Part shown: piece by piece, positions 1-64,000 of the stretch
Numbering within the stretch: the first letter of the stretch is position 1
How the letters are laid out: each line of letters starts with the position of its first letter
Assembly: GCA_022846035.1 (NCBI GenBank)
Contig: AP025580.1
Coordinates: 1,426,001 to 1,490,000 of the forward strand
DNA: 64,000 bases
Origin: Christensenellaceae bacterium
GTDB taxonomy: Bacteria > Bacillota > Clostridia > Christensenellales > Christensenellaceae
Reading direction: 5' to 3'
Made by a program: the position numbers and the translations under genes
Notes under the pieces: model-generated
The model's database searches: none
What the model was told of the DNA's origin: nothing
The model's input: only the letters and a program-made list of their open reading frames with translations

Positions 1-435
1 TTCGATTTCTTCCACGCCCAGATTTTTAAGAGCTTCCCGCAGTTGCCGCATAATCATGCCCACGCCGTCGTAAAAGGCCTGGTCGGCGCATTCCGCGGTA
101 AGGGCGCGTTCAAAGTTATCGAGAATCGGCAGCATCGCCATCGCGGCGTCCGCCACGCCGTTCTGGTAAGAATTGGCCGAAAGGTCCGCATTCCTCTTTT
201 TGTAATTTTCAAAATCGGCCCGTTCGCGGATCAGAGCGTTCACATATTCTTCCTTTTCCGCTTCCAACGCCTTAAGCTGCTCGCCTAACTGCGCCGATTC
301 CGTATTTTCGGTCTCGCACGCTTCACTGGTCTGCTGCTTTTCTTCCGGCTCTTTTTCCGTTTCTTCTTCTGTTATATCCGGATCTTTCTTCGTTTCTTCC
401 TGCTTTTTTTCTTCTGCATGTTTCTTTTGTGCCAA
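1..435 (-). CDS. grpE: GrpE nucleotide exchange factor (3' part lies outside the window)
   Basis: Translating the minus strand gives a highly charged Glu/Lys-rich N-terminus, a long coiled-coil stretch (roughly residues 45-90, ending RADFENYKKR) and the start of the GrpE beta region, the usual GrpE pattern. GrpE releases ADP from DnaK in the cytoplasm. The start must be TTG at 433-435: an in-frame TAA lies three codons upstream, no ATG is available, and an AGGCAGG-like ribosome site sits about 9 bases before it. It follows hrcA by 19 bases and is co-transcribed from the CIRCE promoter; dnaK presumably follows outside the window. The 3' end is cut by the window edge. Confidence 0.93.
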   Translation of the reverse strand, partial: MAQKKHAEEKKQEETKKDPDITEEETEKEPEEKQQTSEACETENTESAQLGEQLKALEAEKEEYVNALIRERADFENYKKRNADLSANSYQNGVADAAMAMLPILDNFERALTAECADQAFYDGVGMIMRQLREALKNLGVEEIE

Positions 436-454
436 TTTTCTTTACCTGCCTTAT

Positions 455-1492
455 TTATTTCTTATCGTCTGTTTCAAGCAGACATGATAGAATATCGCTC
501 AGACTCATACCTACGTAATTGAGGACGGAAAGCACGCGCGCATAATCCATACGCGTCGGCCCGATTACGCCGAACGAACCGATCTTTTCCCCGCCGATTT
601 TGTATGTCGCAGTTACGATGCTCATATCCTTGAAATCATCGTAGGGATTTTCCCTGCCGATGCGGACCGAAAATTCCAGATCCGCCGCGTTTGACATCAC
701 TTGGTAGAGCATGTCTTTCGTCTCCAAAAGCTGCAGGAAATGCTGCGCCTTACTAACGTCCTTATATTCCGGATAATTGAAAATATTCTGCGCGCCGCCG
801 ATTGCAAGTTCTTTTTTTTCGCGGTTCATGTTAATCGCGTCCAGTACCTCGCCCATAATCAGCTTCTGCTCGTTGAGCGCATCCATACACGAACTCTTTA
901 TAATCTCCTCCGCTTCCTTTAATGATGTGCTTTGCACCCTGTCTGTCAGCATATTGGAGAGTATCTCCAGTTGATGCGCATCCATAGCGGCGGGAATATG
1001 GATCATCTTATCCTGCACAAGGCCATTATCCGTAACAAACACGAGCAGCGCCTTTGTTTCCGTGATCTTCACGATCTGGATCCGCCGCAGCTTCGCCCCT
1101 TTTAAGGTAGGGGCCGTTACCATGGAGATATGCTTGGTCATATCCGAAAGGGCTTTCGCAGCCGATTCCAAAACCTCGCCGATCTCCCCGATCCGCGTAT
1201 CGAAATAATTGCGGATAAAGAGCGCTTCGTCCTTTGTCACACGGCCGATATGCATCATCCGGTCCACGTAGAGACGGTATGCCTTATCGCTGGGCGTCCT
1301 GCCCGCAGAAGTATGCGGCTGGTCTAAAAAACCCATCTCCTCAAGGTCCGCCATTTCGTTGCGGATCGTCGCGGGACTGTAATCCAGGTCCGGTTTTTTG
1401 GAAAGCGTACGCGAACCGACAGGAATGCCCGTATCGATATAATCATCGATAATGGCTTTTAAGATTTTCAATTTTCTGTCTGACAATTCCAC
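455..1492 (-). CDS. hrcA: Heat-inducible transcription repressor HrcA
   Basis: 345 residues, the normal HrcA length. The N-terminal winged helix contains the family signature around residues 23-65 (GIPVGSRTLSKK, YSPATIRNEMADLEEMGFL, QPHTSAGRTPS), followed by a GAF-like dimerisation domain. HrcA binds CIRCE and represses class I heat-shock genes. The start is GTG at 1490-1492, preceded by GAGAGG about 11 bases away. The operator is 100 bp upstream (1593-1619), so autoregulation is expected. grpE follows directly in the same transcript. Confidence 0.97.
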   Translation of the reverse strand: MELSDRKLKILKAIIDDYIDTGIPVGSRTLSKKPDLDYSPATIRNEMADLEEMGFLDQPHTSAGRTPSDKAYRLYVDRMMHIGRVTKDEALFIRNYFDTRIGEIGEVLESAAKALSDMTKHISMVTAPTLKGAKLRRIQIVKITETKALLVFVTDNGLVQDKMIHIPAAMDAHQLEILSNMLTDRVQSTSLKEAEEIIKSSCMDALNEQKLIMGEVLDAINMNREKKELAIGGAQNIFNYPEYKDVSKAQHFLQLLETKDMLYQVMSNAADLEFSVRIGRENPYDDFKDMSIVTATYKIGGEKIGSFGVIGPTRMDYARVLSVLNYVGMSLSDILSCLLETDDKK

Positions 1493-1592
1493 GTCGAAAC
1501 TCGCCTCTCTGGTTTATTTTTGGGAGATCTCCTTTTTGGAGAACACGCCTTCCTTATTTGTATACACAAAAAACCGGCCTCAAACCGATTTG

Positions 1593-1619
1593 TTAGCACT
1601 CACTAGAGTCGAGTGCTAA
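1593..1619. promoter_or_regulatory. CIRCE operator (HrcA binding site)
   Basis: Perfect TTAGCACTC-N9-GAGTGCTAA. It lies downstream of the -10 box of the hrcA-grpE promoter and inside the leader, the classical position for HrcA repression. Confidence 0.97.
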
Positions 1620-1631
1620 TTCCTTGATATA

Positions 1632-1660
1632 AAGATACCACCGCGTGCGGTGGTTGTCAA
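1632..1660 (-). promoter_or_regulatory. SigA-type promoter of the hrcA-grpE operon
   Basis: On the minus strand TTGACA (1655-1660), a 17-bp spacer and TATCTT (1632-1637). The CIRCE follows 12 bp downstream. The whole spacer is occupied by a perfect inverted repeat (see separate entry). Confidence 0.88.
1637..1654. repeat. Perfect palindrome inside the hrcA promoter spacer
   Basis: ACCACCGC-GT-GCGGTGGT, two perfect 8-bp arms around 2 bp, filling the gap between -35 and -10. It does not resemble CIRCE or the CtsR heptad repeat. A second operator for another regulator is a reasonable inference. Confidence 0.7.
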
Positions 1661-1712
1661 GTTCGATTGATAAAATTATAGCGGACGTTCATGAACTTAT
1701 TGTGAATGGATA

Positions 1713-2843
1713 TTAGAGATTCGCGATGAGTATGGAGACAAGCTGGTTTTGCAGGTCAAAGCCTTTTTTGGTAGGCAGCACACAGTCGTTTTGCACCACA
1801 CACAGTCCTTCGCCGCACGCTTTTTCGATCTCCGGCGCGTATTCCGTTAGGAAATCCGTACCAAAACGCCTTTTGTAATCATACAAAAGAAATCCTTTCT
1901 TCAGGCGCAGCTTGAGCATGATATATTCGATCTTTCGTTCCGTATCGCCGATAAAATCCGATTGCTCATAGCGCAACCTGCCCTTGCCCATATTTTCAAT
2001 GTACTCATGTATGTCGCCCGTATTCGCAAAGCGCAGGCGGTCGATACACGAATGCGCGGATACGCCCAATCCGATGTAGTCTTTCAGGTTCCAGTATTTC
2101 AGATTATGGGCGCACTCATAGCCGTTGATCGCAAAATTGGATATTTCGTAATTGTCGTAGCCCTTATTATCGAGAATCGCCTGCGCCATGTGGTACATAC
2201 GCACATCCATCTCTTCATCCACAGGCGTGATCTCTCCTGCCGCCGCCATCCGCGCCATCGGCGTTCCTTCTTCTATCTTCAGAGCATATGCGGAAATGTG
2301 TTCTGGCTTTTTGTGTAGCGCGTGGAAAAGCGTTTCCTCCCATTCGCGGACGGTCTGCCCCGGGAGCGCATATATCATGTCGATATTAATATTTTCAAAC
2401 CCCGCTTCCCGCGCGAGGTCAAAGGCGTTGTCGAACATCGCCACGTTGTGCTGCCGCCCCAGCGTTTTTAAGTGGCTGTCCTGCGCTGCCTGCAAGCCGA
2501 TACTCAGGCGGTTTATGCCTGCGTCGCGGTAAGCATACACCTTTTCCCTGCTCAAAGAGCATGGATTCGCTTCCAATGTCACCTCGGCGTCCGCAGCAAA
2601 CTTAAAGTCTCGGCGGACGGTATTCATGATCCGCCGGATGTATGCCTCATCAATGAACGAAGGCGTACCGCCGCCAAAAAACACGGAATCAACGGCCTTG
2701 TTATACATACCGCCGACGATTTCCGTTTCTTTTTGCAGCGCGTGCATATACGGAGCGATCAGCGATTGCCGCTCCGTTGAGACAAAATCGCAATATGCAC
2801 ATTTTTTGACGCAAAACGGTATGTGAAAATAAAGTCCCAGCAT
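1713..2843 (-). CDS. hemW: HemW-type radical SAM protein (heme chaperone family)
   Basis: 376 residues, the HemW length, shorter than oxygen-independent coproporphyrinogen oxidase HemN. The radical SAM motif C11-x3-C15-x2-C18 (PFCVKKCAYC) is at the extreme N-terminus, followed by GGGTPSF and the HemN C-terminal region (ISNFA, HNLKYW). HemW is a heme-binding chaperone that delivers heme to respiratory proteins; older annotations call it coproporphyrinogen III oxidase. It starts 6 bases after lepA ends, the common lepA-hemW order. Confidence 0.93.
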   Translation of the reverse strand: MLGLYFHIPFCVKKCAYCDFVSTERQSLIAPYMHALQKETEIVGGMYNKAVDSVFFGGGTPSFIDEAYIRRIMNTVRRDFKFAADAEVTLEANPCSLSREKVYAYRDAGINRLSIGLQAAQDSHLKTLGRQHNVAMFDNAFDLAREAGFENINIDMIYALPGQTVREWEETLFHALHKKPEHISAYALKIEEGTPMARMAAAGEITPVDEEMDVRMYHMAQAILDNKGYDNYEISNFAINGYECAHNLKYWNLKDYIGLGVSAHSCIDRLRFANTGDIHEYIENMGKGRLRYEQSDFIGDTERKIEYIMLKLRLKKGFLLYDYKRRFGTDFLTEYAPEIEKACGEGLCVVQNDCVLPTKKGFDLQNQLVSILIANL

Positions 2844-2849
2844 AAGATT

Positions 2850-4652
<1,803 letters not shown>

Positions 4653-4681
4653 TTATCCACCTCAATAGTATTCCAAAATAT

Positions 4682-4710
4682 ATCATACGAAAATACGGCT
4701 TAAAATGCAA
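4682..4710 (-). promoter_or_regulatory. Promoter of lepA-hemW
   Basis: Minus strand TTGCAT (4705-4710), 17-bp spacer, TATGAT (4682-4687), 30 bp before the lepA ATG, with a GAGGTGG ribosome site between. Confidence 0.75.
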
Positions 4711-4744
4711 TAAAATTCCTGCGCATTTACAAATTGAAATATGC

Positions 4745-4750
4745 TATAAT
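4745..4750 (+). promoter_or_regulatory. -10 box for the LUD-pgm operon
   Basis: A consensus TATAAT 35 bp before the ATG at 4785. I found no good -35 hexamer at 16-18 bp, so the promoter may need an activator. It is divergent to the lepA promoter. Confidence 0.45.
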
Positions 4751-4784
4751 GAAAAAAGAATCATTGAAAGCGAGGCGCTTTGTT

Positions 4785-5402
4785 ATGGGCCAATACGACG
4801 AACTGATTGCTCTTTTGAATCATAAAGGATTCCATGCCCGATTTTTTGAAGATTCGGCTTCTGCCAAAGACGAAGTTTTAAAATTACTTTCCGGCGTGAA
4901 GTCCGTCGGTATCGGCGGCAGTATGACGCTTAACGAAACGGGTATTTTCGATTCGGTTATAAACAGCGGCAAAACGATATATTCCCATGCGCTTGAGCGG
5001 CAAAAAGAAAATCCGGACGTGAAATCCGTATGGCGCGGCGCTTTGCTCGCCGATGCATACCTTACCTCTACTAATGCCCTCACACAGCAGGGCGACCTCA
5101 TCAACATTGATGGAAACGGCAACCGCGCGGCGGCTATGTTCTTCGGACCGGACAAGGTGATTGTCGTATGCGGCGTCAACAAGATCACAAAAGGGCCGCA
5201 CGATGCCATCGCGCGGATCAAAAAAGACGCATGTCCCAAAAACGCGCAGCGTCTCGGCCTTGAAACGCCATGCGCCTTAAAGGGCAAATGCGAGGAATGC
5301 TCTGTGGAACAGCGCATGTGCAATGTAACGGTGCGTATCCAGTATCCGCCCAAGGATAAAGAAATACATATCCTTTTAATTAACGAAAATTTGGGTTATT
5401 AA
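4785..5402 (+). CDS. LUD-domain (DUF162) protein, LutC/YkgG-like
   Basis: About 206 residues. The LUD fold is recognisable from VGIGGSMTLNETG, the YLTSTNALTQQGDLINIDGNGNR block and VVCGVNKI. A C-terminal cysteine cluster (CALKGKCEECSVEQRMC) could bind metal. LUD proteins occur in the LutABC lactate oxidation complex, but here the gene stands alone next to phosphoglucomutase, so the true role is unknown. I chose ATG 4785 because GAGG lies 9 bases upstream; the longer TTG-initiated frame from 4734 includes the -10 box. Confidence 0.85.
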   Translation: MGQYDELIALLNHKGFHARFFEDSASAKDEVLKLLSGVKSVGIGGSMTLNETGIFDSVINSGKTIYSHALERQKENPDVKSVWRGALLADAYLTSTNALTQQGDLINIDGNGNRAAAMFFGPDKVIVVCGVNKITKGPHDAIARIKKDACPKNAQRLGLETPCALKGKCEECSVEQRMCNVTVRIQYPPKDKEIHILLINENLGY

Positions 5403-5436
5403 TAACCGATTAAAATACTTTGGGAGGACCCCTACT

Positions 5437-7158
5437 ATGACATATCAGGAAAGCTATGAACAGTGGAAAGACGCCCTTGCGGGCAGCGAATACGAAGCAG
5501 AGCTTGCGGCTATGGCGTCGGACGCCGATAACCTGCAGGACAGTTTTTATAAGGAAATGGAATTCGGTACGGCCGGTATGCGCGGTATCATCGGCCTTGG
5601 ACGCAACCGCATGAATATTTTTACGGTCAGGCGCGCAACGCAGGCCCTCGCCAACAATATACTCAAAAACGGCGATCCTGAGGCGGGCGTTGCCATTGCC
5701 TATGATACCAGGAAAAACAGCGACCTCTTTGCGCGTGAAACGGCGGGCGTGCTGTGTAAAAACGGTATTAACGTATTCATGTATGATACGCCGCACAGCG
5801 TTCCCCAGCTTTCGTTTACCATTCTCGAACTTAAAACCACGGCAGGCGTAGTCATTACCGCCAGCCATAATCCGCCGGAATATAACGGATATAAGGTATA
5901 CGGCGAAGACGGCGGACAGTGTCCTGTTGCGGACTCCGACCGTATTACAGAATATATCGGACAGATCGGCGATATGTTCCGCATTGATTCTATGCCTCTG
6001 GACGAGGCGGAGCGCGCAGGTCTTTTGACCTACATTGGCCGCGAGCTTGATGAAATTTATTTCAAAAAGGTGGAAGATCTGTGCCTGATCCCCAATATCG
6101 TGAGACAACAGGCGGATACACTGAATATCGTTTATACGCCCCTGCACGGCACAGGCAATATTCCCGTACGGCGCGTTTTAAAGGACCTCGGATATAAAAA
6201 TATCCATGTCGTACCCGAGCAGGAAAATCCTGATCCGGCATTTTCCACGGTAAAAGCGCCCAATCCGGAAGAGCGGCAGTGTTTTGATCTCGCGATGGCG
6301 CTTGCAAATAAAAAAAACGCCAACCTGATCCTTGCGACAGACCCTGACAGCGACCGTCTCGGCGTTGCCGTGCGCAATGACGAAAACGACTTCACGATCC
6401 TTTCCGGAAACGAGATCGGCTGCCTGCTGATGGATTATGTCCTCTCCCAGAAGCAGCCGTCTTTCACCGGTGACGAATTCGTCGTCAAGTCCATCGTATC
6501 CACGGACCTTGCAGACGTGATCGCCGCGCATTACGGTGTGGAGCTACGCAGCGTATTCACCGGTTTTAAATTTATCGCCGAGCAGATTAAGCTTTCCGAG
6601 CAAACGGGCAAAGGAAAATTTGTGTTCGGCTACGAGGAAAGCTACGGCTTTTTGCAAGGGGCGTTCGTGCGCGATAAAGACGCGGTGCAGGCGGCGATGA
6701 TGGTTGCGGAAGCCGCATGCTGGTATGCTTCCAAGGGAATGACGTTATACCAGGCGGTAAGAGCCATGTACGAAAAATACGGATGGTTTAAAGAGCTGGT
6801 CGTATCCAAAACGCTGTACGGCAAGGAAGGCATTGAGAAAATCCAGAATGCGGTGAAAACGCTTCGTGCGGATTATCCGACGAAAATCGGCGACTTTGAC
6901 GTACTGGCTGTGCGGGATTATTTAAAGCAGGAACGTACAGATATGCACAGCGGCAAAAAAACGCCCATTCCGATGGAAACCTCCAATGTGTTATACTTTG
7001 AACTGGACGGCGCGCGCTTCATCATCCGTCCGTCAGGCACCGAACCAAAATTGAAATCCTACCTGTCCGCATTCTCTGCCGACAGGAAAGAAGCGGAATA
7101 TCTTCTTGGCAAGTTAAAAACAGACGCTGTCGCTCTTATCGAAAAGCTGACGGATTAA
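5437..7158 (+). CDS. pgcA: Alpha-phosphoglucomutase / phosphomannomutase
   Basis: 573 residues, matching PgcA-type enzymes. The phosphoserine loop TASHNPPEYNGYKVY is at about residue 145, the metal-binding DPDSDRLG near residue 305, the sugar-binding GYEESYG near residue 400 and the phosphate-binding RPSGTEPKLK near residue 530. It interconverts glucose 1- and 6-phosphate, feeding cell-wall precursor and glycogen synthesis. A GGGAGGA ribosome site precedes ATG 5437. It is likely co-transcribed with the LUD gene and the Dabb gene. Confidence 0.95.
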   Translation: MTYQESYEQWKDALAGSEYEAELAAMASDADNLQDSFYKEMEFGTAGMRGIIGLGRNRMNIFTVRRATQALANNILKNGDPEAGVAIAYDTRKNSDLFARETAGVLCKNGINVFMYDTPHSVPQLSFTILELKTTAGVVITASHNPPEYNGYKVYGEDGGQCPVADSDRITEYIGQIGDMFRIDSMPLDEAERAGLLTYIGRELDEIYFKKVEDLCLIPNIVRQQADTLNIVYTPLHGTGNIPVRRVLKDLGYKNIHVVPEQENPDPAFSTVKAPNPEERQCFDLAMALANKKNANLILATDPDSDRLGVAVRNDENDFTILSGNEIGCLLMDYVLSQKQPSFTGDEFVVKSIVSTDLADVIAAHYGVELRSVFTGFKFIAEQIKLSEQTGKGKFVFGYEESYGFLQGAFVRDKDAVQAAMMVAEAACWYASKGMTLYQAVRAMYEKYGWFKELVVSKTLYGKEGIEKIQNAVKTLRADYPTKIGDFDVLAVRDYLKQERTDMHSGKKTPIPMETSNVLYFELDGARFIIRPSGTEPKLKSYLSAFSADRKEAEYLLGKLKTDAVALIEKLTD

Positions 7159-7169
7159 GGAGGAAAAGT

Positions 7170-7472
7170 ATGGAAGCAGCAATAAGGCATATGGTGGTTT
7201 TCAGTCTGAAATACCCAAAGGACGATCCCCGCACCGCTGATTTTTTCAAGACGGCCAAACGGATATTTTCCAATATCCCGATTGCCAAAAATTTCATGAT
7301 GTGCAGCGAGATCAGCCCTAAGAATGGTTATGACTATGGATTTTCATTTGATTTCATGACGCAGGCCGATTACGATGCCTACAACCAAATCCCCGAGCAC
7401 CTCGCCTTTATAGAGGAACGCTGGAACAAAGAAGTGTCCGATTTTATGGAGATCGACTTTAAGGAACAATGA
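7170..7472 (+). CDS. Dabb-domain (stress-responsive alpha/beta barrel) protein
   Basis: 100 residues forming one ferredoxin-like alpha/beta barrel: IRHMVVFSLKY at the start, FSFDFMTQADYDAYNQIPEH in the middle, and a late beta strand (DFMEIDF). These small dimeric proteins are of mixed or unknown function. It starts 11 bases after pgcA with GGAGG, so it belongs to that operon, and ends at the terminator at 7473. Confidence 0.8.
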   Translation: MEAAIRHMVVFSLKYPKDDPRTADFFKTAKRIFSNIPIAKNFMMCSEISPKNGYDYGFSFDFMTQADYDAYNQIPEHLAFIEERWNKEVSDFMEIDFKEQ

Positions 7473-7512
7473 GCATAAAAAGAGCCGCCCTTTGGGGCGG
7501 TTCTTTTTATGC
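7473..7512. terminator. Bidirectional terminator between the Dabb gene and phoR
   Basis: An 18-bp stem with a 4-base loop: GCCGCCC/GGGCGG core flanked by A- and T-tracts on both sides. It serves both convergent genes. Confidence 0.93.
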
Positions 7513-7517
7513 TGCTT

Positions 7518-9251
7518 TCAGTCTTTTTTCAGGCGCACCTTAAATTCACTTCCCACTCCCAGCTCGCTGCTGACGGTGATTTCGCCTTCGTATAGCGACA
7601 CAATATGTTTGGCGATGGCAAGCCCCAGTCCGGTTCCGCTGATCGTAGAGCCGCCTGAATTCTTCGCCCTGTAGAATCGCTCGAAAATACGTTCCACCTC
7701 ATCTTGCGGAATGCCGATTCCGTTGTCTTTCACACGGATATACGCATTCTGTTTATCCTCACTCAGGGCGATCTTAACCTGCCCGTCTCTTTTGCTATAT
7801 TTAACGGCATTGTCGCACAGATTCAGGATCAGCTCTTTCATCCGCGCCCTATTCGCTTTGATGGAGGCCTTTCCGCTTATTTGCACATCCAGCCCGTCCT
7901 TTTCGATTTTGCTTTCCAGCAGATGAACGACGTCATGCGCCACACTTTCAAGATTTACCCGTTCTACGCACTCGTCGATGGCAATCTGCTCCAGCTCCGA
8001 TAATTGCAGCGTATCGTTTATGAGCCCCATCAGGCGGTCGGATTCTTCCGTGATCCGCCTCGCATATTCGATCATCTTTTGCTTATCGCCTACCATGTCA
8101 TTTTCGATGAGTTGTGCAAAACCGTTGATGGACGTAAGCGGCGTTTTCAGCTCGTGAGAGACGTTCGCCGCAAAATCGCGCCGGATACGTTCGGATTTTT
8201 CGATCTCCGTCACATCGCTGATCAATACGAGCATACCGCACCCATTGTTTTGGTCCACAAAAGAGCTGTCCGCTACGATACTGGTATAAAAGCGATAGAT
8301 TCTTCCGCTTATTTCATCCCGCACCTCAAAATGCTTGTTTTTCTTTTGTGTCATCGACTTCTCAAGCTTTCCCAAAACGTCCTGCCTGCGGATAAAGTGC
8401 AGGATATTTTCATTTTCCACATCATCCGGCGCGCCCAGGATTTCCCTGGCGGCCGCATTGATCAGCAGAACGTTCATTTTTTCATCAACGATCAGCAGTC
8501 CTTCGCTCAAGCTGTCAATGATGATTGCCGTCTTTTTATTTTCCGTCTTAACCCTCTCGATATAACGGTTCAGCCGCTCTGCGAGCCGTGTGAACGCCCG
8601 TGTTATATCGCTGAATTCCGGATAGGCGATTTCCGCAGCGAGTTTGCCGCTTTTCCCACTGACATACGCCTGCATAGAATCGTAAAGTTTATTGAATGGG
8701 TTTAATATGCTTTGCGCAAAGCGGCCTGAAAAGATTACCGCGATCACTACCAGTACCGCGAACATCAATATAATAAGAGGCAACGTACGGTTGATGATCG
8801 CCGCCACATTAGCCATCGGCATCGCATTGCGCACGATAACGCCGTCCGGAAGTTGCTTAGCCACATAGATCATCTCGTATCCCTTGGTCGCCGAATACCT
8901 GACCTCATGCCCAAAAGCGCCGCTTAAAGCCTCTTTGATCTCCGGACGGTCAAGGTGGTTGGTATACGTCTCATTTTCCTCGGGCGCGTCCGCGAGCACA
9001 GTCCCGTCCGGCGCGATGAAAGTCACACGGTTATTCTGTCCGTAAGCCTGCTGGTATTCCGTGGCAATTTTCTGGTAATCTGGATTTTGCTCATCCCCTG
9101 CCGCCAGCGCGATCGCGTTCACATTTCCTTTCAGCACTTCCACCATATCGTCCGTATATGTGCTCCGAAAGCTGAGCGTCGATCCCAATACCGCCACGAC
9201 AAGCGCGATCACCAACATGCAGGTCGTAAATAATATAATTTTTTTCTTCAC
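7518..9251 (-). CDS. phoR: Sensor histidine kinase PhoR
   Basis: 577 residues. A membrane segment near residues 8-28, an extracytoplasmic domain to about 155, a second membrane segment (about 158-178), a HAMP-like linker, a PAS domain (about 240-345), HisKA with FAANVSHELKTPL (His near 366) and HATPase with NLCDNAVKYS, VKDNGIGIP and GTGLGLAIAKHI. It senses phosphate limitation through the Pst-PhoU complex and phosphorylates PhoP. It is the last gene of the pst operon, 3 bases after phoP. Confidence 0.93.
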   Translation of the reverse strand: MKKKIILFTTCMLVIALVVAVLGSTLSFRSTYTDDMVEVLKGNVNAIALAAGDEQNPDYQKIATEYQQAYGQNNRVTFIAPDGTVLADAPEENETYTNHLDRPEIKEALSGAFGHEVRYSATKGYEMIYVAKQLPDGVIVRNAMPMANVAAIINRTLPLIILMFAVLVVIAVIFSGRFAQSILNPFNKLYDSMQAYVSGKSGKLAAEIAYPEFSDITRAFTRLAERLNRYIERVKTENKKTAIIIDSLSEGLLIVDEKMNVLLINAAAREILGAPDDVENENILHFIRRQDVLGKLEKSMTQKKNKHFEVRDEISGRIYRFYTSIVADSSFVDQNNGCGMLVLISDVTEIEKSERIRRDFAANVSHELKTPLTSINGFAQLIENDMVGDKQKMIEYARRITEESDRLMGLINDTLQLSELEQIAIDECVERVNLESVAHDVVHLLESKIEKDGLDVQISGKASIKANRARMKELILNLCDNAVKYSKRDGQVKIALSEDKQNAYIRVKDNGIGIPQDEVERIFERFYRAKNSGGSTISGTGLGLAIAKHIVSLYEGEITVSSELGVGSEFKVRLKKD

Positions 9252-9254
9252 ATT

Positions 9255-9938
9255 TTATACCTCAAAACGGTATCCTACGCCGCGTACAGTCTTAATATAC
9301 CCGCCGCGGTTTCCCAGTTTCTTTCTCAGCGTCTTGATATGCATATCCACGGTGCGCGTTTCAATATCTGTTTCGATCCCCCATATCTTGTTGAGCAGCA
9401 TTTCGCGCGTCAGCACCATTCCCGCATTTATCATAAAGTAACGCAACATCTCGAATTCTTTAAACGTAAGTTCCGTTTTTTCGCCGTCCACATACAAAAT
9501 ATGTCCGGCGGTATCCATCGCTAGTCCTCCCTGCGTGATCGTCTCCTCCGCCGCTTTTCCGGCGCTCTTGCCCGCGCGCCTGATGACCGCGTTGACTCGG
9601 GCAATAAGCTCCAGTACGCCGAACGGCTTGGTAATATAATCGTCCGCGCCCAAATTGAGGCCGGATACCTTATCCACTTCCGTCGTCCGCGCGGTAAGGA
9701 AAATCGCCGGAACATCAAAGTTTTCCTTTTCATTCAATCTGTGGAATACTTCGAAACCGTCGATACCGGGAAGCATAATATCGAGCAATACAGCCTGCGG
9801 TTTTTCCTGCCGTTCATAGTCCTTGAGCATATCCTCGCCGCATTCGTATGCAAGCACGTCGAATCCCGCCGACTTGAGCGTACAGGTAATCAGCTCCCGC
9901 ACCGCCGCATCATCTTCTACTACAGATATAAAAGCCAT
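9255..9938 (-). CDS. phoP: Response regulator PhoP/PhoB
   Basis: 227 residues. The receiver has the acidic pair at residues 8-10, phospho-acceptor Asp53 (LLDIMLPG) and the conserved Lys-Pro (TKPFG). The C-terminal OmpR-type winged helix includes ETRTVDMHIKTLRKKLG. It should activate its own operon through the Pho boxes at 14292-14330. It sits between phoU and phoR; the context decides PhoP over other OmpR-family members. Confidence 0.93.
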   Translation of the reverse strand: MAFISVVEDDAAVRELITCTLKSAGFDVLAYECGEDMLKDYERQEKPQAVLLDIMLPGIDGFEVFHRLNEKENFDVPAIFLTARTTEVDKVSGLNLGADDYITKPFGVLELIARVNAVIRRAGKSAGKAAEETITQGGLAMDTAGHILYVDGEKTELTFKEFEMLRYFMINAGMVLTREMLLNKIWGIETDIETRTVDMHIKTLRKKLGNRGGYIKTVRGVGYRFEV

Positions 9939-9972
9939 AAGCGATTCACCTCGGTTTTATTATATCACAACC

Positions 9973-10629
9973 TCACAAAATACGTTTGTCCTTATGTACG
10001 CCCGTTTCGGAAAACATAGCCCATTCCGCGATATTTTCCGCATGGTCGCCGATACGTTCCAGATACTTGGCGATCATCAGGAAATCGACAATCTGGTCGA
10101 TCTTTTCCTTATCCTTGATCGCCATATTGAACAGTTCTGTTTTTACCACGTCATACAGGCGGTCCACCTCGTTATCCAGGTCAATTACCTGCTCTGCCAT
10201 AACCATGTCGCGGTGTACATAAGAATCCACCGCCATATGCACCATCTGTGCCGCCCGCTTTCCCATCTTCTGGATATGCTGCGGACGCCTGGTCGTCAAA
10301 TTCTTGCAAATACTAAGCGTAATTTCCGAAATGTCCGCCGCCTGGTCGCAAATGCGTTCAATGTCCGTAATCATTTTGAGCGCCGTAGAAATCATACGCA
10401 AATCTTTGGCGACCGGCTGTTGTTTCATGATCAGCTTCATGGAACGGCTTTCGATCTGGCGCGCCATCGCGTCCACCACATCGTCGTCGTCAATAATCTC
10501 TCGCGCGCCCGTGGTATCGCATTCCTCGATGACGCGCAGCACCTTGGTAATCGTCTCCTCCGCCATCGCCGCCATGCGTATCAGGTCAAGGTTCAGGTTT
10601 TCAAGCTCTATGTCAAACTTATTCCTCAT
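9973..10629 (-). CDS. phoU: Phosphate signalling regulator PhoU
   Basis: 218 residues made of two PhoU three-helix repeats, each with an acidic metal-binding patch (ERICDQAADISE near residue 93 and ERIGDHAENIAEW near 192). PhoU links PstB and PhoR and restrains phosphate uptake and signalling. It starts 28 bases after pstB. Confidence 0.96.
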   Translation of the reverse strand: MRNKFDIELENLNLDLIRMAAMAEETITKVLRVIEECDTTGAREIIDDDDVVDAMARQIESRSMKLIMKQQPVAKDLRMISTALKMITDIERICDQAADISEITLSICKNLTTRRPQHIQKMGKRAAQMVHMAVDSYVHRDMVMAEQVIDLDNEVDRLYDVVKTELFNMAIKDKEKIDQIVDFLMIAKYLERIGDHAENIAEWAMFSETGVHKDKRIL

Positions 10630-10657
10630 ATCGGCTGCCCTCTTTTCTTTCCATTAT

Positions 10658-11431
10658 TTATCCAAAACGTCCGGTGATGTAGTCCTCTGTCCGTTTGTCC
10701 TTTGGCATGCTGAACAGGTCTTCCGTTTTTGCATATTCCACCATCTCGCCCAAGAGAAAAAATGCCGTGCGGTCCGAGATGCGTACCGCCTGCTGCATAT
10801 TATGCGTGACGATAACGACCGTATACCGTCTTTTCAGCTCGCTCATCAGGTCCTCGATCTTGGTTGTGGAAATCGGGTCCAGCGCCGAGGTCGGCTCATC
10901 CATCAAAATCACCTCGGGCGATACCGCGATCGCACGCGCGATACAAAGCCTCTGCTGCTGTCCTCCCGACAGCCCGAGCGCGCTTTTTTTAAGCCGGTCT
11001 CGGACCTCCTCCCACAACGCCGCTCCTTTCAGGCTGTTTTCCACGATTTCGTCAAGATCACCTCGGTTTTTGATCCCATGGATACGCGGGCCATAGGCAA
11101 TGTTGTCGTAAATACTCATAGGAAAGGGATTTGGTTTTTGGAACACCATGCCTACCTTTTTCCGCAGGATCGTCACATCTACTTTGGGGTCATAGATATT
11201 TTCGCCGTCCAGCAGGATCTCGCCTGTGATTTTTACTCCTTCGGTCAGGTCGTTCATGCGGTTAAGCGTTTTCAGGTATGTCGATTTTCCACATCCAGAA
11301 GGGCCGATGAGCGCGGTGATCTTCCCTTCCTCCATATCCATATTAATATTTTTCAGGGCGTGGTTCTGCCCATAATATAAATCCAGATTTTTTGTTTCGA
11401 TTTTTATACTCAAAGCTTCGTCCCCCGTCAT
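10658..11431 (-). CDS. pstB: Phosphate ABC transporter ATPase PstB
   Basis: 257 residues. Walker [10 protein letters not shown], signature LSGGQQQRL and Walker [14 protein letters not shown] are present, with the PstB-typical [17 protein letters not shown]. The annotated ATG overlaps the pstA stop (ATGA), which suggests coupling; an internal TTG eight codons later with GGGGGA before it is an alternative start. Confidence 0.95.
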
Positions 11432-12315
11432 TTATTCCTACTGGAAAAACGCTTGCTCAGGTAATTCGTCAGCAGGTTGATCGTCAGTACGATCACCACC
11501 AATACAGCCGCAATACCAAATGCCGCATCATTCTGACCTTTTGCCGCATAAGTATAGAGCTGTACGGTAAGTGTTGCTCCCGATTCCATCACATGTCCAA
11601 AGAAATGATTGGGCATATTGGTACCGATACCGGATGTAAATAGCAGCGCCGCCGATTCCCCGACGATCCTCCCAATTGCAAGGATAATTGCAGTAATGAT
11701 CCCCGGGACCGCGCCGGGCAGGATGATCGTACGAATCATATGCCATTTTGTCGTACCGATTCCCAGCGCTCCCTCCCTGTATTCGTCAGGAACGGTCTTG
11801 ATCGCTTCCTGCGTAGTACGCACGATGACCGGCAGGATCATGAGCACAAGCGTAAGTGCGCCCGCAAGGATAGAATAGCCGAGCTGCAAAGTCACTCCAA
11901 AAAATACCGCACCGAACAGTCCATACAGCACGGACGGAATGCCCGCCAGCGTTTCCGTCGTGAATTCGATTACGCGCACGATCTTTCCGCGCTTTGCGTA
12001 TTCGTTCAGGTAGATCGCCGCTCCCACGCCGATGGGTGTCGCAATCAGCAGCGTGATGCCGATCATGTAAAGCGTATTCAATATACTCGGCAGGATGCCG
12101 ACCGTCTTATTGAGCGCGCTGGGTGCCGTCGATAAAAAACTCCAGTTTACCTGCGGCAGGCCGCGTATCATGATGTATATAAGCAGGTAAAACAGGATCG
12201 CCACGGTAAGGATCGCGCAGGCATAGATCGCAAAGATCTGCGCGCCGTCTTTGGGGCGGCTTTTTTTCTTCATGAGGCTAATATCATTGGAAAGCTTGTC
12301 CAGGCTATTTCCCAT
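11428..12315 (-). CDS. pstA: Phosphate ABC transporter permease PstA
   Basis: 295 residues with six hydrophobic segments and the binding-protein-dependent permease loop ([29 protein letters not shown]). It forms the membrane channel with PstC. Its first base overlaps the last base of pstC. Confidence 0.95.
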
Positions 12316-13241
12316 TACCCGCCGCCTCCTTTTTTGAGCATCGTATTCAGCAGAACATTGATAATCATGATAAAGACAAAGAGGACAAGGCCGATTGAAA
12401 AAAGCGCTTCCCTGTGCAATCCCGAAGCATAGCTCATCTCGGATACGATACCCGTCGTCAAAAAGCGTACGCTGTTAAAAAGCCCCGGCATATTGACCAC
12501 GTTACCGGATACGAGTATGATAGCCATCGCTTCACCGAGCGCGCGTCCGATCCCCAGCACTATGCCCGTGATGATCCCCGATTTCGCCGCCGGAATCTGC
12601 ACCTTGAAAATCGTCTGCATTTTGGTCGCCCCCGTGGCAAGAGACGCTTCCATATATTCACGCGGAACCACACGCAGCGACGTAATGCTGATATTCACCA
12701 CCGTCGGCAGGATCATGATCGTGAGTACAATGATCCCCGAAAGCATGTTTGCGCCGCCGGTAAAGGTATGCGCCGGATCGTTTGCATATAAAAGCGTTTC
12801 CAGCTTGGAAATCTGCGGTACCAGCAAAATCATGCCCAGCAGCCCGTATACCACCGACGGGATTCCTGCCAAAAGCTCAATTGCGGGTTTTACCACGCCG
12901 GCCAGCTTTACCGGCGCCACCTCGGAAACGAACACCGCTGCCATAAGTGCAATAGGTACGCCGATCAGTATGGTGATACCCGTGCCTACCAGGGACGTTA
13001 AAATCATTGGCAGGATACCGAACTTCGGATCGGACGCAGTCGGGGCCCATTGCGTCCCGAACAGGAAATCCTTGAAACCGATGGTGAACATCGCCGGCGC
13101 GCCGGAAATGATCATATAGACCGTAATCACCAGAACCGCTACCACTGCAAAGGCGCCGCATACGATAAAAACGCCTTTCATTGTTCTTTCAAGGGCGTTT
13201 TTTGTTTTCCTGCCGCCCATGATCGTCATAGTATTGTTCAT
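12315..13241 (-). CDS. pstC: Phosphate ABC transporter permease PstC
   Basis: 308 residues, six transmembrane segments, permease loop EYMEASLATGATKMQTIFKVQIPAAKSGI. It follows pstS after a 78-bp gap that contains a strong hairpin (13266-13296). Confidence 0.95.
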   Translation of the reverse strand: MNNTMTIMGGRKTKNALERTMKGVFIVCGAFAVVAVLVITVYMIISGAPAMFTIGFKDFLFGTQWAPTASDPKFGILPMILTSLVGTGITILIGVPIALMAAVFVSEVAPVKLAGVVKPAIELLAGIPSVVYGLLGMILLVPQISKLETLLYANDPAHTFTGGANMLSGIIVLTIMILPTVVNISITSLRVVPREYMEASLATGATKMQTIFKVQIPAAKSGIITGIVLGIGRALGEAMAIILVSGNVVNMPGLFNSVRFLTTGIVSEMSYASGLHREALFSIGLVLFVFIMIINVLLNTMLKKGGGG

Positions 13242-13265
13242 AAATACTCCTTTCCATAACCGCTC

Positions 13266-13296
13266 AAAGAGGCGCGGGTTGTTCCTGCGCCTCTTT
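13266..13296 (-). terminator. Hairpin between pstS and pstC (attenuator or mRNA-stabilising structure)
   Basis: Perfect 10-bp arms AAAGAGGCGC/GCGCCTCTTT, extended by three inner pairs. On the minus strand no proper U-tract follows, so it fits partial termination or protection of a pstS-only mRNA, as is common when the binding protein is needed in excess. Confidence 0.7.
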
Positions 13297-13319
13297 AAGA
13301 AAAATCTCAGAGGAAAAGC

Positions 13320-14228
13320 TTATGAAACTGTGATCAACTTGTTATCGGCGACAACCTGTTGTCCTTCCGGTCCCATGACGAAATCGAGGAACGCCTGTAC
13401 TTCAGGGCGCGGCGTTTCTCCATCCCTGGTAACCATCAGAAATGGTCTTGAAAGCGGATAGCTTCCATCCTTAATCGCTTCTTCCGTTGCCGGAGCGCCG
13501 TCGACATTGAGAGCTATCACCGTATCGTCAAGAGCCTCAAGCGATACATAGCCGATCGCCGCGGGCGTAGCGGACACTGCTGTTTTGACCGCGCCGGTTT
13601 CGTTCAGTTCCTGCGCATATTGGCACTTATCTTCCACTTCAAGGAGTTCTTCGAAAGCGCCGCGTGTTCCTGAAGACGCTTCCCTGCCAATTACAACGAT
13701 CGGCTGATCGACACCGCCAAGTTCTTTCCAGTTCTTGATCTGGCCGGTATATACCTGCGCAAGCTGTTCGAATGTGATCTCGGTTACTTTGTTTGCTGGA
13801 TTGACCACGATTGCAATGCCGTCGATCGCCATCTTGTTTTCCTTAAGACCGCTTTCTTCCGCTTTCAGTTCTCTGGAAACGTTTCCAATATCGGATTTCC
13901 CCTCCTGCACATCTTTCACGCCCACCGACGATCCGCCAAGCTGTACATCCACCGTTACATCAGGATACTTTGCCATAAAGGCTTCCTTTAAAGCGTTGGC
14001 AATCGTTTCCATGGATGTAGAGCCTGACAGCTGTACCTTGCCCGAGAGCGCCTCATCTGAGGGCTGCGCGGATTCGGAAACTGCGGCCGATTCCGCAGAA
14101 GCTGCCGACACGGATTCGCTTGCCGCCTGCGAGGGTTCCTGTGCCGCCGGATTGCCGCCGCAGCCGACAAGAGCAAACACCATACTGAGCGCGAGCATTG
14201 TTACCATGACTGTTTTTTTCATTTTCAT
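13320..14228 (-). CDS. pstS: Phosphate-binding lipoprotein PstS
   Basis: 302 residues. A lipoprotein signal with lipobox LVGC at about residue 23, then a Ser/Ala-rich linker and the PBP-like domain with phosphate-binding segments SGSTSM, REASSGTRGAFEE and AVSATPAAIGY. It captures phosphate outside the membrane for PstCAB. First gene of the pst-pho operon, directly behind the Pho boxes. Confidence 0.96.
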   Translation of the reverse strand: MKMKKTVMVTMLALSMVFALVGCGGNPAAQEPSQAASESVSAASAESAAVSESAQPSDEALSGKVQLSGSTSMETIANALKEAFMAKYPDVTVDVQLGGSSVGVKDVQEGKSDIGNVSRELKAEESGLKENKMAIDGIAIVVNPANKVTEITFEQLAQVYTGQIKNWKELGGVDQPIVVIGREASSGTRGAFEELLEVEDKCQYAQELNETGAVKTAVSATPAAIGYVSLEALDDTVIALNVDGAPATEEAIKDGSYPLSRPFLMVTRDGETPRPEVQAFLDFVMGPEGQQVVADNKLITVS

Positions 14229-14276
14229 TCTCCTTATGTTAAATTTTTAAAAGATTAACTGTTTGAGTACATTCGC

Positions 14277-14330
14277 ATTATAAGTCGTCAATGTAAAATC
14301 ACAGCGCACGTTTTGTAAAATGCATGTAAA
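14277..14330 (-). promoter_or_regulatory. PhoP-dependent promoter of the pst operon with phased Pho boxes
   Basis: On the minus strand TTTACA occurs at 14325-14330, 14314-14319 and 14292-14297, that is at offsets 0, 11 and 33, so three of four slots of an 11-bp array are filled. A consensus TATAAT (14277-14282) follows, with no good -35. This matches Bacillus-type PhoP boxes (TTAACA-like hexamers with 5-bp spacers). Confidence 0.85.
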
Positions 14331-14363
14331 AAAGACCGTTGCTTTTTAAACAACGGTCTTTTT
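14329..14363 (-). terminator. Terminator of the glucosaminidase gene
   Basis: 13-bp stem AAAAAGACCGTTG/CAACGGTCTTTTT with a 9-base loop, 12 bases after the stop. Its last two bases overlap the first Pho box. Confidence 0.92.
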
Positions 14364-14374
14364 CCATAAAACAT

Positions 14375-15193
14375 TTATATTGTTTTGATAATCTTGTTGT
14401 AGCTTTCTTCCATCAGGTTTTCGATTGCCGCCGTCCAGGACGAGGACTGTTCGCAATACCGGCGGGCGACATCCCTGGCCGTCTTACCGGAATAAAGCCG
14501 TCCGCCATCCGTCAGGTACTTAGTTCCCAGCAGGCTTGCCATATATTCCACACAGTCGGCCTTGCTGTCAAAAGTCATATACCCGCCGCGCCCGTTTTTC
14601 AGGCCGCCCAGATTGTTTTGCCGGCGCGCGAGGGAGCTTGAGCCGTTCCCGCTTTCCTGCTTTGTAATGCTGATCAAAAACAGTGCGTTTACACCATACT
14701 TACTTTCCATTTCCGCAAACGTCTCGCCAAGGCCCGCGAGGCCCGTTCCCTGCAGAACGATTTCGAGGCGATCCGCGCCGTATGCCGTTAGCCGCGTCAA
14801 ATCCGAACCATATTTATATTCGTAGGCAGGAGCCGTTGCTGCCGTGGATTCTGCGGGAATATAACTGATTTCACCATCATCCATCAGGATCGCGTTCCAG
14901 TCCTTGCTTACGCCTGTCATATAAACATGAACCATCGCCCCCGATTTCAGGGTCAATACCGTTTCCCCGTTCTCCGCCGGAATGTCTTTCACTTCCGTCT
15001 CCATAACCAACATGCTTTGCTGCGTTTCAATCGTTTGTCCTTCCACATGCCCTTCCTCCGTTGCTGTTTCTGCCGTTTCCGGCAGTTCTTCCGCATAGGC
15101 GGGATGCGCCATGCCCAACACCAGAATCGTGATCAAGAAGAATGTTGACAAAAGAATCAATCCATTCTTCATCCATTTTGTGGTACTCAACAA
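14375..15193 (-). CDS. Secreted glucosaminidase-domain protein (peptidoglycan hydrolase)
   Basis: About 272 residues. A hydrophobic signal segment (residues 10-34, ending HPAYA), a short SH3-like region (about 65-110), and a C-terminal mannosyl-glycoprotein endo-beta-N-acetylglucosaminidase-type domain (FAEMESKYGVNALFLISITKQESG, where the Glu is the expected catalytic acid, and NNLGGLKN). It likely cleaves glycan strands of the wall. The start is uncertain: tandem TTG codons at 15193 and 15190 follow GGTGA, and an ATG lies at 15172. Confidence 0.85.
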   Translation of the reverse strand: MLSTTKWMKNGLILLSTFFLITILVLGMAHPAYAEELPETAETATEEGHVEGQTIETQQSMLVMETEVKDIPAENGETVLTLKSGAMVHVYMTGVSKDWNAILMDDGEISYIPAESTAATAPAYEYKYGSDLTRLTAYGADRLEIVLQGTGLAGLGETFAEMESKYGVNALFLISITKQESGNGSSSLARRQNNLGGLKNGRGGYMTFDSKADCVEYMASLLGTKYLTDGGRLYSGKTARDVARRYCEQSSSWTAAIENLMEESYNKIIKTI

Positions 15194-15256
15194 ATCACCA
15201 GTCTTTCTATATTCAAATTTTTGTCCGTCGGCCCCGAAAACAGGCCAACGCGTTTG

Positions 15257-15301
15257 ATTCTACCACAAAAGGTAATATTTGTAAAGTTTTCTTAGCTTTA
15301 C
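15257..15301 (-). promoter_or_regulatory. Promoter of the glucosaminidase gene with overlapping palindrome
   Basis: TTTACA (15280-15285), 17 bp, TAGAAT (15257-15262) with an extended TG. A palindrome GTAAAG-N9-CTTTAC (15281-15301) overlaps the -35, a candidate operator. Confidence 0.6.
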
Positions 15302-15385
15302 TTTAATATTTTGTTTATTTTTTGGCATTCATTCCCCACTTTTAAATAAGACTTCTCGGGTCTTATTTTCCGCATTGCAGTCAGC

Positions 15386-15415
15386 AAAAAAGGACCATCC
15401 ACAGGATGGTCCTTT
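15386..15415 (-). terminator. Terminator of the cyclophilin gene
   Basis: 12-bp stem AAAGGACCATCC/GGATGGTCCTTT, loop ACA, followed by a U-tract on the minus strand. Confidence 0.93.
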
Positions 15416-15435
15416 CCTTTGTTTTTATAATCTGC

Positions 15436-15912
15436 CTATTCTTCTTCCAGCGTGACTTTCTCGATCACAATATCGGCAAGCGGTTTATCGGAGAAATCCG
15501 TTTTCATGGAAGCGATCTCGTCCACAATGTCCATTCCCTCGGTCACCTTGCCAAACGCCGCATATTGGCCGTCCAGATGGGGCGCATCCGCATGCATGAT
15601 GAAAAACTGGGAACCAGCCGAATTCGGATCCATGCTGCGCGCCATGGAAATTACGCCGCGCTTATGCTTTAAAGGATTTTCGATACCGTTGGAAGAAAAC
15701 TCTCCTTCGATCGAGTAACCAGGACCGCCCGTTCCCGTTCCGTTCGGACAGCCGCCCTGTATCATAAATCCCTTGATGACCCTGTGGAATTTAAGGCCGT
15801 CATAGAATCCCTCGGATACGAGTTTTTTAAAATTTTCCACTGTCTTCGGGGCAGCATGCTCGTCGAGTTTGATTTTAATCGTCCCGCCGCCTTTGATTTT
15901 CATAAGAACCAT
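15436..15912 (-). CDS. Cyclophilin-type peptidyl-prolyl isomerase
   Basis: 158 residues without a signal peptide, so cytoplasmic. Core motifs FHRVIKGFMIQGG, GGPGYSIEGEF, GVISMAR and SQFFI are present. It catalyses cis-trans isomerisation of prolyl bonds. GGGAGG precedes ATG 15912 by about 8 bases. It stands alone between terminators. Confidence 0.95.
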   Translation of the reverse strand: MVLMKIKGGGTIKIKLDEHAAPKTVENFKKLVSEGFYDGLKFHRVIKGFMIQGGCPNGTGTGGPGYSIEGEFSSNGIENPLKHKRGVISMARSMDPNSAGSQFFIMHADAPHLDGQYAAFGKVTEGMDIVDEIASMKTDFSDKPLADIVIEKVTLEEE

Positions 15913-16024
15913 AGTTCTCTGCCTCCCGCTTTCCGGATGCCAGCTTCCGCATCCGATTTATGCCATCATTATAAGGCATTCCGTTACATTTGTAAACCGC
16001 GCGCCTGCAATTTTAAACATTTGT

Positions 16025-17206
16025 TTACCAAATGACGCGGTCCAGCATGGAATTCAGAAACGCAATGGCCACGCCAAAATTCGTAATCGGGACTTTCTCC
16101 TTTTGTGCATGAGCGATCTTGGAAAGCATGTTTTTTCGATTGATCATACAGCCTCCGCAGTGGACGATCAGCTTATATCCCTTAAGGTCGTCCGGAAAGC
16201 CATGCCCCGCGGTGTTTTCAAATACCAGCCCGCCTCCCGCGTAGTCATTGAGCCACTTGGGCAATTTTTCCCGCGCGATGTCGCCTTTCTGGGCGTGGTG
16301 CGTACACGATTCCGCGATCAATACGTGGTCTCCCGGTCGCAGATCCGCAATGGCGCGCGCACCTTTTACAAACGCCTCAATGTCTCCCTTATACTTCGCC
16401 ATCAGCATGGAAAAGGAAGTCAGCGCAATCTCTTTGGGCAAATGCTCGTTTACGTATTTGAACACCTGCGAATCCGTGATTACCAGCCTGGGGAGATGTT
16501 TAAGCTCTCCCAGCATGGATTCAAGATCCTCCGTCTTGATCGAAACCACCCTGCACCCGTTGTCCAGCAAATCCCGTGTGACCTGCACCTGCGGCAATAT
16601 AAGCCTGCCTTTGGGTGCCTGAATATCCTGCGGCATAACGAGTACAACAATATCCCCCGCGCTTACCATATCGCCTGTGATCGTCGGCTGTTCATAATCC
16701 TGCGCATTATCGATAATCAACTGTTTTAGCGCGTCAATCCCCTCGCCTGTTTTAGCGTTGATCACAACCGTTTTTTCACCGATGGGCGCGGCCGCACAAG
16801 CCCCGTTTTCTTCAAATATATTATATGCGGTGAGGACCGGCGTATGCTTTTTTGCAAGGCGCGCCATATATTCACGTTCCTTGGACAATTCCGTATCGCC
16901 GCCGCGTATTACAAACACAGCAATATCTGTTTTGTCTAATACCTCGTCTGTTTTTTTGAGGCGCGCCTCTCCCAGTTCGCTCGTATCGTCAAAGCCGGCG
17001 GTATCGATAAACACCACAGGTCCTGCGGGCAAAAGCTCCATCGCCTTATAGACGGGGTCGGTCGTCGTACCCGCGACGTCTGATACCAGGGCAATATCCT
17101 GCCCCGTGATCGCATTGATCACGCTTGATTTTCCCGCGTTTGTCTTGCCGAAAAACGCGATATGCAGCCGGTTCGCGCGCGGCGTTTCATTTAATCCAGA
17201 CATCAT
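16025..17206 (-). CDS. hydF: [FeFe]-hydrogenase maturation GTPase HydF
   Basis: 393 residues from ATG 17206. A Walker A G20-x4-GKS near residues 20-27 (GKTNAGKS), G3 DTAGFDD and the HydF dimerisation region. The C-terminal cluster site shows CTHH and HCGGC, the ligands of the [4Fe-4S] scaffold. HydF assembles the 2Fe subcluster and delivers it to HydA. The start was chosen because AAGGAGAA lies just before the tandem ATG; the longer frame runs into hydG. It is the third gene of hydEGF. Confidence 0.96.
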   Translation of the reverse strand: MMSGLNETPRANRLHIAFFGKTNAGKSSVINAITGQDIALVSDVAGTTTDPVYKAMELLPAGPVVFIDTAGFDDTSELGEARLKKTDEVLDKTDIAVFVIRGGDTELSKEREYMARLAKKHTPVLTAYNIFEENGACAAAPIGEKTVVINAKTGEGIDALKQLIIDNAQDYEQPTITGDMVSAGDIVVLVMPQDIQAPKGRLILPQVQVTRDLLDNGCRVVSIKTEDLESMLGELKHLPRLVITDSQVFKYVNEHLPKEIALTSFSMLMAKYKGDIEAFVKGARAIADLRPGDHVLIAESCTHHAQKGDIAREKLPKWLNDYAGGGLVFENTAGHGFPDDLKGYKLIVHCGGCMINRKNMLSKIAHAQKEKVPITNFGVAIAFLNSMLDRVIW

Positions 17207-17213
17207 ATTCTCC

Positions 17214-18620
17214 TTAGAATCGAAAATCACGTTCGCCCGCTTCGATCTTCGCGATATATTCACGAGCCTTTTCACGCACCGTATCGTTTGGTATCTGCTT
17301 CAACTGCTGCTCAATCAACTCATTTGCCATCTGCTTAAACTCATCGTCGCCGTAATCCGTCGCATATTCTTTCAGTGTGATGAGCGCGTTCGGCTGGCAG
17401 ATATTACTGATCTGCCCCGTCTTCGCAAGGCGCATAAAGCGGTCGCCTGTCCGGCCCTGGCGGTAGCATGCCGTGCAGAAGCTGGGGATATAACCGTCGC
17501 GGATCAGTTCTTTGGTCATTTCGATGGGCGTGCGGTGGTCTTCGATTTCAAACTGCGGCTGCTGCGTTCCCATTGTGTAGCCGCCCACGCCTGTGGCGCT
17601 GCCTGCGCTCACCTGGGAAATCCCCAGCTTGATAACGCTGTCCCTGAACTTTCCTCCCTCCCGCGTGGAAAGGATCATACCCGTATATGGTACGGTCATA
17701 CGCAGGATCGCCACAATTTTTTTGAAATCATCGTCGCTGACCGCGTGCTCATAATCTGTTTTCTTCACATCACCCGCGTCGCGGATACGCAGCATGGAGA
17801 GCGTGTGCGGTCCTACGCCGAATACCGCTTCTAAGTGCTCCGCGTGCATGATCTGTCCCACAAGGTCGTAATGCCAGTCGTAAAGCCCATATAAAACGCC
17901 CAGCCCTACATCGTCAATCCCCGCCTCCATCGCGCGGTCATGCGCCGTCGTATGATATTCGTAATTGCTTTTCGGCCCCTTGGGATGCTGGTATTCGTAC
18001 GTCGGTTTGTGGTACGTTTCCTGGAACAGGATATACGTGCCGATACCCGCTTCTTTAAGCTTTTTATAGTTTTCCACCGTCGTTGCCGCAATATTGACGT
18101 TCACGCGGCGAATGGCGCCGTTGTCAAAATGGATGGAATAAATGGTTTTGATACTTTCCAGCAAATATTCCATCGTATTGTGCACCGGATCTTCGCCCGT
18201 TTCCAGCGCAAGCCGTTTATGACCCATCTTTTCGAGCGCCTTTACTTCCTGCACGATTTCTTCCTGCGTCAGCTTTTTGCGCTCCATGCAGGACGAATGG
18301 TGATACCCGCAATACCGGCATTCGTTCACGCAGTAATCCGATAAATAAAGCGGCGCAAACATCACGATACGATTGCCGTATATATGTTTTTTGATCTCCA
18401 TCGCAACGGCAAACATCTCCTCTAACAGCTCTTTGTCCGTAACAAAGCTTAAGACGGACGCTTCTTCATGCGTCAATCCTTTAAATTCTTGCGCCTTAGC
18501 GATGATGCGTTTGACCTCTTCTTTGTCCTGTGCCTTTTCTTTTGCCGCGGCAAGCGTGCGCTCGATCTCATCCTGATCCATAAACTCCGCCGCCGTCATA
18601 CCTTTTCTGTCGTAAGCCAT
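17214..18620 (-). CDS. hydG: Tyrosine lyase HydG (radical SAM H-cluster maturase)
   Basis: 468 residues. Radical SAM cluster C97-x3-C101-x2-C104 (CVNECRYC), and the C-terminal auxiliary cluster CTAC...C typical of HydG. It cleaves tyrosine to give the CO and CN ligands of the H-cluster. It lies 12 bases after hydE and 7 bases before hydF. ThiH is the nearest alternative but lacks the C-terminal cluster. Confidence 0.97.
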   Translation of the reverse strand: MAYDRKGMTAAEFMDQDEIERTLAAAKEKAQDKEEVKRIIAKAQEFKGLTHEEASVLSFVTDKELLEEMFAVAMEIKKHIYGNRIVMFAPLYLSDYCVNECRYCGYHHSSCMERKKLTQEEIVQEVKALEKMGHKRLALETGEDPVHNTMEYLLESIKTIYSIHFDNGAIRRVNVNIAATTVENYKKLKEAGIGTYILFQETYHKPTYEYQHPKGPKSNYEYHTTAHDRAMEAGIDDVGLGVLYGLYDWHYDLVGQIMHAEHLEAVFGVGPHTLSMLRIRDAGDVKKTDYEHAVSDDDFKKIVAILRMTVPYTGMILSTREGGKFRDSVIKLGISQVSAGSATGVGGYTMGTQQPQFEIEDHRTPIEMTKELIRDGYIPSFCTACYRQGRTGDRFMRLAKTGQISNICQPNALITLKEYATDYGDDEFKQMANELIEQQLKQIPNDTVREKAREYIAKIEAGERDFRF

Positions 18621-18632
18621 TTTACTCTCCCC

Positions 18633-19625
18633 TCATTCCGCGCGGAGCCCAAGCCCCGCAAGCCTTTGCTTAAGTTCCTCAAATTGTTCCGTAAGCGGTA
18701 CGTCCTTTGCGTCCCTGCCCGGATAAATATCATAAAGCTCCCTATATTCAGAAGGCGTTGCTTTCTGCATAATGACGTTCGCCCCACACAACAACGCGTC
18801 GCGCATGCCGCCTTTTACATTGAGCGCCGTCGTCGACGGCAAATGGCACCGAGGCAGCAAAAGCCGCGCGAGCGCGAGCACCTTTAAAGTCTTGTGCGCG
18901 TCTCCGTCTTCCGCCTGCCCTACCGCCGTATCCGGATGGGCGATAAACGGCCCGATTCCCGCCATCTCTACGCCCTCGCGCCGAAGCGTCAATAAATCCT
19001 GCGCCAAAACCGCATCCGTCTGTCCTGGAAGCCCTACCATAAACCCGCCGCCCAGCTCAAATCCCAGTGCTTTTAACATGCGCTGCGCCTGCAGCCTGCT
19101 ATCAAGCGGTACGCCGTGCAGGGATTGGTAAAGCGCAGCGTCCGCCGTTTCATGTTTCAATAAAAAACGGTCCGCGCCCGCTTCGCGCATCAATTTATAT
19201 TCAGCAAGCGTACGCTCTCCGATGGAAAGCGTCACCGCGCAGTTCACGCGCGCTTTGATACGCGCTACGATGTCCGCGAGCATATCCGCTGTGTAGTAAA
19301 AGTCCTCGCCGCTTTGCAAAATCACCGTGCGGTATACCTGCGCTGTTTTCACAGCGGTATCCACCAACTCATCCGGAGACATGCGGTAACGCTTCAGGTG
19401 CATACCGGCATTGAGGCCGCAATATGCGCATTTGCAGCGGCAGTAGTTGGAAAACTCAATGATTCCGCGCACAAACACAAGGTTTCCGTACTCCCTCGTT
19501 TTCACCTCGTTTGCCGATGCAAAAAGCGCGTTATCAATCTTGTCGTCCGCCAATATTCCGGCGATAGATGCCGTATCCGGACTTTCGGTATCCAGCATAT
19601 GTTTTCCAAATTCATACTTTGTCAT
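18633..19625 (-). CDS. hydE: [FeFe]-hydrogenase maturase HydE (radical SAM)
   Basis: 330 residues. Cluster motif C62-x3-C66-x2-C69 (YCRCKCAYC), then the BioB-like barrel with GGGFMVGLPGQT. It supplies the dithiomethylamine bridge of the H-cluster. ATG 19625 is preceded by GGGGAG at 5 bases; the upstream extension of the frame would run through the leader hairpin. The hydrogenase itself is not in this window. Confidence 0.95.
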   Translation of the reverse strand: MTKYEFGKHMLDTESPDTASIAGILADDKIDNALFASANEVKTREYGNLVFVRGIIEFSNYCRCKCAYCGLNAGMHLKRYRMSPDELVDTAVKTAQVYRTVILQSGEDFYYTADMLADIVARIKARVNCAVTLSIGERTLAEYKLMREAGADRFLLKHETADAALYQSLHGVPLDSRLQAQRMLKALGFELGGGFMVGLPGQTDAVLAQDLLTLRREGVEMAGIGPFIAHPDTAVGQAEDGDAHKTLKVLALARLLLPRCHLPSTTALNVKGGMRDALLCGANVIMQKATPSEYRELYDIYPGRDAKDVPLTEQFEELKQRLAGLGLRAE

Positions 19626-19640
19626 GCGCTCTCCCCAACT

Positions 19641-19674
19641 AAAAATGCTGTTCTTTTGAACGCAAAAGAACAGC
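19641..19674 (-). terminator. Intrinsic terminator in the hydE leader (possible attenuator)
   Basis: Perfect 12-bp stem GCTGTTCTTTTG/CAAAAGAACAGC, 4-base loop, U-tract at 19641-19645, ending only about 16 bases before the hydE start codon. No promoter fits between it and hydE, so hydEGF transcripts must read through it. Confidence 0.85.
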
Positions 19675-19698
19675 ACAAAACTCTCGTCCTATAAGCCG

Positions 19699-19732
19699 TC
19701 CTTCCGTTCAGAACTATTCCTTGCGGTCAGAA
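19699..19732. repeat. Tandem direct repeat in the hydE leader
   Basis: TCCTTCCGTTCAGAA (19699-19713) and TCCTTGCGGTCAGAA (19718-19732), 13 of 15 identical, 19-bp period. On the minus strand each copy can fold as a short hairpin with an ACCG or ACGG loop. Confidence 0.75.
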
Positions 19733-19784
19733 GTCTCTTCTATTTTATATAAATACCCACTTTTACGCGCCGGTAATCCGGAAT

Positions 19785-21041
19785 TTACCTGGATAATCCC
19801 GCGATCGCGCAGCCCTTGAGCACTGCAAGGTCCACAGAAATCACATCCGCCTCGATCCCCCTTGCCAGAAGAAAAGGCAACAGGTTTTTAAGCGCCTCAT
19901 GCTTTAACCCGAACATCTTTTCATACGTCGTCCCTTCGATCGTCATACACACGCGGTTGTTGCTTTTGCAGGCTTTCACTGCCATTGCCGCCATTTGCAA
20001 CGCGAGCAGCCGTCCCGCCCGCTTGGTCAGGTTTAACAATATGTCATACGCAGCCCGCGCGTCGCTTTCTTCCGTGAAATATTCGGCGATCACGCCCGTT
20101 TGGTCCGTCAGGAACTCATTGACCTGCATGGTATTGAGCTGCTGGTCAAACGGCTTTTGAAAAACGCCTTCCGCACTGGCCGCGCGCAGGGTAAACCCAC
20201 ACAAATTTCCTAGGTATCCGCCGCTCGTCATCTTTTCGAATACGCCTACGCCCGGGTTTTGCAGGCTTTCATCAAAGGCAATATCGATGTCGCTGCGCGG
20301 CACCTTGTTATAGCTGCCCGCTTCTGCGTTGACTACCGTCACGCCATCCGCGTCATATCCGTTCATTTTTTTAATGTTGCCAATCGTTTCCATATAGCAG
20401 CTGTTACTGCCCGTGCCGAGTATCGTGCCCGTAAAGGAGCCGTACCCCTCCACCAGCTTTTCCGCTTTGCCCGCGAGAGCCGTCGCCACCGAATCGTTTA
20501 ATACAATCACGCTGCAGTCATGCGCTCCCAAGGCGGCAAGGCTGGCGCATATCTCTTTGCCAAGCTGCTTTCCCTCCGCGCCCTTTACTTTGACTTCCTT
20601 TGTAATGTCCACGATTTCGCTGTCAATGTTTGGGAGCGTCCGCGCCCGGTATGCAAACGAGATCACAATATCTTTGGTGATACGTGTAAGCGGGAATATC
20701 AGCTCTGCCAGCGTATCAAAAAACTCCTGCGCGCTCAGTTCTTTTTCCACGCCCGGCATGATATAGCGGAAGATTTCCTCTGTACAAAAACTTCCGTCGC
20801 TTAAAAATTTCGCCACCGCAATGCGCAGGTTCGTTCCCCCCGCGTCCACGCACAGCACCGGTTTTTCACGCTGCACGTCGTTTTGAAGGGCAAGATAGGA
20901 CGGCAGCATTAACAGCGAGCTCGGTTCGCCGCACAATCCCTTTTTCATTTCATCGATATATTCGTCAATCTCGTTTTCCAGAACGATCGTATCGTATCCC
21001 ATCCGGTGTTTTGCCAAAAATTCTTTTGCTTTCAAACTCAT
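19785..21041 (-). CDS. Hexokinase of the eukaryote-like hexokinase family
   Basis: 418 residues, about the length of one hexokinase unit. The phosphate-1 loop is VDAGGTNLRIAV (about residue 66); the catalytic Asp is in VIVLNDSVATALAG; phosphate-2 is GTILGTGSNSCYME. This family is distinct from the short bacterial glucokinases (ROK, Glk). It phosphorylates glucose or a related hexose in the cytoplasm. GGGAGT precedes ATG 21041. Confidence 0.85.
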   Translation of the reverse strand: MSLKAKEFLAKHRMGYDTIVLENEIDEYIDEMKKGLCGEPSSLLMLPSYLALQNDVQREKPVLCVDAGGTNLRIAVAKFLSDGSFCTEEIFRYIMPGVEKELSAQEFFDTLAELIFPLTRITKDIVISFAYRARTLPNIDSEIVDITKEVKVKGAEGKQLGKEICASLAALGAHDCSVIVLNDSVATALAGKAEKLVEGYGSFTGTILGTGSNSCYMETIGNIKKMNGYDADGVTVVNAEAGSYNKVPRSDIDIAFDESLQNPGVGVFEKMTSGGYLGNLCGFTLRAASAEGVFQKPFDQQLNTMQVNEFLTDQTGVIAEYFTEESDARAAYDILLNLTKRAGRLLALQMAAMAVKACKSNNRVCMTIEGTTYEKMFGLKHEALKNLLPFLLARGIEADVISVDLAVLKGCAIAGLSR

Positions 21042-21069
21042 ACTCCCTTTTCAATATTCTGCTTCTTTT

Positions 21070-21097
21070 ATTATACCGAAAACCTATGTATTTGCAA
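21070..21097 (-). promoter_or_regulatory. Hexokinase promoter
   Basis: TTGCAA (21092-21097), 16-bp spacer, TATAAT (21070-21075) on the minus strand. Confidence 0.75.
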
Positions 21098-21134
21098 TGC
21101 CATATCCCTTAGTTCCTCTTTTTTTATACACGCC

Positions 21135-21163
21135 TTGAGCCTTTTTTCTTTTTCTGCTATAAT
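21135..21163 (+). promoter_or_regulatory. Promoter of the CofE-like gene
   Basis: TTGAGC (21135-21140), 17-bp spacer, extended TG-n-TATAAT (21158-21163). Divergent to the hexokinase promoter. Confidence 0.85.
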
Positions 21164-21225
21164 ACATAAGGTTTATTCCAAAAAAGCGTATTTCGATTTG
21201 ATACGTAAAAAAGGTGGGAAATTTT

Positions 21226-22428
21226 ATGTCTAGATTAGTAGGAACCATTTCACGGGGCATCCGTACTCCGATTATTCGCCAGGGAGACGACCTTGCGCAG
21301 ATGGTTGCCGATTCGGTACTGGAAGCGGCAAACGCTTTTGACGGCGGATTTGCGATCCACGACCGCGACGTCATCGCGGTGACGGAAGCCGTCGTCGCGC
21401 GCGCGCAGGGAAACTATGCGTCTGTCGACGATATTGCCGCCGACATCCACGAAAAATTCGGCGATGAGACGATCGGCCTTATCTTCCCGATTACCAGCCG
21501 TAACCGCTTTGCGATCTGCCTGCGCGGGATCGCGCGCGGTGCAAAAAAAATCGTTATGATGCTCTCTTATCCATCCGACGAGGTAGGCAATCACCTGATT
21601 TCGCTTGACCAGCTTGATGAAAAAGGCGTCAATCCGTGGACAGACGTTCTCGATCTCAAAAAATACCGCGAGTTATTCGGCGTGAACCTGCATCCTTTCA
21701 CAGGTATGGATTATGTCGAATATTATGCTTCTGTAATCAACGAAGAAGGGGCTGAAGTCGAATTCGTATTTGCCAACAATCCGACAGTGATCCTCGATTA
21801 TACGAAAAACGTTTTGTGCTGCGATATTCATACGCGCGAACGCAGCAAGCGCAAGCTGCTCGAAGCGGGCGCGCAAAAAGTATATACGCTATGCGACATC
21901 TTAAATAAGCCTGTAAACACGGGCGGCTACAACCCCGATTACGGCCTGCTCGGTTCCAACAAATCCACAGAAACGACCGTAAAGCTGTTCCCGCGCGATT
22001 GCGACCAGTTCGTTGCCAGCGTACAGCAGAAGATCAAGGAAGCGACAGGCAAGACGGTTGAAGTCATGGTATACGGCGACGGCGCCTTTAAAGATCCGGT
22101 CGGAAAAATCTGGGAGCTTGCGGATCCTGTCGTATCCCCCGGCTATACATCCGGCCTTGAGGGAGTTCCCAACGAGCTCAAGCTGAAATATCTGGCGGAT
22201 AACGATTTTGCCGGCCTTTCCGGCGAGGAACTGCAAAAAGCGATCACCGCGCACATCCAGAAAAAGGATGAGGACCTCAAGGGCTCCATGGCTTCGCAGG
22301 GTACGACTCCCCGCCGCCTTACCGACCTGATCGGTTCGCTTTGCGACCTTACCTCGGGCAGTGGAGACAAGGGTACCCCCGTCGTGTTGGTTCAAGGCTA
22401 TTTCGACAATTATTCCGACGAGGTATAA
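21226..22428 (+). CDS. Coenzyme F420-0:L-glutamate ligase-like protein (CofE fold)
   Basis: 400 residues, longer than archaeal CofE (about 250). The CofE core is visible: GISRGIRTPIIRQGDD, AVTEAVVARAQGN, LIFPITSRNRFA and YGDGAFKDPVGKIWELADPVVSPG. In F420 makers CofE adds glutamate to F420-0. No other F420 gene is seen here, so the substrate is unclear; a related amide ligase on another acid is possible. ATG 21226 follows AAGGTGG by 8 bases; the GTG in frame upstream lies inside that ribosome site. Confidence 0.75.
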   Translation: MSRLVGTISRGIRTPIIRQGDDLAQMVADSVLEAANAFDGGFAIHDRDVIAVTEAVVARAQGNYASVDDIAADIHEKFGDETIGLIFPITSRNRFAICLRGIARGAKKIVMMLSYPSDEVGNHLISLDQLDEKGVNPWTDVLDLKKYRELFGVNLHPFTGMDYVEYYASVINEEGAEVEFVFANNPTVILDYTKNVLCCDIHTRERSKRKLLEAGAQKVYTLCDILNKPVNTGGYNPDYGLLGSNKSTETTVKLFPRDCDQFVASVQQKIKEATGKTVEVMVYGDGAFKDPVGKIWELADPVVSPGYTSGLEGVPNELKLKYLADNDFAGLSGEELQKAITAHIQKKDEDLKGSMASQGTTPRRLTDLIGSLCDLTSGSGDKGTPVVLVQGYFDNYSDEV

Positions 22429-22443
22429 AACAAACGCTTAAAG

Positions 22444-22473
22444 CGCGGTTTGCTTATGCGGGCCGCGTTTTTT
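22444..22473 (+). terminator. Terminator of the CofE-like gene
   Basis: 10-bp stem CGCGGTTTGC/GCGGGCCGCG (three G-U pairs), loop TTAT, then six T. Confidence 0.9.
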
Positions 22474-22501
22474 GTCGCCATATTATTTCTCCGGTTACCC
22501 C

Positions 22502-22530
22502 TTTACTAATTTAGCACAATGAATTATAAT
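22502..22530 (+). promoter_or_regulatory. Promoter of the amino-acid ABC transporter operon
   Basis: TTTACT (22502-22507), 17-bp spacer, TATAAT (22525-22530); a second TATAAT lies at 22551 without a good -35. Confidence 0.6.
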
Positions 22531-22572
22531 ATCATTATTGTGATAAAATTTATAATCAGGAGAGGAAATGTT

Positions 22573-23448
22573 ATGAAGAAAATATTGCTTTTTGTCCTTG
22601 TTGCTGTTTTTGCTGTGGCGTGTCTCGTTGGCTGCGCTCCTCAGGCAGAAACCCCCAGTGAATCCGCGTCGGCTTCTGATACGGCCAGCCCCTCTGCGTC
22701 TGCGGATGAAAGCGCGGCAGCCGCCAGCGACGATTCCCTGCAGAAGATCAAAGACAAAGGCGAGTTTATTATGGGTATGGACGTCAGCTTCCCGCCCATG
22801 GGCTTTAAGGACGAAAGCGGAAACATCACCGGCTTTGATGTGGAAATGGCGCAGGCCGTTGCCGATCACATGGGTGTGAAAGTAGTGTTTCAGCCCATCG
22901 ACTGGAGCTCCAATATCATGGAACTGAGCTCGGGAACCGTCGATTTGCTTTGGAATGGGTTCACAATCACGGATGAGCGCAAGGAAAAGCTTTTGATGAG
23001 CGAACCTTACATGGAAAATACGCAGGTTGTCGTTGTTACGGCTGATTCCCCCATCAAGAAGCTTACGGACCTCGCGGGCAAGAAGCTTGCCGTGCAGGAT
23101 GGTTCTTCCGCGCAAATCGCGATCGCTGAAAATAAAGAGCTTTCCGACTCCATCGGCGAACAGGTTGATTTCAAAGATAATGTGACGGCGCTCATGGACG
23201 TGAAAACCGGCGCGGTTGACGCTCTTGCGGTAGATTCCGTAGTAGCAAATTATTATCTTGCCAAAACACCCGGCGAATATGTTATACTGGAAGAAACACT
23301 TGCGCCGGAAGAATATGGCATTGGTTTTCGAAAAGGCGAAGAATCTTTCATGAACGCGGTTATGGACGCTCTGAAAGAAATGAAAGAAGACGGTACGGCC
23401 GCCCAGATTAGCGAAAAATGGTTCGGCAAGGACGTTACCACTTTCTAA
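22573..23448 (+). CDS. Polar amino-acid ABC transporter substrate-binding lipoprotein
   Basis: 291 residues. A lipoprotein signal with lipobox LVGC near residue 20, a Ser/Ala-rich linker, then SBP family 3 features: GEFIMGMDVSFPPMGFKDE, GFDVEMAQAVAD, LLWNGFTITDERK and the C-terminal YGIGFRKGEE. The GF-D and AxD residues fit amino-acid ligands; the exact substrate cannot be read. AGGAGAGGAAATG precedes ATG 22573. Confidence 0.9.
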   Translation: MKKILLFVLVAVFAVACLVGCAPQAETPSESASASDTASPSASADESAAAASDDSLQKIKDKGEFIMGMDVSFPPMGFKDESGNITGFDVEMAQAVADHMGVKVVFQPIDWSSNIMELSSGTVDLLWNGFTITDERKEKLLMSEPYMENTQVVVVTADSPIKKLTDLAGKKLAVQDGSSAQIAIAENKELSDSIGEQVDFKDNVTALMDVKTGAVDALAVDSVVANYYLAKTPGEYVILEETLAPEEYGIGFRKGEESFMNAVMDALKEMKEDGTAAQISEKWFGKDVTTF

Positions 23449-23469
23449 ACAGACTGGTTTTTAAAAAAA

Positions 23470-23501
23470 CGGGCAGTGTTTGATATACTGCCCGATTTTT
23501 T
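23470..23501 (+). terminator. Internal terminator between binding protein and permease
   Basis: 8-bp stem CGGGCAGT/ACTGCCCG, 9-base loop, then ATTTTTT. Probably leaky, giving more binding protein than permease. Confidence 0.85.
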
Positions 23502-23532
23502 GTTATTATTCAATAATCAGGAGTCATTACCT

Positions 23533-24207
23533 ATGGAAAAAGTATTGAGTTTATCTGCCGAGCTTGCACAGGGCCTTGGTATTACGCTCGCCCTCTTTGC
23601 CCTGACGCTCGTCATCTCTATCCCCCTCGGGTTTCTGGGATCGCAGGTCAGCCTGTATGCCAAAAACAGATTTGGCCGGGGAGTCTACAACGTTTATCTC
23701 ATCATAATGCGCGGTACACCGCTCATATTGCAGGTCGCTTTTTTGTATTTCGGCATCAATCTGCTGCTTACGAGTTTAGGCATTCCCGCCAGCGTATTTC
23801 GTCTGGGCCGTTTCGAATCCGCCCTGATTTCCTTTGCACTCAATTATACCGCGTATTTCAGCGAAATTTTCCGTGGCGGCGTTCAGTCTCTAAACCGTGG
23901 ACAATATGAAGCGGCGTCCGTGCTGGGACTTTCTAAAGGCGTTACCATGCGCAAGATCGTAGTTCCACAGGTGTTTAAAATCGTCATGCCCTCCCTTGGC
24001 AACGAGGTCATCACTCTCGTTAAAGACACCGCGCTTGTCAGCATAATTGCCCTGGGCGACCTCTTGCAAATTGCCTACTCGGCGTCCACGCGCGAAGTAT
24101 CCATCATGCCTTTGGTGGTGGCAATGGTGTTCTATTTAATCATCAACGCGATTGTTTCCCTCATACTTCAGAAAATCGAAAAACGCATGGATTATTACAG
24201 GATATAG
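23533..24207 (+). CDS. Amino-acid ABC transporter permease (HisM/GlnP type)
   Basis: About 224 residues with five membrane segments. The polar amino-acid permease signature is RGTPLILQVAF near residue 60, and the EAA loop is GQYEAASVLGLSKGVTMRKIVVPQ. ATG 23533 follows CAGGAG by 9 bases. The next gene encodes its ATPase. Confidence 0.93.
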   Translation: MEKVLSLSAELAQGLGITLALFALTLVISIPLGFLGSQVSLYAKNRFGRGVYNVYLIIMRGTPLILQVAFLYFGINLLLTSLGIPASVFRLGRFESALISFALNYTAYFSEIFRGGVQSLNRGQYEAASVLGLSKGVTMRKIVVPQVFKIVMPSLGNEVITLVKDTALVSIIALGDLLQIAYSASTREVSIMPLVVAMVFYLIINAIVSLILQKIEKRMDYYRI

Positions 24208-24218
24208 GGTGAATGCAA

Positions 24219-24980
24219 ATGAGCATATTGGAAGTTAAAAATCTATATAAAAGCTTCGGTAAAACCGAAGTGCTGAAGAATATCGACCTTTCCCTTGAAA
24301 AAGGCGAAACGACAGCGATCATCGGTCCGTCCGGCTCCGGAAAAAGCACGCTGCTGCGGTGCATCAACTGCCTGGAACGCGCGGAAAAAGGAACGATCAT
24401 TTTAGACGGAATCACGATCGCCGAAGAAAAAAACGGCTCGACGGTTTACCTGCCCGAAGAGGAGCTGACGACAGCGCGCCTGCATCTTGGCATGGTATTT
24501 CAGAACTTCAATCTGTTCCCCCATCTTAACGTACTGCAAAACTTAACGCTTGCGCCGATGAGCGTAGATAAAAAATCAAAAGAACAGGCTGAGGCCGAAG
24601 CCTTTGAATTGCTGGGCAAGGTAGGACTTAAGGACCGCTCGCAAGCTTATCCCTGCGAGCTTTCAGGCGGGCAAAGCCAGCGCGTCGCGATTGCGCGGGC
24701 GCTCGCTATGGATCCCGATATTCTCTGCTTTGACGAGCCGACTTCCGCACTCGATCCCGAGCTTACGGGCGAGGTGCTGCAGGTCATCAAGGAGCTTGCG
24801 GCAGAGCATATGACCATGCTCATCGTTACGCATGAGATGGGGTTTGCCAAAGAGGTCGCGAGCAGCGTGGTATTCATGGACGACGGACGTGTCCTTGACC
24901 GTGGTACGCCCGAAGAGCTTCTTCTGAATCCGAAAGAGGAGCGAATCAAGGCATTTCTCAATAAATTGTTGAGCGTGTGA
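24219..24980 (+). CDS. Amino-acid ABC transporter ATPase (GlnQ type)
   Basis: 253 residues. Walker A GPSGSGKST, Q-loop MVFQNFNLFPHLNVLQN, signature LSGGQSQRVAIA, Walker [17 protein letters not shown]-loop VTHEM. ATG 24219 is preferred because AGGGTGA lies about 6 bases before it, too near the ATG at 24213. It energises uptake with the preceding two genes. Confidence 0.93.
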   Translation: MSILEVKNLYKSFGKTEVLKNIDLSLEKGETTAIIGPSGSGKSTLLRCINCLERAEKGTIILDGITIAEEKNGSTVYLPEEELTTARLHLGMVFQNFNLFPHLNVLQNLTLAPMSVDKKSKEQAEAEAFELLGKVGLKDRSQAYPCELSGGQSQRVAIARALAMDPDILCFDEPTSALDPELTGEVLQVIKELAAEHMTMLIVTHEMGFAKEVASSVVFMDDGRVLDRGTPEELLLNPKEERIKAFLNKLLSV

Positions 24981-24992
24981 GGTAAACAGTCT

Positions 24993-25880
24993 ATGAAAGT
25001 GTTGAATTTCGGTTCCCTGAATGTGGATTACGTGTATGATGTTCCCCACTTTGTTATGCCCGGCGAAACCATCACTTCTTTTGCACGCGCTATTTTTGCG
25101 GGCGGCAAGGGCCTGAACCAGTCCATCGCTGCAAAAAAGGCCGGTGTGGACATCTACCATGCGGGCAGCGTGGGCAGCGACGGGGATATTCTCCTGAATG
25201 CCCTGCGGGAAGCGAATGTAAACAGCGATTTTGTGTTAAAGCGCGAAGACATGCCCTCGGGCCATACGGTCATTCAGGTCGATCCGGACGGGCAGAACTG
25301 TATCATTGTCTTTGGCGGCACCAACCGCCAGATCCCTAAAAAGCAGATGGACGAAACGCTCGCTTATTTTGAAGCCGGCGATTTTCTCCTCCTGCAAAAC
25401 GAGCTTAACGACATTGCCTATCTCATCGATAAAGCCTACGAAAAGGGTATGCAAATCGTTTTAAACCCGTCCCCTATCGATGCTTCGATCAATGGTCTTC
25501 CCTTGGAAAAGGTAAAATATTTTATCGTTAACGAGATCGAGGGGGCGCAGATTGCCGGCACGGATGTGATCGACGAGATTATCCCTGCGATCGCGCAAAA
25601 GTATCCGCATGCCAACATCCTGATGACGCTTGGTTCACAGGGCGCGCGTTATTACGACGGTCACAAGACCTATACGCAGGGCGTCTTCCCTGTCAAAGCT
25701 GTGGATACGACGGCCGCAGGCGACACGTTCCTCGGATACTTTGTCTATGGCGTCTCCACCGGTCTTCCCATAGAGGATACGCTGAGACTCGCGGCCCGCG
25801 CGTCGTCGATTACGGTCTCCAAAAAAGGCGCGGCAGCTTCAATCCCTACTCTTAATATAGTCCTCGCGCAAGAAAAATAA
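24993..25880 (+). CDS. Ribokinase-family (PfkB) sugar kinase
   Basis: 295 residues. Signature 1 is FAGGKGLNQSIAAKKAG near residue 35 and signature 2 is DTTAAGDTFLGYFVYG near residue 230 with the catalytic Asp. The GSLNVDYVYDVPHFVMPGE start is ribokinase-like. It phosphorylates ribose or a related sugar. It starts 12 bases after the ATPase gene, so it may be in that operon. A terminator follows. Confidence 0.88.
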   Translation: MKVLNFGSLNVDYVYDVPHFVMPGETITSFARAIFAGGKGLNQSIAAKKAGVDIYHAGSVGSDGDILLNALREANVNSDFVLKREDMPSGHTVIQVDPDGQNCIIVFGGTNRQIPKKQMDETLAYFEAGDFLLLQNELNDIAYLIDKAYEKGMQIVLNPSPIDASINGLPLEKVKYFIVNEIEGAQIAGTDVIDEIIPAIAQKYPHANILMTLGSQGARYYDGHKTYTQGVFPVKAVDTTAAGDTFLGYFVYGVSTGLPIEDTLRLAARASSITVSKKGAAASIPTLNIVLAQEK

Positions 25881-25897
25881 CAATGATCCATTATGCG

Positions 25898-25921
25898 AAA
25901 GGCGGTTTTTTATCCGTCTTT
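25898..25921 (+). terminator. Terminator after the ribokinase gene
   Basis: 8-bp stem AAAGGCGG/CCGTCTTT with an 8-base loop and following T-rich tract. Confidence 0.75.
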
Positions 25922-25997
25922 TGTTTTCTTTTCTTTTTTGAAGTGTTAAGATATTACTAACGAAAAAAGATTGGCTGAAATGCTCGGAGGACTTGCC

Positions 25998-26750
25998 ATG
26001 CTTACAAAGCTAGAACAGGAATACACGATTCGCGCGCTCGATGTGGATTTAAAAGGCGTATGGCGGCCGTCCGCCGTCCTGACGCGCATGCAGGAGATCG
26101 CCGAGGACCACGCGATCGCCGTTGGCGCCGGACGCGCAGACCTTGTGGACGAAAAAGGCCTCGCCTGGATGCTTACGCGCCTGCACCTTCAAATGACGAA
26201 ATATCCTGCCCTCACGGAAAACATCAGGGTTGTGACATGGCCTGGCAAACCGACCAAACTGTTTTTTATCCGCCATACGATGTTTTTTAACGAGGCCGGC
26301 GAAGAACTGGGGCGCGCGACTTCCCTGTGGGTGCTCTTCAATATCCGTGAACGGTACTTATGCCGCACGGGCGAGATCGGCGCAAACTATCCCTATGACC
26401 TATCGCACGGTATCGCCCTTTCCGAACCGGCCAAAATCAAAATGCCGGACGATATGGAACATCTTGCACGCCGCACAGTCATGTACAGCGACACGGATAT
26501 GAACGGCCACATGAATAACGCCAAATATGCCGATTGGGTATGCGAGCTTTTTGAGCCAGATACGCTCAAAAACGACCAGATGGCAGATTTGCGTATCAAT
26601 TACATAGCGGAAACATATATAGACGATACCGTCGATATATATGGCAAGCAGGCGGAAAACACTTTTTTTGTGTGCGGCAAACGCAATGGCGATACTGTGT
26701 TTGATGCGGCAATCGAGTGGAAAAATAATATTGGGGGGATCAGAAAGTGA
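25998..26750 (+). CDS. Acyl-ACP thioesterase (FatA/FatB-like)
   Basis: 250 residues with two hot-dog folds. The first contains IRALDVDLKGVWRPSAVL and WMLTRLHLQM; the second contains YSDTDMNGHMNNAKYADWV, with the Asp/Asn/His residues used in catalysis. It releases fatty acids from acyl carrier protein. ATG 25998 has GGAGG 9 bases upstream; a TTG 27 bases earlier is unlikely. Its stop overlaps the GTG of the phosphofructokinase gene. Confidence 0.9.
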   Translation: MLTKLEQEYTIRALDVDLKGVWRPSAVLTRMQEIAEDHAIAVGAGRADLVDEKGLAWMLTRLHLQMTKYPALTENIRVVTWPGKPTKLFFIRHTMFFNEAGEELGRATSLWVLFNIRERYLCRTGEIGANYPYDLSHGIALSEPAKIKMPDDMEHLARRTVMYSDTDMNGHMNNAKYADWVCELFEPDTLKNDQMADLRINYIAETYIDDTVDIYGKQAENTFFVCGKRNGDTVFDAAIEWKNNIGGIRK

Positions 26751-27823
26751 CAAAACGCATCGGTATCCTGACAAGCGGCGGCGACTGTCCCGGACTTAAC
26801 GCGGCGATCCGTGGCGTGGCAAAAGCGGCCTACGAACGCATGGAAAATGTCGAAATCATTGGTATCATGGACGGTTTTTCCGGCCTGATAGGCGGGCAAT
26901 ACCGACTGATGAAGCAGGAAGAATTTTCCGGCATCTTAACATTGGGCGGCACCATACTAGGTACGGTGCGCACGCCTTTCAAGGATATGCGTAAAATCGG
27001 CGACGACAAGGTGGACAAGGTCGCGAATATGGTCCGTAATTACGAGATGATGAAGCTCGACTGCCTGTGCACACTAGGCGGAAACGGCACGCATAAGACG
27101 GCCAACCTTTTGTCGGAGGAGGGCCTCAATGTCATCGGTCTTCCCAAAACGATCGATAACGACATCTGGGGAACGGACGTTACTTTCGGCTTCCATACCG
27201 CCGTGGATATTGGAACGGACGTGATCGACCGTGTCCATACGACGGCCGCAAGTCATGGCCGCGTCATGATCGTAGAAATCATGGGGAACAAAGCCGGCTG
27301 GCTTACCCTCTATACCGGCATTGCGGGCGGCGCAGACGTTGTACTGATTCCTGAAATGCCGTACGACCGCGGGGCGGTCATCGAGGCGGTTACCAAGCGC
27401 GCTGAACGCGGAAAGGCATTTTCCATTATTGCCCTTGCCGAAGGCGCAATGCGCAGCGACGAAGCGGGTATGAAACGCAAAGAGATCGCCAAAAAGCTGG
27501 CAGAGGAAGGCTACCGCAGCGTTTCCGACCGGCTGGCCCATGCCATCGAATCCGCCACCGGAGCGGAAACGCGTGTGGTTGTTCCCGGACATATCCAGCG
27601 CGGCGGCAGCCCTAGCGCATACGACCGTATTCTCGCCACACAGTTTGGCGTACAGGCGGCGGAGCTCATTTACCAGAAAAAATTCGGTTATACGGTCGCG
27701 ATGCAAAAAAGTAAATTGACCCAGAATCCGTTAAAAGATGTCGCCGGCAAAACCAAACTCGTCTCCCCCACGGATGATATGGTGCGTATTGCTAAAAACA
27801 TGGGGCTTTGCTTCGGCGGCTGA
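26747..27823 (+). CDS. pfkA: 6-phosphofructokinase
   Basis: 358 residues. GGDCPGLNAAIRG at residue 11, LGGNGTHKTA at 110-119, PKTIDNDIWGTD at 133-144 (catalytic Asp137) and PGHIQRGGSPSAYDR near 285. Gly114 occupies the E. coli 104 position, which favours ATP as donor, while Lys134 is the residue seen in PPi-dependent and group III enzymes. Asn113 replaces the usual metal-binding Asp. I favour an ATP-dependent group III enzyme. Starts with GTG overlapping the thioesterase stop. Confidence 0.92.
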   Translation: MTKRIGILTSGGDCPGLNAAIRGVAKAAYERMENVEIIGIMDGFSGLIGGQYRLMKQEEFSGILTLGGTILGTVRTPFKDMRKIGDDKVDKVANMVRNYEMMKLDCLCTLGGNGTHKTANLLSEEGLNVIGLPKTIDNDIWGTDVTFGFHTAVDIGTDVIDRVHTTAASHGRVMIVEIMGNKAGWLTLYTGIAGGADVVLIPEMPYDRGAVIEAVTKRAERGKAFSIIALAEGAMRSDEAGMKRKEIAKKLAEEGYRSVSDRLAHAIESATGAETRVVVPGHIQRGGSPSAYDRILATQFGVQAAELIYQKKFGYTVAMQKSKLTQNPLKDVAGKTKLVSPTDDMVRIAKNMGLCFGG

Positions 27824-27835
27824 GCGGTATGTTAA

Positions 27836-27867
27836 AAAAGCCTTTCCCATATATGGAAAAGGCTTTT
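27836..27867. terminator. Bidirectional terminator between pfkA and the methyltransferase gene
   Basis: 15-bp stem AAAAGCCTTTCCCAT/ATGGAAAAGGCTTTT with one mismatch, flanked by A and T tracts. Confidence 0.9.
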
Positions 27868-27878
27868 CTTTTGCTTTT

Positions 27879-29129
27879 TTATACCAATAGCGCGCCATAA
27901 GCCGCCGCCTGCCGGTCCACAACGCCCGCGCGGCCTGCATAACAGCGCAAAAACGCGGTTACAAGTTCCCTATTTTCCGCCTTGACGATCACCGGCTTTT
28001 TGACGAACATGGAAAGCGTGGATACAAAATTCCACATATCGAAATCAAAATCCATACTGCGAAAATCCAACGCCACAACGTCCGCTTCCGCTTCATCTGC
28101 GGGAATAGCGTCCATCAGGCAGTAATAATCCCCGCCTCGGATCCCCGATACCACCGCGTCCGTGCATACGTCCATGCTTGCGATCCGGACATTTCCGTTC
28201 CATGCTATGCTCATATAAGAGGATGCCAAATACTGCTGTTCTTCTCCCCGCACCGCCGGAATGTCCGCCTTGTCTATCGCTTTTCTGAGCGCGGCAATAT
28301 GTTTTTCGCTGCTGCCGCAGCAGCCGCCTAAAAGCCTCACTCCGCAATCGACAAATCCCTGCGCCATCCGCGCGAAATCCTGCGGCGTTTGCTGAAAGAC
28401 CGCAACGCCCGATTCCATTTCCGGCAGACCCGCATTGGGCTTTGCGCACAGCATCGGCGCGATCTTCCCCATTGCTTTTATAGGTCCCAGCAGGCTCTCA
28501 GGGCCGCCCGAACAGTTTGCCCCGACCAGCGTCGCTCCCAATGCGCTCAAGACGGCAGCGCACACGTCCGGCGTATTTCCGGACATCGTGTACCCGTTCT
28601 CATACGTCATATTGGCGATGATTTCCAGACCGCCAAGCTCGCATGCCGCTACTATGCCCGCGCGCATTTCATTTAGATCCGTAAATGTTTCAAAGTTAAC
28701 GATACCGATCCCCGCATCCTTTAGCGGCTTTAACTGTTGTTTGAAGTATCCCACCGCCGTCTCGAATTTCATCTCTCCCGCAGGCTCAAAAAACAGTCCA
28801 GTGGGCCCGAGCGACGCGGCCACCAAGACCTCCCTGCCCTTAGCGCACGCAAGCGCCAGCTTCGCGCCTTCATAGTTGATCTCGTAAAGCTGGTCGTCCA
28901 GTCCGTGCGACAAAAGCTGCGGACCGTTGCCGCAGAAAGTATTCGTCTGGATCACATCCGATCCCGCATCGATATAGCTCATATATACGTCGCGCACCTT
29001 GTCCGGTTCGCTTAAATTCCATTCTTCCGCGCTCTGTCCGCCCGAAAGTCCCCTTTGCTGGAGCATCACTCCCTTGGAACCGTCATACAGCAAAACTTTC
29101 TTTTTACATTGATCGGCCAGTTTTCCCAT
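27879..29129 (-). CDS. Homocysteine S-methyltransferase-like protein with C-terminal extension
   Basis: 416 residues. The first about 290 form the Hcy-binding barrel seen at the MetH N-terminus: LLYDGSKGVMLQQRG, DVIQTNTFCGN, VGANCSGGPESL and LLGGCCGSS; the single Cys and Cys-Cys pair are the zinc ligands. The last about 125 residues are not a B12 or folate domain that I recognise. It may methylate homocysteine or be a methyltransferase component for another methyl donor. AAGGAGAG precedes the ATG. Confidence 0.8.
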   Translation of the reverse strand: MGKLADQCKKKVLLYDGSKGVMLQQRGLSGGQSAEEWNLSEPDKVRDVYMSYIDAGSDVIQTNTFCGNGPQLLSHGLDDQLYEINYEGAKLALACAKGREVLVAASLGPTGLFFEPAGEMKFETAVGYFKQQLKPLKDAGIGIVNFETFTDLNEMRAGIVAACELGGLEIIANMTYENGYTMSGNTPDVCAAVLSALGATLVGANCSGGPESLLGPIKAMGKIAPMLCAKPNAGLPEMESGVAVFQQTPQDFARMAQGFVDCGVRLLGGCCGSSEKHIAALRKAIDKADIPAVRGEEQQYLASSYMSIAWNGNVRIASMDVCTDAVVSGIRGGDYYCLMDAIPADEAEADVVALDFRSMDFDFDMWNFVSTLSMFVKKPVIVKAENRELVTAFLRCYAGRAGVVDRQAAAYGALLV

Positions 29130-29267
29130 TATTCTCTCCTTATGCTATGCTGATAGTATTCACAATTTTATTATATCTTAATTCTTTTTCCATTGCTACG
29201 ATAATCCTGAATAAACGGCGTTTAAAATGTGTATTAATGAACTATCACAAAAAAGGAGGACTCATCC

Positions 29268-29825
29268 ATGAACTACCTGTCTCGCGACCATGACCGTCAT
29301 CTTTTGCGCTATGAGATCATTGGGACCATCGTCGTATGTGTTCTCGCGCCGGTCTTTCATTTCCTGTTTGCCTGGTCCGGCAACAACCATTTTGTAGGCA
29401 TATTTGCCGCCGTCAATGAAAGCGTCTGGGAACACACAAAAATCGTTTATTTTCCGTTTTTATTTTTTACAATCGCCGAATACTTTATCGTCAAACCGGA
29501 TTTCAGGCGTTTTTTTGCCGCCAAAACAATTTCCATGTCCCTGATTCTTCTTCTTATGATCACGTTTTTTTATACCTACTCCGGCATGCTGGGAATAGAA
29601 TCGCTGACTGTGGATATTGTCTTTACTTTTGTGCTGACAATCCTCGTTTTTTATATCTCGTACCGGCTGTACCGCTCAGGGCGTGATTTTGACCAATTGT
29701 TTTTTGTTATCATGGTTTTATTCGCTGCCGTACTTCTGATGGAGTTGGCGTTTACGCTGGCCCCGCCGCACATTCCCCTGTTCCAGGATTCTGAAACGGG
29801 CACTTTCGGCTTCCCCATATCATAA
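29268..29825 (+). CDS. DUF6512 family membrane protein
   Basis: 185 residues with about five membrane helices. The segment VFHFLFAWSGNNHFVGIFAAVNESVWEHTKI is typical of this uncharacterised family. AAAGGAGGA precedes the ATG. No function is known. Confidence 0.7.
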   Translation: MNYLSRDHDRHLLRYEIIGTIVVCVLAPVFHFLFAWSGNNHFVGIFAAVNESVWEHTKIVYFPFLFFTIAEYFIVKPDFRRFFAAKTISMSLILLLMITFFYTYSGMLGIESLTVDIVFTFVLTILVFYISYRLYRSGRDFDQLFFVIMVLFAAVLLMELAFTLAPPHIPLFQDSETGTFGFPIS

Positions 29826-29925
29826 AACGGAATAATTTAGAAAATATTGGAATATTTTGTTTGCCTTGTGCATATAGATATATAAGAGGTTTTTTATGTG
29901 TACCTCTGAATGTCTATACCGAAAA

Positions 29926-29968
29926 GCAAAAAACCGGCTTTCTTCTTCCAAAGATGCCGGTTTTTTGC
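29926..29968. terminator. Bidirectional terminator between DUF6512 and desulfoferrodoxin genes
   Basis: 13-bp stem GCAAAAAACCGGC/GCCGGTTTTTTGC with a 17-base loop. Confidence 0.9.
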
Positions 29969-29991
29969 ATGAAAAATTTGTTAATGCGTTT

Positions 29992-30366
29992 TTATGCTTT
30001 CCACAAACCATGCAGGTTACAGTAAGCAAATACTTCGAACTCATCTCCGTCTACGGTGAATTCTGCACGCGGCGCTTCGCCCGGTTCAAGAACGTGCCTC
30101 TGCATCAGCTTGGGCGTTTCTACGGCGATCCATTCAATATAGTGTTCTTCTGTCATCGGGTGCTCTACGCTGCCGATCTGTACCTTTAATTTATTGCCGT
30201 CTTTCTCATAAACCGGAACGTGCTTCTCCTGTGCCGCATCCACAGTATTCGGCGTCAGCTTTACCATCGGCTTGCCGCAGCAAACAAGCTGACCGCCGCC
30301 GTCCTTGATGAGCTCCACAATATTACCACACAACTCACATCTGTAGAAATTCGCTTTTTCTTTCAT
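29992..30366 (-). CDS. dfx: Desulfoferrodoxin (superoxide reductase, 2Fe type)
   Basis: 124 residues. The desulforedoxin centre I ligands Cys10, Cys13, Cys29 and Cys30 are present. Centre II ligands His49, His69, His75, Cys116 and His119 and the active-site Glu47 are complete. It reduces superoxide to peroxide without making oxygen, as expected in an anaerobe. ATG 30366 follows AGGTGA; a GTG three codons upstream overlaps that site. Confidence 0.96.
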   Translation of the reverse strand: MKEKANFYRCELCGNIVELIKDGGGQLVCCGKPMVKLTPNTVDAAQEKHVPVYEKDGNKLKVQIGSVEHPMTEEHYIEWIAVETPKLMQRHVLEPGEAPRAEFTVDGDEFEVFAYCNLHGLWKA

Positions 30367-30406
30367 AACACTCACCTCTTATAATATTCAAAATATAGAA
30401 CGTGCA

Positions 30407-30462
30407 GAATCCGAGGATTCAACTTATGCTATTATTAAACGCCGGATATTGTCATTAAACGC
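30407..30462. repeat. Palindrome and direct repeats upstream of desulfoferrodoxin
   Basis: Palindrome GAATCC-GA-GGATTC (30407-30420) and direct repeat ATTAAACGC at 30434-30442 and 30454-30462 (20-bp period). They lie in the presumed promoter region; regulator unknown. Confidence 0.5.
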
Positions 30463-31712
30463 TATTTCTTATTTCTCTGCGAAAAATAGGACTGGTAATG
30501 CAGCTTCTGCTTTCCCGGAAAAAGGTATTCGTACAAGTCCATGAAATAATCGTCCGTCATGCTCGCGATATAATCCACGACAATCTGGTTTGGTTCTTCT
30601 TCCAGATACTGCTTCTTCAAACCTGCCGCACGCGAAAAGCCGCTGAAAACATGGTTGATATGATGCCGGAAAATCGGCGAACGCTCATCACCGCTTACAA
30701 AGTCTTCCAGCAGCTTCTCGTAAATCTGCTCAAACATTTTGCGGATGGTCGGATATGGCTCGTTTTTGTCCTGCGGTGCATAAATGCGCTTGAAGTTAAC
30801 CTGCTTTTCGTATGCAAGCGCGTCCGCATATTCCTCGTCAAGCTTGATATACGGCTTTTCATAGCTGTTCGAGACTACGTTGGTAATGATGTTATTGATA
30901 AAATCCGAATTGGTGGAACCGAGCACATCGTTTTCCGAAAACGGTTCATGCACGCCGATTTTCAGGATTTGCGCGTCCTGTCTGTCCTTGCCCAGATAGG
31001 CGATTACGTCTGCAAGACGCACCACACAGCCCTCCAGCGTAGCCGGTACCAGCTTGCCGGTAGCCGCTTCGTCCGTATAGCACCGCTCCATCTGGCGGTC
31101 AAATTCTAAGAACATCCCATCCTTATCCGCAGCTTCATAAGGACGCGGCCGATATTCCCCGCTTACCTTTTCCCCGTTATGGCACAGAATGCCGTTTAAG
31201 ACCTGCAGGCTCAGATTTAATGAAAGCACTTTATCCAGAATGCGCGCGCTGTGAACGTTGTGGTTAAAATACCTACCTGTATTTTCGTGGTATATCCTCG
31301 ACAGGAAACGCTCGCCCGCATGTCCGAACGGCGTATGCCCGAGGTCATGCCCGAGGGCGATCGCCTCGATCAGATCAAGGTTTAAATTGAGCATGCGCCC
31401 GATATTGCGCGCAATGCGCGACACCAACTGAACGTGCAGGATCCGTCGGGTAATATCGTCGTTTTTATATAAGGAAAAAACCTGCGTTTTATCCGCATAG
31501 CGGTTGAAAAAACGGCAATATAAAATACGCTCGCAGTCTTTGGCAAAGTTCGGCCTCTGGATGCGGAATTTCTCCGGCTCGCGCCGAACCGAGCTTCTGT
31601 CCCTCGTCGCATACTTTTGCATCTCGTCCTGTTTTTTCTTGAGATCCTCAAAAATTGCTTTTTCCACCGCAGGATCAAGATCAAGATACTTTTTTTCACG
31701 ATTATTTCCCAT
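30462..31712 (-). CDS. dgt: Deoxyguanosinetriphosphate triphosphohydrolase-like protein
   Basis: 416 residues of the HD superfamily. The His-Asp motif is GHDLGHTPFGHAGE near residue 110, with an earlier metal His in the RILHVQLVSRIARNI helix. Dgt enzymes split dNTPs to nucleoside and triphosphate and limit dNTP pools. ATG 31712 has AAGGA about 10 bases upstream; the longer frame adds 21 unlikely residues. Confidence 0.9.
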   Translation of the reverse strand: MGNNREKKYLDLDPAVEKAIFEDLKKKQDEMQKYATRDRSSVRREPEKFRIQRPNFAKDCERILYCRFFNRYADKTQVFSLYKNDDITRRILHVQLVSRIARNIGRMLNLNLDLIEAIALGHDLGHTPFGHAGERFLSRIYHENTGRYFNHNVHSARILDKVLSLNLSLQVLNGILCHNGEKVSGEYRPRPYEAADKDGMFLEFDRQMERCYTDEAATGKLVPATLEGCVVRLADVIAYLGKDRQDAQILKIGVHEPFSENDVLGSTNSDFINNIITNVVSNSYEKPYIKLDEEYADALAYEKQVNFKRIYAPQDKNEPYPTIRKMFEQIYEKLLEDFVSGDERSPIFRHHINHVFSGFSRAAGLKKQYLEEEPNQIVVDYIASMTDDYFMDLYEYLFPGKQKLHYQSYFSQRNKK

Positions 31713-31849
31713 GATACCGCCGTCCTTTTCGGTTTTATTATAGCATAGCCGCCGCTTGCTGTCAGCGTTTTCCATTGTTTTCGTTTGGCGGATATGCGGT
31801 ATGTGTATAAATATATTACAATATTATATGGATGGAGGATATGATTTTC

Positions 31850-32572
31850 ATGAAAAAGAATATTCTGGGAACATTGGCGATCGCCTTTGGTTCTATATTT
31901 ATTTTCGCGGCATGCACCGCCGTGCCCGCTTCCCCTCCTCAAACGGAGAGCAGCGATCTGATTCTGGCTGCGAAAGGTGAAATCACCAATATCGAAACGG
32001 ACGGCGATACCGCCAGCCTGACGATAGACGGCAGCGGTGTCGAATCCGACGCGGCCTATCAGCTCCTGATCGTACATCCGACAAACGAAACGCCCCTCAT
32101 CGAAAACGGGAACGCTTCGGCCTATGAGCCGGCTTCGCTTCAGGTCGGTGACAAAATTGCTGTCTTTCTTTCCCCCAACGCTCCCGTAACCGCTTCTGAG
32201 CCGCCGCAGGCGACGCCGGAAAAAATTGTCGTTACAGAGCGCGCGGCCCAAGGTGCGGGAACGGAAAGCTCCGCATCTGCCGATGTAAAAACGGAATACG
32301 AAGGCAGTATTACCGAAATCACACCGGACGGCGATTATTACCTTGTATACCTCCAGAAAGAAGAAAACGGTGAACCCGCGCACGACCTGCGGGCGGTTGT
32401 TTCCAGCGACACAGAGATCGTTTCCGAAAAACGCGAGGCGAGCGGCCTTGCGCCTAACGAACTTAAAATCGGCGATAAGGTGACCGTTACCACCAACGGT
32501 ATCGCCACTTTCTCGATTCCGCCGCAGGCTTCCGCACAAAAAATCGTGATTCACGATGCGCAGGAAAAATAG
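31850..32572 (+). CDS. Lipoprotein with two related beta modules
   Basis: 240 residues. Lipobox FAAC near residue 22. Two halves are similar: GEITNIETDGDTASLTI...LQVGDKIAVF...PEKIVV and GSITEITPDGDYYLVYL...LKIGDKVTVT...AQKIVI, each about 100 residues, like small OB-type beta barrels. It is anchored to the outer membrane face; the function is unknown. GGAGG lies 11 bases before ATG 31850. Confidence 0.8.
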   Translation: MKKNILGTLAIAFGSIFIFAACTAVPASPPQTESSDLILAAKGEITNIETDGDTASLTIDGSGVESDAAYQLLIVHPTNETPLIENGNASAYEPASLQVGDKIAVFLSPNAPVTASEPPQATPEKIVVTERAAQGAGTESSASADVKTEYEGSITEITPDGDYYLVYLQKEENGEPAHDLRAVVSSDTEIVSEKREASGLAPNELKIGDKVTVTTNGIATFSIPPQASAQKIVIHDAQEK

Positions 32573-32589
32573 CGCATATTCTCCAAAAG

Positions 32590-32615
32590 CTCCGGCATAC
32601 CGCCGGAGTTTTTTT
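32590..32615 (+). terminator. Terminator after the two-module lipoprotein gene
   Basis: 7-bp stem CTCCGGC/GCCGGAG, loop ATACC, then seven T. In the minus direction four U follow, so it may also stop the ecf operon. Confidence 0.9.
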
Positions 32616-33300
32616 ATGTCTGCAGCCCGAATTTCGTTTTGATCCGCTTAAGCTTTTTCCCCCAGGCCGCGAGGATCAGAACCAAAAAGACCACTGTAGA
32701 GATACAATGCGCCAGGTTAAAAGGAATCCCCGCCAAATATGCCGCCAGCGCGCCCTGCCAGGTGATAGGCGATACAAAACCGACGATATACCACGAATCC
32801 ATGATAAAGCCGAACAAAAACGAGGACAGCGCGCCATACATGTAAATCAAAAAATCTTTTTTGAAAAGCCCCCGCTCATTGAGCAGCCCCGCCAAAAAGC
32901 CGACTATCCCCCACGCGTACATTTGCCACGGCGTCCATGCCCCCTGCCCGAAAAACAGGTTTGACGCAAGCGCGGCGAGCGCCCCCGCCAAAAAACCGCT
33001 TTGTCGCCCAAAACAAACGGCAGTAACGATTACGATTGCGGAAACAGGCGTAAAGTTGGGAAAGGGCGCAAAGACAATACGCCCTGCGACAGCGATCGCC
33101 GATAGCACCGCAACGGGCATCATATCCCGTGGCCGTGGTTTTTTCATCTCGAAACGCAGGAAGAAAGGCAGCAGCGCGCATACCGCCACGGCGATACTGA
33201 GCAATGCCGTATTCTCTGCCGCAAAATACGCGCATAAAAACAGTACAACCGGAACGGCTATGAGCGATATTGGCTCCATCCATTTGAGCGCATTATACAT
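32614..33300 (-). CDS. ECF transporter S component (corrinoid specificity inferred)
   Basis: 228 residues with about six membrane helices, including the S-component-like block VCFGRQSGFLAGALAALASN and the SPITWQGALAAYLAGIPFN helix. It captures the substrate in the membrane and pairs with EcfT-EcfAA'. It overlaps the ATPase gene by 8 bases. The cobalamin riboswitch upstream of the operon and the two DUF4430 proteins point to cobalamin or another corrinoid as ligand; this is inference. Confidence 0.82.
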   Translation of the reverse strand: MYNALKWMEPISLIAVPVVLFLCAYFAAENTALLSIAVAVCALLPFFLRFEMKKPRPRDMMPVAVLSAIAVAGRIVFAPFPNFTPVSAIVIVTAVCFGRQSGFLAGALAALASNLFFGQGAWTPWQMYAWGIVGFLAGLLNERGLFKKDFLIYMYGALSSFLFGFIMDSWYIVGFVSPITWQGALAAYLAGIPFNLAHCISTVVFLVLILAAWGKKLKRIKTKFGLQT

Positions 33301-34897
33301 ATCTCAGCACATCCTTTACCGTGACACAGTCCGAAAGGATACCTCGCGTCATCCTGTTTACCGCCGTCGTATAAAAGCTATTTCCCAAGAAAAACGACCT
33401 GCCTTCATCCGAACAGATCACATTCCCGTCAAAAAGCATAGAACAGCGCTGGGCATGCGAAGCGGCAAATTCAAGGTCATGCGTCACTATGACCACCGCC
33501 ATCCCGCTCGCGGCCAGTTGCTTTAGCAGATACGCCAACTCGTCTTTTGCCATGGCGTCCATGCCTTTGGTCGGTTCATCAAGAAGCAGTACGTTTGGCT
33601 GCAAAAGCAGCAGCTTTGCTATCGCCGCTTTTTGCATCTCGCCGCCGCTCAAGTCGTAAGGGTGCTTTTCAAGGTGCGGTAATAGCCCAAAAGTCCGCGC
33701 CATATCCTCCATGTCCCGCCTCGCATAATGAAACGCCTTTGCGTTTTCCATCAACTCCGCCCGCAGCGTATCGCAGACAAACATCGTTTTGGGGCTTTGC
33801 ATTAGCAAGGCCGTCCGCATCTCTTCTGCGCGGCGCACCGTTCCCCGCGACGGTTTCAGCAATCCGCAAAGCACGCCGAGCAGAGTGCTTTTCCCGCTTC
33901 CGTTCCCGCCCAATATGCAATGCATTTCACCCTGCCGGATCTGGATTGCCAGTCCCTTTAATACGAAATCGCCTTTCCTGTCGTAGCGAAACCAAATATC
34001 CTTTACGCCGATTGCCGCCGGTTTTGCGGATACTTCTTCCTTGCGCGGCGCAGGCGGGTGCGGCTTCCGCCGGTGTGCGGCGAGCATCCTCCTGCCCTCT
34101 TTTACGCCGAGCGGAATATCTGCTGTTATTCCCATCCCCTCAGCAAGCCGAACGGCTGCAGGCAGCGACGGAATAAACGCTTCTTCTCTCTTGCGGATAC
34201 ACCATCCCGCAAACTCTTCCGGCGTTCCATAAAAACGCCTTTGCGCTTTGGATAAGTAAAGTACGCTGTCCGCGATGGGAAGCACGTCGTCGAGCCTGTG
34301 TTCCGACAGGATGACCGTTTTTCCAAGCTCTTCATTAACACGCCTTAACGTCTGCAGGAATTCCTTTGCCGCGATCGGGTCAAGCTGCGCGGTCGGCTCG
34401 TCCAAGATAATTACATCCGGCTGCATTGCCATAACCGCCGCCAGGTTGAGTATTTGCTTTTGCCCGCCGGAAAGTTCGTTTACACTCTTTTCGAACCACG
34501 GCCCGATTCCAAAAAAATGCGCCGTTTCCGCAACGCGACGGCGTATCACACCCGTGGGAACTCCCAGGTTTTCCAGCCCGAACGCCAGTTCGTGCCATAC
34601 CGTATCCGTCACGATCTGGTTTTCGGGATTTTGCATTACAAAACCGATCGTTGCCGCCGATTCCGGCGGTGCAACATCGTCTATCCCACATCCGTCGACA
34701 AGAATGCGTCCCCTTTTCTCGCCATACGGCGCAATTTCTTTTTTCAGGCAGCGCAGCAGCGTCGTTTTACCACAGCCCGAACGCCCGCACACCAACAGAA
34801 AGGACCCTTTTTCAACTGCAAACGTAATATCCTTAAGAGCATCGTCCGTTGCTGTGGGATAACGGAACGAAAGCTTTTCTACCGTAATTTTTTCCAT
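33293..34897 (-). CDS. ECF transporter ATPase, fused EcfA-EcfA'
   Basis: 534 residues with two ABC domains in one chain. Domain 1 (about 1-230): Walker A GRSGCGKTT, signature LSGGQKQILN, Walker B VIILDEPTAQLDP. Domain 2 (about 310-530): GGNGSGKST, LSGGEMQKAAIA, VLLLDEPTKGMD. ATG 34897 was chosen because homology begins there; the upstream 54 codons lie within ecfT. It overlaps ecfT by 19 bases, suggesting coupled translation. Confidence 0.92.
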   Translation of the reverse strand: MEKITVEKLSFRYPTATDDALKDITFAVEKGSFLLVCGRSGCGKTTLLRCLKKEIAPYGEKRGRILVDGCGIDDVAPPESAATIGFVMQNPENQIVTDTVWHELAFGLENLGVPTGVIRRRVAETAHFFGIGPWFEKSVNELSGGQKQILNLAAVMAMQPDVIILDEPTAQLDPIAAKEFLQTLRRVNEELGKTVILSEHRLDDVLPIADSVLYLSKAQRRFYGTPEEFAGWCIRKREEAFIPSLPAAVRLAEGMGITADIPLGVKEGRRMLAAHRRKPHPPAPRKEEVSAKPAAIGVKDIWFRYDRKGDFVLKGLAIQIRQGEMHCILGGNGSGKSTLLGVLCGLLKPSRGTVRRAEEMRTALLMQSPKTMFVCDTLRAELMENAKAFHYARRDMEDMARTFGLLPHLEKHPYDLSGGEMQKAAIAKLLLLQPNVLLLDEPTKGMDAMAKDELAYLLKQLAASGMAVVIVTHDLEFAASHAQRCSMLFDGNVICSDEGRSFFLGNSFYTTAVNRMTRGILSDCVTVKDVLRYV

Positions 34898-35742
34898 GCG
34901 AGCCGTTCCTTTCCCTCCAGGATCAGGGGATAAAAAAGCAGGAGCCCATATGGAATATAGGCCCATATATTTTCTTCGATCCCCGCAAGATATGGATAAT
35001 ACATAAATGTTCCGCCAATCACGAGGATACTGGCGACGCTCAGTCCGGCCAAGCCGCATATGACGGCCAGCGATAAAATATCGTGCCGTTCCAGCTTGAA
35101 CGGGGAAAACGTCGTCCGCTTTTTGGCGCCATATCCGCGTGCGCGCATAGAATCCGCCGTTTCAACGCTATCCTCCATGCTCCATCCCATCAGAACCGAA
35201 GCGGTGCGCACAGCATTTTTGAAACGCTGCTTTTTCTTTTCCTGCCGCATGTTCATCCCGTCCTGCGCATTCATCACGCACCGCGCCCTGTATGCCGTCT
35301 GCGGGATCAGCTTCAAAGTCATGGATACCATCAGCGCCGTCGTGGGCAATATCCTGCCGAACAAATAAAGGAACTTATCGTTTGTCATCAGCGCCGCATA
35401 GCACGAAAACCAAATGAATACACTGAGCAGCTTCAGTCCTGCGCATAGCCCATAGACGAAAGCTTCCAGCGTGACCGGTTCGTCAAACAAATAAAACAGT
35501 ACCGTAAGCCCGCGATGGTTAAAAAGCGGGTTTAGCAGCGCGATGACGGCAAACATCATGAGCAGGAACGAAAGCGAAGAAAAGTATTTACGCGCCCCAC
35601 CCAGATAGACCGCATACATACTTCCCGCTAGAAAAGAAATCAAAAGATAGACCGGCTGCATGCTGAACATCGTGCACACGAGCACAGCCGCCAGATACAG
35701 GAAAATGACGCTCGGATGGTAGATCGTAAAAATATGCCGCAT
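34879..35742 (-). CDS. ecfT: ECF transporter T component (CbiQ-like)
   Basis: 287 residues, about six membrane helices, and the coupling motif SMRARGYG near residue 205 that inserts in the ATPases. It follows the DUF4430 lipoprotein by 3 bases. It forms the energising module with the fused ATPase. Confidence 0.9.
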   Translation of the reverse strand: MRHIFTIYHPSVIFLYLAAVLVCTMFSMQPVYLLISFLAGSMYAVYLGGARKYFSSLSFLLMMFAVIALLNPLFNHRGLTVLFYLFDEPVTLEAFVYGLCAGLKLLSVFIWFSCYAALMTNDKFLYLFGRILPTTALMVSMTLKLIPQTAYRARCVMNAQDGMNMRQEKKKQRFKNAVRTASVLMGWSMEDSVETADSMRARGYGAKKRTTFSPFKLERHDILSLAVICGLAGLSVASILVIGGTFMYYPYLAGIEENIWAYIPYGLLLFYPLILEGKERLAWKKLR

Positions 35743-35745
35743 ACG

Positions 35746-36453
35746 TTACGCCCCAATATCCGCTCCCATGTCACACGTATACCGCCATCTGATGTTATCG
35801 CCGTCCGACAGCGTATATTTGGTGCAGCCAACGCTCGGATAATCTCCGTTCACACTGTACATCCAGCCGCTTCCCGAGCCGCAGTCCCCCTCGCCGATCG
35901 AATTGATGGACGAAATATAACTCTTGCCGCTGAATGTGATACCTGTCGCTTTGAGCGCGTCATAGACGGTCGCTTCGGGGCCCAGCGTCACCCTCTTGCT
36001 TTCCAGGATCGTCCCAGATGAGGAAACCGCGTTTGCCAGATCCGGATCCACATTGAGCGCCGCTGCGCAGTCGATAGAAATCGTACAGGTAATTGTTTTT
36101 GCCTGCTGCGGTGTGGATTCAGGCGTATTTGCCGTCTCCTGCGGAACTGCAGCGCCGCTTTCCGTATTACTCCCCGCAAAACGATTACCCGTTTCCCTGG
36201 GCGCGGCCGAGCCGTCCGATTTTTCTTTTACCCGCGCAGATACACTTGCGGAGGGTTCCTCCGTTACCTGTGCGCCCGCGCTTTCAGGCGCGGATGACGT
36301 CGGGCTTACGGACGCGCTTGCGGGTGCAGATGTCTGCAAAGCTTCCCCCGTCGTCATGTCCGGCGATTCGCTCGGTTGCTCAGCCGGCGCGCAGCCTGCC
36401 AGCAGGCCCAGGCAAAGCAGGCCTGCCAGCAATATGGTCCATAGTCTTTTCAT
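35746..36453 (-). CDS. DUF4430 (transcobalamin C-terminal-like) lipoprotein
   Basis: 235 residues. Lipobox LLAGC at about residues 17-21, a long Ser/Pro/Ala-rich linker (to about 120), then a DUF4430 domain: CTISIDCAAAL, TVYDALKATGI and GSGWMYSVNGDYPSVGCTKYTLSDGDNIRWRY. This domain is homologous to the C-terminal beta domain of transcobalamin and intrinsic factor. I infer a membrane-anchored corrinoid receptor that passes ligand to the ECF S component. It starts 25 bases after the giant surface protein with GGAGAG. Confidence 0.88.
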   Translation of the reverse strand: MKRLWTILLAGLLCLGLLAGCAPAEQPSESPDMTTGEALQTSAPASASVSPTSSAPESAGAQVTEEPSASVSARVKEKSDGSAAPRETGNRFAGSNTESGAAVPQETANTPESTPQQAKTITCTISIDCAAALNVDPDLANAVSSSGTILESKRVTLGPEATVYDALKATGITFSGKSYISSINSIGEGDCGSGSGWMYSVNGDYPSVGCTKYTLSDGDNIRWRYTCDMGADIGA

Positions 36454-36478
36454 CGTTTCTCTCCGTCGTACTCTCTGT

Positions 36479-39400
36479 TTACTGTTCCCTGCGCCGCCTG
36501 CGGTTTAAGGCCAGCGTTATGCATGCCGCTGCGGCAGCCGCGAAAAGCAGGACGACGTATCCGCCGATCTCCCGCGTATCCCCCGTCTTTGCCGCGGACG
36601 TTTTCGACGTTGTTCCCGTATTTTCCGCCGCGCCTGTGCTTTGCGCCTTTTCCGCCAGTGCATACAGGCTGAAATGGTCGGTCTCAAAATAGGCCATGTT
36701 TCCTTCCACGGTCACTGTGTATTCCACACGGCTTCCATCCGCATCGATACGGTAAACGACCAGCCTCGTCTTATCAAAACCGTCCGGAATCGGGATACCG
36801 ATCCTCACCTTGCCGTTCGGCTGTACCGGATTGCCATTAGGATCCGAAAGGCTGATCTCAAACAGCACGAATTTTGCACTGTCCTTGCCGATTGTTTTTT
36901 GCGTCAGCTCAAAGCCCGCGCCGGATTCCACCTTTTCGGTTTTTAAAATAGTTCCTTTCGGCACCACCGTCGTATCCGTGTCGATCGTGACGCCCGTACT
37001 GTTGTCCGTATCCCGCACTGGCTTCATCCATTCCTCGAGCGAGCCGCCAACGCGGTAAATATTGTAGCCCGACGCGCTTAGGCGGCTGTACGCGATCAGC
37101 GCGCGGAACCCCTGTTCCGTTGCCAGCGCGTCCGCCGCAGCATTATCCGTATATCCAAAACGGTTATCCTGCGTTACAAAGCTCATCAGGTTTTGGTATA
37201 CGCTGTTGCCGTTTTTGACGAACCTGCCATCCGTATTCGCGTCGATCCCCAGCGAAGTCAGCGCGATTACGACCATCGCCGCGTCATTGCTGTTCTCCGC
37301 ACCATAGTAAACGTAGCCGCCATTTGCAGACTGCGCCGCAGCAAGGTAATCAAGTCCGCTTGTAACGGCGGACGCTACGCCCGCCCTGTCCTGATAAGGC
37401 GCAAGCGCCGAAAGGACGATTGCCGTCATGCTCGCTTCGGACTCGCCCGGCATATAGGACCAGCCGCCGTCCGCGTTCTTATTGGCGAGCAGATATTCAA
37501 TCGCTTTTTCGCGTGTGTTTTCCGCGCCGGAGGGCAGCGTATAATTGCCCGAATCGTAGGCCAGCAATGCAAACGCCTGCGCGTTTACCGTATTAAGGCG
37601 TGCCACCGGTAATTGCGCGAGTACATCCACATATTGCCGCGCATCCATGCCGAGCGCGCTCATCGTCATGATCAGGCGTTCATAATCCGTCGCGTTGTTT
37701 GTACGGAGATGCGCGATCGATTCCTTGATGAAATTTACCTTTGCCGCCCGCGTGGCGAACGCTTGATCCGCCCCCGCATAAACGGCCAGGTCAAAAGCTG
37801 CCCAGTCGGATGTGGAATCCTCATAAGGCAGGTTCGTATAGTCTTTGGCGATCGTGCTCATGAGATCGCTTGCCGAGGCATTGCTCTTCGCGCCCATAAG
37901 CTGTACGGTAACAGGCTGCGCAACCGTCTCGCCGCCCTGTGTAAACAGCAGCATGACCTGTTCTTCCACCGCGCCGAACGAAGTGTTTTTGCGTGCCAGC
38001 TTATACTGGCCAAGCGGTTGTCCCGCGCTCGTTACATAGCTATTTTCTCCCGCCTCGCGGCAGAGAACTTCAATGTTTTCATCCGGCGTCGCGCCGTCTT
38101 TCAGCTTCGCAACGAGCGGCGTTACGTTCGCATTTTCTTCCACCGTGTTGGGGATCGTTACATAGCTTTCATACTTGGCAGCTTCCTGCCTGAGCGCCGT
38201 TTTATCAGCCTCTTCCTTGGCCTGCGCCGCCAACATCTCCGTAAGCTTTGCCGCCGCCTGCTCCTTGGTAAGCGCCGTCCTGGCGGCAGCCGCGTCCGTC
38301 GCTTCATGCGTACCGCCAATATAATTCCCCAGCCCCTTGATTTTGGTTCCCAGGCTGGTTTCGCTGTTCCCATAGCACTCCCGCAAGGTAAGCAGGTCGT
38401 CATTATAGGACCAAACCGTTCCGTCGAACGCGCCCGCAAAACCGCCGTTATAGCTCCATCCCGGCGTCAGTGTACCCGTGCTCACGCATTCCTTTAGCAT
38501 ACCCGAGACGGACCCCGCAAAACCGCCAAAATAGTAACCATAGCCGTCCTCTATCGCTACGACATTGCCTGTCGCATAGCAACGCTCCGCCGACGTTCCC
38601 ATTCCGATGCTTCCGGCAAAGCCGCCCGTAGTATAGCCGCCCACAACGTTACCTGTCGCATGGCTCTTATAGATATTGGCGTATCCGTAGTTGCCGCCCA
38701 CAAAGCCGCCTGTGGAGTTGCCGCCAAACACGTTTCCCGTCGCTTCGCACTGCAAGATATTTCCTTTGTTCCAGCCCACGAGACCGCCGACATGTCCGGA
38801 TTCCGTGTTGTCCGCTCCGCCTGTGCTCGCTGTTACTTCAACGCTGGAAGAACAGTTGTCAATTGCGCTGAACGCCGATTTTCCGTCCTTGCTTCCGCCG
38901 TCGTTAAGGCCGACGAGGCCGCCCGCGTCCGTTTGCTTGATATATACTGTGCCCAATGCATTCAGCTTTCCGGACACATGGCAATTTCCGATCAGATTTG
39001 CCTTTTCGCTTGCAATATCCGCGCGCGCGTTTCCCACCAGCACGCCGATCCTGCTGCCTCCCGTTACGGATGCGTTTTCCACGGTCAGGTTCAGGATGGA
39101 CGCTCCCTCGATCACGCCGAACAGCCCGATGTTCTGGCTTCCTACGCTCTTTTCTATTTTCAAATTTTTTATTTTATATCCTGCGCCGTCGAAAATTCCA
39201 CTAAAGGGAACCGTTTCGCTGCCGATGGGCAAGGCCGTAACGCCTGAAAGATCGATATTGGCTGTCAGTTTATAATTCTTCGCCCAGTCTGCCGCCTGAT
39301 TTGTGCTGTTCATGAGCGCAACCAACTGTTCCCTTGTGCTGATCGTTTCATATTGCAGCGGAACAGGCGCTGTCATTTCCGCCCATGTCGGCGCTTTATA

Positions 39401-42340
39401 TCCGTTTGCCGTCGTACCCTCATACCAAAGGATTTTATCCCCAGACTTGATTTGGGCCGCGCTTACTCCCACCGGCGACTGTTTATCGTTAATCGTAAAC
39501 ATCCAGCCATCGGGTGCTTCCAGCGTTTTATCGTTGATCGTTTTTATAAATGTTCCCGTGGAGCTTTGCTCCGCCGCATACGTCATCTGTCCCGCCGCCT
39601 GCGCCGCGCTCATCACCTGCTCCGCCGTAATATCTTCTCCTGCGGCTTTGACGGTGAAAGGTTGCTCCGATTTTATAAACCGATAGCTTACATTATCCCA
39701 GTTTGCAACCAGAATCTGTACGCTGATCTCCTCCGCTACAGGCGCATTCGCCGCAGGCGCTGCGTTCACCAGATAAGGATAGCCGTTGTTGACGATCCTG
39801 CCGTCCGCACCGGCGTCTACCCTCCACGCGCCGCCCAGCAAGGAAGCAAACGCCGCCGTCTTCATCTCCGATGCTGTTTTAGCCGTTGCCGCAACTGTTA
39901 CGGCCTGTGTATCCGGTCTTAATTTGCCGGAGTTATAATACCCGTTTACAACGCTGCCGACACTGTCAAAGGAAAATCCTTTTCCCCCCACAAGCGCCCC
40001 GCCTGTGCCCACAGAAGCATTTACATCATTGGCTGCGTATACATTTGTGAGCGTCGAAGGATCTGCAAGCATCCCTGCAAAACCGCCCAGTTCATTGTTT
40101 CCCGTCACAAGACCCATCGCGTAGCAATCGGTGACCGTTCCCTTTTCCACACCGCCGGCAAAACCGCCAACCCATTTATAGCCGGAAACGCTCGCAGACG
40201 AGAAACTCTCGCTCACCGATCCGCTCGCCGCAATTCTTCCAACCAAGCCGCCTGTCATCGTGCCCGTACCCTGATAGGTTACGCTTCCGCCTGACACGCC
40301 ACATTGCCTGACCAGCCCCTCATTGTTCCCTATAAGGCCGCCCGTCCGCGTATTAAACTTTGATACGACTGTCGAGCCGACGGAGTAACACTTTTCCACC
40401 GTTCCTTTGTTATTGGAAACCAGCGCCGCAGGATAATGACTGCTGCTGCTTACCGTGTCCTCGATCGCCGCGTTTTCAAGCGTCAGGTTGCGGATAATGC
40501 CGTCTGTACCGACATAGCCGAACAAAGCCTCCCCCGCGATGGAAAGATTCTTGATCGCGTGACCGCCGCCGTCAAAAACGCCCGTAAAGACTTTTTCGCC
40601 CGACGCGCCATTGTTGTATTTACCGATCACTTTTCCGGCTTGTCCGGCCATGTCGATGTCGTTTGCCAGCTTATAATTTTTCGTCAGGTCCGCATTGGTC
40701 TTTGCAAGCGCGAGCAACTCATCCGGCGTAGAAATCAGAATAAATTCCTGATCGTCTTTTTTTACAAACTGGTAAGCCGCACTGCGCGAAGATTCCTTGC
40801 CTGTAATATAATCCGCGCTTGCTTCCGGCGCAACCGCCTGCACCGTGAAAAAGTAATCCCCCGTTTCCGTGATAACCGCCTTAAAGTCCTTGGATGTTCC
40901 CGTAATATTTGCATAGGTATCAACAAGCGTATCCGTATTTTTGTAAAGCTTTACCGTATACGACTCCGCTCCTGTTACCGCGTTCCATGAAGCGGTCGCG
41001 TCCGTCCACGCAAGGCCCGAAGGCTGCGCGAGCTCTGCCGGACCGGACGGTTCCCCGCTTCCTTCGGGCGCCTGTACGTTGACAAGATACGGGTAACCGT
41101 TGTTCTTGCCGTCATCCTGCGTCCATGCGGACCCCAGCGTTCCCGCAAGCGCCTTTAATTCATCCCCTGTTTTCGCCAGCAGGTAGCTTCCCTGGCTTTT
41201 TTCTGTTCCGTTTCCACTAACGGAAGCCGTAGAAAGGTAAAACGCTTTTGATACATAACTGCTCATGAAAAAGCCGTCGCCAAAGAATTTTCCAAAATAA
41301 TTATTCGTACCGGTAGAAACAACGGATGCAACAGTATAGCAATTTGTATATTTCGCGCTATCTTCCGAGCCTACAAAGCCGCCGACATATTTCGCGCCCG
41401 TTACGCCGCCCGCAGAAAAGCAGTTTTCCATCGTTCCGCTATATCCAAATCCTACGAAGCCGCCGGCCTGTTCGCTTTCAGAAACGACAGCAGCCGTTGT
41501 ATAGCATTCGCCGATCTTGCCCGGAGAATAACAATAACCCACGAAGCCGCCTACGCCTTTTCCTTTACCGGCAGCCGTTTGCGAAACGCTTCCCTGATCC
41601 ACGAAACATCGCGTAATATCGCCTTTGCTGTAACCGGCAAACCCGCCGATATACCCCATTGTCTGTGTGCACGCAGAAGATACCGCGGTATTCTTTACCG
41701 CGCATCCCTGCACCGTTCCCGCATGATAGCCGATTATTCCGCCAACGTACTGGTCGCCGGAAATATCGCTGTCCGCAAGCGTCACATTTTCTGCCGTGCC
41801 TGTCAGCTTACCAAACAAGCCGACATAGTTTCCAGACGATGTGATCGTCAGGTTACTGATGGTCTGGCCGTTCCCGTCGAAAGTGCCTGAAAACGGCGTT
41901 GAACTGTTTCCCATCGGCTGCGCCGCAGTTACGCCGCTCATATCGATAGGCGCCGTTACTTTCAGTTGTTTATCCCAATAGGCAGGATCGTTCATTACCG
42001 CCAGTAAATCATCAGGCGAGCTGATCAATATTTCATCGCCCTCGGTTGTAAGCGGCAACGCGTCAATTCCAGTCTTCTCATCCAGCGCCATGACCGCCGT
42101 ATCCAAAGCCTCGCTTTGCGCCGCTTGCGCCGACGATGGAGCAGGCGTAACAGATGGGTCCGGACTCGCCGATGGGCTGGCCGACGGCGTCTCTGCCGAA
42201 ATCAGCGTCTCCTGAAACGTATCCGTTGCCGCAGGCGTTTCGGCTGCGGCGGGCATATCTGCCGCCATAGACGCGCCCGCGATGCTGAATATCATGATTA
42301 CCGCCAATAACACCGCTGAAATTCTTTTTCTGCTCTTCAT
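36479..42340 (-). CDS. Giant GLUG-repeat surface protein with DUF4430 and transcobalamin-like alpha/alpha domain
   Basis: 1,953 residues. Order: signal peptide (1-27, ending GASMA), Pro/Ser-rich stretch, GLUG repeats (about 100-420), fibronectin-like domain (about 435-525), GLUG repeats (about 530-860), DUF4430 (about 868-985, with GWMFTINDKQSPVGV), GLUG repeats (about 995-1350), helical segment, an alpha/alpha-barrel like squalene cyclase/prenyltransferase and the transcobalamin N-domain (about 1510-1760, NADGGWSYMPGE and ANGGYVYYG repeats), a ZU5-like beta domain, and a C-terminal anchor AAKTGDT + hydrophobic helix + RRRRR. ATG 42340 has AAGGAAG 6 bases upstream. Control by the cobalamin riboswitch supports a corrinoid-binding role. 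Confidence 0.88.
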   Translation of the reverse strand: MKSRKRISAVLLAVIMIFSIAGASMAADMPAAAETPAATDTFQETLISAETPSASPSASPDPSVTPAPSSAQAAQSEALDTAVMALDEKTGIDALPLTTEGDEILISSPDDLLAVMNDPAYWDKQLKVTAPIDMSGVTAAQPMGNSSTPFSGTFDGNGQTISNLTITSSGNYVGLFGKLTGTAENVTLADSDISGDQYVGGIIGYHAGTVQGCAVKNTAVSSACTQTMGYIGGFAGYSKGDITRCFVDQGSVSQTAAGKGKGVGGFVGYCYSPGKIGECYTTAAVVSESEQAGGFVGFGYSGTMENCFSAGGVTGAKYVGGFVGSEDSAKYTNCYTVASVVSTGTNNYFGKFFGDGFFMSSYVSKAFYLSTASVSGNGTEKSQGSYLLAKTGDELKALAGTLGSAWTQDDGKNNGYPYLVNVQAPEGSGEPSGPAELAQPSGLAWTDATASWNAVTGAESYTVKLYKNTDTLVDTYANITGTSKDFKAVITETGDYFFTVQAVAPEASADYITGKESSRSAAYQFVKKDDQEFILISTPDELLALAKTNADLTKNYKLANDIDMAGQAGKVIGKYNNGASGEKVFTGVFDGGGHAIKNLSIAGEALFGYVGTDGIIRNLTLENAAIEDTVSSSSHYPAALVSNNKGTVEKCYSVGSTVVSKFNTRTGGLIGNNEGLVRQCGVSGGSVTYQGTGTMTGGLVGRIAASGSVSESFSSASVSGYKWVGGFAGGVEKGTVTDCYAMGLVTGNNELGGFAGMLADPSTLTNVYAANDVNASVGTGGALVGGKGFSFDSVGSVVNGYYNSGKLRPDTQAVTVAATAKTASEMKTAAFASLLGGAWRVDAGADGRIVNNGYPYLVNAAPAANAPVAEEISVQILVANWDNVSYRFIKSEQPFTVKAAGEDITAEQVMSAAQAAGQMTYAAEQSSTGTFIKTINDKTLEAPDGWMFTINDKQSPVGVSAAQIKSGDKILWYEGTTANGYKAPTWAEMTAPVPLQYETISTREQLVALMNSTNQAADWAKNYKLTANIDLSGVTALPIGSETVPFSGIFDGAGYKIKNLKIEKSVGSQNIGLFGVIEGASILNLTVENASVTGGSRIGVLVGNARADIASEKANLIGNCHVSGKLNALGTVYIKQTDAGGLVGLNDGGSKDGKSAFSAIDNCSSSVEVTASTGGADNTESGHVGGLVGWNKGNILQCEATGNVFGGNSTGGFVGGNYGYANIYKSHATGNVVGGYTTGGFAGSIGMGTSAERCYATGNVVAIEDGYGYYFGGFAGSVSGMLKECVSTGTLTPGWSYNGGFAGAFDGTVWSYNDDLLTLRECYGNSETSLGTKIKGLGNYIGGTHEATDAAAARTALTKEQAAAKLTEMLAAQAKEEADKTALRQEAAKYESYVTIPNTVEENANVTPLVAKLKDGATPDENIEVLCREAGENSYVTSAGQPLGQYKLARKNTSFGAVEEQVMLLFTQGGETVAQPVTVQLMGAKSNASASDLMSTIAKDYTNLPYEDSTSDWAAFDLAVYAGADQAFATRAAKVNFIKESIAHLRTNNATDYERLIMTMSALGMDARQYVDVLAQLPVARLNTVNAQAFALLAYDSGNYTLPSGAENTREKAIEYLLANKNADGGWSYMPGESEASMTAIVLSALAPYQDRAGVASAVTSGLDYLAAAQSANGGYVYYGAENSNDAAMVVIALTSLGIDANTDGRFVKNGNSVYQNLMSFVTQDNRFGYTDNAAADALATEQGFRALIAYSRLSASGYNIYRVGGSLEEWMKPVRDTDNSTGVTIDTDTTVVPKGTILKTEKVESGAGFELTQKTIGKDSAKFVLFEISLSDPNGNPVQPNGKVRIGIPIPDGFDKTRLVVYRIDADGSRVEYTVTVEGNMAYFETDHFSLYALAEKAQSTGAAENTGTTSKTSAAKTGDTREIGGYVVLLFAAAAAACITLALNRRRRREQ

Positions 42341-42375
42341 TTTGTTCTTCCTTTCGCTAACCTTTTGGCGGCAAC

Positions 42376-42404
42376 AAAAAAGCTCCCGCCCTCTCGGCAG
42401 AAGC
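42376..42404 (-). terminator. Terminator in the riboswitch expression platform
   Basis: On the minus strand a 9-bp stem GCTTCTGCC/GGCGGGAGC (two G-U pairs), loop GAGAG, then TTTTTT, ending 36 bases before the ATG. A GGCGGGAAG segment upstream (about 42448-42456) can pair with the first arm and may act as antiterminator. Confidence 0.88.
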
Positions 42405-42476
42405 ATACATTTGCGTGTCAAAAAAGCGCAAACAAAAAAGCCCGTCCTTCCCGCCGAAAGACTCACAATATCATCA

Positions 42477-42629
42477 TTCAGGCAGGTCTTCCGACTTTGG
42501 GGTCTTCTGCTCTTTACGCCTTCCCAACAAATCTGTCAGTGGCATTTTGTAAAAAGCATCTCCCATTACGGCAGCGGGGGCTGTGCCGGACTTACACCGG
42601 CTTCCCTATTGATCCTTGCGGAACCTAAA
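42477..42629 (-). ncRNA. Cobalamin riboswitch
   Basis: Canonical adenosyl/methyl-cobalamin aptamer on the minus strand: GGGAA, GCCGGTG-AAGTCCGGC, ACAGCCCCCGCTGCCGTAA, the B12 box core GCCACTG, GGGAAGGC, and GTCGGAAGACCTGCC. The ends TTTAGG and CCTGAA pair as P1. It controls the operon beginning with the giant surface protein. Confidence 0.96.
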
Positions 42630-42681
42630 CAATATATATCAATTTATATTCAGCATATCATAGAATTCTTAAGAAAACAAC

Positions 42682-42706
42682 AAAAAAGGCGGAAAAACCG
42701 CCTTTT
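42682..42706 (-). terminator. Terminator of argF
   Basis: 9-bp stem AAAAGGCGG/CCGCCTTTT, 5-base loop, U-tract on the minus strand. Confidence 0.92.
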
Positions 42707-42726
42707 AAATGTTTCGCAGCTTTTGT

Positions 42727-43632
42727 TTAATCGCCCATCAACTTTACCATCACGGCTTTTTGCGCATGCATACGGTTTTCCGCTTCATCAAAAATTTCCT
42801 GCGCGTGCGCTTCGAATACTTCCGCAGTGATCTCCTCTTCCCTGTGCGCGGGCAAACAGTGCTGTACCATTGCATCCGGCTTCGCGACAGCCATTACTTC
42901 CGCGTTGACCTGGATCCCCTGGAAAGCCTTTTTCCGCGCTTCCACCTGCGCCTCATGACCCATAGAAGCCCACACGTCCGTAAACACTACGTCCGCATCT
43001 TTCGCCGCAGCATAAACGTCTTCCGAAATGGAAAATTTCGGGTTCCCCTGCGCAAATTCCAACACCGCAGAATCCGGCGAATAGTCCTTGGGGACCGCGC
43101 AGGCAACTTCCATACCCACGGTAAGACCGCCTACAATCAGGGAATTTGCCATATTGTTTCCATCTCCGATGTACGCCATTTTAAGGCCGTCAAAGCTCTT
43201 CTTATATTCGCGGATCGTCATCAGGTCTGCGAGCACCTGGCATGGATGCGCATAGTCAGTCAGTCCGTTGATGATCGGAATACTGCCGTATTCGGCTAAG
43301 TCTTCCACCTCTTTTTGCGCGTAGGTACGGATCATGATACCATCCAAATAACGCGACAGCACGCGCGCCGTGTCCTGTACAGGCTCGCCCCTGCCGATCT
43401 GCAAATCGTTCGACGACAAAAACAGCGGGTATCCGCCCAACTGGTACATGCCTACCTCAAAGGATACACGCGTACGCGTGGATGATTTCTGGAAAATCAT
43501 TCCCAGCGTTTTCCCCGCAAGAATGGGATGCTTGATCCCTTTTTTATTGTCATCCTTAAGCTTGTCCGCGAGGTCCAGTATCCCGATGATCTCTTCCTTT
43601 GAAAGATCGCTCATTTTCAGCAAATGTTTCAT
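42727..43632 (-). CDS. argF: Ornithine carbamoyltransferase
   Basis: 301 residues. Carbamoyl-phosphate loop SSTRTRVSFEVGMYQLGG near residue 50, HPCQVLADL near 128, and the ornithine loop HCLPAHREEEI near 262. It makes citrulline from ornithine and carbamoyl phosphate. Its own promoter carries an ARG box, so biosynthetic control is likely. The gene neighbours pyrBI, which shares carbamoyl phosphate. Confidence 0.96.
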   Translation of the reverse strand: MKHLLKMSDLSKEEIIGILDLADKLKDDNKKGIKHPILAGKTLGMIFQKSSTRTRVSFEVGMYQLGGYPLFLSSNDLQIGRGEPVQDTARVLSRYLDGIMIRTYAQKEVEDLAEYGSIPIINGLTDYAHPCQVLADLMTIREYKKSFDGLKMAYIGDGNNMANSLIVGGLTVGMEVACAVPKDYSPDSAVLEFAQGNPKFSISEDVYAAAKDADVVFTDVWASMGHEAQVEARKKAFQGIQVNAEVMAVAKPDAMVQHCLPAHREEEITAEVFEAHAQEIFDEAENRMHAQKAVMVKLMGD

Positions 43633-43664
43633 ATTTACACCTCATATTTCATTTCAATAGCATA

Positions 43665-43693
43665 ATTATACAGCAAAATGAATATTTATGCAA
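43665..43693 (-). promoter_or_regulatory. argF promoter with ARG box
   Basis: TTGCAT (43688-43693), 17-bp spacer, TATAAT (43665-43670). An ARG box TGCATAAATATTCA (43679-43692) differs from the TGAAT-W4-ATTCA palindrome at one base and covers part of the -35 and spacer, so ArgR should block RNA polymerase. Confidence 0.82.
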
Positions 43694-43703
43694 TATATTT
43701 TTA

Positions 43704-44126
43704 TTACCTTTCCGCCTGCTGTTCGCAGTATGCGCAGCGGTATACGCCGCGTTCCTTGTCCGTCAGTTTAAAAACGTGCGGCAATTCCTGCTCTACCGCC
43801 GTAATACAGCGCGGATTTTTGCATTTTACGATATTGACGACGCGCTCCGGAAGCGTCAGATTCATCTTCTTGATAATTTTTCCGCCGTCAATAATATTGA
43901 CCGTAATATTGGGGTCGATAAACCCCAGCATATCAAGGTCAGTTTCAATTTCATCCTCGATCTTGATAATGTCTTTCTTGCCCATGCGGTTGCTCTTTAC
44001 ATTTTTGATGATCGCAACGGCGCAATCCAGCTTATCCAGTCCCAGGTAGTTATAGATACTCATTGCCTTTCCAGCTTTGATATGGTCGATGACCACGCCT
44101 CTTTCCACACTATCGATACTAAGCAT
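43704..44126 (-). CDS. pyrI: Aspartate carbamoyltransferase regulatory chain
   Basis: 140 residues. N-terminal nucleotide-binding domain (VIDHIKAGKAMSIYNYLGL) and C-terminal zinc domain with ligands CKNPRC and CAYC. It confers allosteric control by CTP/ATP on PyrB. Its ATG overlaps the pyrB stop by one base (TAATG). Confidence 0.96.
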   Translation of the reverse strand: MLSIDSVERGVVIDHIKAGKAMSIYNYLGLDKLDCAVAIIKNVKSNRMGKKDIIKIEDEIETDLDMLGFIDPNITVNIIDGGKIIKKMNLTLPERVVNIVKCKNPRCITAVEQELPHVFKLTDKERGVYRCAYCEQQAER

Positions 44127-45046
44127 TATGCATTTACCCCCAACATCGTCATAATAAGAGCCATCCGGACAAACTTTCCAAACCGCGCCTGTTTAAAGTA
44201 GGCCGCGCGCGGGTCCTTATCCACTTCCACGGAAATTTCGTTTACTCTGGGAAGCGGATGCATGACAATCATATCGTCTTTCGCTTTTTTCATTTTTTCT
44301 GCATCGAGGATATAACTGTCGCGCAGGCGGATATAATCCTCTTCATTGAAAAAACGCTCGCGCTGCACGCGCGTCATATACAGAATATCAAGGTCAGAAA
44401 TGATCTCTTCCAGCCGTTCATACTGCACATACGTCACATTTTCATTGTTTTTCAGCACGTCTTCCTTTACATAGCGCGGTACTTTAAGCTCTACAGGAGA
44501 AATGAGCACAAATTTAATATTTTTGTAACGGGACAGGGCACGGATCAGCGAATGCACCGTCCTGCCGAACTTTAAGTCGCCGCACAGGCCGATCGTCAGG
44601 CCTTCGAGCCGCCCCTTTAAGGAACGGATCGTCATCAGGTCCGTTAGGGTCTGCGTCGGATGCTGGTGCCCGCCGTCACCCGCATTGATGATCGGGATTT
44701 CTACGTTCTGCGAAGCCACCATCGCCGCGCCTTCCTTGGGATGGCGCATTGCAATGATGTCCGCGTAGCATTCGACCGTGCGTACGGTATCCGCCACGCT
44801 TTCCCCTTTGGAGGCCGAACTGTTGTCCGCTCCCGCAAAGCCGATCACGGCTCCCCCCAACTCGTGCATAGCCGCTTCAAAGCTTAAGCGCGTGCGCGTA
44901 GAAGGTTCAAAAAAAAGTGTAGCCAGTTTTTTATACCGACACACTTCCCTGTATTTTTCCGGATTCGCAATAATATCGTCCGCCAGATCGAGCAGCTCGT
45001 CGATCTCTTCTACCGTAATGTCCATTGGATCAAGTAAATGTTTCAT
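44126..45046 (-). CDS. pyrB: Aspartate carbamoyltransferase catalytic chain
   Basis: 306 residues. [21 protein letters not shown] near residue 50, [17 protein letters not shown] near 130, [10 protein letters not shown] near 265. First committed step of pyrimidine synthesis. ATG 45046 follows AAGGAAC; the longer frame starts inside the attenuator. Transcription passes a PyrR-type attenuator. Confidence 0.97.
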
Positions 45047-45075
45047 GATTGCTTCTGTTCCTTTCCTGTTTGCAT

Positions 45076-45108
45076 AAAAAAACGTCTTCCTGTACTGACA
45101 GAAAGACG
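45076..45108 (-). terminator. Attenuator terminator of the pyrBI leader
   Basis: 11-bp stem on the minus strand (CGTCTTTCTGT/ACAGGAAGACG, one G-U), loop CAGT, then seven T, 30 bases before pyrB. Confidence 0.92.
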
Positions 45109-45135
45109 GAATCACGGCAATACGATATGTCCAAA

Positions 45136-45166
45136 CCTTATCAGCCTCTCTGTACTAATTTAAAGG
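45136..45166 (-). promoter_or_regulatory. PyrR-binding hairpin in the pyrBI leader
   Basis: On the minus strand CCTTT...AAGG arms enclose CAGAGAGGCT, the conserved PyrR binding-loop sequence. UMP-bound PyrR would stabilise this element and favour the terminator at 45076. Confidence 0.85.
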
Positions 45167-45182
45167 TTCTTATGCTTTCATT

Positions 45183-45211
45183 ATTTTACTACACATCAAG
45201 AGCGATAGCAA
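45183..45211 (-). promoter_or_regulatory. pyrBI promoter
   Basis: TTGCTA (45206-45211), 17-bp spacer, TAAAAT (45183-45188) on the minus strand, just before the leader. Confidence 0.7.
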
Positions 45212-45318
45212 TATAAAATCGGCAAATATTTTTGAGTTTTAATGTTTATATCGGCCGTATCGGGTCTACATTAAATATAACGAACGTGCCTAGACACTAT
45301 AGAAAGGAAGTGACCGCA

Positions 45319-45468
45319 ATGGTAGCTAAAATGGTCAGACAGTTTATTGCGCTAGGAGCTGTGATCGCTCTTGGAATATCGATACTTGCTTTTGGATTTG
45401 GCACCGCGCCACTTTCCGTACAGGTATTCAGGGACAACTTCGCGAGCCAAAGTGAATTAGTAAAATAG
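45319..45468 (+). CDS. Small single-pass membrane protein (unknown)
   Basis: 49 residues: a basic start (MVAKMVRQ), one hydrophobic helix (FIALGAVIALGISILAFGF) and a polar tail. AGGAAGTGA lies 8 bases before ATG 45319 and a strong terminator follows. No family is recognised. Confidence 0.6.
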   Translation: MVAKMVRQFIALGAVIALGISILAFGFGTAPLSVQVFRDNFASQSELVK

Positions 45469-45495
45469 CTTTTTCTTTTCTCTCCACTTTTTATG

Positions 45496-45531
45496 AAAGA
45501 CGCTTCCTGTTTTCGGACAGGAAGCGTCTTT
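45496..45531. terminator. Bidirectional terminator between the small membrane protein and cls
   Basis: Perfect 15-bp stem AAAGACGCTTCCTGT/ACAGGAAGCGTCTTT with a 6-base loop. Confidence 0.93.
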
Positions 45532-45534
45532 GCT

Positions 45535-47070
45535 TTACATGAGCGGCGCGAATACACGCAAGACCGCTTGCATCAGACGCACATACCATTTCCGTCTGCG
45601 CACCGCCTCATATGAAATCTCCTGGCATATCGGCATCGTATTTAAGAAATCTTCTTTTACTTTCATGACCGCCGACGTCTTATACATCCAAACGCCGCAT
45701 TCATAATGCAGGAACAGGCTGCGGTAATCGAGGTTCACCGTTCCCACAATCGCGAGCTCATCGTCGCACACAAACGTCTTGGAGTGGATAAATCCGGGCG
45801 TATATTCATAAATGCGCACGCCCGCTTCCAAAAGCTGTTCGTAATACGCGCGCGTTACCATAAACACCATCTTCTTATCCGGCACATGCGGCGTCGTAAT
45901 ACGTACGTCCACGCCGCTCTTGGAAGCGTTAGTAAGCGCCGCCATAAGCTCGTTATCGAGTATCAGGTACGGCGTATTAATATAAAGATAACGCTCTGCC
46001 CGCGTGATCATGTTCAGATATACGTTCTCGCTGACATATTCACTGTCCATCGGATCGTCGGCATAAGGCTGCACATAACCGTCCGACACATATTCCTTAA
46101 TAAACCGTTCCTCCGGCCGGAATGCGGAACAATCGGCATCCTCCTGCGTCATAAAATTCCACGATTGCAAAAACATCATCGTCAAAGACCACGCGCCTTC
46201 GCCTTTCAGCATCACGGCAGCGTCTTTCCAGCGTCCGAAACGGCTGATCGCATTGATATATTCATCCGCCAGATTCGCTCCGCCGCAAAAAGCCGTATGC
46301 CCGTCGATGGCGGTGATCTTCCTGTGGTCGCGATTATTGAAAATAGACGAAAGCTCCGGCTTTAAGGTATTGAACACCACGCATTTAATACCCATTTCGC
46401 GCAGTTTCTTATAATACCGGAACGGCAGCGTGCGCGCGCAGCCCATGTCGTCATACATAAAGCGCACGTCCACTCCCTGTTCGACTTTTCGTTTCAGTAT
46501 CTCAAGGATACTGTCCCACATCACGCCCTTTTGCACGATGAAATATTCCATGAAAATATAACGTTCCGCCTTTTCAAGTTCCTCTTTCAAGCGCACATAA
46601 AAATCCTCGCCCATGGCGAAATATTCCGCTTGCGTCCGGTCGTAAAGCGGGTACATACTTGCGTTACGGATATAATCAGTCTGCCGCGCAGCGCCCAGGC
46701 TCTCCTCGCAGAGCCGTTTGCTGATCGCCTCGTCCTGCTGCAGCAGGCAATTTGTCGTTTCATAGATTTCCCGCGCCTTTTGCCTTGTCTTACGCGAAAG
46801 CTTGCGCTGGCTGAAAAAGACGTACAGCAAAATACCCAACAGAGGAAGCACCAGAATTGGAATGATCCACGCCAGCTTATAAGATGAGTTCTGCCGTTTG
46901 TTGACAATATACAACGCCATAACGAGACTGAGCGCAAAAAAAATGTTCCGCAATACCTGCGATCCGTCGTCGAAATAATATAAAAGACTGATAATAATGA
47001 ACGCCTGTACGCCGATCAGCGCGAATACAATAAACAGACGGCTGGTAAAAAAGCTCAACAATTTCTTCAT
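45535..47070 (-). CDS. cls: Cardiolipin synthase
   Basis: 511 residues. Two N-terminal membrane helices (about 10-60), then two phospholipase D motifs: HRKITAIDG near residue 248 and HSKTFVCDD near 430. It condenses two phosphatidylglycerols to cardiolipin at the membrane. Single-gene unit with a terminator directly after the stop. Confidence 0.95.
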   Translation of the reverse strand: MKKLLSFFTSRLFIVFALIGVQAFIIISLLYYFDDGSQVLRNIFFALSLVMALYIVNKRQNSSYKLAWIIPILVLPLLGILLYVFFSQRKLSRKTRQKAREIYETTNCLLQQDEAISKRLCEESLGAARQTDYIRNASMYPLYDRTQAEYFAMGEDFYVRLKEELEKAERYIFMEYFIVQKGVMWDSILEILKRKVEQGVDVRFMYDDMGCARTLPFRYYKKLREMGIKCVVFNTLKPELSSIFNNRDHRKITAIDGHTAFCGGANLADEYINAISRFGRWKDAAVMLKGEGAWSLTMMFLQSWNFMTQEDADCSAFRPEERFIKEYVSDGYVQPYADDPMDSEYVSENVYLNMITRAERYLYINTPYLILDNELMAALTNASKSGVDVRITTPHVPDKKMVFMVTRAYYEQLLEAGVRIYEYTPGFIHSKTFVCDDELAIVGTVNLDYRSLFLHYECGVWMYKTSAVMKVKEDFLNTMPICQEISYEAVRRRKWYVRLMQAVLRVFAPLM

Positions 47071-47233
47071 GTCATTCCCACCCTTTCGGTGTCCTTGCTG
47101 TAACCCATTTTACGACAAAACGCCGCTCTTTGCAATGCAAACAAAAAGGCTTCCTCATAATAGACGGCAGGCATAAAACACGTTAGGCCGCTCGTGATAT
47201 TTTAGAGGAACGAGGGCTTTCCATTCTATAACA

Positions 47234-47271
47234 AAAGATAGGAGTCACCTCTGTTTGTGTCTCCTATCTTT
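47234..47271 (-). terminator. Terminator of the 4-hydroxybutyrate operon
   Basis: 11-bp arms AAAGATAGGAG/CTCCTATCTTT, 16-base loop, 40 bases after the last gene. Confidence 0.82.
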
Positions 47272-47310
47272 ATATCATTTCATGAGCGCGCCAAATTTTA
47301 TTGCTTCTAT

Positions 47311-47994
47311 TCAGGCAAACAATCCCGGGTTGTACTGGTAAAGCGAGCATGGCCGCCCGCCCGTACTGTAATCCATATTCTGGATCAGTTCATTGTTTGC
47401 ATGCAGGTATTGGAGGTATCTTTGTACCGTGATACGAGAGAGCTTGACCGTTCCCACGATGTCTTCACAAGAAAAACAGGTTTTGGGGCTGCTGTTGAAT
47501 ACCGCGCGGATCATGTTGAGCGTCTTGCGCTGCAGACCCTTTGGAAGTTCGAGCTCCATGCACCCCGCGCCGCTCAGATACGCATCAACCGTCTTTTGGC
47601 TAAGCGCCTCCTCTTCCTGCCACAACTGTGCGCGGTACAAAAAACGCTCTACCGCCTGATTGAAACGGTCTGTATCAAGCGGGTCGACAAGACAGTCGAG
47701 CACGCCCAGCTTAAGGACAGCCCTTAACGTGTCGCAGTCGTTACGCGCGATATAGGCGATCATCTCGGTGCGCGCCCCTGCCAGACGCAAAGAACGCATC
47801 AGCGAGAGTCCTATTTCCGGATCCGTACACACATCCACCACCAGCAGGTCTACCGGACGGCTGATAAACCAGTCCGCAGAAATATCCTTATCAAGGGGCA
47901 TTACCTCGATCCTGAAACGGTTGTCTTTTATACTTCCGATCACATGGTTATACGGTTTTTGATATTCTCTTTTCAGCACCGTCATCCGATACAT
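47311..47994 (-). CDS. Response-regulator-like protein with degenerate receiver (CitB/DpiA type)
   Basis: 227 residues. Receiver-like domain plus a C-terminal helix-turn-helix (LSRITVQRYLQYLHANNELIQNMDYSTGGRP). Asp54 is kept, but the acidic pair (positions 8-10) is Lys-Arg-Glu and the conserved Lys at 104 is Asp (LVDPLD), so normal phosphorylation is doubtful. It is a paralogue of the regulator at 54388-55062. As the last gene of the 4-hydroxybutyrate operon it probably controls the pathway. GGGGAG precedes ATG 47994. Confidence 0.8.
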   Translation of the reverse strand: MYRMTVLKREYQKPYNHVIGSIKDNRFRIEVMPLDKDISADWFISRPVDLLVVDVCTDPEIGLSLMRSLRLAGARTEMIAYIARNDCDTLRAVLKLGVLDCLVDPLDTDRFNQAVERFLYRAQLWQEEEALSQKTVDAYLSGAGCMELELPKGLQRKTLNMIRAVFNSSPKTCFSCEDIVGTVKLSRITVQRYLQYLHANNELIQNMDYSTGGRPCSLYQYNPGLFA

Positions 47995-48010
47995 AAAACA
48001 AGACTCCCCG

Positions 48011-49123
48011 TCAATAAAGTTTACTGTAAATTTCGTATACCTTATCCCTGTCTAAAACAACATAGTTGTTCGCCATCAGGCGACCCTGTTTTTCCATCAC
48101 GTTATCCGTGAACGTATCGAGTTCTTCCTGTTTCACTCCATACTCATGCAGCGGCTTGCATTGGATGATCTGGTTTAAGAGCTTTTCCATCTCATCATAA
48201 ACCACGTCTTCCTTGCAGCCAAGAATATCTGCAATGAATCGGTTCATTTTCTTAATCTTTCCGTTGGGATCGATTTCCATATAGGCTTTGAACACGCCGA
48301 TCAGCAGGGCATAATTTGCTTCCCCGTGCGGAACATGGTATGTGCCGCCAAGAGGATAGCTCATCGCGTGCACAGCCGCGCAGCCCGCGTTACCAAAGGC
48401 GATCCCCGCATAGTTGCTCGCAATCAGGAAATCCTTTAAGAGCGGAATACGCGCCTCCTGCCCGTTCTTCGCGATTTCCTGATAACCCTTGAGGATCATC
48501 TCGATCGCCTTATACCCGAACATCTCCGTATACGGCGTCGCTTTGGGCGACAGGCTGGATTCCAGGGCGTGGATCAGCGCGTCGATGGAGCTGGTGGCGA
48601 AAAACTTAAAGGGCAGCCCTTTCAAAAGCTCCGGAATGAGCACCGCGCTGTCCGCGTACATTTCGTCAACCGCGAGGCCGAGCTTCGTGTGGCGGCTTTT
48701 GAGCTCCAGAATGGCAATATTCGTCACCTCGCTGCCCGTGCCGCATGTCGTCGGCACCAATACAAGCTCCTTGTCCTTGATAATATCCACTTTCCTGTCA
48801 TAAAGGTCGAGGATCGGGCTCACGTTTTTCAGCGCAAATATCTTGGAAATATCGATAATCGTACCGCCGCCGATCGCGATAATTCGTTTATAATCGCCTT
48901 TCATATCGGCGTACATCGCCTCCGCCATTTCGTCAGACGGCTCGCCCATACCGTATTTTTCCTGGTACAGTACGTCGGCTTTGATTCCCAGATCCGTAAA
49001 ATACGGATTAAAAATATACTCGTTTGTGATGATAAGGTCCCCTTCGCCGACTTTGTACTCCTCGCAGAATTCCTTACAGGTATCGAACGAGAATATTTCC
49101 GGTTTAATTGATAATTCTTTCAT
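48011..49123 (-). CDS. 4-hydroxybutyrate dehydrogenase, copy 1 (iron-type alcohol dehydrogenase)
   Basis: 370 residues. NAD-binding GGGTIIDISK near residue 87, TTCGTGSEVTN near 130, and metal-binding HAMSYPLGGTYHVPHGEANY near 255. It reduces succinate semialdehyde to 4-hydroxybutyrate with NADH, or the reverse. It lies 11 bases after the CoA-transferase gene. A nearly identical copy exists at 58935-60047. Confidence 0.93.
   Translation of the reverse strand: MKELSIKPEIFSFDTCKEFCEEYKVGEGDLIITNEYIFNPYFTDLGIKADVLYQEKYGMGEPSDEMAEAMYADMKGDYKRIIAIGGGTIIDISKIFALKNVSPILDLYDRKVDIIKDKELVLVPTTCGTGSEVTNIAILELKSRHTKLGLAVDEMYADSAVLIPELLKGLPFKFFATSSIDALIHALESSLSPKATPYTEMFGYKAIEMILKGYQEIAKNGQEARIPLLKDFLIASNYAGIAFGNAGCAAVHAMSYPLGGTYHVPHGEANYALLIGVFKAYMEIDPNGKIKKMNRFIADILGCKEDVVYDEMEKLLNQIIQCKPLHEYGVKQEELDTFTDNVMEKQGRLMANNYVVLDRDKVYEIYSKLY
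48027..49102 (-). repeat. 1,076-bp duplicated segment, copy 1
   Basis: Matches 58951-60026 in the same orientation with about 10 substitutions and no indels by eye (about 99 percent). Similarity stops inside the coding region at both ends. Confidence 0.93.
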
Positions 49124-49134
49124 AATTTTTCTCC

Positions 49135-50445
49135 TTAGTCCTGATCCTCATATTTACAGCAAAACTTCTTTTCAAAAAACTCAATGAGCTGCGGGCGGAA
49201 GTCCGGATGCGCGATACGGATCAGGCGCACAGCGCGCTCGCGCAGCGTGATACCCCGCAGGTCCGCAATACCATATTCCGTAACGACATACTGTACGTCA
49301 TAACGCGACGTTGTGACCGCCGCTCCCTCGTCAATGATACTCACAATTTTGGAAACCGCGCCTTTGGCAGCCGTGGAAGGCATCGCCATAATGCTCCTGC
49401 CGTTTTTACTCATCGTGGCGCCCCGTACAAAGTCAACCTGTCCGCCGACACCGGAGATCTGCTTATGGCCGACCGACGTGGATACCACCTGGCCCATAAG
49501 GTCAACCTGTACGCAGGAGTTGATGGATACCATGTTGTCGTTCTGCGCGATCACAAGCGGATCGTTCACATAATCCACCGGATAGATACCCACCGCCGGA
49601 TTATCGTCCAGATAATCATACAGCCTGCGCGTGCCCATAGCAAAGGTCAGGATACTCTTCCCTGGATGTAAATTCTTTTTCTTGTTTGTGATGACGCCCG
49701 CTTCCACAAGCTCCACCACACCGTCCGAGATCATTTCGCTGTGGATACCGAGGTCCTTTTTGTCCTTTAAGAACAAAAGCACCGCGTCCGGAATCGCGCC
49801 GATCCCCAGTTGCAGACAGTCCCCGTCGTTGATCAGCGATGCGCAATAACGGCCGATCTCGCGTTCCACATCCGTGATTTTAGGATTCGGCAGTTCCAAA
49901 ATCGGTTCGTCGAATTCTACAAAATCCGAGATTTCCGAGACATGCACAAAGGAATCCCCGTGGATACGCGGCATATTCTTATTGACCTGCGCGATAACCA
50001 CTTCCGCCTGCTTGACCGCTTCCATCGTATAATCAACGGAAATGCCGAGGCTGACAAAGCCGTGCTCGTCCGGCGGACTCACCTGTACCAGCGCTACGTC
50101 CGGCTTGCAGTTCGTACGCAGAAGCTCCGGCTCCTTTGAGAAGTAAACGGGCGTAATATCCGCGCGTCCTTCCGCACACGCCGCACGTGTCGTTCCCCCA
50201 ATAAAAAACGAATTGTGGCGGAAATGCTTTTCCATTCCCGGTGCGCAATAAGCGGATTTCCCCATTGAAACCATGTGGATAATTTCCACATTTTCGTAGT
50301 TTTCCGCATTCGCAACCATTGCGTCCGTGATATGAACCGGTTCCCCCGTTGCATGTGCAATCACGACACGGTCGCCGGACTTGATTTTTTTCACCGCCTG
50401 CTCCGCAGTCGTCAGTCTGGACTTATATTGTTCTTTCCAATCCAT
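49135..50445 (-). CDS. abfT: 4-hydroxybutyrate CoA-transferase (acetyl-CoA hydrolase/transferase family)
   Basis: 436 residues. Glu237 in LGIHSEMISDG is the expected catalytic carboxylate; GVGGQVDFVRGA and the C-terminal VTEYGIADLRG complete the family signature. It moves CoA from acetyl-CoA or butyryl-CoA to 4-hydroxybutyrate, producing the substrate of the dehydratase. Gene order and family fit Clostridium aminobutyricum AbfT. Confidence 0.92.
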   Translation of the reverse strand: MDWKEQYKSRLTTAEQAVKKIKSGDRVVIAHATGEPVHITDAMVANAENYENVEIIHMVSMGKSAYCAPGMEKHFRHNSFFIGGTTRAACAEGRADITPVYFSKEPELLRTNCKPDVALVQVSPPDEHGFVSLGISVDYTMEAVKQAEVVIAQVNKNMPRIHGDSFVHVSEISDFVEFDEPILELPNPKITDVEREIGRYCASLINDGDCLQLGIGAIPDAVLLFLKDKKDLGIHSEMISDGVVELVEAGVITNKKKNLHPGKSILTFAMGTRRLYDYLDDNPAVGIYPVDYVNDPLVIAQNDNMVSINSCVQVDLMGQVVSTSVGHKQISGVGGQVDFVRGATMSKNGRSIMAMPSTAAKGAVSKIVSIIDEGAAVTTSRYDVQYVVTEYGIADLRGITLRERAVRLIRIAHPDFRPQLIEFFEKKFCCKYEDQD

Positions 50446-50471
50446 CGGCTATTTCTCCCCTCTTATTCCAA

Positions 50472-50753
50472 TCAGTTTATTTGATTTATTTCCTTTTTCA
50501 CGCGGTCAAGTTCCTCTTTCAAAGACGCGTAACCGCTTGCTTCTGTCAGTATGATTTTTCCATAGCGGCCTTCTATCGTATCATGCAGGGCGCATGCGCT
50601 TGCACATCCGCATATGATGACCGCATAATCGACCTCTTCCGTTCCCGCAACCACAATCCTGCTGTCGGGAAAATCTTTCTTTAAGTTCCGCGCAATTTCC
50701 GTCCGCTCATAATGCTGGTTGCAGCCGCCGCAATATTTGATTCCTATCGTCAT
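50472..50753 (-). CDS. Small CGGC-type cysteine protein
   Basis: 93 residues. It begins MTIGIKYCGGCNQHYER and has a second cluster ICGCASAC, so four to five cysteines can bind a metal or Fe-S centre. It resembles CGGC-domain proteins. Its ATG overlaps the stop of the NifU-like gene (ATGA). In this operon it may help build or protect the dehydratase cluster; that is inference. Confidence 0.7.
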   Translation of the reverse strand: MTIGIKYCGGCNQHYERTEIARNLKKDFPDSRIVVAGTEEVDYAVIICGCASACALHDTIEGRYGKIILTEASGYASLKEELDRVKKEINQIN

Positions 50754-51058
50754 TTCTTCTCTCGTCCGGCCCGCCTTTGCGCAAGGATGCTGCGCGCCAT
50801 ATCCCATGTTTCGTCGCTGACGCCTGTCACCAGGACAACGTCCTCAATTTCCGGTATTTCCTCTTTGACCGCCTCTGCGACGATCGATTCCAGAGTCAAA
50901 GAAGCAGAGGGACAGTTGCTGCAATTGCCTAAAAAACGCACCTTGAGCACACCATCTTTCATATCGACAACCTCGATACCTCCCTGGTGCTCGCCCATTG
51001 CAGGCCGCACTTTATCGCGCAATACCTGTTCGATTCTCTCAAGCAATTCCTTTTGCAT
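50750..51058 (-). CDS. NifU C-terminal-domain protein (Fe-S scaffold type)
   Basis: 102 residues. The NifU/NFU core is complete: VRPAMGEHQGGIEVVDMKDGVLKVRFLG followed by CSNCPSASLTL with the Cys-x2-Cys that holds a [4Fe-4S] cluster. It lies 38 bases after abfD, whose product needs a [4Fe-4S] cluster. Confidence 0.88.
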   Translation of the reverse strand: MQKELLERIEQVLRDKVRPAMGEHQGGIEVVDMKDGVLKVRFLGNCSNCPSASLTLESIVAEAVKEEIPEIEDVVLVTGVSDETWDMARSILAQRRAGREKK

Positions 51059-51096
51059 CAGCCGTTCCCTCTGCTCTTTCCTGCTCTGATTAATTT

Positions 51097-52545
51097 TTAT
51101 TCTTCGATGTGCGCAATCGCTTTTGCCAGTTCTTTCTTCATCGCAAGGTTACCCTGACGCGCGATCATGATACGCTGTGCCTGCGGGCTGCCCGCGCCGT
51201 GCATGGATTCCGTACGGTAACCAACCGCCGCCGTGCCCAGCGCCAGGTTCTCGATCAGGCGCAGGATACGCAGGCGATTTTCCGTGGAAACGCTGTCTAC
51301 GCCCTTCAAATATTTTTCAACATATTTACCCAGCTTCGGGTCGCGGAAATCCTTTTCGGAAGGAGCCGTCACCATAATACCGCCGGCAATATCCTCAGCA
51401 AGGCGTACAATTTCATACGGGAACCGCGTTACGTTCTGCTTACATACGTTCGCCAGCAGCAGGTCGATGATGTAGTTGCCCGACTCCGTCTGGCTTCCCT
51501 CTGCCGAGCAGGCGATACCGCATGCATACAGCGTCTCGTTTAAGTGCGTCATTTCGATGAGCTTGTCCTTGATGTGCGAAGCCTTGGCAGCGCCGTTGTA
51601 ATCTGCCGCAACCGCAGCCGCGCCGATCAATACGTCGCCCACGCCTACTTTACATCCGCCGTAGCTCTGGCGGTGATAACCGGCAAACCTCTCTACCAGC
51701 ATGCCCGCGAATTCCGTTTCCCCATTGAGGAATATACGGTCGTTGGGAACAAATACGTCGTCGAAAATCGTCAGCGCTTCCACGCCGCCGAATTCGGCGT
51801 TTCCGACGTCAAGCTCGCTGCCTTCCAGCTTGCGCGTATCGCAGGACTGGCGGCCGATGATCATGAACAGACCGGGGGCGTCCAGCGGAACCGCGAACGA
51901 AACCGCATAGTCTTTGTCTTCCGGACGCATAGCGACCGTCGGCATAACGATAACCTCATGAGAGTTAAGCATACCTGTCTGGTGCGCTTTTGCGCCGCGT
52001 ACAACGATACCGTCCGGCCGTCTTTCCACCACGCGCAGATACATATCCGGATCTGCCTGTGCGTGCGGCGCCAAGGAGCGGTCTCCCTTGGGGTCTGTCA
52101 TCGCGCCGTCGATTGTCAGGTCGTTGTCCTGGCAATATTTCATGTATTTCACAAAGTTCTCGTGATAGTTCGTTCCGCACGCTTTATCCGTTTCAAATGT
52201 TGTGCTGTAAACAGCGTTGAAAGCGTCCATACCAACGCAGCGTTGGAAACAGGCCGCCGTTTTTTGTCCCAGCAGTCTCTGCATTTTTACCTTTTTGATC
52301 AGGTCGTCTGTATTTCTGTGAATGTTCGTGAAACGGTTGATTTTCCGCCCGTCGTCCAGCGTAACCGTCATCAGGTCCTCATACTCAGGCATTTGCGCCA
52401 GATCGTATGTCATACGGACCGAGTTCAGCGAAGGACGAAGGATCGGATCGTCAACGGGATTCTCGATCCTCTTCCCAAACATGTAAACTTCCATATTGAT
52501 TTTGCGAATACTCTCGATGTATTCTTCACCAGTCATAAGTGCCAT
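51097..52545 (-). CDS. abfD: 4-hydroxybutyryl-CoA dehydratase
   Basis: 482 residues, the family length. Cys99, Cys103, His291 and Cys298 match the Cys99/Cys103/His292/Cys299 ligands of the [4Fe-4S] centre in the Clostridium aminobutyricum enzyme. The acyl-CoA dehydrogenase fold binds FAD. It dehydrates 4-hydroxybutyryl-CoA to crotonyl-CoA by a ketyl-radical mechanism and is oxygen sensitive. First gene of a sigma54-dependent operon. Confidence 0.96.
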   Translation of the reverse strand: MALMTGEEYIESIRKINMEVYMFGKRIENPVDDPILRPSLNSVRMTYDLAQMPEYEDLMTVTLDDGRKINRFTNIHRNTDDLIKKVKMQRLLGQKTAACFQRCVGMDAFNAVYSTTFETDKACGTNYHENFVKYMKYCQDNDLTIDGAMTDPKGDRSLAPHAQADPDMYLRVVERRPDGIVVRGAKAHQTGMLNSHEVIVMPTVAMRPEDKDYAVSFAVPLDAPGLFMIIGRQSCDTRKLEGSELDVGNAEFGGVEALTIFDDVFVPNDRIFLNGETEFAGMLVERFAGYHRQSYGGCKVGVGDVLIGAAAVAADYNGAAKASHIKDKLIEMTHLNETLYACGIACSAEGSQTESGNYIIDLLLANVCKQNVTRFPYEIVRLAEDIAGGIMVTAPSEKDFRDPKLGKYVEKYLKGVDSVSTENRLRILRLIENLALGTAAVGYRTESMHGAGSPQAQRIMIARQGNLAMKKELAKAIAHIEE

Positions 52546-52616
52546 AATTCTGTTTTCCTTTCTTTTTTCGAGTCAATTTGGGTTGACCGCCGGAACACCG
52601 AACGGCCTTTGTCCAT
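52533..52616 (-). CDS. Possible 27-residue leader ORF overlapping the abfD start
   Basis: ATG at 52614-52616 has GAGG six bases upstream and runs 27 codons, basic in character, to a TGA inside abfD codon 4. It starts about 15 bases after the predicted transcription start. It may couple translation to abfD or be chance. Confidence 0.35.
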   Translation of the reverse strand: MDKGRSVFRRSTQIDSKKERKTELWHL

Positions 52617-52641
52617 AAAAAACCTCTTCACTATATTTATA

Positions 52642-52658
52642 TGCAAATATCGTGCCAA
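52642..52658 (-). promoter_or_regulatory. Sigma54 promoter of the 4-hydroxybutyrate operon
   Basis: TTGGCACGATATTTGCA on the minus strand: perfect -24 GG and -12 GC elements with consensus flanks. Predicted transcription start about 52631, 86 bases before abfD. Confidence 0.94.
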
Positions 52659-52738
52659 CATATGTTAAATATATCACAATTGCGTAAAAAATGCACTACT
52701 TTTCCTTTATTTTGCAGACAATTTAAAAAAAAATTCAA

Positions 52739-52775
52739 AAAAGCGCCATCGAACGCGATTTTCGATGACACTTTT
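52739..52775 (-). terminator. Terminator of the sigma54 activator gene
   Basis: 15-bp stem on the minus strand with two or three G-U pairs, 7-base loop, followed by T-runs. It lies between the enhancer sites and the sigma54 promoter, separating the two transcription units. Confidence 0.85.
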
Positions 52776-52825
52776 ATCCTTTGCTTTTCCTTTTTACCAA
52801 GAAAATAGCTGGTTTTCTATTTTTT

Positions 52826-52841
52826 GTTTCATTTTTGCAAC
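52826..52841. promoter_or_regulatory. Enhancer (UAS) site 1
   Basis: GTTTCATTTTTGCAAC, an imperfect palindrome (GTTTCA/TGCAAC half sites). About 170-185 bp upstream of the sigma54 promoter. Confidence 0.8.
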
Positions 52842-52917
52842 ATTCGCTGATTTTTTATTTTTCCAAATATCTGTTTCGCCCCTAAATATGTGATTTTTTT
52901 ATCAGTATTCTATTTTT

Positions 52918-52933
52918 GTTTCATTTTTGCAAC
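52918..52933. promoter_or_regulatory. Enhancer (UAS) site 2
   Basis: Exact copy of GTTTCATTTTTGCAAC, 92 bp from site 1 and 18 bp from site 3. Confidence 0.82.
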
Positions 52934-52935
52934 TT

Positions 52936-52951
52936 GTTTCATTTTTGCAAC
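52936..52951. promoter_or_regulatory. Enhancer (UAS) site 3
   Basis: Third exact copy of GTTTCATTTTTGCAAC; it covers the stop codon and last codons of the activator gene. Confidence 0.8.
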
Positions 52952-54372
52952 CGCATATGTTTTTGCTGATACTTTTTACGCTTGCGTACAAAGGTCGCCG
53001 CATCCATACGCAGGCTTTTTGCCGCGTCGCGCACATTGCCCCATTTCTGGTAAGCATGGTTGATATAGTCTAGTTCCATGCGTTCCACCACGGACTTTAA
53101 GTCGATGGCCTCGCCGCTTAATAAAAGCTGCGCTTCTGCGGAAGCCACATGCAAAAACAGGTTCCCCACTGTGATCTCGTCCGAGCTGCTCATAATCATC
53201 GCGCGCTCCACCACATTTTTTAACTCGCGCACGTTCCCCGGCCATCGGTATTCCAGGAGCACGTCCTCTGCGGCCGGCGTCAGGCGTTTATTCATCCCAT
53301 ACTTATGGTTAAGCTCCTCTAGGAAACGCTGTGCAAGCGGCAATATATCTTCTTTTCTTTCCCTGAGCGGCGGGATCGTCACCGGAAAAACATTGAGGCG
53401 GTAATAAAGATCCGCGCGAAACGTTTTGTCTTTCAGCATCTCTTCCAGATTCCTGTTGGTCGCGGCAATCACGCGCACGTCCACCTTGATCGGTTTATTA
53501 GAGCCGATACGCTCTATTTCCTGTTCCTGCAGCACACGCAGCAGCTTCACCTGCATATCCGGCGGCAATTCGCCGATCTCGTCCAAAAAGATCGTTCCAT
53601 TGTCCGCTACCTCAAACAGCCCCATCTTTCCTTCTTTGTTGGCGCCTGTGAAAGCGCCGCGCTCATATCCGAACAGTTCGCTTTCGATAAGCGTTGCCGG
53701 AATCGCCCCGCAATTGACCTTGATAAAACGTTCCTTTGACCGGTTGCTTTCTTTATAAATATACGATGCGATCCTGTCCTTGCCGACGCCGGTTTCCCCT
53801 GTCAGCAAAACCGTCGTATCCAGCTTGCATACACGGTCTACCATTTTCATGACGGCCAGCATGGAATGGTCGTATACCACAAGCTCGCTGTCTCCCAAAA
53901 GCTCTCTGCGCATCGCTTCCAGCTCCGAGACATTGGCTTCGTTTTCGCGCAGGCGCAGGCGCAGCTCATGAAGCTCCGTGATGTCTCGCACATTCGTCAT
54001 GACCATCACAACCTCGCCCGTTTCATCAAGCGTGGGTGTGCTGGTGATCACCGCGCGTTTACCCGTCTGGAATACCTGCTCGAGCGTCACGCTTTGCCGC
54101 GTACGGATCGCTTCCAAGGTCCCCGACTGGTTTATAATATCGTGCGCCACTAGGTCGCGCATATTCTTGCCAATCACTTGCTCCCGCTTGAGTCCGGAAA
54201 TAATCTCATAGGAAGTATTTGCCATTAGGGTATTGGCGTCCCCGTCCGTCATATAAATACCGTCGTAAGAGCCTTCGATCACCACCTGAAGAATATTGCG
54301 CGCCTTGTTCAGATCGCTCAGCAGGTTGGTACGGCCGCCGTTTTCATAGTATGCGGGTTCCCTTGTCTTCAC
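52939..54372 (-). CDS. Sigma54-dependent transcriptional activator with PAS domain
   Basis: 477 residues. PAS domain (about 20-140), AAA+ domain (about 165-395) with Walker A GETGVGKD, the sigma54-contact loop GAFTGA near residue 240, Walker B GTIFLDEIGE, and WPGNVRELKNVVERA. The C-terminal helix-turn-helix (about 435-470) should bind the three GTTTCA-N4-TGCAAC sites. It is expected to activate abfD transcription in response to a small molecule sensed by PAS. It starts 15 bases after the response regulator gene. Confidence 0.95.
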   Translation of the reverse strand: MKTREPAYYENGGRTNLLSDLNKARNILQVVIEGSYDGIYMTDGDANTLMANTSYEIISGLKREQVIGKNMRDLVAHDIINQSGTLEAIRTRQSVTLEQVFQTGKRAVITSTPTLDETGEVVMVMTNVRDITELHELRLRLRENEANVSELEAMRRELLGDSELVVYDHSMLAVMKMVDRVCKLDTTVLLTGETGVGKDRIASYIYKESNRSKERFIKVNCGAIPATLIESELFGYERGAFTGANKEGKMGLFEVADNGTIFLDEIGELPPDMQVKLLRVLQEQEIERIGSNKPIKVDVRVIAATNRNLEEMLKDKTFRADLYYRLNVFPVTIPPLRERKEDILPLAQRFLEELNHKYGMNKRLTPAAEDVLLEYRWPGNVRELKNVVERAMIMSSSDEITVGNLFLHVASAEAQLLLSGEAIDLKSVVERMELDYINHAYQKWGNVRDAAKSLRMDAATFVRKRKKYQQKHMRLQK

Positions 54373-54387
54373 TTGCGTTTCCTCCTG

Positions 54388-55062
54388 TCATGGCAGCCGG
54401 TATACGATACGCGGATGGCCGCCTGTCTGGTAATCAATATCCGAAATGACCCGTCCCGCATCATTTAATCGCTTTAAATAGCGCCTGACCGTTACCACCG
54501 AGACCTGAAGCCCGTCTGCGAGCTCCTTGGCAGTAAAATCACGTCCCTGCCCGCCTGCCATATCTTCCAAAATCCTGCGTTCTATATCGCTGCCCGCCAC
54601 CATACCTTTTGCGGCACCCGTATCTTTCGCATCCGGCGCATGCAGCAGGTAATCCACCGTTTCCTGGTCCGCCAGCCGCAGTCCCTCCACTGTCTTTGTG
54701 TAATCAATATACTTATCCAGAGCTTTAAGCAGCCGCTTATAAGAGAATGGCTTGACCAGATAATCGATTGCGCCGAGATGCATCGCACGGTACAGCGAAG
54801 CCGCGTCCCTGGCGGCCGTTACCAGAATCAATTCCGTCTTATTGCCCGTTTTATAAAGTTCCCCAAGCAACGCCCTTTCATGATAATCCGGCAAACAAAA
54901 ATCAAGGATCATAAGCCCTGCATCATTTTGCCTTAAAAAAGCAAGCGCGCTCTCCATCTCCTGGAATTCTCCCACAACTTCAAAACGCCCGTCGCATTCC
55001 AAATATTCGCGGATCAGGTACGAAACCATCGGGTCCTGGTCAACAATCATCGCTTTATGCAT
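54388..55062 (-). CDS. Response regulator of CitB/DpiA type
   Basis: 224 residues. Intact receiver: Asp8/Asp10, phospho-acceptor Asp54 (LMILDFCLP), Lys104 (LVKPFS). The C-terminal helix-turn-helix is LQVSVVTVRRYLKRLNDAGRV. No histidine kinase gene is in the window. GGAGGAACGGGT precedes the ATG. Forms a two-gene unit with the sigma54 activator. Confidence 0.88.
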   Translation of the reverse strand: MHKAMIVDQDPMVSYLIREYLECDGRFEVVGEFQEMESALAFLRQNDAGLMILDFCLPDYHERALLGELYKTGNKTELILVTAARDAASLYRAMHLGAIDYLVKPFSYKRLLKALDKYIDYTKTVEGLRLADQETVDYLLHAPDAKDTGAAKGMVAGSDIERRILEDMAGGQGRDFTAKELADGLQVSVVTVRRYLKRLNDAGRVISDIDYQTGGHPRIVYRLP

Positions 55063-55085
55063 ACCCGTTCCTCCAGCATACTATC

Positions 55086-55114
55086 ATTGTAAAAGATTTC
55101 ATATTTACTGTCAA
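55086..55114 (-). promoter_or_regulatory. Promoter of the response regulator-sigma54 activator unit
   Basis: TTGACA (55109-55114), 17-bp spacer, TACAAT (55086-55091) on the minus strand. Confidence 0.85.
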
Positions 55115-55131
55115 TCAACCTGCACATATAC

Positions 55132-55159
55132 AAAAAAACGCATCCCCCGCGGGATGCGT
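55132..55159 (-). terminator. Terminator after the 63-residue ORF
   Basis: 9-bp stem ACGCATCCC/GGGATGCGT, 4-base loop, seven U on the minus strand. Confidence 0.9.
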
Positions 55160-55179
55160 CATACTTCCAGGCCGAACGT

Positions 55180-55371
55180 TCATTCCTTATAGCTAATCGG
55201 TTCAAACGGCATTTTCGTATATTTTCTAAGCGGCTCATCCCAAATCCAATGGACCGGATGCATATCTGCTGCATGTCCTGCCGTATCCTGCATAGAATCT
55301 TGCCGCAAAGACGAATAATCGCCTGCTATGATCTTTGCATCTGCCATCCCAAATAACGAAAACTGAACCAT
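55180..55371 (-). CDS. Small protein of 63 residues (unknown)
   Basis: GGTGA lies 7 bases before ATG 55371 and a strong terminator begins 20 bases after the stop, so the unit looks transcribed. The protein has aromatic and His-rich parts (HPVHWIWDEPLRKY) and no membrane segment. No family recognised. The 237 bp between it and 55609 hold no other gene that I can support. Confidence 0.5.
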   Translation of the reverse strand: MVQFSLFGMADAKIIAGDYSSLRQDSMQDTAGHAADMHPVHWIWDEPLRKYTKMPFEPISYKE

Positions 55372-55608
55372 GATCTTTCACCGTGCTTTCTGCAATAAAT
55401 CCCTGCCCTTAAAGACGGACACTGTTTATTAAACTATCATAAAGCGTACCGGAATTCAATATTATTTTTTCTCACCTTTGTCTTTTTCTCATGCTCAAAA
55501 CAAGGCAAAGCCCGTCTGCCAAAGCGTTTTCATTCCACAGAAAATTTTATGGTCCCGTCCTGTTTCAGTCATGGCCTGCAAGCAGGAGGTAACAAAAAAG
55601 CACGGGGA

Positions 55609-57012
55609 TTATTCCTTTCCGTTCCAGCAGTAGGTGCACATTTTGCATGGATCTATACCTACCGAAGCCTGCAGGTCGTCCAAACGGTGATAACGCAGAG
55701 AGGTAAGATGGAGTTTCTTACACACCTGCTCGGTAAGCTCTGCATGGCGCGTACTGTCCGGATCGGCGTATTCCTGCAATATCTCCATGGAAACGTCTCC
55801 CTCTTTCTGCTCGATCAACTTACGCGCAATGAGATCAAGGTCCGAGGTGGAGCGGGAAAAGCTCAAATATTTGCATCCGAAGAGAATCGGCGGACAGGCC
55901 GAGCGTACATGTACCTCTTTTGCGCCGCTCTCATATAAGAACTCAATTGTTTCACGCATTTGCGTGCCGCGAACAATGGAATCATCTATCATCAGCAGCT
56001 TTTTGCCTTGGATCAGTCCCTTGACGGGAATCAGCTTCATATGGGCGATCAGATTGCGCAAATCCTGTTTTTGCGGCATAAATGAACGCGGCCATGTGGG
56101 CGTATATTTGATGAACGGGCGCGCAAAAGGAATACCCGAATAGTTGGCATATCCGATGGCGTACGCCGTACCCGAATCCGGTACGCCCGCTACCATATCC
56201 GGCTGTACGCAGTCGTGGGATGCCAAAAGCCGTCCGCTTGCATAGCGCATTTGTTCTACGTTTACCCCCTCATAACAAGTGGTGGGATAACCGTAATATG
56301 TCCAAAGAAAACTGCAGATTTTCATTTTCTCCTTGGGCGGCAGCACATCCTGGATTCCCTCAGGCGTAATCAGCACGACCTCAGCAGGGCCTAATTCCCG
56401 CACATCATGGTATCCAAGGTTTAAATAAGAAAAACTTTCGGATGCTACGCAGTAGCCGTCCTCCGTCTCCCCCAGCACCAGCGAGGTGCGTCCTACATTG
56501 TCCCGCGCGGCATAAATGCCGTCCTTAGTCAGCACCAGCATGGTCATGGAACCGTCAATATGTTCCTGCGCATAGCGGATCCCCTCCGCAAGCGTTGCCT
56601 GGCTTCCCACCAGGGCTGCCACCAATTCCGTCGGATTTAATTTGCCATTTCCCATTTCGGAAAACTGTGCAAAACTGTTCCTGAAACATTTTCGAATAAT
56701 TTCATCGGCGTTATTAATGCGCCCAACCGTGGCGACGGCATACGTTCCCAGATGGGAGCGCACCGTTAAAGGTTGCGGCGCGGTATCCGAGATGCTTCCG
56801 ATACCCATGGGACCGGTCAGGTCCTCCACATCACTTTCGAACTTTGTACGGAAAGGAGAATTTTCGATTCCGTGGATCGCCCGCAGGAACCGTCCCTCCG
56901 AATACACCGTCATCCCTCCACGATACGTACCCAAATGCGAATGGTAATCCGTTCCGAAAAACAGATCATATGCGCAATTCCCCTTTTTTGCTACACCGAA
57001 TACACCGCCCAA
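55609..57012 (-). CDS. PurF-like amidophosphoribosyltransferase homologue lacking the catalytic cysteine
   Basis: 467 residues with a PurF layout: N-terminal Ntn glutaminase-like domain (GTYRGGMTVY, GRINN) and C-terminal phosphoribosyltransferase domain with the PRPP loop LMIDDSIVRGT near residue 340; a C-terminal CKMCTYC may bind Fe-S. In PurF the nucleophile is Cys immediately after the initiator Met; here the sequence is Met-Gly-Gly-Val-Phe-Gly. The start is TTG 57012 (GGAGGA upstream; in-frame TAA just before), so no cysteine is hidden upstream. It may use ammonia, or have another role. Confidence 0.82.
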   Translation of the reverse strand: MGGVFGVAKKGNCAYDLFFGTDYHSHLGTYRGGMTVYSEGRFLRAIHGIENSPFRTKFESDVEDLTGPMGIGSISDTAPQPLTVRSHLGTYAVATVGRINNADEIIRKCFRNSFAQFSEMGNGKLNPTELVAALVGSQATLAEGIRYAQEHIDGSMTMLVLTKDGIYAARDNVGRTSLVLGETEDGYCVASESFSYLNLGYHDVRELGPAEVVLITPEGIQDVLPPKEKMKICSFLWTYYGYPTTCYEGVNVEQMRYASGRLLASHDCVQPDMVAGVPDSGTAYAIGYANYSGIPFARPFIKYTPTWPRSFMPQKQDLRNLIAHMKLIPVKGLIQGKKLLMIDDSIVRGTQMRETIEFLYESGAKEVHVRSACPPILFGCKYLSFSRSTSDLDLIARKLIEQKEGDVSMEILQEYADPDSTRHAELTEQVCKKLHLTSLRYHRLDDLQASVGIDPCKMCTYCWNGKE

Positions 57013-57111
57013 TTAACTGATCCTCCGTTTTCGATTTCTTTTACCCAACAATTATATCATTTTCCGCAATCAGGTACTACAAAAAATTATGTTAAAAGCT
57101 ATTACCAAAGT

Positions 57112-57133
57112 AAAAACCCGCCCTCAGGACGGG
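57112..57133 (-). terminator. Terminator of the Rrf2 gene
   Basis: 7-bp stem CCCGCCC/GGACGGG, loop TCA, U-tract on the minus strand. Confidence 0.85.
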
Positions 57134-57155
57134 TATACAATAGTGCTCTATTTCA

Positions 57156-57587
57156 TTAAGCGCCGGCTCTTTCGCCTTTCCGGAATATCTGTGCGTCAAT
57201 ATCCGCTATGGTGATGCTTTCCAGCCTCTGTTTACAAACCCTGTCAAGATCAGCATAAACGTCATCCATTACCTGCGCCATACCGGATGCAATCAGGCAT
57301 TTCATATCAGAGCCGCCCGACCGCCATCCTGCCGCCACCAGCGGTTCTTCCAGCGCGTCGCTTACCATGCGCAGCGACACCGCTTCAGGCGGCAACGTAA
57401 AATCATATCCGCCGTCCGCCCCTTCCTTGGTTGTCAGCAGCCCCGCTTTTTTAAGCTTGGCCATCACCTTACGGATCCGCGCCGGATGGGTACAAACATT
57501 TTTGGCCAGCTCATCGCTGCTCAGCATTTTTTGTTTGTGGTTCAGGTAAACCAAGGCATGCACCGCTATGGTAAATTCGCCGCTCAT
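57156..57587 (-). CDS. Rrf2-family transcriptional regulator
   Basis: 143 residues from ATG 57587 (AAGGA 7 bases upstream). Winged helix EFTIAVHALVYLNHKQKMLSSDELAKNVCTHPARIRKVMAKLKKAGLL, wing GADGGYDFTLP. It has only isolated cysteines, not the three-Cys cluster of IscR, so it resembles CymR/YwnA types. Located after the TlpA and rhodanese genes; it may repress them through the palindrome at 58804-58826. Confidence 0.88.
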   Translation of the reverse strand: MSGEFTIAVHALVYLNHKQKMLSSDELAKNVCTHPARIRKVMAKLKKAGLLTTKEGADGGYDFTLPPEAVSLRMVSDALEEPLVAAGWRSGGSDMKCLIASGMAQVMDDVYADLDRVCKQRLESITIADIDAQIFRKGERAGA

Positions 57588-57621
57588 AAACATTCCTTTC
57601 CAACTGTTTTCCAACAATGCC

Positions 57622-57650
57622 ATCATAAATGATACGTATTCAAAATGCAA
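57622..57650 (-). promoter_or_regulatory. Promoter of the Rrf2 gene
   Basis: TTGCAT (57645-57650), 17-bp spacer, TATGAT (57622-57627); the spacer includes the 8-bp palindrome ATACGTAT. Confidence 0.7.
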
Positions 57651-57711
57651 GCTTTCTCAATCCGCTTCCTTTTATCCGGCCGCTCTTATCGTCCATCGGC
57701 GCAGATTACGC

Positions 57712-58335
57712 TTACGCCGCCGGTTCATTTGGCATGGAAGCAAGCAGGCTGTCTATGATTTCTTTCCACGCGGCTTTGTCGCGCGCTCCCTTGTAGGACG
57801 GGCCTACCTGGTTTCCATGTTCATCCACAAAGACCGTCTCCGGAACAACGCTTATACTCCCGAGCTTATCCTCAACTAGCTCCTTTGACGGAAGAATATG
57901 CGGATAATCGGCGCCTGTTTTCTCTGCGATCTCGTTGACCAGGTCCACCTGCTCCTGATCAATTGTTCCCGCCTGATCCATCACGTCGGTCGGCATTCCC
58001 ACGACCTGGAAGCCCTGGTCCTGGTATTCTTGATTCAATTCCCCCAGTTCAGGCATCTCGCGCAGGCAGGGGCCGCAGAATGTCGCCCAAATATTGACCA
58101 TCGTCAGCTTATGTCCGGCAAAAATATCCTGCGTTACCTCGTTGCCGTTCGAATCCTGCGTTATAAATTCTCCAAACAACGGCGATATTTCCAGTGTTTC
58201 AGTCTGCGCCTGAGTCTGTGCGGCTCCCGCCGCTTGTTCCGTCTGTTCTGCTGTCGCGGTATTTCCACATGCCGTTGCCAGCAATGCCGCCGCTATCAAT
58301 ATTGTTATCAGTATTATCTTTCCCTGTTTTTTCAT
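57712..58335 (-). CDS. TlpA-like thiol-disulfide lipoprotein
   Basis: 207 residues. Lipobox ATAC near residue 22, then a thioredoxin fold with WATFCGPCLREMPEL (Cys-x2-Cys) and the cis-Pro region VPETVFVDEHG. An extracytoplasmic reductase or oxidase for thiols. ATG overlaps the rhodanese stop (ATGA). Confidence 0.9.
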   Translation of the reverse strand: MKKQGKIILITILIAAALLATACGNTATAEQTEQAAGAAQTQAQTETLEISPLFGEFITQDSNGNEVTQDIFAGHKLTMVNIWATFCGPCLREMPELGELNQEYQDQGFQVVGMPTDVMDQAGTIDQEQVDLVNEIAEKTGADYPHILPSKELVEDKLGSISVVPETVFVDEHGNQVGPSYKGARDKAAWKEIIDSLLASMPNEPAA

Positions 58336-58772
58336 ACAATGTCTCCTTTTTCATTTATAGTTTCATAGGGCCAATCATTGATTCCACCCATATCAAACAC
58401 ATTGGTATATCCCATTGCGACTAGCTTGTCGGATGCCTGTTTGCTTCGTATACCCGTACGGCAATATACGATCAACCTGGCATCCTTATCCGCCAGTTTT
58501 TCAGGCGGAGTATCCGCGATCTCTTCATTGGGTACGTTAAGAGCGTTTTCAAGATGTCTTTCCGCATACTCACCGGGCGTTCTTACGTCCACAATCGTAA
58601 CATCTCCCTCGTCGATCATCCTCTTGGCTTCTTTTGCATCGATTTTATGATAAGTCATCTCCTGTTCACCACTTTCCAGCGCGGCCTGCCTTATTTGGGC
58701 GCAGCCCGCAAGAATAGCCGCCGCTATAACGCCGACTATTATTAATACCATCCATCTGCGTTTCATATTCAA
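58332..58772 (-). CDS. Rhodanese-domain lipoprotein
   Basis: 146 residues. Lipobox LAGC near residue 23 and a rhodanese domain with active-site loop VYCRTGIRS (catalytic Cys) and NVFDMGGINDWPYE. It handles sulfane sulfur on the outer face of the membrane. First gene of the operon with the TlpA-like protein. Confidence 0.9.
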   Translation of the reverse strand: MNMKRRWMVLIIVGVIAAAILAGCAQIRQAALESGEQEMTYHKIDAKEAKRMIDEGDVTIVDVRTPGEYAERHLENALNVPNEEIADTPPEKLADKDARLIVYCRTGIRSKQASDKLVAMGYTNVFDMGGINDWPYETINEKGDIV

Positions 58773-58803
58773 TCTCCAACTGTAATTTATTTTATATCAG
58801 TTT

Positions 58804-58838
58804 ACTGTTATTTTATTACTAACAGTTCGCGTTGTCAA
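58804..58838 (-). promoter_or_regulatory. Promoter of the rhodanese-TlpA operon with palindromic operator
   Basis: TTGACA (58833-58838), 17-bp spacer, TAAAAT (58810-58815). A perfect palindrome ACTGTTA-N9-TAACAGT (58804-58826) covers the -10 box, a strong candidate repressor site. Confidence 0.82.
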
Positions 58839-58884
58839 GAACTATCTTTTTTTCCGCATTTATCACGCTGAGCGTGTTCATAAT

Positions 58885-58914
58885 AAAAAGCCCGCGCATA
58901 TGCACAGGCTTTTT
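58885..58914 (-). terminator. Terminator of the 4-hydroxybutyrate dehydrogenase 2 operon
   Basis: Long stem with AAAAAGCC/GGGCTTTTT ends and a GCATATGC top, then U-rich sequence. Confidence 0.85.
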
Positions 58915-58934
58915 CATCTGCAGCTATTTTTTTG

Positions 58935-60047
58935 TCAATAGAGGCTTTTATAAATTTCGTATACCTTATCCCTGTCTAAAACAACATAGTTGTTCGCCAT
59001 CAGGCGACCCTGTTTTTCCATCACGTTATCCGTGAACGTATCGAGTTCTTCCTGTTTCACGCCATACTCATGCAGCGGCTTGCATTGGATGATCTGGTTT
59101 AAGAGCTTTTCCATCTCATCATAAACCACGTCTTCCTTGCAGCCAAGAATATCCGCAATGAATCGGTTCATTTTCTTAATCTTTCCGTTGGGATCGATTT
59201 CCATATAGGCTTTGAACACGCCGATCAGCAGGGCATAATTTGCTTCCCCGTGCGGAACATGGTATGTGCCGCCAAGTGGATAGCTCATCGCGTGCACGGC
59301 CGCGCAGCCCGCGTTACCAAAGGCGATCCCCGCATAGTTGCTCGCAATCAGGAAATCCTTTAAGAGCGGAATACGCGCCTCCTGCCCGTTCTTCGCGATT
59401 TCCTGATAACCCTTGAGGATCATCTCGATCGCCTTATACCCGAACATCTCCGTATACGGCGTCGCTTTGGGCGACAGGCTGGATTCCAGGGCGTGGATCA
59501 GCGCGTCGATGGAACTGGTGGCGAAAAACTTAAAGGGCAGCCCTTTCAAAAGCTCCGGAATGAGCACCGCGCTGTCCGCGTACATTTCGTCAACCGCGAG
59601 GCCGAGCTTCGTGTGGCGGCTTTTGAGCTCCAGAATGGCAATATTCGTTACCTCGCTGCCCGTGCCGCATGTCGTCGGCACCAATACAAGCTCCTTATCC
59701 TTGATAATATCCACTTTCCTGTCGTAAAGGTCGAGGATCGGGCTCACGTTTTTCAGCGCGAATATCTTGGAAATATCGATAATCGTGCCGCCGCCGATCG
59801 CGATAATTCGTTTATAATCGCCTTTCATATCGGCGTACATCGCCTCCGCCATTTCGTCAGACGGCTCGCCCATACCGTATTTTTCCTGGTACAGTACGTC
59901 GGCTTTGATTCCCAGATCCGTAAAATACGGATTAAAAATATACTCGTTTGTGATGATAAGGTCCCCTTCGCCGACTTTGTACTCCTCGCAGAATTCCTTA
60001 CAGGTATCGAACGAGAATATTTCCGGCCTGATCGCCAATTCTTTCAT
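58935..60047 (-). CDS. 4-hydroxybutyrate dehydrogenase, copy 2
   Basis: 370 residues, identical to copy 1 except near the ends (Ser/Lys to Ala/Arg at residues 5 and 7; Ser-Lys to Lys-Ser near the C-terminus). All motifs are kept. ATG 60047 follows AAGGAG by 7 bases; a longer frame upstream is unlikely. It is the last gene of the thiolase-crotonase-dehydrogenase operon, separated from the sigma54-controlled copy, so different regulation is likely. Confidence 0.92.
   Translation of the reverse strand: MKELAIRPEIFSFDTCKEFCEEYKVGEGDLIITNEYIFNPYFTDLGIKADVLYQEKYGMGEPSDEMAEAMYADMKGDYKRIIAIGGGTIIDISKIFALKNVSPILDLYDRKVDIIKDKELVLVPTTCGTGSEVTNIAILELKSRHTKLGLAVDEMYADSAVLIPELLKGLPFKFFATSSIDALIHALESSLSPKATPYTEMFGYKAIEMILKGYQEIAKNGQEARIPLLKDFLIASNYAGIAFGNAGCAAVHAMSYPLGGTYHVPHGEANYALLIGVFKAYMEIDPNGKIKKMNRFIADILGCKEDVVYDEMEKLLNQIIQCKPLHEYGVKQEELDTFTDNVMEKQGRLMANNYVVLDRDKVYEIYKSLY
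58951..60026 (-). repeat. 1,076-bp duplicated segment, copy 2
   Basis: See copy 1 at 48027-49102. The substitutions between copies that I can see do not change the protein. Confidence 0.93.
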
Positions 60048-60189
60048 GTTCGTGCTCCTTTCTTTCGTTTTGTTCTTCATATTGATAGATCTTGTTGTTT
60101 TTTACCATGACCGCCCTATGGATATTCTTTGCCGCAATCAGTTTTAAAAATTCCTTATCGGCGTCCGCAAGATTCATTTTACTGTCCAT
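59998..60189 (-). CDS. Possible small hydrophilic protein upstream of 4-hydroxybutyrate dehydrogenase 2
   Basis: 63 residues from ATG 60189, with GAGGA 7 bases upstream. It begins MDSKMNLADADKEFLKLI and overlaps the dehydrogenase start by 50 bases. It lies 29 bases after the hydrolase stop. No family recognised; it may be a real coupling ORF or chance. Confidence 0.4.
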   Translation of the reverse strand: MDSKMNLADADKEFLKLIAAKNIHRAVMVKNNKIYQYEEQNERKEHEHERIGDQAGNILVRYL

Positions 60190-60218
60190 ATCGTTTTTCC
60201 TCTTGTCTCCCCGCCGCT

Positions 60219-61052
60219 TTACCGGTACCAATCCGGAAAATGCAGATATTGCTCGTCTTCCTTTAAATCATGGGAGAAAATCATTTTTGCATCATACTGT
60301 TTTTCCAGGGCGCGCAACTTTTTTATGCACCGCTCAAATCCAAGCGAGTCATAAATAATGCCGGGTAATTTTGCCGGCGGCCCGTAATTCAGCCTTGAGC
60401 CGCACGCATCGTTCGGAAACAGGTAATTCCCGCCCTCAAGTTCCAGCATCATTCCCATAACACCCGGCGTATGTCCTTCCAGTAAAAACAGTTTGACCCC
60501 TGGGAACAACTCCGTATCTTCTTCGATGAAATGGTAGGTGATCTCCGGCTCGGTAAAAATGCTTCTCCAATAGGCCGAACTTGTCTTCGATTCGTCCGGT
60601 TCCGCAAAAGCAACCGCACATCCCTGCTGGAAATCCGCCTTGGAAACATAAACGTTCCTGCCCGCTTTCGTACCGGAGAAAAATTTCAGTCCGTTCGCAT
60701 GGTCGCAGTGCATATGTGAAATAATGATCGCGGAAATGTCATCGACCGTCAGTCCCGCCCGCTTAAGCTGTCCGTCAAGAAAATCTTCCCTTTTGGCTTC
60801 CAGCGCAAAATACTCGTCCCAGAACTCCGGACGCTTGGTATCGCCCGCTTTGTCCGCGGGATATTCGCCTACGTCGTAGAGGATGTAGCTTGCCTGCGGA
60901 TGCCTGATCAAAATCATCGAACAGGGAAACTTCCCATAGACGGGCGTTTTTGCCTGGCACGATTTGGAAACCGGATCCGGAAGCGCGACGTTCCACCCCA
61001 AATCGTTATAAAGATAACCATACCGCAAAATCGCAAATTCCAATCCCTTCAT
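60219..61052 (-). CDS. Metallo-beta-lactamase-fold hydrolase, N-acyl homoserine lactonase-like
   Basis: 277 residues. Zinc motif H113-x-H115-x-D117-H118 (HMHCDHANG), later ligands in LEGHTPGVMGM, NDACGS and FSHD. The overall layout resembles AiiA-type lactonases. In this operon a lactone such as gamma-butyrolactone (from 4-hydroxybutyrate) or an acyl-CoA thioester is a plausible substrate, by inference. ATG overlaps the stop of the preceding dehydrogenase. Confidence 0.82.
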   Translation of the reverse strand: MKGLEFAILRYGYLYNDLGWNVALPDPVSKSCQAKTPVYGKFPCSMILIRHPQASYILYDVGEYPADKAGDTKRPEFWDEYFALEAKREDFLDGQLKRAGLTVDDISAIIISHMHCDHANGLKFFSGTKAGRNVYVSKADFQQGCAVAFAEPDESKTSSAYWRSIFTEPEITYHFIEEDTELFPGVKLFLLEGHTPGVMGMMLELEGGNYLFPNDACGSRLNYGPPAKLPGIIYDSLGFERCIKKLRALEKQYDAKMIFSHDLKEDEQYLHFPDWYR

Positions 61053-61912
61053 TTTTTTCCCTTTCCTTCCTGATATTCAAAAAAACCGCTCCCCGCTTTT
61101 TTTCCTAATTTTCCCGCGCGCACCATTTTTCGGAGCAGTGGATGCGGCCTGTATTTGTCGTCTCCCGTTTCGCTTTGAAGCACTTCCATAATATCAAGGA
61201 CAATGTCCAGTCCAATCAGGTCTCCCAAAGCAAGCGGCCCCATCGGATGATTTGCTCCCAGCTTCATCGCCGTATCAATATCCTCGGCGCTCGCCACTCC
61301 CTCCGCATATACCGCGATCCCCTCGTTGACCATCGGGATCAGAATACGGTTAACTACAAAGCCCGCGCTTTCCATCGCTTTCACCGGCGTTTTTCCGATC
61401 TCTTTTATGATCCCGATCGCCTGCTCCGTATATTTGGGATCGGTATTTTCTCCACTGATGACTTCCACCAGCTTCATGACGGTAGCCGGATTAAAGAAGT
61501 GCATACCCATAAATCTTTCTTTTCGTTTGAGCGCGCTGCCGATCTCCGTAATAGACAGACTGGACGTATTCGTTACCAGGATAGCCTCCCTGTCCACCGC
61601 ATCCTCAAGCGAAGAAAAAATGCCCCGTTTGATGTCCATGCGCTCCGCCACCGCCTCTACGACAATATTACATCCGGCGCATTGTTCCAAAGACCCCACA
61701 GGCGTTATCCTGCCCGCAACCGCCTCTGCTTCCGCCTCTGTTATCCTGCTTTTTTGCAGCAGCTGCTTAAGATTCCTGCAGATTTTTTCCTTTCCGTTCT
61801 GTGCCAGCTCCACAGAAATATCGGCTAAAACCGTTTCGTAGCCTGCCGCCGCAAATACCTGCGCGATCGACGTACCCATCGTACCCGATCCTACTATCCC
61901 AGCTTTCTTCAT
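61049..61912 (-). CDS. hbd: 3-hydroxybutyryl-CoA dehydrogenase
   Basis: 287 residues. Rossmann motif GSGTMGTSIAQVFA at residue 8, catalytic HFFNPATVMKLVEVI near 138 and NRILIPMVNE near 190. It interconverts acetoacetyl-CoA and 3-hydroxybutyryl-CoA with NAD(H). Six bases after the crotonase gene. Confidence 0.95.
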   Translation of the reverse strand: MKKAGIVGSGTMGTSIAQVFAAAGYETVLADISVELAQNGKEKICRNLKQLLQKSRITEAEAEAVAGRITPVGSLEQCAGCNIVVEAVAERMDIKRGIFSSLEDAVDREAILVTNTSSLSITEIGSALKRKERFMGMHFFNPATVMKLVEVISGENTDPKYTEQAIGIIKEIGKTPVKAMESAGFVVNRILIPMVNEGIAVYAEGVASAEDIDTAMKLGANHPMGPLALGDLIGLDIVLDIMEVLQSETGDDKYRPHPLLRKMVRAGKLGKKAGSGFFEYQEGKGKK

Positions 61913-61918
61913 TTCTCC

Positions 61919-62674
61919 CTATTTCCCCTCAAAATATTCCGTTTTACGTTTGCGGTTAAAATTTCTCATTCCCGTCCTTTGATCCTGCGTCAGAAAAAGC
62001 TTCCCGAACAACTCTTCGCACGCCTTTCCATCCTTTCGCATACTATATTTCGCATAACGGATACCAACAGGCGCATTCCTGCAAATCGACTCGGCGACTG
62101 CGGTTATTTCTTTTGTAAAGGTGTCTATAGGAAATATTTCGTTTACAATCCCGCATTCCCTGGCTCTTTTGGCCGTAACCGCTTTTCCGGTAAAAACGAG
62201 TTCACAGGCCTGTCCGTAGCCTGCCACACGCGCGAGCCTCCTGCTCCCGTCCCATCCGGGCATGATTCCCAGCGTCACTTCCGGCAATCCCAGCTTTGCA
62301 TCTTCCCGTGCGAAACGAAAATCGCAGGCCAGCGCGACCTCCAGGCCGCCGCCGAATGCAAACCCGTTGATCGCCGCGATCGTCGGCATGGCAAGGTTTT
62401 CAATCCGATCCATCAATTGCCTGCCATTCCTGGAAAACGCCTCTGCCGACTCGCAGGACATGTTCTCCATCGCCTTAATATCCGCGCCGGCGGCAAACGC
62501 TTTCTCTCCCTCGCCCGTAAAAATAACGCAGCGGTATGTGTTATCGCGCTCCACAGCGTCCAGAACCTCCCCCAGCTCTGCAATCATTTCCTCATTCAAT
62601 GCATTGAGCTGCTGCGGACGCGAAAGGTATATCCATAAAATTTCTTTTTCATTTTGTATCCGTACGGTGTTCAT
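61919..62674 (-). CDS. crt: Enoyl-CoA hydratase (crotonase)
   Basis: 251 residues. Oxyanion hole segments FAAGADIKAM and INGFAFGGGLEVALACDFR; catalytic Glu in LPEVTLGIMPGWDGSRRL. It hydrates crotonyl-CoA, the product of the 4-hydroxybutyryl-CoA dehydratase. Ten bases after the thiolase gene. Confidence 0.94.
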   Translation of the reverse strand: MNTVRIQNEKEILWIYLSRPQQLNALNEEMIAELGEVLDAVERDNTYRCVIFTGEGEKAFAAGADIKAMENMSCESAEAFSRNGRQLMDRIENLAMPTIAAINGFAFGGGLEVALACDFRFAREDAKLGLPEVTLGIMPGWDGSRRLARVAGYGQACELVFTGKAVTAKRARECGIVNEIFPIDTFTKEITAVAESICRNAPVGIRYAKYSMRKDGKACEELFGKLFLTQDQRTGMRNFNRKRKTEYFEGK

Positions 62675-62683
62675 CCTAAATCC

Positions 62684-63874
62684 TCATTTACATAATGCGT
62701 CGCGTTCAAAAATCGCCGCTTCTCCCATGCCGCCGCCGATGCATAACGTGGAAAGCCCATATTTGCTGCCCCGCCTGTGCATCTCGTGCAGAAGCGTCAC
62801 CGTAATTCGTGCGCCGGAAGCGCCTATCGGATGCCCCAAGGCAATCGCGCCCCCATTTACATTGACCTTTTCTTCATCCGCGCCGATCCCGCGCATGACG
62901 GCGATCGCCTGCGCAGCAAACGCTTCATTGGCTTCCAGCAGGTCGATATTTTCTATTTGCATATCCGCCAGACGCAACGCTTTTTTTACAGTGCTGATAG
63001 GACCGATGCCCATAACGGACGGATCCACGCCGCAGGACGCTCCGCAAATCCATCTTGCCTGGGGCGCGAGCTTTCTTTTCCTGACAAAGCTTTCCGACGC
63101 GATCACCATTGCCGCCGCCCCGTCGTTAATGCCGGATGCATTCCCTGCCGTAACCGTTCCGTCTTTGCGGAAAGCCGGACGCAGTTTTCCAAGTGCTTCT
63201 ATCGAAGCGTCCGTACGCACATGCTCATCCCTGTCAAAACAGATCGCTTCTCCTTTGCGCTGCGGAACATAAACCGGAACGATTTCATCCTTAAAACGTC
63301 CGTTTTGTATCGCTGCCGTTGCTTTTCGCTGCGATTTCAAAGAGAATTCGTCCTGTTCCTGCCGCGTGATCCCGTACTTTTGGGCGACATTTTCCGCCGT
63401 TATTCCCATATGGTAGTCGTTGAAAACGTCCCATAATCCCTCTTGTATCATGGAGTCCCGCAGTGTTGCATTGCCCATTTTCTGTCCCCAGCGCATTTGC
63501 AGCGTATGCGGCGCGCGCGACATGTTCTCCATGCCCCCGATAAGCACGCATTCCTCCTGTCCGGACGCGACCAACGCCGCCGCAAGGTTTACAGCATATA
63601 ATCCCGAACCGCATACCTTGTTGAGCGTAACGGCGGGCACAGTCACCGGAATATCCGCAAAGACCGCCGCCTGCCGCGCCGGATTCTGTCCCTGCCCTGC
63701 CTGTAATACGTTGCCCATCACGACCTGGCCTACCTCTGTCCCCTCTACTCCCGACCGGACCAATGCTTCACGCAGCACCGCCTCGCCCAGCTTTGCCGCC
63801 CCGACCTCTTTTAACGCGCCGCCCAGGCTCCCGATAGCCGTTCTGCATGCGCCCAACACATATATTTTTTCCAT
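62684..63874 (-). CDS. thl: Acetyl-CoA acetyltransferase (thiolase)
   Basis: 396 residues. Nucleophile Cys88 in KVCGSGL, GHPIGASGARI with the catalytic His near residue 352, and CIGGGMG with the C-terminal catalytic Cys. It cleaves acetoacetyl-CoA to two acetyl-CoA or the reverse. Upstream of crt-hbd. Confidence 0.95.
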   Translation of the reverse strand: MEKIYVLGACRTAIGSLGGALKEVGAAKLGEAVLREALVRSGVEGTEVGQVVMGNVLQAGQGQNPARQAAVFADIPVTVPAVTLNKVCGSGLYAVNLAAALVASGQEECVLIGGMENMSRAPHTLQMRWGQKMGNATLRDSMIQEGLWDVFNDYHMGITAENVAQKYGITRQEQDEFSLKSQRKATAAIQNGRFKDEIVPVYVPQRKGEAICFDRDEHVRTDASIEALGKLRPAFRKDGTVTAGNASGINDGAAAMVIASESFVRKRKLAPQARWICGASCGVDPSVMGIGPISTVKKALRLADMQIENIDLLEANEAFAAQAIAVMRGIGADEEKVNVNGGAIALGHPIGASGARITVTLLHEMHRRGSKYGLSTLCIGGGMGEAAIFERDALCK

Positions 63875-63896
63875 TCGTTCCCGCCCCTCGTTTTCG

Positions 63897-64000
63897 TTAC
63901 TTTCGCGTAAAAATACATTCGTTTCGCTCTTTGCCCCAGCACTGGTTGCATGCCCTGCATTTCATCTCATATTCCGCATCACTTTTCCACTTGTTCACGA
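63897..64000 (-). CDS. C-terminal end of an unidentified gene with a cysteine cluster
   Basis: An open frame enters from the right edge and ends at TAA 63897-63899, 23 bases before the thiolase start. The last about 20 residues include CRACNQCWGKERNEC, four cysteines in a short space. Too short to name; probably the preceding gene of the thiolase operon. Confidence 0.6.
   Translation of the reverse strand, partial: VNKWKSDAEYEMKCRACNQCWGKERNECIFTRK

Follow-up and report, generated by a model that had tools for sequence, protein, structure and literature searches.

The five genes between positions 32614 and 42340 on the minus strand of the window, i.e. the whole 64-kb stretch of DNA analysed here, very probably form a corrinoid import operon. 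The reading we prefer, with a probability of roughly 0.8, is that of a cobalamin-repressed operon for corrinoid scavenging, which combines surface parts with import by an ECF transporter.

The cobalamin riboswitch aptamer in front of these genes (42464-42643, minus strand) matched RF00174 over its full length (model positions 1-189) with 127.1 bits compared to a gathering score of 31.5, and was the sole Rfam match at the gathering threshold within the window. This confirms the canonical aptamer described in an earlier note on this DNA, in which its end was set at 42629, 14 nt short of 42643. In the interval from the aptamer to the start codon, a terminator hairpin at 42382-42404 (minus strand; 9-bp stem with six GC pairs, followed by TTTTTT) is a probable attenuator, and the operon is predicted to be cobalamin-regulated. 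Its upstream limit is given by an intrinsic terminator at 42684-42706 (minus strand; 9-bp stem and T-run, fold z of -4.73), which follows the upstream gene at 42727-43632, by reading that of a carbamoyltransferase. At the other end, a strong terminator-like hairpin just past the S gene (32585-32613; 12-bp stem found on the plus strand) lies between the operon and a convergent plus-strand gene; it folds on both strands and is possibly bidirectional. Two further cobalamin riboswitches were found elsewhere in the genome. One genomic riboswitch is linked to a second, BtuFCD-like importer, an observation that was counted against the main reading.

The genes are tightly packed and comprise, all on the minus strand, a giant surface protein of 1953 aa (36479-42340; recognised by its ORF, Pfam matches and hydrophobic segments), an SLBB lipoprotein of 235 aa (35746-36453), the transmembrane component EcfT (34879-35742), a fused EcfA-EcfA' ATPase of 534 aa (33293-34897) and an S component of 228 aa (32614-33300). 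They are separated by gaps of 25 and 3 nt, followed by overlaps of 19 and 8 nt, if the ATG codons at 42340 for the giant protein (ORF listed from GTG 42466; the ATG lies behind the riboswitch) and at 34897 for EcfA-A' (ORF listed from 35059) are taken as starts. The set of genes in one orientation with short gaps or overlaps, as noted earlier, was thus borne out by the ORFs and profile matches.

The S component matched chain A of 6FNP with an E-value of 3.7e-9 alone and of 3.7e-20 with a family profile built from alignment A5 (32 of 51 listed S components and the window). The profile scored CbrT with 75.6 bits, compared to 29.2 bits for the runner-up 3p5n, a riboflavin uptake protein. By this comparison, the S component resembles CbrT more than any other solved S component; its N-terminal extension contains two hydrophobic segments. 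6FNP is ECF-CbrT, for which the transport of cobalamin and cobinamide was demonstrated (PMC5997447). EcfT, the T component of the recurring operon described below, belongs to the CbiQ family (25.2 bits, cut-off 25), and the ATPase, with two ABC_tran stretches, matched TIGR04520 with 318.9 bits (cut-off 315) and the cobalt ATPase model cbiO with 239.7 (cut-off 211.8).

Some cobalt ECF transporters sit under a cobalamin riboswitch, and both the CbiQ membership of EcfT and the cbiO score of the ATPase would fit cobalt uptake by a CbiMNQO-like transporter. This explanation is very improbable: the S gene showed no CbiM match in Pfam at E <= 0.1 and has CbrT as its nearest solved relative, SLBB partners recur among the loci, and no CbiD match was found in the genome, so that there is little need for cobalt for de novo synthesis. 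Based on the missing CbiM-like S gene and the missing CbiD match, a cobalt ECF transporter was set aside. In a search that covered two enzymes, CbiD and CobS, only CobS was found, and the host appears to lack CbiD, a key enzyme of B12 synthesis. The B12-dependent ribonucleotide reductase NrdJ was found in the genome with 728 bits. The CbrT-like S component and the recurring association of the parts support the import of corrinoid by an ECF transporter under B12 regulation, as the earlier note had proposed.

The giant protein shows an N-terminal hydrophobic signal (residues 7-25) and a C-terminal hydrophobic segment (1927-1945) followed by RRRRR. Its DUF4430/SLBB domain (residues 905-973; 39422-39628, minus strand) reached 45.5 bits with PF14478 compared to the curated cut-off of 23.8. 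The alpha/alpha toroid comprises about residues 1488-1762 (37055-37879, minus strand), as supported by the structure model, Foldseek, VIA-align and a conservation count, and includes Prenyltrans/SQHop matches below the Pfam threshold within residues 1604-1733. The SLBB domain precedes the toroid by about 515-535 residues; this large distance was counted against the main reading. GLUG repeats (86.1 bits in Pfam) were detected in the interval, the best one at residues 1206-1233 (PF07581; 38642-38725, minus strand). By reading, the canonical LPxTG is absent from the protein, and no Pfam family was found in its last 230 residues; the genome contains seven sortase matches. Among proteins bearing SLBB or a toroid, 42 of 94 C-termini carried SLH and 11 of 94 dockerin, as counted with Pfam, self-made anchor patterns being less sensitive and therefore left out.

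The SLBB domain of the lipoprotein (35776-35973, minus strand) matched DUF4430 (PF14478) with 68.1 bits, again above 23.8, and its lipobox reads LAGC. All 56 counted SLBB-only proteins possess an N-terminal hydrophobic segment and none of them a C-terminal one. A lipobox as a rule for this family was rejected, since a single pattern matched just 6 of the 56. A membrane-tethered SLBB protein is a possible extracellular partner for an ECF transporter, a class of importers generally described as needing no binding protein outside the cell.

The combination of riboswitch and SLBB domain recurs. Within the same order, DUF4430 and a cobalamin riboswitch co-occur at E <= 0.001 in 22 of 81 genomes (the own one included), and in 18 of the 22 a DUF4430 match lies on the same strand at most 8 kb downstream of the riboswitch, compared to roughly 0.1 expected by a rough estimate with fixed genome size. 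When both matches had to exceed the curated cut-offs, the linkage was observed in 14 of 18 genomes. The association is not due to chance. A second set of 78 distinct loci, mostly Bacillota by title, was obtained from the best 80 of at least 596 stretches (563 relatives) by one peptide pattern and toroid similarity, so that co-occurrence in this set applies to toroid-bearing loci. Toroid, SLBB, T, A and S were all present in 54 of the 78, which refers to a single strand within the fetched stretch (at most 20.8 kb) and does not require strict adjacency. A same-strand riboswitch was found by covariance model and nhmmer in at least 47 of the 78 loci and on the opposite strand in at least one, while among the riboswitch matches listed 22 loci had none on the toroid's strand. 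Since contig numbers of the listed places do not track accession numbers, a place inside the locus range was counted only if nhmmer gave a match there on that strand as well; the rest was dropped. The comparative search suggested earlier for clusters of riboswitch, DUF4430 and ECF genes revealed a recurring association. In 31 fetched loci of the order chosen by DUF4430, family profiles detected S in 10, T in 11, A in 9 and the toroid in 6 (S in 15 by single-sequence phmmer); T, A and S occurred together in only 9 and all five parts in only 4, which, like the 22 toroid-chosen loci with no same-strand riboswitch listed, was counted against the main reading.

These counts also bear on the explanation that the giant protein, as an adhesin or part of the wall, merely shares the operon, lipoprotein and ECF complex sufficing for uptake. 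GLUG repeats and great length, as seen here, are usual in adhesins, and no toroid was detected in five of the nine order-level loci where T, A and S occur together. Against this stand the whole set in the 54 toroid-chosen loci and a comparison of two species, in which conservation within the giant protein was highest in the SLBB domain, the intervening stretch and the toroid (80-86% compared to 68-69% in the flanks). Altogether, an adhesin is improbable.

The model of the window toroid (pLDDT 84.5) showed an (alpha/alpha)6 fold. The alpha/alpha region proposed earlier has this fold, but its likeness to transcobalamin is weaker than claimed there: the best structural matches in Foldseek and VIA-align were terpene cyclases and sugar epimerases, and the conserved polar motifs are departed from. 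Transcobalamin was absent among the best 50 rows of each structure search with the window toroid and may be present lower down. It was likewise missing among the 35 PDB sequences matched by the toroid profile at E <= 10 and the six matched by the SLBB profile (alignment A3; 47 of 56 listed SLBB domains and the window), and with Pfam Cobalamin_bind, matches were limited to 2 of 65 toroids (best E 0.055). With a toroid-SLBB segment of a relative, Paenibacillus lycopersici, the structural comparison had a different outcome: Foldseek ranks 1-15 were transcobalamin, haptocorrin or intrinsic factor (E 9.4e-9 to 2.4e-7), and the match of the modelled segment spans both domains, although these are placed unlike those in transcobalamin (rmsd about 22 A). 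This match supports the transcobalamin-like extracellular parts claimed earlier.

In alignment A2 (64 of 78 locus toroids and the window), the window toroid keeps 43 of 58 family-conserved positions, the second lowest number of 65. The 15 changes, of which one is a gap and some are conservative, cluster in four motifs within residues 1583-1730 (QGxxG, DxDxTAM, ESxxQ and GGFxH). The altered motifs occur also in genome G002, while genome G001 of the same genus retains those of the family, and a dN of about 0.11 compared to a dS of about 1.3, a value close to saturation, indicates that purifying selection still acts on the window toroid. All this would fit the explanation that corrinoid is imported, but that the toroid in this lineage lost its binding or has turned to a different ligand or corrinoid form, with capture left to the SLBB domains. 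Contact of the altered residues with a ligand is putative, and we regard this as a serious possibility with odds below even.

For corrinoid scavenging as preferred here, the proposed course is as follows. When B12 is scarce, the riboswitch would allow transcription beyond the terminator. After export, the giant protein would remain attached to the cell surface, where it may expose SLBB and toroid, one or both of which would bind corrinoid. The SLBB lipoprotein on the membrane could then pass it to the CbrT-like S component, which together with EcfT and EcfA-A' would import it with ATP. We infer capture by the giant protein and relay by the lipoprotein. A broader proposal, for which the odds are nearly balanced but remain on the lower side, is a class mainly in Bacillota in which a transcobalamin-like toroid/SLBB trap, anchored to the wall or a scaffold, delivers via a membrane-tethered SLBB to an ECF transporter with CbrT-type S component, as a bacterial counterpart and possible ancestor of the intrinsic-factor route, the toroid pocket of the window being re-cut for another corrinoid form. 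In the gut B12 is contested, and a recurring surface trap with an ECF importer would, if true, show by which means such bacteria compete. Likewise, defined proteins could then be used to test whether intrinsic factor and transcobalamin have a bacterial origin, as has been proposed.

As an idea this is prior art, and the window operon fits the class predicted by Burroughs et al. 2007 (PMC1796856), who proposed B12-scavenging SLBB operons and a link to animals. According to the available text, these operons encode extracellular SLBB proteins of several domains, among which an alpha/alpha toroid is frequent, together with another SLBB protein outside the cell, a CbiO-like ATPase and a CbiQ-like membrane protein, in hosts that miss B12 synthesis. 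The window operon shares the multi-domain and second SLBB proteins and the CbiO- and CbiQ-like genes; it adds the riboswitch (a word absent from the available text of 2007), a fused ATPase A-A', a CbrT-like S component and, within the giant protein, GLUG repeats and altered toroid motifs. In the partly accessible literature, we found no experimental test of this kind of operon. The prediction gains support from the riboswitch linkage, the CbrT-like S component and the two-domain structural match. That a cobalamin ECF transporter may have a lipoprotein partner is already reflected in annotation: PMC9963975 tabulates a protein named 'Additional lipoprotein component of putative cobalamin ECF transporter'. 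The name presumably denotes an SLBB protein; a DUF4430 protein beside rtpR is listed there separately. Compared to ECF-CbrT of Lactobacillus delbrueckii (6FNP, PMC5997447), which shares the ECF module and is the nearest solved relative of the S component, the window operon has its own EcfT and EcfA-A' as well as SLBB partner proteins, and its S component is about 48 residues longer at the N-end. Transcobalamin, haptocorrin and intrinsic factor share the toroid fold and the DUF4430/SLBB domain, which is found at the C-end of transcobalamins (PMC4350170). In the window, by contrast, SLBB lies ahead of the toroid with GLUG repeats in between, the toroid has no C-terminal SLBB domain right behind it and its motifs are altered, and the giant protein is probably attached to the cell rather than secreted.

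The five genes of the operon extend on the - strand from 42340 to 32614 and follow a cobalamin riboswitch (42643-42464, - strand, 127.1 bits), with a terminator hairpin between riboswitch and genes (42404-42382, - strand). Upstream, a further hairpin (42706-42684, - strand) forms the terminator at the 3' end of a gene that by reading encodes a carbamoyltransferase, while downstream a strong hairpin (32585-32613) lies between the operon and a convergent gene. With the starts at 42340 and 34897, which were chosen by us inside longer listed ORFs, the genes are spaced by gaps of 25 and 3 nt and overlaps of 19 and 8 nt. The domain assignments of the earlier note, comprising a giant surface protein with an alpha/alpha barrel (toroid) and a DUF4430 (SLBB) domain, a DUF4430 lipoprotein, EcfT, a fused EcfA-A' and an S component, were borne out by Pfam and NCBIfam, and GLUG repeats can be added to them. 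Altogether, the predicted corrinoid-import operon is very probably real and well delimited, and a fresh member of a previously predicted kind; its less expected parts are the altered toroid of the window and the relatives bearing dockerin and SLH domains. The convergent neighbour (31832-32572, + strand) matched DUF3221 and by reading has a lipoprotein-like start; no link to B12 was seen for it.

In the parts of the literature available to us, the operon class was already described (Burroughs et al. 2007, PMC1796856), with paired SLBB proteins, missing B12 synthesis and toroids fused to SLBB on either side; a transfer to animals was also put forward there. Likewise, DUF4430 was located in transcobalamins (PMC4350170), a table entry reads 'Additional lipoprotein component of putative cobalamin ECF transporter' (PMC9963975), and for gut genomes BtuFCD and CbrT are named as the B12 transporter families known so far (PMC6593275), while the accessible portion of PMC2667541 held nothing further on SLBB. 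This kind of operon was predicted earlier, and among the open-licence papers listed no experimental work on a bacterial SLBB/DUF4430 B12 capture protein was found.

Concerning the transporter, the S component of the window matched ECF-CbrT (6FNP) as a single sequence with an E of 3.7e-9, and a profile of 33 S sequences gave 75.6 bits for CbrT, compared to 29.2 for the riboflavin uptake protein 3p5n and 24.3 for 4hzu chain S, a predicted membrane protein. For CbrT, transport of cobalamin and cobinamide is reported in the available part of PMC5997447. No CbiM match was seen for the S gene in the Pfam search. The N-terminal 55 residues of the S component (32614-33300) comprise two extra hydrophobic segments ahead of the CbrT-aligning part, which also occur in the relatives at loci L111, L098 and L133.

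The host genome (2.77 Mb, single contig, 99.76% complete) contains three cobalamin riboswitches, including that of the window. One (L006, G000:C1:221223-221408) lies upstream of nrdD/nrdG, both above their cut-offs, and the other (L007, G000:C1:714045-714225) upstream of a BtuFCD-like importer. The binding protein, permease and ATPase of the latter scored 115.6 (BtuF), 268.3 (BtuC) and 267.5 bits (corrinoid ATPase), all under the curated cut-offs, and the binding protein scored higher for TIGR04281 (138.5 bits) than for BtuF. A B12-dependent class II ribonucleotide reductase (nrdJ, 728 bits) is located away from nrdD/nrdG; CobS and two B12-binding domains are present, and a search for CbiD in this genome gave no match. 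This gene content fits a corrinoid scavenger.

Within the same order (81 genomes), 32 genomes contain DUF4430 and 50 the riboswitch at E <= 0.001; above the curated cut-offs the numbers are 29 and 46. The linkage of riboswitch and DUF4430 recurs: DUF4430 lies within 8 kb downstream of a riboswitch on the same strand in 18 of the 22 genomes with both (chance expectation roughly 0.1), and in 14 of 18 above cut-offs. The complete set is less common: EcfT, EcfA-A' and S were found together in 9 of the 31 fetched DUF4430 loci, all five parts in just 4, and the three transporter parts with no toroid detected in 5. At order level, then, SLBB linked to a riboswitch is the commoner pattern and the complete set the less common one. 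Six smaller loci (L039, L041, L052, L053, L062, L064) combine DUF4430 with a phmmer S-component match and no EcfT match, and only L039 retains the S match under a stricter profile; perhaps they share an ECF module encoded elsewhere.

Seven aligned toroids, used to scan a collection of species genomes, yielded at least 563 relatives, of which the best 78 loci were kept; going by record title most belong to Bacillota, and one comes from an Eggerthellaceae MAG. With thresholds of 150 bits for the toroid, 300 for EcfA-A', 60 for S and EcfT, and E < 0.01 for SLBB, all five parts were on the same strand in 54 loci; several of the 24 incomplete loci stop at contig edges. A riboswitch on the toroid strand was found by nhmmer (E <= 0.1) in at least 56 loci and additionally by covariance model in at least 47, including at least 39 of the 54 full sets; in 22 loci none of the matches listed lies on the toroid strand, and one of the 22 has a riboswitch on the opposite strand. 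Toroid and SLBB share a single protein in 52 loci, and EcfA, EcfA' and S are fused into one polypeptide in 30 (e.g. L079:12566-15406, L084:12081-14696), which would tie the S component to its motor.

The C-terminal ends of 94 SLBB- or toroid-bearing proteins above 480 aa (93 from the loci plus the window) comprised 42 SLH, 11 dockerin, one CWB2 and one Gram_pos_anchor match. The end of the giant protein in the window matched no Pfam family in this search; it terminates in a hydrophobic segment and RRRRR, and its genome shows 7 sortase matches. An N-terminal hydrophobic segment is present in each of the 56 SLBB-only proteins counted; the SLBB domain of this group is strongly conserved, with a mean column identity of 61% across 48 sequences. 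The surface protein would thus act as a trap outside the cell and the SLBB-only protein as a membrane-tethered relay, from which the ECF complex would import the corrinoid. In loci titled Ruminococcus bromii or uncultured Ruminococcus, the SLBB-toroid protein closes with a type I dockerin domain in all three cases checked whole (L079:8939-10924, L087:7713-9677, L103:283-2157), as though B12 capture were docked onto a scaffold of the cellulosome or amylosome type. SLH domains at the end of other surface proteins (L116:2633-9766, L119:9521-12547, L149:8-6982) suggest attachment to the S-layer in place of a sortase motif.

The window toroid retains 43 of the 58 positions kept in at least 85% of 64 toroid relatives, the second lowest value among 65 sequences (median 56). 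Of its 15 differences one is a gap and some are conservative, but the motifs affected are also QGxxG, DxDxTAM, ESxxQ and GGFxH, which are likewise altered in the compared genome G002 and intact in G001 of the same genus. Between window and G002, with dS near saturation throughout, dN and dS were 0.11 and 1.3 for the toroid, 0.08 and 1.4 for SLBB, 0.09 and 1.4 for the stretch between them, and 0.24 and 1.5 for the N-terminal part of the giant protein. The low dN relative to dS indicates that the toroid is altered yet maintained by selection.

The predicted structure of the window toroid is an alpha/alpha barrel (pLDDT 84.5, pTM 0.86). Among those listed, its top structural matches were squalene-hopene cyclase, with 249 residues of 2sqc_A aligned at 2.9 A (Z 21.8), as well as drimenyl diphosphate synthase and cellobiose 2-epimerase, and in Pfam (E <= 1) 62 of 65 toroids matched SQHop_cyclase_C, 52 Prenyltrans and only 2, weakly, Cobalamin_bind. 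Taken by itself, the window toroid thus resembles transcobalamin at the level of fold class. A model of the toroid-SLBB segment from Paenibacillus lycopersici (ORF, L137:9848-11005; pLDDT 89.3, pTM 0.77) found transcobalamin, haptocorrin or intrinsic factor entries at Foldseek ranks 1-15 (E 9.4e-9 to 2.4e-7, 398-439 alignment columns), with terpene cyclases behind (9e-6). VIA-align gave Z 17.5 for 4kki (235 aligned, 3.3 A), Z 17.1 for 7qbf_A (324 aligned, 22.2 A) and up to Z 20.5 for terpene cyclases, covering the toroid only. With an overall rmsd near 22 A to transcobalamin-type entries, the two modelled domains seem each to fit this type but to be placed differently relative to one another. 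Based on these matches, the toroid family appears to comprise the same domain pair as transcobalamin.
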